Below, one piece after another: positions 1 to 34,923 of a DNA stretch of 34,923 nucleotides. A program made the position numbers and the translations under genes. The stretch covers positions 51,492 through 86,414 of the forward strand of contig SWDN01000007.1 in assembly GCA_005116775.1 (NCBI GenBank), written 5' to 3'. Source of the DNA: Nitrospira sp. (GTDB taxonomy: Bacteria; Nitrospirota; Nitrospiria; Nitrospirales; Nitrospiraceae). Every line of letters starts with the position of its first letter. Position 1 is the stretch's first letter. Below the pieces are notes generated by a model. It did no database searches, was not told where the DNA came from, and saw only the letters and a list, made by a program, of their open reading frames with translations.

Positions 1-296
1 AAAAATTCATCGAACCGCTCGAACATCCCGACGCGATAAAAAACATTGTGGACAATGTCGAACCACCAGAGCCGTTCACATTGTTTGAGTTCGACGGGGT
101 CAGTCACGGCAAAAACTGGCGGAGCCGCGTCGTGAAAGGCTCGCCGAAAGGCTTGCGCAATCGACGCCTGCGAATCAGGTGTCTGCCGAAACCCGTGCTG
201 AACCGCATGCGTGAGATAGATGTCCGCCACCGAACCGTTAATATGAAACAACGTTTCTGCCGCGTCGAAGAAGATAACGTGGATTGGGCTTTTCAT
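1..296 (-). CDS. HAD-superfamily hydrolase, N-terminal part (runs off the left edge)
   Basis: Reading the minus strand from an ATG at 294-296 gives 98 codons that stay open to the window edge, so only the N-terminal part is present. The start MKSPIHVIFFDAAETLF is a typical HAD motif I on a hydrophobic beta-strand, with the nucleophile Asp at residue 11 followed by a Thr at 15. The following helical, Trp-rich region resembles the cap of subfamily IA enzymes. The +2 position after the nucleophile is Ala (D-A-A-E-T), not the Asp usual in phosphatases. That fits a dehalogenase/phosphonatase-like or REG-2-like branch, so the substrate cannot be assigned. The gene is divergent from the receiver-domain gene at 437, with a shared intergenic region of 140 bp. 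The family call is fairly secure; the specific function is unknown. Confidence 0.75.
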   Translation of the reverse strand, partial: MKSPIHVIFFDAAETLFHINGSVADIYLTHAVQHGFRQTPDSQASIAQAFRRAFHDAAPPVFAVTDPVELKQCERLWWFDIVHNVFYRVGMFERFDEF

Positions 297-377
297 CGTT
301 CGTCACATCCGGTTGGTATTGAATGATAGACAGACCGAACATTCAAAGTCAGAGCGTCCACCTAATCGTGCGATTTC

Positions 378-406
378 TTGACAAAGAATACCCTCACTGT
401 TAGCTT
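378..406 (+). promoter_or_regulatory. possible sigma70-type promoter for the receiver-domain gene
   Basis: TTGACA at 378-383 is a perfect -35 hexamer. It is followed after 17 bp by TAGCTT at 401-406, a weak -10 (3 of 6 matches). The site lies 31 bp upstream of the ATG at 437, on the correct strand in the divergent gap. The perfect -35 and ideal spacing support it; the poor -10 weakens it. Confidence 0.35.
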
Positions 407-436
407 CGATATCGATCAATACCATTGGAGGATTCG

Positions 437-1555
437 ATGGCATCAACCATCTTTGTCGTCGATAGCAGTCCTGCTGTCCGCCGGCTGGTCGAGCATATTT
501 CAAAGCAGGAAGGGTGTGAAGTCCTGGGATTTCAGGATGGCCCCGCAGCCTTGGATGCAGCTCGCCGAACGAGCCCGAACCTCATCATCGCAGATTACCA
601 TTTAGAAAACATGACCTTTTCTGGATTCTGCAAAGAAGTCCACAAACTGGACAACCTGGCAGAAACCTTTATCGTCTCGTTGACTAGCCCGGCGGATCGT
701 GTGGATGAAGCCCACTTGCGTTCTTTGGGTGTCAAAGCCTTTCTCAATAAACCGTTTCAGTCTGAAGACCTCATCGATGTGATCAAGGATTTGGAAATAC
801 AACAAGCAGCCACGGCGAACGGAGCAAAAAAGAAATCTCGCTCCTGGCCTCCTATGTCAAGCTCGACAGACTCGGATGATGACGCCCTCGACGATAGCAG
901 TCTGGCTGAGGAAGCAACAGATCACGCGATCGCAACCGACCTCCAACCGAAAGTCGCCACCAAGACGCAAGGATCGACAGCCGAACCGGAAGAGGCGATG
1001 AAGGGTCTTTTCGGTCAACTCCTTCAATCCATGTCGGAACGAACAGAAAAAAAGATCGCTGACTTGCTCCCTCAAATGGTGGGGAAAGATCTGGCGACAC
1101 TCGTGACCAAAGCCGTGGAAACAGAGGTGCGATCACAGATGGCCGCGTCCCTTTCGGAGGAACGATTGGCCCAAGTGCTTGAACCGTCGCTCATGACGGC
1201 ACTGCCAAAAGTGCTCTCGCGGGAAATGCCCCTCTTGCAGCCCATCATCCGGCAAAGTGTGTTCGAAACTGCGAGTCCCCTGATCAAGGAGCGTATCGAT
1301 CAATTCGTCCGGGAAGAAATCATCGCCGTTCGCACTGCACTGTCCGATATGGTTCGAGAACAACTCGGATCGCTTGAGGGACTTGTCAAGGAAGAGATCC
1401 AGCAAGCTGCCGCCAAACACACCGCTGAAATAGCCGAAGCACTCGTCCGGGCGACAGCCCGCGAGCAAGTCGAACAGGCTGTCCTGCGTCTCGTGCCGAA
1501 TCTAGCCGAAGAACAGATCAAAGCTGAGATCGTTCGCCTGACACAAGCCGCCTAG
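437..1555 (+). CDS. response-regulator receiver protein with long helical C-terminal region
   Basis: This is a protein of 372 aa. Residues 1-120 form a receiver domain: acidic Asp9, phosphoacceptor Asp53 in the strand LIIAD, Thr83 after a hydrophobic strand, and the conserved Lys105 in FLNKPF. Residues 125-180 are a polar, low-complexity linker. From about 185 to the end the protein is almost wholly charged amphipathic helix, with loosely repeated segments of the type V-x-x-x-x-P-x-L-A-E-x-x-I-x-x-E-I. There is no DNA-binding, GGDEF or kinase domain, so it is likely a single-receiver scaffold or coiled-coil partner rather than a transcription factor. ATG 437 is chosen over the TTG at 425 because GGAGG at 427-431 sits at ribosome-binding distance. 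No histidine kinase lies nearby. The family call is firm; the partner is unknown. Confidence 0.9.
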   Translation: MASTIFVVDSSPAVRRLVEHISKQEGCEVLGFQDGPAALDAARRTSPNLIIADYHLENMTFSGFCKEVHKLDNLAETFIVSLTSPADRVDEAHLRSLGVKAFLNKPFQSEDLIDVIKDLEIQQAATANGAKKKSRSWPPMSSSTDSDDDALDDSSLAEEATDHAIATDLQPKVATKTQGSTAEPEEAMKGLFGQLLQSMSERTEKKIADLLPQMVGKDLATLVTKAVETEVRSQMAASLSEERLAQVLEPSLMTALPKVLSREMPLLQPIIRQSVFETASPLIKERIDQFVREEIIAVRTALSDMVREQLGSLEGLVKEEIQQAAAKHTAEIAEALVRATAREQVEQAVLRLVPNLAEEQIKAEIVRLTQAA

Positions 1556-1576
1556 CGCGCTCGCATCTGCTAGAAC

Positions 1577-1696
1577 TTACCCCTTCTTGCCCTTCTTCGC
1601 TTTACTTCTGCTCGCTGTCGCCAATGCCTTCACCCGTGCGACACTCTTTCGATGCTTCTTTCTCGTCTTGCGATCTTTCTCACGGCCTGTGGCCAT
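1577..1696 (-). CDS. very small, highly basic hypothetical protein (39 aa)
   Basis: The reading frame encodes 39 residues of which more than a third are Lys or Arg, beginning MATGREKDRKTRKKH and ending in a Lys/Gly-rich tail. An ATG at 1694-1696 is preceded by GGGAGA at good spacing. The frame stays open upstream of this ATG, but the extra residues look non-coding and the Shine-Dalgarno marks the shorter start. Such tiny basic proteins are annotated as hypothetical in many bacteria, and nucleic-acid or ribosome binding is a guess from composition only. The gene is convergent with the receiver gene, whose stop is 22 bp away. Confidence 0.6.
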   Translation of the reverse strand: MATGREKDRKTRKKHRKSVARVKALATASRSKAKKGKKG

Positions 1697-1857
1697 AGTT
1701 TCTCCCAATGGTAAAAAGTGGAAGCGGAACGAATCCCTCGCCCTCGCTGTATGCGAGTCTGTATAACACACGGCATCACACCCCTCAAGTAAAGTCTGTT
1801 GCTCACATCGCCTTGAGAGGCATGCATCCGCATGCTAAGATGCGCCACTCTTCGAGC

Positions 1858-1998
1858 AGAGTGCTGAAAAATTCCGCCAGCGGCGTTCTCGGATCGATCA
1901 GACCCTCAACGTACCCCAGAGGGTACGCCTCGGCCCTTCACTCGCTGCGGCCTTGCTGGTGGAACGTCGCGTCTAGACGCGACGGGGTGGGCGGGTGA
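1858..1998. repeat. dispersed intergenic palindromic element (about 140 bp)
   Basis: The gap 1697-2083 has no convincing gene but carries a structured element. It contains a hairpin with 7-bp perfect arms (CGTACCC / GGGTACG) around CAGA at about 1910-1927. It also contains a perfect 20-bp palindrome at 1965-1984 centred on CTAG. From memory, sequences of this type recur between genes in Nitrospira, but only one copy is present here, so its dispersed nature is recollection. Its role (terminator, REP/MITE-like element) is unknown. Confidence 0.55.
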
Positions 1999-2083
1999 GA
2001 AATCTGGTCTTTTTGATCACTCTGCTGTATGTATCGCCTTTGGGCCACAGATATGGGCCGTGAAGTTAGGACACTACGATTAA

Positions 2084-4852
2084 ATGAGCTCTCCTCAACT
2101 CGATAAAACCTACGATCCGAAGGCAGTCGAAGCGCGTTGGTCTCAGGTCTGGCAGGAGCAAGGCTATTTCCACGCCTCGCCGACCCATACAGGCCAACCC
2201 TACAGCATCGTGATTCCTCCGCCCAATGTCACCGGCTCACTCCATGTCGGCCATGCGCTGAATCATTCGATACAAGACATCCTCATACGCTGGCGGCGTA
2301 TGCAAGGCCGCAATGTCCTCTGGCTACCCGGCACCGATCACGCTGGTATCGCCACACAAAATGTCGTGGAAAAACAGCTCATGGGCGAAGGTGCTTCCCG
2401 AGAATCTTTGGGACGCGAACGCTTCATTGAGCGAGTCTGGCAATGGAAGGCCACGTCAGGGGATACCATTATCCGTCAACAGAAACGGCTTGGTGAATCC
2501 TGCGACTGGGATCGTCTTCGCTTCACGATGGATGAAGGGCTGTCGAAAGCCGTCCTCGAAGTCTTTGTTCGGCTCTATGAAGATGGGCTGATCTACCGGG
2601 GCGAACGACTGATCAATTGGTGCCCCCGCTGTCTGACTGCTCTTTCGGACATCGAAGTCGAGCACGAAGATGTGAAGGGCAAGCTCTACCATATCCGCTA
2701 TCCGCTCGTGGACGATCCCCAGACCGCACTTATCGTCGCGACGACCAGACCAGAAACGATGCTGGGCGACACTGCCGTGGCCGTCCACCCTGAAGACCCC
2801 CGTTATAACGGGTTGATAGGCAAACGCGTGCGTCTGCCTCTGACCAGCCGGACCATCCCGATTGTCGGCGACGCAATCCTCGTCGACCGCGAGTTCGGCA
2901 CCGGCGCCGTGAAGATCACCCCAGCACACGACTTCAACGACTTTGAAGCAGGCGAACGGCACCAACTTCCAAGACTGCCGATTTTGGACCACCAAGCGTT
3001 ACTCGATCTTGACGCCCTTAATACGGCAGGCGTCGAATCGGAGCTATCGACAAGCATTGCTGGCCTTCCCGGCTCAAAGGCGCGTCCGAAGATCGAACAG
3101 GTATTGAAAGATCGTGGCCTGCTGGTGAATGTCGAAGATCATAAGATGGCGATTGGGAAATGTTACCGATGCAAGACGGTGGTCGAGCCGTATCTGTCAC
3201 CGCAATGGTTCGTGAAGATCAAACCGCTTGCCGAGCCAGCAATCACAGCAGTTGAAGATGGACGCATTCGGATTGTTCCTGAAGGCTGGACCAATAACTA
3301 CTTGGGCTGGATGCGGGAGATTAAAGACTGGTGTATCTCACGACAAATTTGGTGGGGCCATCAGATTCCTGCCTGGTACTGTACGACTTGCAACAGTGGC
3401 CTCTTTCTATCAAAAGTACCCATGGGTACCCCTGTGACAGCACACGCATTCCTTACAATTCTACAGGGAGCCAAGCCCATAGTGGCCCGCTCAGCTCCAA
3501 CGAGTTGCCCCGCGTGCAACGGAACGTCGTTCCTCCGCGATCCCGACGTCCTCGACACCTGGTTTTCGTCCGCCCTCTGGCCATTCTCTACATTGGGATG
3601 GCCTGAACAGACGGTCGAACTCAAAACCTATTACCCAACCTCGACCCTCGTGACCGGACTCGACATTCTCTTCTTCTGGGTCGCCCGCATGATCATGATG
3701 GGGCTGAAATTTATGGACGAGGTTCCTTTCCGCGACGTCTACATCCATGCCCTCGTGCGGGATGCCGAAGGGCAGAAGATGAGCAAGTCGAAAGGCAACG
3801 TTATCGATCCACTCCATGTCATGGAGGAGTTCGGCACCGATGCGCTCCGCTTCACACTTGCATCGATGGCCTCACCGGGACGCGACATCAAACTCGCGGA
3901 GGAACGCATCGAAGGCAACCGCAATTTCGCAAACAAGATTTGGAACGCGGCTCGTTTCAGCCTCATGAATCTCGATGGGCCACGAACCGCCGTCGCGCCG
4001 GCAGACCGTTCCTTCCCCGACCGTTGGATTTTGAGCCGCCTCAATCACACCATCCAGCTCGTCACGTCCGAGTTGGAGAACTATCGGTTCGATCGCGCCG
4101 CCAATGCCCTCTATCAATTTATTTGGCACGAGTACTGCGACTGGTACCTCGAACTGATCAAGCCCACACTTCAAAATGCAGCAAGCCCTGACGCGCCAGG
4201 AACCAGACAGACCCTTGTCGAGACGCTAGAGACCACCATGCGGCTCCTGCATCCATTCATGCCGTTTCTCACCGAAGAAATCTGGCAAACGCTTCCGCAC
4301 CAGGGTGAGAGCATCGTGATTCAACGCTATCCCACTTCGGACACCGCGTGGATTGCGCCTGACATGGAACAGCGTTTTGGTCTGCTCGAACAGACGATTG
4401 GATTGGTGCGCGCGTCCCGCGTCCTCTTGAACTATCCTCCAGGACAACAGATTACGTTCTATGTCTCGCACAACGAGCCGCAACGGCAACGCCACTTGGA
4501 GCAACTCCAGAAGTATCTCATCCATCTTGGCCGTGGCACGGTCGATCTCACCCCCACAACAACCTGGCCGACCGATAACCTTCTCCGGCTCGTCGCAGAG
4601 GGCCTATCCGTCGGCATCGTGGTGACCGGCGAGGTCGATCTCAACAAAGCGTTGGATCGCATCCTCAAAGAACAATCCGAACAGACGAAAGAGATCGGAC
4701 GGCTGGAAGGAAAACTGGGCAATCAGGAGTTTGTGGCCAAGGCCCCGCCCGAGGTCATTACAGATCACCAGGATCGACTGACAAGTCTGCGCCGAGATCA
4801 AGCCATGCTCGCGAACAGCGAGCAACAGTTGCGCGCCATGCTGGGAGGGTGA
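2084..4852 (+). CDS. valS: valyl-tRNA synthetase
   Basis: ValS charges tRNA-Val with valine in the cytoplasm. The 922-aa product has the usual length. The class I signature HVGH follows PPPNVTGSL at about residues 46-57, and KMSKS is at 565-569. The central editing domain (CP1) is between them, with the typical segment TTRPETMLGDTAVAVHP at about 222-238. Cys pairs in the insert (CPRC, CYRC, CTTC, CPAC) are likely zinc sites. The C-terminal 80 residues form the ValS-specific coiled coil that contacts the tRNA. nadC begins 3 bp after the stop, implying co-transcription. I saw no T-box-like leader upstream. Confidence 0.98.
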   Translation: MSSPQLDKTYDPKAVEARWSQVWQEQGYFHASPTHTGQPYSIVIPPPNVTGSLHVGHALNHSIQDILIRWRRMQGRNVLWLPGTDHAGIATQNVVEKQLMGEGASRESLGRERFIERVWQWKATSGDTIIRQQKRLGESCDWDRLRFTMDEGLSKAVLEVFVRLYEDGLIYRGERLINWCPRCLTALSDIEVEHEDVKGKLYHIRYPLVDDPQTALIVATTRPETMLGDTAVAVHPEDPRYNGLIGKRVRLPLTSRTIPIVGDAILVDREFGTGAVKITPAHDFNDFEAGERHQLPRLPILDHQALLDLDALNTAGVESELSTSIAGLPGSKARPKIEQVLKDRGLLVNVEDHKMAIGKCYRCKTVVEPYLSPQWFVKIKPLAEPAITAVEDGRIRIVPEGWTNNYLGWMREIKDWCISRQIWWGHQIPAWYCTTCNSGLFLSKVPMGTPVTAHAFLTILQGAKPIVARSAPTSCPACNGTSFLRDPDVLDTWFSSALWPFSTLGWPEQTVELKTYYPTSTLVTGLDILFFWVARMIMMGLKFMDEVPFRDVYIHALVRDAEGQKMSKSKGNVIDPLHVMEEFGTDALRFTLASMASPGRDIKLAEERIEGNRNFANKIWNAARFSLMNLDGPRTAVAPADRSFPDRWILSRLNHTIQLVTSELENYRFDRAANALYQFIWHEYCDWYLELIKPTLQNAASPDAPGTRQTLVETLETTMRLLHPFMPFLTEEIWQTLPHQGESIVIQRYPTSDTAWIAPDMEQRFGLLEQTIGLVRASRVLLNYPPGQQITFYVSHNEPQRQRHLEQLQKYLIHLGRGTVDLTPTTTWPTDNLLRLVAEGLSVGIVVTGEVDLNKALDRILKEQSEQTKEIGRLEGKLGNQEFVAKAPPEVITDHQDRLTSLRRDQAMLANSEQQLRAMLGG

Positions 4853-4855
4853 CCG

Positions 4856-5740
4856 ATGGTCAAGCCCCCGGTTGCCGACATACGGCGAGCTGTTCGGCTG
4901 GCACTCCAAGAAGATCTTCCACGCAACGATGTCACGACTGAGGCGCTCTTCCCCGCTCCTACACCGGCGCGCGCGCGTATTATCGCCCAACAATCGCTGG
5001 TCATCGCCGGGCTTGCGGCAGCCGTGCATACGTTTGAGGCGATGGATGCATCCCTCGTCTTGTCCCTCCACCGCCAGGATGGCGAACGCGCACAAGATGG
5101 AGACTGCCTTCTCCAGATCGAAGGCGATGGGCGATCCATCTTGAAAGCCGAGCGCGTTGCGCTGAACTTTCTCCAACACCTCTCCGGTGTCGCCACCTTG
5201 ACGCGCCAGTTCTGCGACGCAGTTCATGGATACCCCGTGACCATCTTAGATACGAGGAAGACAATCCCGGGCTTACGCGCGCTTCAGAAATGGGCAGTGG
5301 TCCTCGGCGGAGGCACGAATCACCGCCGATCCTTGAGCGACGGCGTCCTGATCAAAGACAATCATCTTGTCCTCCTGAACCAGACGACAACGCCGATTCT
5401 CACCGCCTGCCGCAAAGCGAAAGCCAACGCCCCTCGCGGCATGAAGATGATCGTGGAAGTAGAATCCTTGGCAGAGGTGCGGCAGGCCATCGCAGGACAA
5501 GCCGACATCATTCTACTGGACAACATGAACCCAGCAACCGCCCGTCAAGCCATCCGGCTGATCAAGGGGCGAGCACTCGTGGAGGTGTCAGGAGGAATCA
5601 CGCTGAAGAATGTCCGCGCCATGGCGGCAGCCGGTCCTGACCGTATCTCCATCGGAGCCCTCACCCATTCAGCTCCCGCCGCGACACTCAGTCTCGTGCT
5701 TGAACCGCGCCGCCGGCATCAGCCCCGTTCATTTGGTTGA
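4856..5740 (+). CDS. nadC: nicotinate-nucleotide pyrophosphorylase (carboxylating)
   Basis: NadC converts quinolinate and PRPP to nicotinate mononucleotide, CO2 and pyrophosphate in de novo NAD synthesis. The 294-aa protein shows the family signature TRKTIPGLRALQKWAV, then GGGTNHR, then VLIKDNHL, which supply the quinolinate- and PRPP-binding basic residues. The C-terminal half carries EVESLAE and LLDNM strands of the alpha/beta barrel and the phosphate-binding VSGGI and SIGALTHS motifs. It starts 3 bp after valS. The last codons and the TGA stop lie inside the left arm of the repeat at 5728-5826, so the extreme C-terminus (after about residue 288) is probably repeat-derived. Function is confident. 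Confidence 0.97.
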   Translation: MVKPPVADIRRAVRLALQEDLPRNDVTTEALFPAPTPARARIIAQQSLVIAGLAAAVHTFEAMDASLVLSLHRQDGERAQDGDCLLQIEGDGRSILKAERVALNFLQHLSGVATLTRQFCDAVHGYPVTILDTRKTIPGLRALQKWAVVLGGGTNHRRSLSDGVLIKDNHLVLLNQTTTPILTACRKAKANAPRGMKMIVEVESLAEVRQAIAGQADIILLDNMNPATARQAIRLIKGRALVEVSGGITLKNVRAMAAAGPDRISIGALTHSAPAATLSLVLEPRRRHQPRSFG

Positions 5741-5826
5741 TTTGGTTTGTTTGGTTGGTTTCGTTCATGGCGTGGGATTTTTTTAACCAAACAAACGAAA
5801 CAAACCGAATAGACCAAATAACAGTC
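5728..5826. repeat. 9-nt-period inverted-array hairpin, copy 1
   Basis: The left arm is a run of units in 9-nt phase related to GATTTGGTT (for example TGTTTGGTT, then GGTTTCGTT). After a loop of about 20 nt with a T-run, the right arm has the complementary phase (AACCAAACA, AACGAAACA, AACCGAATA). The units are complementary, so the whole folds as a long imperfect hairpin. It overlaps the nadC stop codon and ends 13 bp before birA. Related copies are at 6691, 11489, 25933 and 28575. Confidence 0.85.
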
Positions 5827-5839
5827 CTTCTGGTAAATC

Positions 5840-6679
5840 ATGCAACCTTCGCCACCACTGACACGCGACACCATCCACAGCACCCTCTCGACTAAGTGGC
5901 TGGGACGCCGCATCGAACTATTCGATTGCCTCCCTTCAACGAATCGAGAAGCCGTTCAGCTCGTGCAAGCAAAAGTAGAGCATGGCACAGTCGTTATCGC
6001 TGATAGCCAGACCGCCGGACGCGGGCGTCTCTCCAGAAGCTGGTTTTCTCCGGCCGGCGCTAATCTCTACTGTTCCATTATCCTCAGCGCCACACGCCCG
6101 GCGGAGCGTCTCACGGAATGGCTTTCCTGGCTGCCGCTGATCTCTGCGCTGGCCGCAGCAGAAGCGATCGAACAGGTCTCGTCTGTCCAAGTCTCCGTGA
6201 AGTGGCCCAACGATCTCCTGATTTCGGAACGAAAGGTCGGAGGAATTCTTTGCGAAAGTGGCACAGGCGCAGGATCAGGTCCTTTCCAGGTCATCGGGAT
6301 TGGCCTCAACGTGAACGGCGACAGGGGTGACTGGCCTGCCGACTTGCGCGATTCAGCCACGTCGATCTGGCAAGAACGGAAAATTGTGGTCGATCGCAAC
6401 AGACTGCTCGCGCAGCTGCTGCTCGAACTCGAACAGTGCCTCGATGAATTGGCTGCTCACGGAACAAACCGGCTCGCAATGGCCTATCACAAACGATGCT
6501 CAACCATCGGGCACAAGGTGCAAGCATCGTTGGCCAATGGAAGTGTGATTCTTGGACTTGTCGAGGGAATCGGCCAGGATGGATCCTTGCGCATTCGACC
6601 GGAAGCAGCTCAACCTGGTTCGGGAACACCGGAAGTCATGCACTTGCGTGTAGCTGACATCATCCATGTGAGGCGCTAG
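5840..6679 (+). CDS. birA: biotin--[acetyl-CoA-carboxylase] ligase (monofunctional)
   Basis: The enzyme activates biotin with ATP and transfers it to the biotin carboxyl carrier protein. In 279 aa it shows ADSQTAGRGRLSRSWFSP (the adenylate-binding GRGR loop, near residues 54-71), KWPNDLL and KVGGILCE (about 121-137), then the IGIGLNVN strand. The C-terminal 45 residues form the small SH3-like cap. There is no N-terminal helix-turn-helix, so it should be a class I ligase without the repressor function of E. coli BirA. It lies between two copies of the 9-nt-period repeat. The ATG has no strong Shine-Dalgarno. Confidence 0.95.
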   Translation: MQPSPPLTRDTIHSTLSTKWLGRRIELFDCLPSTNREAVQLVQAKVEHGTVVIADSQTAGRGRLSRSWFSPAGANLYCSIILSATRPAERLTEWLSWLPLISALAAAEAIEQVSSVQVSVKWPNDLLISERKVGGILCESGTGAGSGPFQVIGIGLNVNGDRGDWPADLRDSATSIWQERKIVVDRNRLLAQLLLELEQCLDELAAHGTNRLAMAYHKRCSTIGHKVQASLANGSVILGLVEGIGQDGSLRIRPEAAQPGSGTPEVMHLRVADIIHVRR

Positions 6680-6690
6680 CAGAAGAAGAC

Positions 6691-6780
6691 CGATATTTGG
6701 TTTATTTGGTTTGTCTCATTTGTTTGGTTGAACGAAACTAACCCGACAGACTAAACAAACCAGATGAACTAGATTGCCTA
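6691..6780. repeat. 9-nt-period inverted-array hairpin, copy 2
   Basis: The left arm has TATTTGGTT-type units (6693-6730). The right arm starts directly at 6731-6732 with AACGAAACT, AACCCGACA, GACTAAACA, AACCAGATG, AACTAGATT in exact 9-nt phase. It occupies nearly all the space between birA (stop at 6679) and dnaJ. The TAG at 6770-6772 in the right arm is the last stop before the dnaJ reading frame. Confidence 0.82.
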
Positions 6781-6809
6781 CTGGCCAAACCATCCAACCA
6801 AACCGTACA

Positions 6810-7939
6810 ATGGCTCCTATGCTCCTCGTGATAGATATCGTGACTACTACGAAACCTTAGGCGTCGAACGAACCGCCTCCGACGAGGACCTCAAGAAGGC
6901 CTATCGGAAGATGGCCCGTCAACACCATCCCGATCTCCAAACGGGAGAGGCTCAGAAAAAGACATCGGAAGAAAAGTTCAAAGAAGTCAATGAAGCCTAC
7001 GAGACGCTGAGCGATCAGGATAAACGCAAACGCTACGACATGTTCGGTCATGCCGGAGCCCAGCAAGGCGGAGGCCCTGACGGATTCGGTGGAAGCGGCT
7101 TCGGCGACGCCTTCAACGATATCTTCGAGGACTTTTTCGGCGGTCAGCGAGGCGGGAGTCGCGCGGAGCGCGGCAATGATCTCCAATACAATCTGGAACT
7201 GACTTTCGAAGAGGCCGTCTACGGGAAAGAGGCCAAGCTCAAAATCCCGCGATGGGAAGTCTGCGGTGATTGCAAAGGAAGCGGCGCCAAGAGCGCGGCA
7301 TCGGTCAAGACCTGCCCCAGCTGCAAAGGGGCTGGGCAGATGCGGTTCCAGCAAGGGTTCTTCAGCATCACTCGTCCCTGCGGCCAATGCGAAGGAGCCG
7401 GACGAATCGTCACAGAGCCCTGCACTGCCTGTCAAGGCCGTCAACGCACCTATCGAGAGCGAACCATCGCCGTGCATATTCCAGCCGGCATCGAGTCAGG
7501 CATGCGCCTGCGCCTCTCGAACGAAGGAGAGCATGGCCTCAACGGAGGCCCGCCAGGCGATCTCTATGTGGCAATTACCGTGAAGCCGCATCCGATCTTC
7601 CGGCGTGAGGGACACGATATTCTCTGCGACGTCCCGATTCAATTCGTCACAGCCGTACTTGGAGGAAAGATTGAGGTTCCCACGCTAAAAGGCAATACAG
7701 TCATCAAGATTCCTGCCGGCACGCAGCAGGATAAGACCCTGCGCATCAAAGGTATCGGCATTCCCAGCCTGAAGAACCAGAGCACCGGCGACCAATTATT
7801 TGTCATCAAGATTCAGATTCCCACCAAACTGACCGCTCGCCAAAAAGAATTGCTCAGCGAATTTGCCAAAGAGAGCGGCATGACGATGGAAGAAGACAGC
7901 GACGGCTTCTTCGACAAGATGAAGACCTTCTTCGAATAG
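6810..7939 (+). CDS. dnaJ: chaperone DnaJ (start apparently frameshifted)
   Basis: DnaJ is the Hsp40 co-chaperone that delivers unfolded clients to DnaK and stimulates its ATPase. The J domain reads RDYYETLGVERTASDEDL onward with the HPD tripeptide, followed by a Gly/Phe-rich segment. The zinc domain has four Cys motifs (CGDCKGSG, CPSCKGAG, CGQCEGAG, CTACQGRQ), and then come the client-binding beta domains. The J-domain frame has no ATG, GTG or TTG between the stop at 6770-6772 and the internal ATG at 6911, which would delete half of the J domain. An ATG at 6810 is in the +1 frame. One extra base near 6818 would join it to the J domain and give about 376 aa, the normal length. Either a 1-nt error or mutation is present, or a rare codon is used. 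rsmE follows after 30 bp. Confidence 0.9.
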
Positions 7940-7969
7940 CGACGGTGGTTATCGCCAGATACCCGCACT

Positions 7970-8713
7970 ATGTCCACGTTCTTTGTCGATCCAGACTCCG
8001 TCACTCCTCCTACAATCAGCATCACCGGAGACCTTCTTCATCATCTTCGGAGTAGTCTCCGTGTGCAGTCTGGAGACGTCCTCATCCTAAACGATGGATG
8101 TGGAACCCGCTATCGCGTCGAGGTCACCCACATCACCTCACTGGCTATAGACAGTCGCATCATCGACCGACAGACCGAGCCGACTCATAGGTTTGCGCCG
8201 ATCGTGCTGGGACAAACCTTGATCAAAGGCGACAAGATGGACTGGGTGATTCAGAAGGCCACAGAACTCGGAGTCGCTGCCATTGCGCCCATTCAGAGCA
8301 CCCACAGCGTCATCAAGCTGAACCCAGACCGTCTGGAACATCAGCGATCCAGATGGGAGCGCATTGCGCGCGACGCAGCTCAACAATCGGAACGGTGGAC
8401 CATTCCTACTATTGCAGACCCGGTCAGTCTCGCAGAGATCTTCCGACAATACGCCTCAGCACCGCTGAAGAGCATACTCATAGAACGCTCCAGCGGCCCT
8501 TCGCTCGCAACCGTCTCATTACCGCGAGATTCTCAAAACCCAATTGTTCTGTTGGTAGGTCCGGAAGGAGGCTGGACGCCGGACGAGCAGCGACTTGCAC
8601 AGGAACAGGGCTTCCTTTCGCTCACCCTTGGGCCACGAATCTTGCGCGCCGAGACCGCAGCGATCGCCGCGCTCAGCATTCTCCAATCAAGGCTCGATGT
8701 CACTCAATCGTGA
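7970..8713 (+). CDS. rsmE: 16S rRNA (uracil(1498)-N(3))-methyltransferase
   Basis: RsmE methylates N3 of U1498 in 16S rRNA using S-adenosylmethionine. The 247-aa protein has the N-terminal PUA-like domain (HHLRSSLRVQSGD) and the SPOUT methyltransferase domain. Family motifs are QTLIKGDKMDWVIQKATELG, then VGPEGGWTPDE, LGPRILRAETA and AIAALSILQ; the last three build the trefoil-knot cofactor site. Its position right after dnaJ is a common arrangement. The TGA stop lies within the first unit of the heptamer repeat that begins at 8709. Confidence 0.96.
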   Translation: MSTFFVDPDSVTPPTISITGDLLHHLRSSLRVQSGDVLILNDGCGTRYRVEVTHITSLAIDSRIIDRQTEPTHRFAPIVLGQTLIKGDKMDWVIQKATELGVAAIAPIQSTHSVIKLNPDRLEHQRSRWERIARDAAQQSERWTIPTIADPVSLAEIFRQYASAPLKSILIERSSGPSLATVSLPRDSQNPIVLLVGPEGGWTPDEQRLAQEQGFLSLTLGPRILRAETAAIAALSILQSRLDVTQS

Positions 8714-8797
8714 AAAGTTAGACGTGAGACGTAATACGTGGGATTGCCGAGAGGTCTTCTTCCGAAACCTTTCACGTTTTACAATTCACGTTTCACG
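8709..8797. repeat. 7-nt-period inverted-array hairpin (CGTGAAA type)
   Basis: The left arm 8709-8743 reads in 7-nt phase (CGTGAAA, AGTTAGA, CGTGAGA, CGTAATA, CGTGGGA). The right arm 8769-8797 has the complement in the same phase (TTTCACG, TTTTACA, ATTCACG, TTTCACG). It lies between the convergent rsmE and Ycf48-like genes and contains the rsmE stop, so a bidirectional terminator role is possible. A half copy with the same unit is at 12174. Confidence 0.78.
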
Positions 8798-8804
8798 GCA
8801 ACAA

Positions 8805-9806
8805 TCAGCGGCCAACGGTCAGGCGAACGATCGTGCCGTTCTCTCCACTGGCCCAGCCCTGTGTTTCATCAGGAAACGAAAGGCCGAACAGCGAGACCTT
8901 GGCAATCGTTCCTTGCTCAGTCCAAGTAAAACCACCGTCAATAGTCCGATAGACCATGCCCCGTTCCCCTACAATCCACCCGGTCTGAGGGTCGGTAAAG
9001 CGAACGCGCAAGAGGTCGGTCAGCTTCGTGCAGGTACGGGCACAGGGCAATGTGCGATCGATCCATTGATGGCCGCCATTGGTCGTGTGAAAAATGGCAC
9101 CGGCGTTTCCAACGGCCCACCCAGTCGACACATCAGAAAAATACACATCGAATAGCGTCACTGCTCCCTGTGTTTCTTGCGGGGTCCATGTGATTCCACC
9201 ATCATCCGTCACCAACACGGTCCCCACCGCCCCGACAACCGTCCCATGCTGCGCAGTGAGAAACTGTACGCCGTAGAGAGCCGCACCCGACTTACTTGTT
9301 TGATCGATCCAATGCAGCCCGCCATCCTTTGTGTGAAGGATCGTTCCGCTGCCGCCGACCACCCATCCTTCATTGGGCGACACAAACGAGAGCCCATAAA
9401 AAGGCGCCTGCGTGCCGAGGAGTTGCTGTTGCCAGGTATTTCCCCCATCCAGGCTCCGACGAATCGTTCCATTGGCCCCGACAACCCAGCCCTGTTTTTC
9501 ATCGAGAAAGAAGACGGCTGAAAGGCTCGCCGTGGTCCCGCTGACGACCTTCTTCCACTTCTTTCCGCCATCGACTGTCTTCAGGATCGTGCCACCGGAC
9601 CCTACGGCCCAACCCAGCTGCCGCGTGTGAAAATAGAGTCCCATCAGGAGGGCCTCTGTGTGGCTCACTTGAGGAATGAATGTCAGAGGAGAATCGGCAG
9701 TCCACGAGGGAGACGCACAGACCAACGTCGTCAGCAGCACGAGCGCGAGGCTGCCGGCGTGGAACAGAGAACACACCCATCGCGATTTGGGCGATCGATG
9801 TCTCAC
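8805..9806 (-). CDS. exported Ycf48-like beta-propeller protein
   Basis: The 333-aa protein starts with a signal peptide: basic start, hydrophobic segment LALVLLTTLVCA, cleavage near residue 36. It then carries about six repeats of the pattern GWAVGSGGTILKTVDGG-x-x-W, roughly 42-48 residues apart. These are the BNR/Ycf48 propeller blades known from photosystem II assembly factor Ycf48 and from many non-photosynthetic exported proteins. A Cys pair in the fifth blade (CARTC) may form a disulfide. Its ATG overlaps the stop of the upstream TIG-repeat gene by 4 bp, so the two are translationally coupled and probably act at the same surface or periplasmic structure. The ligand is unknown. Confidence 0.88.
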   Translation of the reverse strand: MRHRSPKSRWVCSLFHAGSLALVLLTTLVCASPSWTADSPLTFIPQVSHTEALLMGLYFHTRQLGWAVGSGGTILKTVDGGKKWKKVVSGTTASLSAVFFLDEKQGWVVGANGTIRRSLDGGNTWQQQLLGTQAPFYGLSFVSPNEGWVVGGSGTILHTKDGGLHWIDQTSKSGAALYGVQFLTAQHGTVVGAVGTVLVTDDGGITWTPQETQGAVTLFDVYFSDVSTGWAVGNAGAIFHTTNGGHQWIDRTLPCARTCTKLTDLLRVRFTDPQTGWIVGERGMVYRTIDGGFTWTEQGTIAKVSLFGLSFPDETQGWASGENGTIVRLTVGR

Positions 9807-11497
9807 TGGTTGGTATCGGCGTCTGGGCGATTGCTATTGAAGTAGCCTGGATCCGGCATGCCCTTGGCTTCAATGATGAAGGTGCCCGCTTCCATCGTCA
9901 GCCATTTTTTCGGCGTACAACACGTTCCGTCAGGCTGCACATCCCACGAACCTCGCCGTACAATCAGCGGGCCAGTCGCCAATTCATTGAAAAACTCATT
10001 GCGCTTCCCGAAACCGTACAGATGACGGTGGGGCACCCGCACGACAATCTCCGTATCCGTCCAGGACATCACCTGAGCTGCAACGTTGCTGAACAGCACT
10101 TCAGTCCGCGAGACATTTTCGCCCAATTCGATATCTTCTCGTCGTGTGTATGCCCCCTGATTGAGTCCCAGGTAGGCATGCTCGGCTGTTTTCAAGAACG
10201 TACCGAATCCTGACCCTTTAATCGTGATCAGTTCATCGAGTCCACCCGACTGTGGACTGTAGGAATCGATTTTCGGCATCAAAAGGGTAAAGACCCCTGC
10301 CTCAGTCTTCAGCGTGTCCTTCACCGCGCAGCAAGATCCGTCCGGATTGGGTTTCGTCGCACCTCGATACACCACGACCGATCCGCTCTTTGCGCTGAAA
10401 GGTACCCACACATCGATGCGATCGTCTTGCCAGCGATAAATGACGGCGCGCACCCCCCCGATATCGACTCGATTCTCTCCTGTATTGAAGTCGGTAAAGG
10501 CATACGGCGTCGCTCCACTTTCTGAATAAAATCCGAAATGCTCCCCGCTGATTCTCAGGAGCGTGCCGATCGGAGCAGCCGAAGGCGTTACGGCCGTCAC
10601 TTTAGGCACGTGAACCGTGAAAGCTCCGACCGTACGCTCACGCCCCTGCACGGTCAGCACAATCGGCCCACTCTCGGCATCCATCGGAAGATGAACAACG
10701 ATGGCGCTATCGGACCACTGCGCAATGGTGGCGAGGTGTCCCCCGAACGTCACCGTGTCACCGACCGCCTTCGCAGCGCCAAACCCTCGGCCAAAGAACA
10801 CAACCTTCGTCCCGACCGGCCCGCTCAGAGGATCGACCCGAATACTCGGGATCAGCGTAAGAGGAACCGCATTACTGACGGTGTACCGAACCGGCGCGCA
10901 ACACGATCCATCCGGCAAGGGATCGGACGAGGCTAATCGAACCATCACATTGCCGGACGCAGCATTGGCGGGAACCTCAACTTCGATACGATCGTCCTTC
11001 CAGTGACGAGGCCTGACGACCACACCTCCAATCGTGACATCGTTGACCCCGAACATCGTATTCGGATCGCGAGGACCGGCGGTGAGACCGAAATGTGCGC
11101 CGGTAATAAGCACGGTATGGCCCGATTCAATTTCTGCAGGAGTCACTGCGGCAATCGTCGGCTGCATTAATATTAATTTTCCGGCAGACAGCTTCTTCTT
11201 CCCTATCACAATTTCAACGGGACCAGACTGCGCTTGGGAAGGCACCTTCACCTCGATCAGGTCTGGTTCCCATCGCTGAATGAGCGCAGGGAGCCCACTG
11301 ACGGTCACACGATTGACTTGCACAGACCGGAACGTCCCGAACCCCTTCCCTCCAATCGATACGGTGGCGCCTGGAACCGCTGTCGACGGCTGTAGCTCAA
11401 CCCCAGATGGAACAGCGGCAGACACGCCGACGTTCAGACCGGCCCATAACGTCATCGTGCACACACCGATTGCGAAGGTATTCATGAGTCGGTTCAT
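9803..11497 (-). CDS. exported protein with five IPT/TIG repeats and repeated PDG(S/T)CC motifs
   Basis: The product is about 564 aa: a signal peptide ending near VSAA, then five immunoglobulin-like IPT/TIG domains. Each begins with a P-x-x-G-T-x-V-x-I-x-G-x-x-F-G pattern and contains V-x-V-P-x-x-A-x-S-G-x-V. Three of the five (second, fourth, fifth) end in an extra loop with a vicinal Cys pair: PDGSCC, PDGSCC, PDGTCC. TIG domains usually mediate binding in surface or periplasmic proteins. The start is ATG 11495-11497 or 11483-11485. The frame stays open further upstream, but only because the 9-nt repeat at 11489-11596 encodes an Asn-Gln-rich peptide, so I exclude that extension. No Shine-Dalgarno is visible. 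It is coupled to the Ycf48-like gene by a 4-bp overlap. Confidence 0.85.
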   Translation of the reverse strand: MNRLMNTFAIGVCTMTLWAGLNVGVSAAVPSGVELQPSTAVPGATVSIGGKGFGTFRSVQVNRVTVSGLPALIQRWEPDLIEVKVPSQAQSGPVEIVIGKKKLSAGKLILMQPTIAAVTPAEIESGHTVLITGAHFGLTAGPRDPNTMFGVNDVTIGGVVVRPRHWKDDRIEVEVPANAASGNVMVRLASSDPLPDGSCCAPVRYTVSNAVPLTLIPSIRVDPLSGPVGTKVVFFGRGFGAAKAVGDTVTFGGHLATIAQWSDSAIVVHLPMDAESGPIVLTVQGRERTVGAFTVHVPKVTAVTPSAAPIGTLLRISGEHFGFYSESGATPYAFTDFNTGENRVDIGGVRAVIYRWQDDRIDVWVPFSAKSGSVVVYRGATKPNPDGSCCAVKDTLKTEAGVFTLLMPKIDSYSPQSGGLDELITIKGSGFGTFLKTAEHAYLGLNQGAYTRREDIELGENVSRTEVLFSNVAAQVMSWTDTEIVVRVPHRHLYGFGKRNEFFNELATGPLIVRRGSWDVQPDGTCCTPKKWLTMEAGTFIIEAKGMPDPGYFNSNRPDADTNQ

Positions 11498-11596
11498 CTG
11501 GTTGATTTGGTTTGTTTCGTTCATTTGGTCGATTTGGTTCATCTGGTTAGTCTCGTTCAACCAATAAACCAAACGAGCTAGACAAACCAAATAAAC
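11489..11596. repeat. 9-nt-period inverted-array hairpin, copy 3
   Basis: This is the longest left arm in the window, with about seven units (for example GATTTGGTT, TGTTTCGTT, CATTTGGTC, GATTTGGTT) over 11491-11557. It is followed at 11559 by AACCAATAA, then ACCAAACGAG-type units. On the minus strand the period of three codons appears as repeated Asn-Gln-Met/Ile triplets. It abuts or overlaps the start codon of the TIG-repeat gene, so it makes up that gene's 5' leader. Confidence 0.85.
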
Positions 11597-11687
11597 GGGG
11601 CCACTCAACTATAGCAAGCGGTTTTTTCGAGAGTCAATCCGGCGAGTACGCACACGACCAGCGTTCGTGGCAGGATCGAAATGCCCA

Positions 11688-12146
11688 TCAGGAGACGGAG
11701 AAAATCACCTCAATTTCGACAGGAGCCCCACGCGGCAACTCAGCGGCGCCCACAGCCACCCGAGTATGTCGACCGGCTGCTCCAAAGATCTCAACCAGGA
11801 GGTCCGATGCCCCGTTGAGAACGTGCGGCTGCTGGACAAAACCTTCCGCGGATGCCACATGCCCGACCACCTTCACCACGCGCGTAATTCGGTCCAACGT
11901 CCCAAGTGCTTGCTTGGCTATCGCCAATACGTTCAGGAGCGCGAGCCTCGCCGCCTCCATTCCCTGCTCGACCGTCAGATCGCGTCCAAGCTTCCCGGAA
12001 AATGCTAACTGCCCGTCTCGCATGGGGAGGACACCGGACAAGAACAAGAGACCGCCGACCTCTACCGCCGGAACATAGGTCGCCAACGGTTGCGGTGGAG
12101 AAGGCAATTCCAGATGCAGTTCCTTCAGTTTCAGTTCGTACGACAT
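11688..12146 (-). CDS. RidA family (YjgF/YER057c/UK114) protein
   Basis: The 152-aa protein belongs to the longer YjgF-like branch. It begins with a LELPSPPQPLATYVPAV segment, then the strand LFLSGVLP, and it ends with HTRVAVGAAELPRGAPVEIEVIF. This carries the conserved Arg and Glu that bind the substrate carboxylate in RidA enamine/imine deaminases. RidA proteins form trimers and hydrolyse reactive 2-aminoacrylate-type intermediates. Members of this branch are less well characterised, so deaminase activity is inferred. It lies 50 bp downstream of the deoB-like gene on the same strand. Confidence 0.88.
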   Translation of the reverse strand: MSYELKLKELHLELPSPPQPLATYVPAVEVGGLLFLSGVLPMRDGQLAFSGKLGRDLTVEQGMEAARLALLNVLAIAKQALGTLDRITRVVKVVGHVASAEGFVQQPHVLNGASDLLVEIFGAAGRHTRVAVGAAELPRGAPVEIEVIFSVS

Positions 12147-12173
12147 TCCGATAACCCGTGTACTTCCTTTATC

Positions 12174-12206
12174 CCTTACGTTTCACGTCTCACGCATTAC
12201 CCTGCA
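12174..12206. repeat. 7-nt-period repeat, half element (TTCACGT type)
   Basis: Units CTTACGT, TTCACGT, CTCACGC and ATTACCC follow each other in 7-nt phase, matching the right arm of the element at 8709-8797. Only one arm is present. The stop codon of the deoB-like gene (12197-12199 on the minus strand) lies inside it. Confidence 0.6.
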
Positions 12207-13380
12207 CGAAGCGCATCCAGAAAACTCTCACCCACAGGAAATTGATCTCCCAGCAGAGCTTCCACGATGGTGTGTCCTAAATCGGCAGCGGAGGCTCTGA
12301 TGCCGAGACGGACCCCGTGCGCTAATTTCGGACCAGTGGTCAGGAGAGGGACATATTCTCGCGTCGGAACCAGATCAGCCTTGGCCATGTCGCGCCCATG
12401 ATCGCCCGTGAGGACAAGTAGATCGCCTGGGCGAAGCTGTTCCAACAACGCTGGAAGCTGTCGATCGAAATCCTGGAGAGCCATGGCCGATCGCTCGGCA
12501 TCTGACTCAAGGACATCGAGTCCAGCAACGATCAAACCGCGTGGAACTTTTTTCAGCATCCCCGTGACATCACTCAACAATGTAGTCCAGTGCGCTACAG
12601 GCACGGAACGAGTGAGTCCACGACTGCTGAAGAGGTCGCCGACTTTTCCCACCCCGATGAGGATCTGGCTTGCACGATTGAGCACATCGAACATGGTCAG
12701 CCCTGGTGGTTCACTCACAAACTCACGGGGTTGCAGGCCGAACCGCACGGCGCCGGTATCGCCTACGAGAGGATGGGCTGACACACGAACGATTCCCCAT
12801 GGATTCTTGAGTAATTTTCTCGCATCGCGGCAGCGCTGAAAGAACTCGTCCCGGCGCATCGCACTCTCGTGCGCCGCGACATGGCACGTTCGTCGTCCAT
12901 CCGTCCAAACGATCAGCGCACCGGATGACAGATGTTCGGCATCGCAGTCGCGCAGCATGGCGGCTCCAGACGAGCGACGATTGCCGACGATCTTGCGGCC
13001 AAATACCTGCTCAAGGGCTGCAACCATGTCAGGAGGAAACCCGTTGGGACCATGTCAGGAGGAAACCCGTTGGGATAGAGTGGTCCGGCAACGTCGGTCA
13101 GATGACCGGCCATTTCCCAGTAGCCGGCGATAGAATCCACCTCTTTCGAGAGAAAACCAAGACGACCGAAACACCCTTCAGGCTGCCCCATCGTCCGCAC
13201 ACCTTTGATCTCCGTGATATGGCCAAGCCCAAGCGCTTCCAGCGTAGGCAGGTTGAGTCCCCCAACGGCATCGGCCAGATGAGACAAGGTATTGGACTCA
13301 GCATCGCCGTACTCCGCCGCATCGGGCATGGCTCCGACACCGAGGCCATCAATGACCAACACAATGACACGAGTAATCAT
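12197..13380 (-). pseudogene. deoB: phosphopentomutase-like gene interrupted by a 26-bp tandem duplication
   Basis: Phosphopentomutase interconverts (deoxy)ribose 1- and 5-phosphate. The N-terminal part (from ATG 13378-13380) shows VLVIDGLGVGAMPDAAEYGD, SNTLSHLAD and GGLNLPTLEALGLG. The C-terminal part, in another frame, has VLTGDHGRD and TREYVPLL. The frames part at a perfect 26-bp direct tandem repeat (13024-13075). Deleting one copy fuses them as PNGFPPDMVAALEQVFG and gives 385 aa, the normal DeoB length. Two deviations from DeoB stand out: DSIAGYWE where the family usually has DTxTGHWE (Ser at the nucleophile position), and Pro where the metal-binding His before TREYVP is expected. It may therefore be a divergent paralogue. 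It follows deoC in the same direction, which supports a deoxyribose-phosphate role. Confidence 0.85.
13024..13075. repeat. perfect 26-bp tandem duplication inside the deoB-like gene
   Basis: 13024-13049 and 13050-13075 are identical. Because 26 is not a multiple of three, the duplication shifts the reading frame of the deoB-like gene. Removing one copy restores a continuous phosphopentomutase-like protein. Confidence 0.95.
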
Positions 13381-13412
13381 GAGCGCACTATAGCAGAAGC
13401 GCGACGGGCAAA

Positions 13413-13520
13413 GAAGTTCTGAGTTTTGAGTTCTGAGTTAGAGGCGATTAAGAACATCGGGAAGGGCGAGGGGTCTCTCGGTTGAAGACTGAAGCGTTCG
13501 AAACTCCGGCCTTCAGCCTA
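13413..13520. repeat. heptamer repeat (GAGTTTT type) plus GCCTTCAGCC-type element
   Basis: At about 13419-13441 units GAGTTTT, GAGTTCT and GAGTTAG follow in 7-nt phase. At 13478-13520 lie the elements TTGAAGACTGAAG and AACTCCGGCCTTCAGCC. The latter closely resembles part of the element at 22825-22945, where AACTCCGACCTTCGGCC is followed by TTCAGCC. Together they fill the gap between deoC and the deoB-like gene. Confidence 0.55.
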
Positions 13521-13524
13521 CGTG

Positions 13525-14202
13525 TTATGAAGCAGCCGTTACTTGCTGTCGCCACTCAGCGACGATCGCAAGACTTGCGCTGGTGCCGATCCTATCCGCA
13601 CCAGCCTCCAACATCGCCAATGTTGTTTTCCAATCTCTAATTCCGCCGGAGGCCTTCACTTTGACGCGACCAGCTACAGTCTCTTTCATGAGCCTCACAT
13701 CGTCGGCCGTCGCGCCGCCGACGCCGAAACCAGTCGATGTCTTGACATAGTCGGCTCCCGCCTCCATGACTAGCTGGCAGGCCGTCCGTTTTTCCTGCTG
13801 TGTCAGATAACAGGTCTCAAGTATGACTTTATGTTCGACGCCTGGCGTCGCAGTCACCACTTCCGCAATGTCCTGCCGCACATACTCACGATCTCCCGAC
13901 TTGAGCCGGCTCACATTGATGACCATATCCAGCACTCGCGCGCCGCGCGAAACCGCTTCAACCGCTTCGGCAACTTTTGCCTTCGTCGTGTGACCGCCCA
14001 GAGGGAACCCGATCGGGATACCGACCAGGATCGATGTCCCTGCGACAGCAGCTACCGCTTCATCCACGTAGCAAGGCGGGACAAAGATCACGGAAAATCG
14101 ACACTCCTTCGCTTCCTGACACAATCGCGCCACATCCGACCTTGTCGCATCAGGCCGAAGCACCGTGTGGTCTATGAGATCGGGGAGATTCCACGTAGAC
14201 AT
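13525..14202 (-). CDS. deoC: deoxyribose-phosphate aldolase
   Basis: DeoC cleaves 2-deoxyribose 5-phosphate to acetaldehyde and glyceraldehyde 3-phosphate. The 225-aa protein carries the class I aldolase residues: Asp92 in LDMVINV, Schiff-base Lys154 in YVKTSTGFG, and Lys183 in VKVKASGGIR. The phosphate-binding GTSAS lies near the C-terminus. It starts 3 bp after the stop of the mltG remnant and precedes the deoB-like gene, so it sits in a long minus-strand transcription unit with a nucleoside-catabolic pair at its distal end. Confidence 0.96.
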   Translation of the reverse strand: MSTWNLPDLIDHTVLRPDATRSDVARLCQEAKECRFSVIFVPPCYVDEAVAAVAGTSILVGIPIGFPLGGHTTKAKVAEAVEAVSRGARVLDMVINVSRLKSGDREYVRQDIAEVVTATPGVEHKVILETCYLTQQEKRTACQLVMEAGADYVKTSTGFGVGGATADDVRLMKETVAGRVKVKASGGIRDWKTTLAMLEAGADRIGTSASLAIVAEWRQQVTAAS

Positions 14203-14205
14203 CGC

Positions 14206-14819
14206 TCAAGACACTCCTTTGTTATGAGCCAGCGCCTCCCCTCCTGGGGCGATCGACGTCTGGGAACGCGCCCCTCGACGAAAGGGCCGCTTCTGATATT
14301 TTTCCACCGCCTTATTGTGCTCGATCAGCGTCGCGGAAAACTGATGCGTGCCATCGTTCCGGGAGACAAAATACAAGGAGTGAGAATCGGACGGATACAG
14401 CGCCGCGCGAATCGCTTGAATGCCCGGGTTGGCGATCGGTCCAGGCGGCAGTCCCTGCACCCGATAGGTATTGTAGGGACTGGGACTGGACCCACGTGAC
14501 CGTTGACTAGGACCGCGAGGATTTCCGCCGGAGTCATGCCGGGATTCAACTCGTACTCGCCTGCGCGAACCTTCCGATCGGCAGATTGAGATTTTCCTGA
14601 ATAGATAAAGAACGAGCTATTCTTGATCAATCCTTCGCGCTCAAGCATCGTCGCGACCTGCTGAAACGTCGATCCGTCCGGGATGACGACCACTTTCGAG
14701 GAAGGGCGCTCTTCGGTAGGAATAACCGGGCCTTCAGCCCAGCGAATCGTCTGGTAGGCCGCGACGCCAAGTGCGACCGTTCCGACCAGCAGACATCCGA
14801 GGATGATCCGTAGCTTCAT
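14206..14819 (-). pseudogene. mltG: endolytic transglycosylase MltG remnant with large internal deletion
   Basis: MltG is an inner-membrane lytic transglycosylase that cuts nascent peptidoglycan. The N-terminal frame (ATG 14817-14819) has a membrane anchor (about residues 5-25) and the LysM-like region ending [13 protein letters not shown]. The C-terminal frame resumes with [20 protein letters not shown] and [13 protein letters not shown], the typical MltG end. The join lies near 14470-14500. The product would be about 205 residues even if the frames were fused, against roughly 330-350 in the family. About 130-150 residues, including the catalytic Glu region, are missing and the frames do not match. 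It is either a real deletion or an assembly collapse. Confidence 0.85.
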
Positions 14820-15295
14820 GAGGTAGCTCTACTGTCCCCCTATCCGAATACTCATCGGCCTGCGATTCCAGATCCGTCTTCGTCGCCGATTCAAGACTTG
14901 CCAGATAGCTTTGGAGCAGAATCGAAGCGGCGATCCGATCCACCACACCTTTCCGCTTTTTTCGGCTGACATCGGCCGCGATTAAGAAGTCTTCCGCCGA
15001 CTTTGTCGTCAACCGTTCGTCCCAGAGAATAACCGGAACGGGCACCCCCTCTTCCAGCCGAATCTGGAACTCGCGCATCGCCTGGATTGCCGGACCTTCT
15101 CGACCATCCAATTGAATAGGGAAACCCAACAGGACTTGTCCGACCTCATGGGTCCCAACGAGGGACACGATATGGGCAATGTCCCGATCCAACGAGCGCC
15201 GATTGAGCGTCTCGAGCGGTTGGGCGGTCCAGCCCAGTTCATCGCTCAGGGCTACACCGATCCGTTTCGTCCCATAGTCGAGCGCGAGAACTCGT

Positions 15296-15306
<11 letters not shown>
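14734..15306 (-). CDS. ruvX: putative pre-16S rRNA nuclease / Holliday junction resolvase-like (YqgF)
   Basis: RuvX/YqgF is an RNase H-fold nuclease implicated in maturing the 16S rRNA 5' end. Motifs are LALDYGTKRIGVALSD (first catalytic Asp), VLLGFPIQLDG, VILWDERLTTKSAED, and the terminal Asp in VDRIAASILLQSYL. The conserved part ends near residue 145, but this frame continues to 14734, overlapping mltG by 86 bp with non-conserved residues. In the frame shifted by one base at the five-C run (14836-14840) there is a stop at 14829-14831, just before the mltG ATG. The natural protein may therefore be about 158 aa, with a homopolymer error here. Its start overlaps the alaS stop by 11 bp. Confidence 0.9.
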
Positions 15307-17941
<2,635 letters not shown>

Positions 17942-17954
17942 GCTTGGTAACGTC

Positions 17955-18464
17955 TTAACTCCCTTCTCGCAGCAGCGGCCCAATCGCTATCTCAATCGTC
18001 TCTTCGTCAAATCCTCGCTGGCTCAAAAACCTCGCTAGCCGACCAGGCGTCTGTACCGAGTTGGTCCGTCCAGCCATCGCAACCACCTGGGCGGCCAAGT
18101 CGCGCTCACTCACCTTACGATAGGTAGCCCGCAGCGTGGCAAGGACGATATGTTCAGGGCAACCGGTGGCAAGCAGTTCTTCTTGCAGACGCGCGCGCCC
18201 CATCGGCAGGCGTGTGAGTCGCCGATCAGCCCACCGTGCAGCAAATGCGACATCGTCGAGGTATCGTACCGAGATCAACCGCCGAACCGTGACACGAACC
18301 TCCGAGACAGACGCCCCCTTCGCTTCGAGCAATCGTTCGATCTGGGCCGTCGTGCGGTCCCTGCGGGCCAGCGCGCGCACCGCGAGTTGCATCCACGGAT
18401 CCTGCTCGAAACCCGTGACGCGAGAAGCGTTCAAGCGTTTCAGGTTTCGAGTGTCATGTTTCAT
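17955..18464 (-). CDS. recX: regulatory protein RecX
   Basis: RecX binds RecA filaments and inhibits their growth and strand exchange. The 169-aa frame has the three-helix repeats of the family (LARRDRTTAQIERLLEAKG, then VRYLDDVAFAARWADRRL and GFDEETIEIAIG). The first residues (MKHDTRNLKRLN) are encoded by the heptamer repeat at 18437-18526, so the original start may lie further inside, for example the Met at about residue 25 (MQLAVRALARRD). The gene follows recA by about 70 bp and precedes alaS, the widely conserved recA-recX-alaS order. Confidence 0.9.
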   Translation of the reverse strand: MKHDTRNLKRLNASRVTGFEQDPWMQLAVRALARRDRTTAQIERLLEAKGASVSEVRVTVRRLISVRYLDDVAFAARWADRRLTRLPMGRARLQEELLATGCPEHIVLATLRATYRKVSERDLAAQVVAMAGRTNSVQTPGRLARFLSQRGFDEETIEIAIGPLLREGS

Positions 18465-18526
18465 GTTCGTCGTCGGAATTTCAGCAACCCGGAACGAGCA
18501 ACTTGAAACCTGAAACTCGCAACTCC
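18437..18526. repeat. 7-nt-period inverted-array hairpin (CTGAAAC type)
   Basis: The left arm (18437-18470) contains GTTTCAG, GTTTCGA, GTGTCAT and GTTTCAT in 7-nt phase. The right arm (18496-18526) contains TTGAAAC, CTGAAAC and TCGCAAC in the same phase. The arms are complementary. It fills the space between recA and recX and overlaps the recX 5' end. The unit differs in sequence from the elements at 8709 and 22825, but the architecture is the same. Confidence 0.75.
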
Positions 18527-18533
18527 GTTCTTG

Positions 18534-19628
18534 CTAGGCTCCGACCTTATTGGGTCGCCGCTCCTCGCGCTTCTCTTCAACCTTTTTTTCATCTTTGACG
18601 GGCGTGCCGACAGGCTTGACAGGCGTTCGCCCAGGCAGACTGGCTAGGTCGCGCAACTTCCCTTCAATCTCACGAGCCAACGGCTGGTTGCTGAAGAGAA
18701 GATCGCGCACCGCATCACGTCCCTGACCAAGCCGCTCCCCTTGGTAGGAGTACCACGCACCGGACTTTTCGACCACTTTCTTTTCAACCCCAAGATCGAC
18801 CAATTCCCCAGTCTTCGAAATACCCTGCGCGAACATAATGTCGAACTCCGCCTGCTTAAACGGCGGCGCCATCTTATTCTTCACCACCTTCACGCGCACG
18901 CGGCTTCCGGTCACGTCCTGCCCTTCCTTAATCGACTCAATACGGCGAATGTCCAGCCTCACGGATGAGTAGAACTTGAGCGCGTTGCCGCCGGTGGTCG
19001 TTTCCGGATTGCCGAACATCACCCCGATCTTCATGCGAATCTGATTGATAAAGATCAAGGTCGTCTGCGACTTGGAAATAGCCGCCGTCAATTTGCGAAG
19101 GGCCTGCGACATGAGCCTCGCTTGCAAGCCCATATGGGCATCGCCCATTTCACCTTCAATTTCAGCTCTCGGCACCAAGGCTGCGACAGAATCCACCACA
19201 ATGACATCGATCGCCCCGCTCCGAACGAGTGTCTCGGCAATTTCCAACGCCTGTTCACCAGTATCGGGCTGAGACACCAACAGATCGTCCACCTGTACGC
19301 CCAGCTTCTTCGCATAGGCTAAATCCAGGGCATGCTCCGCATCGATGAACGCAGCAGTGCCACCAGCCTTCTGCGCTTCTGCAATCACGTGCAACGTCAG
19401 TGTCGTCTTGCCTGAGGATTCAGGGCCGAAAATCTCAATGACCCTGCCACGGGGAAGCCCGCCAACACCCAGGGCAATATCGAGTCCGAGGGATCCGGTT
19501 GAAATTGCCGGAATATCCACCGGAGCGTCAGCCCCGCCCAATTTCATAATGGCACCCTTCCCATATTGTTTCTCAATTTGAGACAGAGCCAGATCCAACG
19601 CGCGCTTCTTGTCGTCTTTTTCAGCCAT
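18534..19628 (-). CDS. recA: recombinase A
   Basis: RecA forms ATP-dependent filaments on single-stranded DNA, drives strand exchange and triggers SOS autocleavage. The 364-aa product has Walker A GPESSGKT at residues 68-75, the Walker B strand [12 protein letters not shown], loop L1 ([22 protein letters not shown]) and L2 ([21 protein letters not shown], with its conserved Gly-rich turn). The charged tail is Lys/Glu-rich. ATG 19626-19628 is chosen because AGGAG precedes it at good spacing. The frame stays open upstream, but that stretch contains the probable -10 box. A gspE-like fragment of opposite orientation begins about 48 bp upstream. Confidence 0.98.
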
Positions 19629-19662
19629 GGGTACTCCTCTTGTGATAGAGAGATCGGTGGCG

Positions 19663-19668
19663 ATTATA
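19663..19668 (-). promoter_or_regulatory. probable -10 box of recA
   Basis: On the minus strand this reads TATAAT, a perfect sigma70 -10 hexamer, 35 bp upstream of the recA ATG. At -35 distance the sequence falls inside the gspE-like fragment and has no TTGACA-like hexamer. The native -35 may have been replaced at the rearrangement breakpoint. Confidence 0.4.
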
Positions 19669-19675
19669 CCCAAGT

Positions 19676-20173
19676 TACACGAACGACTCCACTGGAAGTG
19701 TCCCTCGTTTGCTCGACATCGGAGTCGAGCCGTATCTTCTGTCTTCGTCTCTGACCCTCGTAGTCGCCCAGCGGCTCATCCGCAGGATATGCAAGAACTG
19801 CCGCGAAAGCGTCACGCCCAGTGTCAGAATTCTCGAGTCCATCCAATCCCGGCCGGATTTCTCTGAAACAATCGGTGTGTTACAGCGGCAAGGCGTCCTG
19901 CGCAAAACACATGATGGATTGGCAGGAGTCAGGCTCTATAAAGGGAAAGGGTGCGCGCAATGCCAGGGAAGCGGTTTTGTCGGCCGGGTCGGCCTGTTTG
20001 AGATCTTCGAAGTCGATGAGGATATTCGAGATTTGATCATGCAGCGGAAGCCGGCATCGTTCATCCGCTCGACCGCGATCATGAAAGGGATGAAAACGAT
20101 GTTTCAGGATGGGTTGGCAAAAGCGTTCATGGGTGAAACGACCATTGAAGAAGTCTTCCGCGTGGCCTTATAA
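19676..20173 (+). pseudogene. 3' fragment of a GspE/PilB-type secretion ATPase
   Basis: The fragment matches only the C-terminal third of type II secretion / type IV pilus assembly ATPases. Recognisable features are [18 protein letters not shown] (family: HTNDA...RLLDMGVEP), [20 protein letters not shown], the four-Cys zinc site (CKNC and CAQC), GFVGRVGLFEIFEV, and the end KGMKTMFQDGLAKAF...TTIEEVFRV. The Walker A and B regions are absent and there is no proper start; the first usable one is TTG at 19709. Homology begins abruptly near 19676, directly upstream of recA. It is therefore a 5'-truncated remnant dropped between thpR and recA, opposite to all its neighbours. No other pilus gene is nearby. 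Confidence 0.85.
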
Positions 20174-20236
20174 TTCGAATCCGCTACACGCACAGACTCA
20201 ATGTATCGCCCCCTTGCCGCTTTCATTCGCTCCGTA

Positions 20237-20848
20237 TCAGCAGGCCCGCAACCGTGTCTCCCACAATTTCGTATAAACGGACCCGGTCGGCTTCAGTTCA
20301 CTCCTTATCAGCACAACCGACTCCACCGCCAACGCACCCAATGAAAGTGGCCGATCCAGCACTCCGCTTTTTGCCAATGCGACTCCAACCTGATGTTCTC
20401 CCACCTTGATCCTCGACAAGGTTAGATGAGGACTGAACGGTTTTGTCTCGCGGAGAAAGCCGAGGTCTTCACAGGCCTGTTCAATTGAGCCATGGAGATC
20501 AGTGACTCGCTTCCCCTCTGTTCCTCGCTCCCAATTCTCTGACGGCCCAACCCACAACACGCGCGGGTTCTGTGGGCGGGGGAAGGCACCGAGTCGATCA
20601 AGCGGCACGATCACAGACGGCTGACTTCCGACCGCCTGTCCAATCGCACCCAACAACGGATCGATGACCTGCTCGTCTATATCGCCGAGAAACTTGATCG
20701 TGAGATGGATTTTGGCCGGCTGGACCCAAGAGATGCGTACATCTTGATTTATCTCTGAGGCTATTCTCCGCTTCAATTCCTGTTGGAAAATCCCCAATTT
20801 GTCTTGCAGCTCTTGAGATAATTCGACGGCAAGAAACGCCCGGATCAT
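20237..20848 (-). CDS. thpR: RNA 2',3'-cyclic phosphodiesterase (2'-5' RNA ligase family)
   Basis: ThpR opens 2',3'-cyclic phosphates at RNA ends and shows 2'-5' ligase activity in vitro. The 203-aa protein has the paired 2H signatures H48-L-T50 (KIHLTIKFLG) and H141-L-T143 (SPHLTLSRIK), each followed by a hydrophobic strand. The N-terminus MIRAFLAVEL is typical. Its ATG overlaps the cinA stop by 4 bp, so the two are translationally coupled. In many genomes this pair continues directly into recA; here the gspE-like fragment lies between. Confidence 0.95.
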   Translation of the reverse strand: MIRAFLAVELSQELQDKLGIFQQELKRRIASEINQDVRISWVQPAKIHLTIKFLGDIDEQVIDPLLGAIGQAVGSQPSVIVPLDRLGAFPRPQNPRVLWVGPSENWERGTEGKRVTDLHGSIEQACEDLGFLRETKPFSPHLTLSRIKVGEHQVGVALAKSGVLDRPLSLGALAVESVVLIRSELKPTGSVYTKLWETRLRAC

Positions 20849-22128
20849 TTCACCGCCTTACTGAGCAGCCAGCGGCGAAGAAGATCCAATGCGGCTTGTG
20901 ACGACCGTTGTTTGATGACATTTCTGTCGCCGTGAAACCGGAACTCTCGCGCGATAGGCTGGTCGGTTCCATCATCCAATCCAACGTAGACCAACCCAAC
21001 AGGCTTAGTCTCGGTCCCACCGCCTGGCCCTGCGATGCCGGTGACGCTGAGACCCACCGATACATTCGCGCGCTCACGAATACCGCGAGCCATCGCCGCC
21101 GCAACCTCCATGCTCACTGCGCCCTTTTGTGCAATCAGTTCCGCCGACACACCCAGCATCTCTGTCTTTGCCCGATTGCTGTAACAGACCGCGCCTCGAT
21201 CCACATACGCGGATGAACCGGCCACCTGTGTGAGCCGATGACCGATCAATCCGCCGGTACAGGACTCCGCGACCGCTAGCATGAGCCTCCGTTTGATGAG
21301 TTCCCGCCCGACGATTTCTTCCATCGTCTCTCGCCCTTCGGCGAAAAGCCAATCGCCGAGGCGTGACCGAACATCGTCTGCCAGCTTCTGCAGCAGATCA
21401 CGATTCTTCTCTGGGGCAAATTGGTTTGCCTTCGTCGTCAACGAAACCAGCACCCCCATGGGCGATGCGAGCAACCCCAGATCGACTGGCGCTCGGCTTG
21501 GAATAAGCCCTTTGAGCTTGGCATCGATATCCGCCTCCGGTAAGCCAAATGTATGAAACACTTGGCGAACGATCGGCGCTCGTTGGGGCCGGCCTGAGGA
21601 TTCGCTTGCCGCGCGCAGTACTGGCAGGACTTCCTGCCGCATCATTTCTTCCATTTCTCGCGGCACGCCAGGCAACGAGACAATCAGCGTTTTCTTCCAT
21701 GTCAGGCAGAATCCCGGCGCAGAACCTACAGGATTCTTCAGGACAGTGGCGCCGGATGGAATCAGGGCCTGGCGCAACTGCGCGGTGCTTGGTGTGCGCC
21801 CCCATTGCGCGAGTCGGGTCGTCATCCCTGCCAACGCGTCCTTGCGACGACCGAGCCGATGTCCGGTCGCATAAGCCACCGCCTCTCTCGTGCAATCATC
21901 CACGGTGGGACCGAGTCCACCGGTCATAATGATCACGTGAGCGCGCTTTACGGCTGTGTGAATCGCTGTAACGATATCCTGCCGTTCGTCACCGACGACT
22001 GATTTAAATCGAACTGCGATCCCAATCTTGCCAAGTTCGTCGGCGAGAAACAGAGAATTGGAATCGGATCGGCCCCCGACCAACAGTTCGGAACCGATGG
22101 CAATAATTTCTGCATCAATCTGGTTCAT
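20845..22128 (-). CDS. cinA: CinA family protein (ADP-ribose pyrophosphatase / NMN amidohydrolase)
   Basis: CinA combines an N-terminal MoCF-like (COG1058) pyrophosphatase domain with a C-terminal PncC nicotinamide-nucleotide amidohydrolase domain, a role in pyridine-nucleotide salvage. The 427 aa are of normal length. The N-terminal domain shows IIAIGSELLVGGRSDSNS, MTGGLGPTVDDCTREA and VSLPGVPREMEEM. The C-terminal domain begins near residue 265 with LAVAESCTGGLIGHRLTQ (catalytic Ser) and contains CYSNRAK and VGLSVTGIAGPGGG. The ATG lies within the degenerate 9-nt repeat at 22120-22164, with GAGAGA upstream as a weak ribosome-binding site. Confidence 0.96.
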   Translation of the reverse strand: MNQIDAEIIAIGSELLVGGRSDSNSLFLADELGKIGIAVRFKSVVGDERQDIVTAIHTAVKRAHVIIMTGGLGPTVDDCTREAVAYATGHRLGRRKDALAGMTTRLAQWGRTPSTAQLRQALIPSGATVLKNPVGSAPGFCLTWKKTLIVSLPGVPREMEEMMRQEVLPVLRAASESSGRPQRAPIVRQVFHTFGLPEADIDAKLKGLIPSRAPVDLGLLASPMGVLVSLTTKANQFAPEKNRDLLQKLADDVRSRLGDWLFAEGRETMEEIVGRELIKRRLMLAVAESCTGGLIGHRLTQVAGSSAYVDRGAVCYSNRAKTEMLGVSAELIAQKGAVSMEVAAAMARGIRERANVSVGLSVTGIAGPGGGTETKPVGLVYVGLDDGTDQPIAREFRFHGDRNVIKQRSSQAALDLLRRWLLSKAVK

Positions 22129-22164
22129 CAGATCTCTCTCGTCATCTGGTCTGTTCGGTCTATC
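22120..22164. repeat. degenerate half copy of the 9-nt-period repeat
   Basis: CTGGTTCATC, then CATCTGGTC and TGTTCGGTC units keep an approximate 9-nt phase like the left arms of the full copies, but no clear right arm follows. It overlaps the cinA start codon. The remaining gap to 22494 holds no gene that I can support. Confidence 0.45.
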
Positions 22165-22365
22165 GCGTGTGTTTGTAGGAACGCGCTCAGTGCGCTAACG
22201 CCCATAGAAAGCAGCACGCGCCTCTGGTTTTGGATCTCAGCGACCCACATGGACATGCCAGTACCAGAACGCTTTTCTCCTGTCAACGAACGTCCTGACC
22301 ACCTCCTCTCGGTTGACAACAACAAAAGCGAAGTGGTAAAAACTGAGCCGCTGCTGGGCCGGAAT

Positions 22366-22389
22366 TATTCACGAATATCGTGGTGAATA
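22366..22389. promoter_or_regulatory. inverted repeat upstream of the chlorite-dismutase-family gene
   Basis: TATTCAC (22366-22372) and GTGAATA (22383-22389) are perfect 7-bp inverted arms with a 10-bp spacer, about 105 bp upstream of the ATG at 22495. The size and spacing would suit a dimeric regulator, but it could be chance. No promoter hexamers are clear. Confidence 0.25.
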
Positions 22390-22494
22390 GGCATGGTTCT
22401 GTGCCTCCCGCCATGATATCGGCGAGTGCAGCAGACCTGTTCATCAATAGCCACAATCAGCCTTCTTTTCAGGAAGTGATACGGAGGAGTGTAG

Positions 22495-22821
22495 ATGTCG
22501 ACCCCTGAACAATCCCCAGCTCCACAAGCGCCTAGACGTCAATATGTGAACTTCGCCTTCTATAAAATTGACCCGGCCTGGCGGCGCCTCCCCGAGAGTG
22601 AGCGCACCAAAGGGAAGCAGGAATTCTTGCGTGCGGTTGAGGAATATGCCGGCAAGGTCCTCGTCGTGGCCTACTCCTCGGTCGGGATCAGAGGCGATTG
22701 CGACATTATGCTCTGGCGGATCAGCTACGAGCTGGAACTGTTCCAGGACATGACCACGAAAATCTTGGCGTCGAGGTTGGGCCAATATCTGACCACACCG
22801 TACTATGGTCTCTGCGCGTAA
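22495..22821 (+). CDS. chlorite dismutase / HemQ-family protein, N-terminal half only
   Basis: The 108-aa product matches the first ferredoxin-like domain of the chlorite dismutase superfamily. It opens with a Pro-rich start, then YVNFAFYKIDPAWRRLP, EYAGKVLVVAYSSVGIRGDCDIMLWR and LGQYLTTPY. Full members have about 230-250 residues, and the second domain holds the heme-ligating His and the distal Arg. That domain is missing here: the frame ends right after the TTPY motif, and 4 bp later the repeat at 22825-22945 begins. The start has a strong GGAGGAG at 22483-22489, so it may still be translated. It is most likely a truncated gene, although a single-domain protein is possible. No heme chemistry is expected from what remains. 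Confidence 0.75.
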   Translation: MSTPEQSPAPQAPRRQYVNFAFYKIDPAWRRLPESERTKGKQEFLRAVEEYAGKVLVVAYSSVGIRGDCDIMLWRISYELELFQDMTTKILASRLGQYLTTPYYGLCA

Positions 22822-22824
22822 CGA

Positions 22825-22945
22825 TTCAGGTATTTAGGCTGAAGGTTGTTAGGCTAAAGTATTCGGAATTTGGAACTCCGACCTTCGGCCTTCAGCCCAA
22901 AAGCCTTCAGCCTGAACCCGCAGCCTTCAGCCTGAACACCTGATA
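22825..22945. repeat. inverted-array hairpin with GCCTTCAG / CCTGAAC units
   Basis: The left arm (22825-22859) has TTTAGGCTGAAGG and TTAGGCTAAAG. The right arm has CCTTCAGCCTGAAC repeated twice, ending in ACCTGA. The outer arms are complementary over about 20 bp with few mismatches. The unit is two 7-mers (CCTTCAG, CCTGAAC). It sits exactly between the truncated chlorite-dismutase-family gene and ppx, ending 7 bp before the ppx ATG. Confidence 0.75.
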
Positions 22946-22952
22946 CTACTTT

Positions 22953-24503
22953 ATGGCCAAAATCGCCGTCTTCGATATCGGAACGAACTCCATTCACATG
23001 GTGCTGGCTGAAATTCAGCCGGATGGAGGGTACAGGATTCTCGATCGCTTCAAAGACATGACAAGACTTGGAGACGGCGCCTTCACCACCCACCGTCTCT
23101 CTGAGGAAGCCATCACACGCGGGATCGAGGTCATTCGTAATCTCGTCACCCTGGCCAAGAACAAGGGCTATGATCGCATCATGGCCGTTGCTACCAGCGC
23201 CGTGCGTGAAGCAAAAAACGGTGGGGACTTTATCGATCTCGTGGCCAAACAGACAGGGCTGACCGTCCGCGTCATTAGCGGCACAGAAGAGGCCAGGCTC
23301 ATTTTTTTGGGCATAAAAAACAACGTGCCCATGACAGAACAGCCGACACTCTCCGTGGATGTCGGTGGCGGATCAGTCGAGCTGATGGTTGGGAATCGCG
23401 ACCAGCTCCTTCACACAAAAAGCCTGAAGCTGGGCGCCATCCGGCTGGCGGATGAATTTCTCAAACGCACACCGCCATCTGAGGGAATGCTTCGCTCACT
23501 CGAAGACACCGTGACGGCCCAGTTACAGAACGCTCTCGATTCGTTCAAGGTCAAACGGTTCGACTCCCTGATCGCCACCTCCGGCATGGCGGCCAACCTG
23601 GCAGAAGTCATTCATTTACGCCGAACGAATCGCCCACTCCCGCAAATCAACCTCGCCACGGTTTCACTGAAGGACGTCAAAGAGATCGAGCAGGACCTCC
23701 GTCGATCCACCATCAGGGCGCGGTTGGCAATTCCAGGGCTCGATCCTAAGCGTGTCGACACGCTCTTTCCCGCCACAATAGTCCTTCGTCGTCTGATGGA
23801 ACTCTCAGGACGAGATGAACTCATCCTGTGCGACAAAGCCATTCGTGAAGGCATCATCTACGACTTCATCCAGCGCCATCGTGAACGGCTCAAAGCGGAA
23901 GCGGAAATTCCCGACTTGCGGCGACGCAATGTCATCACGTTGGCCCGTCGCTGTCACGCCCCGGAGACTCATAGCCTGCATGTCGCCGGCTTGGCCCTGC
24001 GCCTCTTCGACCAGACCACACGTCTCCATCGTTTAGGACCCACCGAGCGGAATTGGCTTGAATACGCCGCGATATTGCACGACGTCGGCTACCTCATCAA
24101 CGAGCGTCAACACCACAAACACGCCTACTATCTCATCACCAACAGCGGGCTGGGAGGATTGTCGAGCGAGGAAATTCAGATCGTCGCCAATGTGGCGCGC
24201 TACCACCGACGCGCAGTCCCTGAACTGAAACACGAGGAGTTCCGGACCCTCTCGAACAAATACAAACGGACCGTACGAATCCTCTCCGCGCTCCTTCGCA
24301 TCGCCGATGGCCTGGATCGAACCCATTTTTCGGTCGTCCGCACGCTCGATGTGAGGCTCGGCGCCACGATTACCATCACCGCGCACGTCACGGGCGATGC
24401 CGAATTAGAAACCTGGGCTGCTGCAGGCCGTGCGGATCTCTTCGAGCGCGTATTCCGCCGCCGCGTGAAATTTTCTGTTACCTCCCAGGACGATGCCGCA
24501 TGA
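22953..24503 (+). CDS. Ppx/GppA family exopolyphosphatase / pppGpp phosphohydrolase with HD-type C-terminus
   Basis: Family enzymes remove terminal phosphate from polyphosphate or convert pppGpp to ppGpp. The 516-aa protein starts with the actin-like fold: AVFDIGTNSIHMVLAEI (phosphate loop 1), AVATSAVREAKNG, ISGTEEARLIFLGI and SVDVGGGSVELMV (phosphate loop 2). From about residue 320 the C-terminal helical domain is of HD type, with H-x-L-H, LHDVGYLIN and YHRR. This layout is shared by E. coli Ppx and GppA; sequence alone does not separate the two activities. The repeat ends 7 bp upstream, so no Shine-Dalgarno is visible. The stop overlaps the next ATG by 4 bp, coupling it to the two TMK-like genes. 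Confidence 0.92.
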   Translation: MAKIAVFDIGTNSIHMVLAEIQPDGGYRILDRFKDMTRLGDGAFTTHRLSEEAITRGIEVIRNLVTLAKNKGYDRIMAVATSAVREAKNGGDFIDLVAKQTGLTVRVISGTEEARLIFLGIKNNVPMTEQPTLSVDVGGGSVELMVGNRDQLLHTKSLKLGAIRLADEFLKRTPPSEGMLRSLEDTVTAQLQNALDSFKVKRFDSLIATSGMAANLAEVIHLRRTNRPLPQINLATVSLKDVKEIEQDLRRSTIRARLAIPGLDPKRVDTLFPATIVLRRLMELSGRDELILCDKAIREGIIYDFIQRHRERLKAEAEIPDLRRRNVITLARRCHAPETHSLHVAGLALRLFDQTTRLHRLGPTERNWLEYAAILHDVGYLINERQHHKHAYYLITNSGLGGLSSEEIQIVANVARYHRRAVPELKHEEFRTLSNKYKRTVRILSALLRIADGLDRTHFSVVRTLDVRLGATITITAHVTGDAELETWAAAGRADLFERVFRRRVKFSVTSQDDAA

Positions 24504-25249
24504 GCAACCAACCTCCTCAGATGATGACGCCCCATCCCTACCCGGGCAAACTGATCATCGTCGAAGGCATCGACGGGTCCGGAAAGAGTACGCAACTCCT
24601 GTTGCTGCACAAGTGGCTGGAGTCGAAAGGCTATAAAGTTTTTTTCACAGAGTGGAACTCTTCGGAGCTCGTCAAAGACACGACCAAACGAGGAAAGAAG
24701 AACAAGAGCCTGACACCGACGACGTTCAGCTTGTTGCACGCAACCGACTTTGCCAGCCGCCTGTATCATGAAATTTTACCCCCGCTCAAAGCCGGCATGA
24801 TCGTCTTAGCCGACCGCTATGTCTACACCGCCTTCGCGCGCGACGTCGTCCGCGGCGTGTCGCCTGAGTGGATTCGTAAGCTCTATAGTTTCGCCATTAC
24901 ACCAGATATGGCCTTCTACTTCAGGGTCCCGATCGAGATCGCCATCTCGCGGGTTCTCGGAGGCACCAGGGGACAGTTCAAGTACTACGAAGCCGGCATG
25001 GACATGAACCTTAATCCAGATCTCACCGAAAGCTTTCGCCTCTTCCAATCCCGCATCCTGGATCAATACGATAAAATCGTCGATGAGTTTCAACTCATCA
25101 CGATGGACGCCACGAAAGACATTGAAGCGCAGCAGAACGACATGCGCCGGCTCGTAGGAGAGGCGCTCACAGATTACAAACCACGGCGGGGCACCCATGG
25201 TCGACGCACGGTATTTTGGCGACGGTTTGACGTACCTAAATCCGAGTGA
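24500..25249 (+). CDS. thymidylate-kinase-like P-loop protein (first of a pair)
   Basis: The 249-aa protein has TMK features: Walker A GIDGSGKST at residues 23-31 with Lys29, the DR motif in LADRYVYTAFARD (about residue 110), and a LID-like region. It differs from housekeeping Tmk: it has the insert TEWNSSELVKDTTKRGKKNK where substrate-binding residues are expected, and it keeps a long hydrophilic C-terminal tail. It overlaps ppx by 4 bp and the second paralogue by 53 bp. Polyphosphate kinase 2 enzymes are structurally related to Tmk, so a phosphotransfer role linked to polyphosphate is conceivable. That is inference from the neighbourhood only. Confidence 0.82.
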   Translation: MSNQPPQMMTPHPYPGKLIIVEGIDGSGKSTQLLLLHKWLESKGYKVFFTEWNSSELVKDTTKRGKKNKSLTPTTFSLLHATDFASRLYHEILPPLKAGMIVLADRYVYTAFARDVVRGVSPEWIRKLYSFAITPDMAFYFRVPIEIAISRVLGGTRGQFKYYEAGMDMNLNPDLTESFRLFQSRILDQYDKIVDEFQLITMDATKDIEAQQNDMRRLVGEALTDYKPRRGTHGRRTVFWRRFDVPKSE

Positions 25250-25931
25250 CCTGAAAGGGAAACTCATCGCGATCGAAGGCACCGACGGAGTCGGACGGTC
25301 CACGCACATCGAGATGCTGCAGGAATGGCTCGAGGTGCAGGGCTATGGGGTGATCACGACCGGCTGGACCCGTTCCAATCTCATGTCGAAAACAATCGAA
25401 ATGGCCAAAGAGGGCAACATCCTCGATCGATGGTCGTTCAGCCTGCTGTACGCGACAGATTTTGCAGATCGCTTAGAGCACGAGATCATCCCCGCGCTTC
25501 GTTCGGGCTTCATCGTCTTGGCCGACCGGTATATCTATACCGCCCTCGCGCGAGATTTTGTGCGCAGCGGAAACCGCCAGTGGGCGCGAGATGTCTTCGG
25601 CTTCGCCTTAGTGCCGGATCTCGTCTGCTACATGCGTATCGACGTCGAAACCCTGGTGCTGCGCGTTATCGAAACCAAAGGGATGAATTTTTGGGAATCG
25701 GGAATGGACATTCGACTGGGCAACGATCTCTACGATAGCTTTAAAAAGTATCAGTCGCTCTTGATCGAGGAATTCGACAAGATGGCGGAAGAGTTTCACT
25801 TCGAAGTAATCGATGCCAGAAAACCTCCGGACGAGATTCAAGAAGAACTGCGCAGTAAAATTCAGCCGCTCCTCACCACCAACCTGCGAAGCCAAAAGCT
25901 GCCGTCCGACCGCCTGATCCATCCTGCCTAA
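25197..25931 (+). CDS. thymidylate-kinase-like protein with Arg in place of Walker A Lys
   Basis: The 244-aa protein is a clear paralogue of the preceding one, with matching SLLYATDFADRLEHEIIPALRSG and VLADRYIYTALARDFVRSG against the first protein's SLLHATDFASRL and VLADRYVYTAFARD. Its P-loop at 28-36 reads GTDGVGRST: the invariant Lys is Arg34. The first paralogue has the normal Lys. The Asp-Arg motif and the rest of the core are conserved, so this is not simple decay. It may be a regulatory or structural subunit that pairs with the first protein, or a kinase with changed mechanism. The ATG at 25197 lies within the upstream gene; no later ATG precedes the P-loop, so the 53-bp overlap is probably real. 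Confidence 0.82.
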   Translation: MVDARYFGDGLTYLNPSDLKGKLIAIEGTDGVGRSTHIEMLQEWLEVQGYGVITTGWTRSNLMSKTIEMAKEGNILDRWSFSLLYATDFADRLEHEIIPALRSGFIVLADRYIYTALARDFVRSGNRQWARDVFGFALVPDLVCYMRIDVETLVLRVIETKGMNFWESGMDIRLGNDLYDSFKKYQSLLIEEFDKMAEEFHFEVIDARKPPDEIQEELRSKIQPLLTTNLRSQKLPSDRLIHPA

Positions 25932-25932
25932 G

Positions 25933-26038
25933 AAGACCGTTTGTCTGGTTCATCTGGTTTGTTTCGTTCATCGAGTTGATCTAGTTCAACCAAACAAACA
26001 AGACAAACCAAATAAATGAGACAAACCAGAAAACAGTC
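25933..26038. repeat. 9-nt-period inverted-array hairpin, copy 4
   Basis: The left arm runs 25938-25986 (CATCTGGTT, TGTTTCGTT, CATCGAGTT, GATCTAGTT). A single C forms the turn, and the right arm (AACCAAACA, AACAAGACA, AACCAAATA, AATGAGACA, AACCAGAAA) begins at 25988, all in 9-nt phase. Outer flanks AAGAC and GTCTT are complementary. It begins 2 bp after the second TMK-like stop, so it could act as its transcription terminator. Confidence 0.87.
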
Positions 26039-26259
26039 TTCGTCTGCATCCGTTCTGATTCCATCAGAATCAAATCCGATTCAATTCTCGGTTGATTGCC
26101 AATGCGGGATGAGTCGCATCTATCATGCGTGCAGCCACGCTAAACCCAACAGACTCAACAGATAGACACGCAGAAATCTCACGCAAGACTTGTGGCACAC
26201 GGATTGCTGTGATGAATGGCCAGAAGATGGTCAACGCAACCAAACATAGGAGGTGGATG

Positions 26260-26514
26260 ATGTTTAAGAATTCTTCCCTGCTCACAATTGGCGCTGCACT
26301 CCTCGTCTCACTGTTATTTGTCGATGCAAGCGATGCGATCCAGATCATCAACAGGAAACCGCCTGTCGACTTCCTGACAGTCGTGGAGATGTATGGGTGG
26401 ACAAGAGGACCGTTGCAAGTCGTCAGCATCCTATTCGTCAGTGGTGTCATCATGCTGGCCGGTCTTGGCATCAGAAAATTGCGGCATCATGATCACTACG
26501 GTCATCAGATGTAG
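26260..26514 (+). CDS. small membrane protein with two hydrophobic segments (84 aa)
   Basis: I do not recognise a family. The product starts MFKNSSLLTIGAALLVSLLF, a hydrophobic segment that could be a signal peptide cleaved after SDA or a membrane anchor. It continues with a polar stretch (residues 25-50) and a second hydrophobic segment around 52-71 (LQVVSILFVSGVIMLAGLGI). It ends in a short His-rich tail (HHDHYGHQM). AGGAGG at 26248-26253 decides the start (ATG 26260; ATG 26257 is in the same frame but too close). It is followed by a good terminator, so it is a single-gene unit. Confidence 0.65.
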   Translation: MFKNSSLLTIGAALLVSLLFVDASDAIQIINRKPPVDFLTVVEMYGWTRGPLQVVSILFVSGVIMLAGLGIRKLRHHDHYGHQM

Positions 26515-26539
26515 TCCATACGATAGTTCTTTCACCCAG

Positions 26540-26575
26540 GGCTTGGGACCTCATCGGAGGTCTCAAGCCTTTTTT
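26540..26575 (+). terminator. rho-independent terminator
   Basis: A 12-bp stem (26540-26551 with 26558-26569, one G-T pair) closes a 6-nt loop and is followed by six T. It lies 26 bp after the stop of the small membrane protein. This is the clearest intrinsic terminator in the window. Confidence 0.9.
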
Positions 26576-26742
26576 ATGATCCAATCAGAGATCTCTCAAA
26601 AGTCTGATCAGTGTTACTCATCGAGTTGATCCGGCTTAAGTACATAGCAGCCGTCTGATACTGCCGCACATCCTGCTGTCTCGCTTACAATTCACAAACC
26701 ACTCATGACGCTACTGCAGTGAGTCAGAAATGGCTTTACACA

Positions 26743-26883
26743 CCGTTCGTGCTGAGCCTGTCGAAGCATGAGCCCTTCGGCTCTGCTCAGGCAGGCCTGT
26801 CGAAGCCTGCGATGAGCACGGTCGAATCGCATGAACGGAAATCGTTGAAACCATGAACCCTTCGACAAGCTCAGGGCGAACGG
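26743..26883. repeat. palindromic REP-like element with CTGTCGAAG arms
   Basis: The outer 24-bp arms (26743-26766 and 26860-26883) are complementary with three mismatches. Inside, GCAGGC and GCCTGC enclose another CTGTCGAA. From memory, elements with this core (a Ser-Arg-like TGTCGAAG motif next to CTGAG) are widespread in environmental bacterial genomes; only one element is seen here. The rest of 26576-27042 shows no gene. Confidence 0.7.
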
Positions 26884-27042
26884 GATATGCCAAGAAGCGT
26901 TAGACACACTACGCTAGCGCTTCTGAATCAAATTGGATTCTCCTCTAATCAAAATAGATTCAACCGCGATAGCGCGTGTCATGTTCTGCGCCTTTGCATT
27001 TCCCTTCGCAATCACGAAAATCCACCATTTTTGAAGACAATC

Positions 27043-27213
27043 ATGAAAATGGCTTCTGCAAACAGCTACGTAAGCCGCTGGCACAGTGATTGCTCAAGCC
27101 TCGTCACAGGAATCACAATGGCTCTTACAATCTTTATAGTCGGCGGGACGAGCAGTCATGCAGCAGTCATTAGGCTTGTGCGAACGAACTCAACGGCGAG
27201 GATTCACACATGA
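27043..27213 (+). CDS. doubtful small ORF with hydrophobic segment
   Basis: From ATG 27043 the frame encodes 56 aa with a hydrophobic segment (LVTGITMALTIFIVGG) followed by SHAA, which resembles a signal peptide with a cleavage site, then only 15 further residues. This could be a real small exported peptide, or the left part of an exported protein whose remainder is lost. No good Shine-Dalgarno and no family resemblance. Low confidence. Confidence 0.2.
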   Translation: MKMASANSYVSRWHSDCSSLVTGITMALTIFIVGGTSSHAAVIRLVRTNSTARIHT

Positions 27214-27300
27214 GGCCCGATGACGACGCGATTCGGATGAGGTCCAACCAGTCTCTCCTCCTGGTGACCGACCTCTTGATCGACTGAGCGTCAGCGCCAC

Positions 27301-27339
27301 GGGAGCCCCGGCTCTGCGAGACCCGGAGCCGCGGCTCCC
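27301..27339. repeat. GC-rich hairpin upstream of the TPR/FGE gene
   Basis: The 14-nt arms at 27301-27314 and 27326-27339 pair with one mismatch around an 11-nt loop. A short T-run (TTTT) follows after three bases, so it could be a terminator for something upstream. It lies 21 bp before the ATG at 27361, so it could equally act as a 5' leader structure. Confidence 0.45.
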
Positions 27340-27360
27340 TCCCTTTTCACCTGGTGGTGT

Positions 27361-28574
27361 ATGAAAAGAATTCTGACACTCGTTGCAGTACTCGGGCTCA
27401 ATGCGTACACGACGATGGCCGCGACGCCCGTCGATCAAGGCGCCAAAAAATTTGCCTCGGGTACGAACTTCTCACACAACACAAATACCAAGAAGCGCGC
27501 GCGGCCTATGAGGCCGGTCTCCGACAGAACCCTTCAAATGCGGTAGCACACTTCTATCTTGGCGAAACCTGCCGGAGCCTGAAAACCTGGGCCTGCGCGG
27601 AAATCCATTACGAGACCTCACTGGAGCTCAATGCGCAATCCTCGTTGGCCGGTTTGGCCAAACAACGGGGGCGCAAGGCCAAAGTCTGGCGCTTACTGGA
27701 TGAAGGGAAGCACGCCATCACCGACCCGAACGCATCACCCGAGGAAGTCGCTCAGGCTGAAGACACCCTGAACATCGCGAACACGATGGGTCTAGACGAT
27801 GAGCAAGACGTCATCTACCAGCAGTTACAGAAGAGACTTCGGCAGAGGCTCGCACGAAATAATGGGAAAATGGCGTCGGTCCTGAATCAAGATCAGTCTA
27901 TGGCGATGGTTCCGGCGGGAGAGTTCACGATGGGGAGCTCGATGGGGGATGCAGACGAACAACCGGAGCACCGGGTCTATGTGGATATCTTTCTCATGGA
28001 TAAGCACCAAGTGTCAGTGGGGCAATATGCAAGATTCTTAGATGCGACGGCCCTGGACGCACCACCGGACTGGACCACGATGAACCGACTTCAGCACCAG
28101 AGTCGCCCAGTCGCCAATGTAGACTGGACAGAAGCCGATGCCTATTGCACATGGGTCGGCAAGCGCCTCCCGACCGAGGCAGAGTGGGAGAAGGCGGCGA
28201 GAGGGACAGATGGCCGGACCTATCCCTGGGGAAATGAGCATCCAACAAAATTCCTTGCAAACGTGAGCAAGGAGCATTGGAACAGCCACAGCGCGTTGAC
28301 GCCGGTGGGGACATACGAAGAAGGCAAGAGCCCCTATGGCATTTACGATATGGCAGGGAATGTCTGGCAATGGGTCAGCGACTGGTATGGCCCTGACTAT
28401 TATAAGACCGGCCCGTCGCGGAATCCGGCAGGACCGCGTACCGGCATGCACAAAGTGATTCGCGGCGGCTCCTGGGGTAGCAATCCCAATGGTCTGCGCT
28501 CCGCAGATCGGGAGACTCATTTGCCGTCGTTCCGTGGATCTGGAACCGGGTTCCGCTGTGCGAAGACGCCCTAG
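27361..28574 (+). CDS. exported TPR plus formylglycine-generating-enzyme-like (SUMF1) protein, frameshifted
   Basis: ATG 27361 opens a signal peptide (MKRILTLVAVLGLNAYTTMAA), but its frame stops at 27546. The domains are in another frame, which opens out of phase. One extra A in the A-run 27445-27450 joins the two and gives 404 aa. After the signal peptide come two TPR-like helices pairs (YELLTQHKYQEARAAYEAGLRQ), a helical linker, and from about residue 180 a SUMF1/FGE domain: MVPAGEFTMGS, RPVANVDWTEADAYCTW, LPTEAEWEKAARG, YDMAGNVWQWVSDWY, RGGSWGSN, GFRCA. The two active-site Cys of true sulfatase-activating enzymes are absent after RGGSW, so it is unlikely to make formylglycine. Role unknown. 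Confidence 0.82.
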
Positions 28575-28680
28575 GGCTGGTCTATCTGGTTTGTTTGGTT
28601 CATTTGGTTGGTCTGGTTAGTTTCCTTCAACCAAAAAACTAAACAAACCAGATAAACCAAACAAACCAGAAGGACCGGAC
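28575..28680. repeat. 9-nt-period inverted-array hairpin, copy 5
   Basis: The left arm is CTATCTGGT, then TTGTTTGGTT, CATTTGGTT, GGTCTGGTT and AGTTTCCTT. After a single C at 28628 the right arm runs AACCAAAAA, then AACAAACCAG- and AACCAAACA-type units to AGAAGGACC. It starts immediately after the stop of the TPR/FGE gene, like copies 1, 2 and 4, which follow stop codons. Confidence 0.87.
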
Positions 28681-28769
28681 CACAGTGTGCCAAACAATCA
28701 ACCGGCGATCCCAACGACGCGGCACAATCAGCGTCCTCGGGTGAGCCAATCTAACAAGGAGGTATCGCG

Positions 28770-29114
28770 ATGAAGATCATTGAAGCCATCATGCAGCCGT
28801 TCAAGTTGGATGAAGTCACGACCGCATTGAGGGAAATCGGTGTGGCGGGAATGACCGTCACGGAAGTCAAAGGATTCGGACACCAGAAGGGAGGCCAGGA
28901 ACGATACAATGGCAACGCCTTTACCTCCATCTTTGTGCCCAAGGTGAAGATTGAAGTCGTGGTCGAGGATCGCCTGGTGCAGAGCGTGATGGACACCATT
29001 ACACGCTATGCGAAGACCGACAACGCTGGGGACGGAAGGATCTTTGTGTTGGATCTCCTCGCTGCGGTGAGGATCAAGACCGGCCTGGCGTTAGAACCTG
29101 CGCTGGCACGATGA
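28770..29114 (+). CDS. glnB: PII nitrogen-regulatory protein (GlnB/GlnK family) with Phe51
   Basis: PII trimers bind ATP/ADP and 2-oxoglutarate and control nitrogen metabolism through target proteins. The 114-aa product aligns end to end: MKIIEAIMQPFKLDEV at the start, EVKGFGHQKG leading into the T-loop, KVKIEVVVED, and GDGRIFVLDLLAAVRIKTG. The T-loop tip has Phe at residue 51 where GlnB/GlnK usually carry the Tyr uridylylated by GlnD. This protein therefore cannot be modified there. AAGGAGGT upstream is a strong ribosome-binding site. No amtB or glnA is adjacent, and no sigma54-type box was convincing. Confidence 0.95.
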   Translation: MKIIEAIMQPFKLDEVTTALREIGVAGMTVTEVKGFGHQKGGQERYNGNAFTSIFVPKVKIEVVVEDRLVQSVMDTITRYAKTDNAGDGRIFVLDLLAAVRIKTGLALEPALAR

Positions 29115-29176
29115 GACGAACAATGCACCGCAGGCGGGTCAACGAGCACAGGGCGGAGCGCAGAACGACCTCCGCC

Positions 29177-29218
29177 CTAGGAGCCTGTCCGACAAGGCAA
29201 TGTCGGACAGGCTCCTAG
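29177..29218. repeat. perfect 18-bp hairpin downstream of the PII gene
   Basis: Arms 29177-29194 and 29201-29218 are perfectly complementary around AGGCAA. There is no T-run after it, so it is not a typical intrinsic terminator. A REP-like element or a protein-binding or attenuation structure is possible. It lies 63 bp after the PII stop. Confidence 0.8.
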
Positions 29219-29562
29219 TCGCGCATTGCAGACGAGACTGGAACAGTACAGGACGGAAAGAGAAACGGGAGCACAGCGGGGTTCACAAAAGTTGGGTCAA
29301 TCCCTTGCAAAAAAGAAACAGACCGACCGTCTGAATGAACGGAGATCGATCCATCTCCATTCTTCGATAAACGCAGGGCGGAAGAGCCAAAGACGGCGTA
29401 GACGGGCTGCGCCGTCAGACGCATCGACGGTTCGTGAAAAGTAACAGGAAATGCCGATCGGCCACCGGAGTCGATACGGGTAGTGCCAACTGGAAACCCT
29501 GTGCAGGCCGTAAGCGACCAACCAAAGGAAAGAAACAACGCCATGCCGCGCCATAGACCCAT
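29215..29562 (-). CDS. putative small lipoprotein (115 aa), uncertain
   Basis: The minus-strand frame opens with MGLWRGMALFLSFGWSLTAC, a basic start, hydrophobic core and a lipobox-like LTAC at about residues 17-20. The rest (about 95 residues) has no recognised family. A GGGGAGG is present upstream of ATG 29560-29562. The end coincides with the hairpin at 29177-29218. It is a plausible lipoprotein, but the region is repeat-rich and this may be a chance frame. Confidence 0.35.
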   Translation of the reverse strand: MGLWRGMALFLSFGWSLTACTGFPVGTTRIDSGGRSAFPVTFHEPSMRLTAQPVYAVFGSSALRLSKNGDGSISVHSDGRSVSFLQGIDPTFVNPAVLPFLFPSCTVPVSSAMRD

Positions 29563-30117
29563 TGCCGACGCCCTCCCCGATTCCCTATCGGAATGGCCTA
29601 GGAAATCTGGAGAGTACGTGACGCCGTTGAATGCGAATTCAACAAGGTATGGGGGAGCAATGCTGAAATGAGTCTACCTATAGAACAAACGGGATGGTCC
29701 TTGATGTCATTCCTCCAAAATCCGCATCTCCGTCGCCTCACCACCGAGAGCAACCACAGGCAGACACTTCTCTCGTCTACCCCGAAAAGACTATTGCTAA
29801 AAATACCGTACAGGTTTAATACAGGCTACCAGTTACTGACACAGAGCAGTGCGCATGGGCTCTGTGACTGGTTTCTCTCCGTGGGCCTTCAACGGAGCCG
29901 GCCATGAATGGCACCTCAGGCTTCCACGAAGTGCGGTCTTTTGCCTCCCGATCACCAGCAAATCGGTTGCTGCGCGAGCAACAACGCCAGTTTGGAACAG
30001 GCCTCTGGCATGATCTTCGCCCACACGATCTCAGCGATCTCTTCACAAGCATCAGTACAAAGAGAAATACGGTTCCTGACACCTTTTTGAGCTCAGACTC
30101 TAAAATAGGAGAATCTT
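29563..30117. other. gap without a supported gene
   Basis: I see no convincing coding frame here. There is an imperfect hairpin at 29829-29871 with 8-bp perfect inner arms (CACAGAGC / GCTCTGTG) and outer CCAGT / ACTGG. A weak TTGCTA...TTAATA pair at about 29794-29821 could be a promoter for the subtilase. TAGGAG at 30107-30112 is the ribosome-binding site of the GTG start at 30118. Confidence 0.4.
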
Positions 30118-32079
30118 GTGGGTTGGTATGATCTCCTCCGTACCTTTAGAATCGGTTTCACAAGGCGTCAGTTCCTTCAGGCAGCAGGAGCGTTGTTTGG
30201 GGGACTCGCTCTCACGCGCTACGCTTGGGCAGATGATCTCGTACCCACGCCGGGAGGAACACTTAGTTTGCCTGTTGTACCTATCCCATGGACTGATCTC
30301 AATTCCTTCCCGCCAGTCATCCAGCCTAAACCTACATTGAACTTAAGTCGTGACACCTCACGGCTATACCTTTCGCTCACAATCGACCAATCACGTCAAG
30401 ATATTGAACTAAAGTTGGCCAGTCTTCCGGTCGTTTTGGAAGATTTCAACGACCAGTGCGAGGGTCAACACGCAGGGTTTCCAAGGAGAGTTGTGCATGC
30501 TCCACGGCGGTACTGGCTCCGATCAAATACCTGCGGCACTGCGATCAACCAGGCTACGGTAACGGCTATCCAAGCAAAATTAACATCTCTTGTCGCATGG
30601 ATTGGACCAATCTATGCCTACCCTAATACTTCAGATCGGGCAGGTCTTGTGGGGGTTGAACCAGATGTGCTCATCATTCAGATCAAGCAGAATGTCCCAG
30701 ATGCTATGTTCCAACAGCTAACCAGATACATAGCTTTAGAAGGATTCACCAGAGTTCCCGGAATGGAGAAAGATTTCAAAGGCTTTCATTTTTTCAAGAA
30801 TACCTCGTCGAACCGGAACTCTTCCTTTGAAGTGCGAAAACGCCTAATGGCTTCTTCATCATGGCAAGACATGATCGAAGCAGTGCGGTTCTCCTATCTC
30901 CCGATGTTAAGCTCATCCGGCATGGTACCGCTCGACAGCCGCTATATGAATCAGTGGAACATGTGGAGGATCAAAGCGGGAGAAGACCCAGCGGTGTGTA
31001 GCACCTCATCAGGACCACAAGGCTCAGGGTGGGATTTGTCCACAGGAAGTGGCAGTGTCGTCATTTGGATGCTCGATGCCGGTTGTTGTGATGAGCGCCA
31101 CCCTGATCTCCAAGGCAGGCTTGTTCCTAATGAAGGAAAAGATTACCGAGCATACCCGGCGATAACCAACGATATCTCCACGCTCGGTGCTGCAAGACCG
31201 CGAAGTGATCACACAACGGCGGTTGCCGGTGTATTAGCCGCTTCCATTACTCCGCCACCGATCCTTTCCCCTTGCCAGCCTTCTTCTGGGCAAGGACTCG
31301 CAGGGGTGGCAGGAAGCTGTACAGTATATCCCCTTGCGATTGAAGAAACTGCAACTGACTACCAAGTGGGAGCCGCCATCAACTTGGCAGCTACCAACGC
31401 GACGTTAAGCAACGGCGACAAGGCACGAGTTCTGTGCATCACAATCGGACGACAATGGATATGGACTGGAACGCGGTGGGAGCCAAGTGGCTGGCCCGGC
31501 TATGCTACCTACATCGAACCAAAACTCACGGATGCGTTGAATAATGGACTCGTCATCTGTGTTCTGACACACAATGATAGTGAAAGCAGCATCTGCTACC
31601 CCGCGACCTCTCCATCAGTTATAGCCTGTGGCGCAACCGATCAATCCAACTTGCGGGCAAGTTTTTCAAACTATGGCCCGGAAGTGTCGGTTGTCGCCCC
31701 AGCCCAATCCATTCTGGTGCTCAATTGGTGCCAAGGCATTCCCAACTGCGGCGGCAATGACGGATACCATTGGTTGAGCGGAACGTCTTTCGCTGCACCT
31801 CAGGTAGCTGGATTGGCTGCCTTACTTTTAAGCAGGTTCCCCTGCCTGACCACCCAAGAGGTGAGGCAAATCATAGAAAGTTCAGCCACCCCCCTCTCCT
31901 ATCATTCAGAGCCAGGAGCTACCACGAAGAATGGCAAGAAATGGCACGAACAGGTTGGATACGGTCTGATCAACGTGAAAGCTGCCTTGGAGGCGCCACC
32001 AATTTTTAAATGTGTGTCTAGGCCTAAAAATCGTGACGAAACGCCTCCGAATCCACCAACTGGGCTGCGCATTTACTAA
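30118..32079 (+). CDS. probable Tat-exported subtilisin-like serine protease (S8 family)
   Basis: The 653-aa protein starts with GTG (AGGAG 5 bp upstream). Its leader contains TRRQFLQ (Tat twin-arginine motif, about residue 15) followed by AAGALFGGLALTRYAWA, so it is predicted to be exported folded. Residues 45-270 resemble a prodomain region. The catalytic domain then begins at about 285 (QWNMWRIKA) with Asp320 (VVIWMLDAG, then HPDL), His365 (DHTTAVAGV) and Ser557 (LSGTSFAAPQVAGLAALL). All three triad residues are present. The usual H-G-T-H-V-A-G reads D-H-T-T-A-V-A-G here. The 18-bp gap to the next gene suggests an operon. The substrate is unknown; the neighbouring exoprotein is a candidate. 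Confidence 0.88.
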   Translation: MGWYDLLRTFRIGFTRRQFLQAAGALFGGLALTRYAWADDLVPTPGGTLSLPVVPIPWTDLNSFPPVIQPKPTLNLSRDTSRLYLSLTIDQSRQDIELKLASLPVVLEDFNDQCEGQHAGFPRRVVHAPRRYWLRSNTCGTAINQATVTAIQAKLTSLVAWIGPIYAYPNTSDRAGLVGVEPDVLIIQIKQNVPDAMFQQLTRYIALEGFTRVPGMEKDFKGFHFFKNTSSNRNSSFEVRKRLMASSSWQDMIEAVRFSYLPMLSSSGMVPLDSRYMNQWNMWRIKAGEDPAVCSTSSGPQGSGWDLSTGSGSVVIWMLDAGCCDERHPDLQGRLVPNEGKDYRAYPAITNDISTLGAARPRSDHTTAVAGVLAASITPPPILSPCQPSSGQGLAGVAGSCTVYPLAIEETATDYQVGAAINLAATNATLSNGDKARVLCITIGRQWIWTGTRWEPSGWPGYATYIEPKLTDALNNGLVICVLTHNDSESSICYPATSPSVIACGATDQSNLRASFSNYGPEVSVVAPAQSILVLNWCQGIPNCGGNDGYHWLSGTSFAAPQVAGLAALLLSRFPCLTTQEVRQIIESSATPLSYHSEPGATTKNGKKWHEQVGYGLINVKAALEAPPIFKCVSRPKNRDETPPNPPTGLRIY

Positions 32080-32097
32080 TCACGAAGGGAGAACACA

Positions 32098-33240
32098 ATG
32101 AAGAGACGCCTCTCAAGCCTGACAATGATTGCTTTGGGATTGCTCCTGTGGCTTGCAATGCAGGAGCAGTCCTTTGCAAGCCATGCGACGATGTGTAGTG
32201 GCAATCCAAATAATCCACCGGTGCCAATCCAGGTGACCGTTGGCACGGAAACCCGATCTGGCAATGACCAGGTGGTGCTCAACGATGCAGGAGGCGCAGC
32301 GCATCAATATCCGGCAGGCATCTCTATTGCCCCACTCGATCCGACGACAACTAATGCGATCCATCATGGGAATGCTATCGTCACGGTTACATGCGATGCA
32401 AGTGGGGACAAGTTGACCTTCACGAATGCCCTCATCACCGCGACTACGCCCGTAACAAACTATCTCATCACGTTCGTCGGCACATACGATGCCTCACCCA
32501 CGTCCACGCCAGCAGTTAACGTATGGTACAAATTATCCGGAAGCGGTTCGTTCACCCGTCCAGACGGAACCCCTACTGCGGGAGCCAAGGTCGTTGCCAA
32601 AGGGCAGGTGCTGAATTCGGTTGCCACGGGATCGTGGAAACCCACGGCACTTGAATTGACGCTTACGAAACTTTTAATAAGCGGAGGAAGCCTCGATTTT
32701 TTCTCAAGCACAAAGTCCTGGAAGTGGCCCAGCCCACCCGAGTTGAGCGGCCTTCGTCAACTGAAAGGAACCTTGACTATCACGTTAAAGACGATGAATG
32801 ACCAAATTTCCCTTCCCGTCGGCGTTACCCTCGAAAACACGTCCTCCGGAGGAACCGGTGATCCCGGATCATCCAGCACAGGCAGTGGGATCATGAGCAC
32901 AACCTGTGCTACGACGGCATCGGTCAATGCGACTGCACAGGCTCTTGGCTGCGCCCAATGCATCGACCAGGCATCGCTGGACAGCCCACAGCAAAAGGCT
33001 GAGCACTTTGCAAAAGCTACGTGGAACAACCTGTCCGAAGACTTGGCCAAGGGACAGGGCGAGTATCTGGGATCTTTTGTTGCATTGCTGCAAGTTCCAG
33101 AGCCGCAACGACCTGCTTTTTACTCTTTTGCTCAAAATCAGTATCACAAGCTCTTGCTCAAAGGGACGCCAAGCTCGGAAGGATTTATCATGGCAATGTC
33201 GATGGGTGAGAAGGTAATACCACCTTCTCTCGGACAGTAA
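32098..33240 (+). CDS. exported protein of unknown function (380 aa)
   Basis: A classical signal peptide (MKRRLSSLTMIALGLLLW, cleavage near residue 28) is followed by a Cys- and Thr/Ser-rich beta-type region, a Gly/Ser-rich linker at about 245-262, and a helical C-terminus of 110 residues. The segment ALGCAQCIDQASLDS and the following AEHFAKATWNNLSEDLAKGQGEYLGSF is reminiscent of the C-terminal half of DUF3015-type proteins, but I make that link from memory with low confidence. GGGAG precedes the ATG. It lies 18 bp after the subtilase, so the two are likely co-expressed. A function cannot be assigned from what is seen. Confidence 0.65.
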   Translation: MKRRLSSLTMIALGLLLWLAMQEQSFASHATMCSGNPNNPPVPIQVTVGTETRSGNDQVVLNDAGGAAHQYPAGISIAPLDPTTTNAIHHGNAIVTVTCDASGDKLTFTNALITATTPVTNYLITFVGTYDASPTSTPAVNVWYKLSGSGSFTRPDGTPTAGAKVVAKGQVLNSVATGSWKPTALELTLTKLLISGGSLDFFSSTKSWKWPSPPELSGLRQLKGTLTITLKTMNDQISLPVGVTLENTSSGGTGDPGSSSTGSGIMSTTCATTASVNATAQALGCAQCIDQASLDSPQQKAEHFAKATWNNLSEDLAKGQGEYLGSFVALLQVPEPQRPAFYSFAQNQYHKLLLKGTPSSEGFIMAMSMGEKVIPPSLGQ

Positions 33241-33253
33241 TCGTGTTCGGTAA

Positions 33254-33299
33254 CTTCCGTATCGGACCAGATCCAGAGAGGATCTGACTTGATACGAAG
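33254..33299. terminator. long imperfect hairpin after the unknown exported gene
   Basis: The inner arms CAGATCC (33268-33274) and GGATCTG (33280-33286) are perfect around AGAGA. The outer arms (CTTCCGTATC, 33254-33263, and GATACGAAG, 33291-33299) pair with one bulge. It lies 14 bp after the stop of the 380-aa gene and probably ends that transcript, although no T-run follows. Confidence 0.55.
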
Positions 33300-33482
33300 A
33301 GTTGGCCGCCTTCTTCACCACAGATAGGCAGGGGCAACATAGTATGGTCAAAAGTCCTGAGGATGTAGAATACACTCCTCAAGAAAAATTAGTTCACCTA
33401 GATAGATATGGGACGAGACCAGGCTCCTGATCATGAGGGCATTAATCCTCAGGTCTAAGACTTCATCACTGTGAGGAGAAAC

Positions 33483-34923
33483 ATGAACCATTCATCCTCA
33501 AGGCAGAATCCGACGAAGCTTTCCTTCGCCATTGCAGTGATCATCTTGACTTGCCTGACTCCATCTGGCGGTTTCGGACAGATTGTCAGGGATGGAACCC
33601 TAGGGCCGTCGGGAGGAGCGCTAACCGGACCGAACTTCCTGATCGACTCTACCTTGGGTGTTATCAAGAATGGTTCAAGTGGAAACAACCTTTTCCACAG
33701 CTTCAGTGAATTTAATATCCTTATAGGCGAAAGTGCGACTTTCACGAATTCTCAGGCAATCGTCATCAATAATGTCCTCAGCCGGGTCACTGGCAACAAT
33801 CCTTCGACCATCAACGGCCTTCTAGCTTCGGAGATTCCAGGAGCGAATCTCTACCTGATCAATCCGAGAGGGGTTGTGTTCGGCCCCAATGCTGTCCTCG
33901 AAATCGGCACCACCATCGGCCAACCAGGGTCATTCTTCGTTTCAACGGCGGATTATGTGCGGCTCGGCAATGCGGGAGAGGCGAGCGCCGGGATCTTCAG
34001 CACGCATCTCCTAGTATCGGACGTCCTGACGAGTGCTCCAGTGACGGCCTTTGGATTCCTGGGCATGTCGTCCGGTACCATCACGGTCCAAGGGAGCGCG
34101 CTATCCGTTCAACCGGGATACACACTGGGTCTTATCGGAGGCAACGTGACGATCGCAGCCGGGGTGCCAGAAGGCGGGGCGCAACAACCAGCTCAGTTAT
34201 CTGCTCAAGAGGGGCACATACAATTGGCGAGCGCCACCGCAGCAGGAGAGTTCCTCGTCGCAGACCTGCAATCGGTCCCTAACATCAATGATGTGTCCTT
34301 CTCCTCTTTTGGGGCCATCACACTGGCGTCAGGTTCATCAATGACCCTGACCGAAGGAGGAAAGGTTTCCATTCGGAACGGAGAATTTACCTTCCAAGCG
34401 ACCGATGCCGTGTTCACCACGACAGACGTACCTTCGCTCCTCAACACCGTGACTCTTAACCGTGGCAGTACCATTGCGGGAGCGGTGGACTCAGCATTAG
34501 GCGGCGGCACTATCGAGATTACAACCGGGCAATTAGCCATGGATAGCTCCACGATTAGGAGTACGACGATTGGACCAGGGCGAGGAATGGATATTTCCAT
34601 GACAGGAAATCAGGTTCAACTCACCGGTGGTGCCCAGATCGTCAGCATTGCGAAAGATACAGGGGCTGGTGGCGATATCAATGTCTCCGTGAGTGAACGC
34701 GTATCGATTTCCGGATACGATACCGAGGGAACCCTCCCTGGAGTCGTGACGTTTTTTGCAGATCCAAATTCCGGCCTCCCACTCGTAACGAGCGGCGTCT
34801 TTTCATCTGCGTCAGGTAGCGGGAACGGAGGCCACATCTCAGTCTTCCGACCGTCCGACTCTACCCAGGATCCCACCATCGCACTGGATAATGCCGGGCA
34901 GATGGCAACCTTGGCCTCTGGAG
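33483..34923 (+). CDS. two-partner-secretion (filamentous haemagglutinin-type) exoprotein, 5' part
   Basis: The frame starts at ATG 33483 (GAGGAG upstream) and stays open for 480 codons to the edge, so the gene is partial. A signal peptide (hydrophobic segment FAIAVIILTCLTPSG) is followed by the haemagglutination-activity (TPS) domain. Features include a sequence like TINGLLASEIPGANLYLINPRG with NPRG at residues 127-130 (family NPNG motif), VVFGPNAVL, and then beta-helix repeats rich in Gly, Ser, Thr and Ala. Such proteins are exported through a TpsB porin and act in adhesion or biofilm formation. No tpsB is in the window. It may share regulation with the subtilase and the 380-aa protein. Confidence 0.9.
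   Translation, partial: MNHSSSRQNPTKLSFAIAVIILTCLTPSGGFGQIVRDGTLGPSGGALTGPNFLIDSTLGVIKNGSSGNNLFHSFSEFNILIGESATFTNSQAIVINNVLSRVTGNNPSTINGLLASEIPGANLYLINPRGVVFGPNAVLEIGTTIGQPGSFFVSTADYVRLGNAGEASAGIFSTHLLVSDVLTSAPVTAFGFLGMSSGTITVQGSALSVQPGYTLGLIGGNVTIAAGVPEGGAQQPAQLSAQEGHIQLASATAAGEFLVADLQSVPNINDVSFSSFGAITLASGSSMTLTEGGKVSIRNGEFTFQATDAVFTTTDVPSLLNTVTLNRGSTIAGAVDSALGGGTIEITTGQLAMDSSTIRSTTIGPGRGMDISMTGNQVQLTGGAQIVSIAKDTGAGGDINVSVSERVSISGYDTEGTLPGVVTFFADPNSGLPLVTSGVFSSASGSGNGGHISVFRPSDSTQDPTIALDNAGQMATLASG

Follow-up and report, generated by a model that had tools for sequence, protein, structure and literature searches.

Dispersed hairpins of inverted 9- and 7-nt units at gene ends in Nitrospira

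Here we describe hairpins in which two runs of 9-nt units face each other, inverted, across an asymmetric centre that is conserved. Their copies are related by descent, and we show one gene end, at least, where many species carry such hairpins built of different units. The reading that we prefer, at a probability of about one half, is that these are REP-like, dispersed, non-coding palindromes that act as hairpins at 3' ends and turn over through replacement of one palindrome by another. The window, by which we mean the whole 34,923-nt stretch that was analysed, is C51:51492-86414 (contig SWDN01000007.1) of G000, a Nitrospira MAG of 2.67 Mb in 53 contigs that is 70% complete; coordinates without a contig or locus name are positions in the window. 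Genes other than those named from Pfam domains come from a home-made caller, which misses or mis-starts some, and one window gene was added by hand.

Hairpins in the window and their relatives

The five two-armed hairpin arrays that a first-pass annotation had reported proved real: all five were located, and a unit scan found no array in 20 first-order Markov sequences of window length. Left arms consist of TTNRTYTSG-like 9-mers and right arms of runs of the complement. The claim of a strict 9-nt phase was borne out by self-comparison in nine of the ten arms, for which lag 9 was best (shuffle p 0.000 to 0.021), but not in the right arm of copy 3, where the best lag was 13 and lag 9 gave 0.47 (p 0.14). 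Folding of the five copies as RNA agreed with a hairpin structure (z-scores -3.3 to -7.1, copy 5 being the strongest at -7.1). An inverted-repeat list of the window holds four of the five, copy 2 being absent, and no Rfam family matched in the window at the gathering score. Pfam domains of the genes beside the copies are quinolinate phosphoribosyltransferase, biotin ligase, DnaJ, TIG, endoribonuclease-like, thymidylate kinase, FGE-sulfatase, P-II and CinA; the names nadC, birA, dnaJ, cinA and coaX are those that we presume for these Pfam-defined neighbours.

None of the hairpins is assigned to a strand. Copy 1 (5728-5829, hairpin 5731-5819, lag 9) has GT-rich 9-mers on the left, a T-run in the loop, AC-rich 9-mers on the right and a degenerate end motif, AACAGTCCTT, at 5820-5829. 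It contains the nadC stop (TGA 5738-5740), so that the array can itself supply a stop codon, and a similar copy lies in the same gap of G026. Copy 2 (6686-6785, arms 6695-6765, end motif AAGACCGAT) has an array that starts 12 nt after the birA stop (TAG 6677-6679). Copy 4 (25932-26041, arms 25939-26026) is bounded by GAAGACCGTTT on the left and AAAACAGTCTTC on the right; an end motif directly follows the TAA of the thymidylate-kinase-like gene, the array begins 8 nt after this TAA, and the site is orthologous in 24 relatives. Copy 5 (28574-28681, arms of 45 nt) overlaps the stop (TAG 28572-28574) of an FGE-sulfatase-domain gene upstream of the P-II gene. These four copies are therefore as close to stop codons as had been claimed. 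Copy 3 (11487-11602, hairpin 11501-11596) has the TIG-domain gene on one side and, on the other, the endoribonuclease-like gene (minus strand, 11688-12146); the left end of the copy overlaps a possible start of the TIG-domain gene. An N-terminal extension of the TIG-domain ORF reads through the copy, which thus abuts or overlaps the start of that ORF, as the annotation had it. The hairpins account for spurious low-complexity protein stretches of the NQINQM type, for example at the N-terminus of the 9803-11608 ORF. A sixth, half copy claimed at the cinA start (22120-22176, plus strand) is unsupported as an array: its unit score of 29/36 equals the threshold, and lag 9, although the best, reached 0.38 (p 0.66).

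Three further hairpins have 7-nt units. One of the same layout and of ACGTGA type occupies a convergent gap (8706-8793; period 7, p 0.000), and the orthologous gap in relatives holds 7-nt hairpins of differing units. Another of this layout, of GTTTCNN type (18444-18523; period 7, p 0.000) lies just past the stop of the minus-strand gene 18534-19628, presumably recA, and a GGCTGAA / TTCAGCC hairpin (22833-22916) follows just after a stop at 22821 with a weaker period (autocorrelation 0.47, p 0.016). The proposal of a distinct repeat class is supported, but the 9-nt copies are not a class of their own.

The window has other features besides. A short non-periodic palindrome, CTAGGAGCCTGTCCGACA..TGTCGGACAGGCTCCTAG, follows the P-II gene (29177-29218), and the strongest terminator-like site (26538-26571; 15 pairs, 8 of them G-C, then a T-run) is at none of the five copies. 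On the minus strand, one gene, which we take to resemble phosphopentomutase, is split into two ORFs (12197-13380) near a perfect 26-bp tandem duplication (13023-13075), and the Pfam Metalloenzyme domain is found in one part only. At about 6815-6860, apparent first codons of coaX run directly into dnaJ; coaX in relatives follows birA and is followed by further genes, and the junction looks like a deletion or an assembly join.

A genome search brought further copies to light: a 23-mer pattern gave 233 matches at up to 3 mismatches in the 2.67 Mb MAG, a count for which the reversed pattern is no independent control, being almost the unit itself shifted in phase. Unit scans counted 36 clusters in 420 kb of G000 and 43 in 400 kb of G026, of which 24 and 29, respectively, have two arms. 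The G026 sample (C2:1-400000) is contiguous; only C51:1-140000 of the G000 sample is unbiased, the other 280 kb having been picked around matches. The T-rich arm came first in every two-armed cluster (24/24 and 29/29, respectively).

Many copies, with 3 to 8 units per arm, share an asymmetric centre, about TCTGGTTAGTTTCGTTC then AACCAAACAAACGA. The order of unit variants is also shared: it carries 76.0 bits in G000 (n=24) versus 65.9 when permuted and 68.4 bits in G026 (n=29) versus 60.8, and in neither genome did any of 300 permutations, each re-anchored, reach the observed value. A recurrent end motif, AAGACCGTT, is present in a minority of copies; G026 has 43 matches to the end motif AAGACCGTTNTTTGGTT with up to 1 mismatch and G004 has 39, the reversed pattern giving none in either, and five other genomes including G000 have 11 to 15 (controls 0 or 1). 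Composite copies end in GCAGGATGCT. Among the best 8 of 132 similar pairs in G026, which were inspected, one pair (C2:129965 and C2:138814) shares 95.7% identity over 140 bp between flanks that are unrelated; in it, the 9-nt hairpin is nested within CAGGATGCT...AGCATCCTG ends. The shared centre, unit order, end motif and this pair indicate dispersed copies of common ancestors and not arrays grown separately by slippage.

Complementarity, which had been described as kept while units differ, is not kept copy by copy. Own arms paired no better than arms of different copies as ungapped complementarity or as RNA duplexes (n=21; p 0.55 and 0.63) or when folded as chimeras in G000 (23 copies; p 0.89 and 0.95), and in G026 they paired worse (29 copies; p 0.997 and 0.98). 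Compensation at the level of the copy was therefore rejected, the G026 result being contrary to it.

Distribution across genomes, genes and orthologous sites

The 9-nt family is genome-wide and patchy over Nitrospira. Among 32 Nitrospira genomes, matches at up to 2 mismatches ranged from 0 (G003, G011, G016, G021) to 481 (G026), and close relatives differ: G007 and G025, with 92% identical BirA, have 62 and 6 matches, and G013 (75% complete) and G026, with 95% identical BirA, have 158 and 481. In the phylum, a pattern match was present in 43 of 395 genomes and 18 of 169 genera. The reservation about the reversed-pattern control holds for the genus and phylum counts as well.

A census of long hairpins made without use of the unit sequence places these copies in a wider class, of which they are one subfamily and in which units are mostly of 9 or 7 nt. 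Periodic hairpins make up most long hairpins in two Nitrospira samples: 61 of 88 in the 400 kb of G026 (35 of period 9, 21 of period 7; 59 of 88 when rerun with other shuffles) and 36 of 56 in the 420 kb of G000 (23 of period 9, 11 of period 7), with 13 of 21 in the unbiased 140 kb. As controls, 400 kb of Markov sequence held one periodic hairpin and 150 kb of E. coli K-12 two. Four element-poor Nitrospira had none in 76 kb, and other Nitrospira had 39 in 165 kb, 16 in 224 kb and 2 in 60 kb. Among 12 loci from outside Nitrospira, three periodic hairpins were found in L214 (uncultured bacterium) and two in L224 (Saprospiraceae), from which the class may extend beyond the genus; periods in these two loci were 12, 9, 10 and 7.

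The periodic hairpins have a common polarity, with more G than C in the 5' arm in 57/61 (G026), 31/36 (G000) and, in two Nitrospira pools, 39/39 and 15/16; the G009/G012/G018 pool gave 0/2. Non-periodic hairpins lean the same way more weakly (G-first 18 vs 7 in G026, 13 vs 5 in G000).

Position was assessed in intergenic gaps of at least 60 bp. Periodic hairpins occupy 14/37 convergent, 39/147 tandem and 6/43 divergent gaps in G026 (convergent vs divergent p 0.020, tandem vs divergent p 0.10) and 5/36, 25/137 and 1/48, respectively, in the G000 sample (p 0.08 and 0.003 against divergent). Of the hairpins in tandem gaps, 22 of 25 in the G000 sample lie nearer to the stop than to the next start, at a median of 7 nt from the stop (p 1.6e-4); G026 has 26 of 39 such cases, with a median of 19 nt (p 0.053). 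TAG is mildly over-represented among element-adjacent stops (28/66 vs 185/637 elsewhere). Clusters lie inside called genes in 5/36 cases in the G000 sample, some of which are perhaps wrong start calls, and in 1/43 in G026.

Orthologous sites were also compared. The birA-coaX gap, which has no counterpart in the window because another gene adjoins birA there, was found in 18 genomes: it is 33 bp long without an insert in three (L081, L087, L097), 43 bp long in four (L088, L089, L091, L092) and filled with a 9-nt element or another palindrome in the remaining eleven. Within one type, elements in this gap are more alike than silent sites nearby (element identity 0.87 vs 0.59 and 0.61 at 4-fold sites; 0.88 vs 0.67 for coaX), and copy 2 is 94% identical to its counterpart in G007 versus 58% at 4-fold sites of birA. 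Elements of different types are about as alike as 4-fold sites, or less so. The alignment leaves out G006 and G026, whose elements are composite or badly bounded (identities 0.24-0.63).

The end of the thymidylate-kinase-like gene, the site of copy 4, gave a different picture. An automatic test found a periodic hairpin in 12 of 25 genomes. The units are of 9 nt in nine genomes and of 7 nt in three (AGTTCTG, AGTGCTG, AGGTTCG), one genome having both of these lengths, and of 6 nt in one; several other genomes, outside this count, hold by eye degenerate arrays of these or other units. Different species carry hairpins of unrelated units at this gene end. In 33 of 36 usable pairs the elements were less alike than the 4-fold sites, in a comparison for which 10 of the 25 genomes were hand-picked, element ends were set by hand and nine pairs with G019 were set aside for a misaligned reading frame (5-8 sites). 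Uniform purifying selection on the sequence, which fits the birA gap within one type, was rejected because it fails at the thymidylate-kinase gap.

Occupancy of 14 orthologous gaps near birA is uneven (chi-square 48.4 vs 13.9 simulated, fewer than 1 in 5000), but several of the empty gaps are short and probably inside operons, which alone would make occupancy uneven. At four loci (L074-L077; G024, G019, G005, G030), birA itself is far from that of the other genomes and has 59-60% protein identity to that of the window, with 4-fold identity of about 0.24-0.37, and the adjacent coaX is less divergent (4-fold 0.56-0.70), as if birA had been replaced there.

Likeness to known elements and candidate mobilisers

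The REP/BIME elements are among the closest known counterparts. According to PMC3733652, REPs are 20-40 bp long with a GTAG or CGTC tag, occur in many copies in tandem and convergent gaps, often at less than 20 bp from a gene's 3' end, have termini that may provide its stop codon and are patchily distributed between species, and GTAG REPs are thought to be mobilized by RAYTs. As far as that account goes (PMC3733652), the Nitrospira elements share high copy number, a palindromic form, location at gene 3' ends, supply of stops and patchiness. They differ in that their arms are runs of 9-nt (or 7-nt) units and their total length is about 80-110 bp, and no GTAG or CGTC tag was seen by eye in the listed copies. 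At E 0.001, 19 of the 32 genomes have the Y1 (RAYT) profile PF01797, 18 of them over the cut-off; it was absent from 5 of the 12 genomes with at least 100 pattern matches (G000, G004, G013, G017, G023), all of which except G004 are only 70-81% complete. A RAYT was rejected as mobiliser on the lack of correlation between PF01797 and element density across the 32 genomes (Spearman 0.22, p 0.22). An IS1182-type mobiliser fared no better: PF13751, which we take to be linked to transposases of this type, was matched at E 0.001 by 11 of the 32 genomes, 8 of which exceed the cut-off, is absent from G000, G004, G017, G020 and G026, several of them element-rich, and gave a weak correlation (Spearman 0.35, p 0.048).

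IS1272, an autonomous 1.9 kb IS of the IS1182 family, transposes by replacing stem-loops (PMC5678879). In this account (PMC5678879), a resident inverted repeat, sometimes downstream of genes, is swapped without target-site duplication, in likeness to the present case; the difference is that here short palindromes seem to replace each other. The elements also resemble MITEs in being short, non-coding and dispersed, with inverted ends in some copies and one near-identical pair with clean ends, but a clear target-site duplication was not seen and a parent IS with matching GGATGCT ends was not found in 2.03 Mb. By eye, the 95.7% pair has no duplication and the GGATGCT palindromes that were listed have no consistent one; two orthologous gaps may include a CTAR duplication, though ambiguously. 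An IS5-like YTAR target at stop codons looked plausible at two gaps and was rejected, as the flanks of the listed palindromes hold no consistent duplication. Heptamer direct repeats of TAACTGA in Beggiatoaceae and cyanobacteria are similarly short, tandem, intergenic and present as many sets per genome, as described in part of PMC4679880, but they are direct and, in the main Beggiatoaceae genome, mostly before start codons (PMC4679880, same portion), whereas those of Nitrospira are inverted pairs after stops.

A second dispersed palindrome, found in G026, G000, G001 and others, has CAGGATGCTSAAAAAG ends and A5 and T5 around a GC-rich stem, from which it looks like a two-way terminator. Its usual length is 123-125 bp, as in 20 of the 28 inward pairs counted in 784 kb, and its end matches number 84 to 213 per genome in six genomes and 5 in G021. 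The ends that enclose the hairpin in the 95.7% pair of G026 are those of this palindrome. A GCAGGATGCTSAAAAAG-type end lies within 60 bp of 8 of 43 G026 arrays (left 4, right 6, both 2; random places 1.45%) and of 2 of 36 G000 arrays (random places 0.96%), so that nesting is enriched yet concerns a minority. No autonomous parent emerged from 19 listed ORF-bearing inverted pairs of GGATGCT ends in 2.03 Mb of partly overlapping loci: one had a transposase, which is of IS110 type and apparently inserted into the palindrome. An IS110-family gene (PF01548, PF02371) stands next to birA at L055 226-1494 (G031) and at L204; in both it sits between two inverted ends of the GGATGCTSAAAAAG palindrome, which therefore looks like an IS110 target.

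In a search by title and abstract opening of mostly open-access literature, we found no published description of these elements, a result that leaves their absence from print unproven. Nor did we meet there the 7-/9-nt inverted build, the G-first polarity or unit exchange at one stop. Nitrospira moscoviensis appears in a table in the part of PMC12306157 available to us. We file the elements as a variant of dispersed extragenic palindromes and not as members of the REP or MITE groups.

Origin and role of the hairpins

The position of the hairpins and the re-occupation of their sites point to a role at transcript 3' ends. Once transcribed, a hairpin may form a 3'-end structure that acts as a barrier to exonucleases, possibly after Rho-dependent or other transcript ends that lack a U-tract. 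Given such a role, sites would be re-occupied and sequences free to change; in the simplest picture, any such hairpin would suffice and hairpins would replace one another. Exchange may take place when an incoming palindrome inserts in place of the one already there, through a putative enzyme; IS1272, for which such a mode has been proposed, is a published precedent.

Several observations speak against this reading. A copy's own arms fit each other no better than those of chimeras do, and less well in G026, which is unlike selection on each hairpin; elements at the thymidylate-kinase site fall below 4-fold identity, and element-poor relatives live without the hairpins. The G-first polarity extends to non-periodic hairpins, and 5 of 36 G000 clusters are inside called genes. 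In addition, we know of no settled function for REP elements of the same placement. Nor was a clear target-site duplication or a mobiliser found.

Alternatively, though we think it rather less probable, these may be selfish miniature elements only, copied by an enzyme that favours palindromes or the surroundings of stops and purged elsewhere, with no role. Patchy copy number between related species, the near-identical 95.7% pair, the lack of copy-level compensation, the single cluster of 43 inside called genes in G026 and the proximity of GCAGGATGCTSAAAAAG-type ends to arrays, above random in both genomes, would all follow from this. It explains less well that one gene end carries hairpins of unrelated units in different species, that hairpins lie close to stops instead of being spread evenly over gaps (clear in G000, marginal in G026), and that a Y1 or IS1182-type transposase is absent from several element-rich genomes. 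Mobility, as the first-pass annotation had suggested, stands to the extent that the elements are dispersed copies, given the unit order, the 95.7% pair and the empty and filled orthologous gaps, but a mobilising enzyme was not found.

A DNA-level generator, in which the GT-rich 3' end of a strand pairs with itself by G-T pairing and serves as primer for its own copying, so that a short tandem array becomes a palindrome with the G-rich arm first, is improbable. It would explain a polarity common to unrelated units, including the T-rich arm being first in all two-armed G026 clusters, but the G009/G012/G018 pool departs from this polarity, the shared unit order points to copying of whole elements, and a fresh event would give matching arms, whereas own arms differ as much as arms of different copies.

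Intrinsic terminators (hairpin and U-tract) spread by duplication are more doubtful still. Placement after stops and in convergent gaps would suit them, as would the A5 and T5 seen by eye beside the GC-rich stem of neighbouring GGATGCTSAAAAAG palindromes, and the suggestion that the arrays double as terminators holds in so far as their gene-end position fits. However, by sequence none of the five copies has a U-tract after the right arm, the stem is AU-rich, and the T-rich arm is the 5' arm. Terminator-like sites are no more numerous than in shuffles (15 vs 19.0, 14 vs 13.9), and none overlaps a copy in a scan restricted to loops of 3-8 nt; this and the absent U-tract disfavour intrinsic termination. 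We also considered the AC-rich arm as a rut site for Rho and the GT-rich arm as telomere-like. Independent microsatellite-like arrays grown by slippage at each site, which the annotation had also raised, would account for the strict period and the varying unit number, but are contradicted by the shared centre and by a unit order common to different copies in two genomes, and we hold them to be very unlikely.

Returning to replacement of one palindrome by another at 3' ends, we suggest tentatively, and with considerable doubt, that the architecture (7- or 9-nt inverted units, G-rich arm first, directly after the stop) persists while the unit is swapped wholesale at the same site. If true, this would mean that palindromes are exchanged for palindromes by a system with no known transposase, and that the 3'-end function which it supplies takes no account of sequence. 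Nitrospira, a key genus in nitrification, would then have a REP-like system that is built quite differently and seems to stand apart from RAYTs. Finally, the pattern of different units at the same site provides a handle on whether palindromes at gene ends serve a 3'-end role or are tolerated, and on how palindromes replace palindromes.
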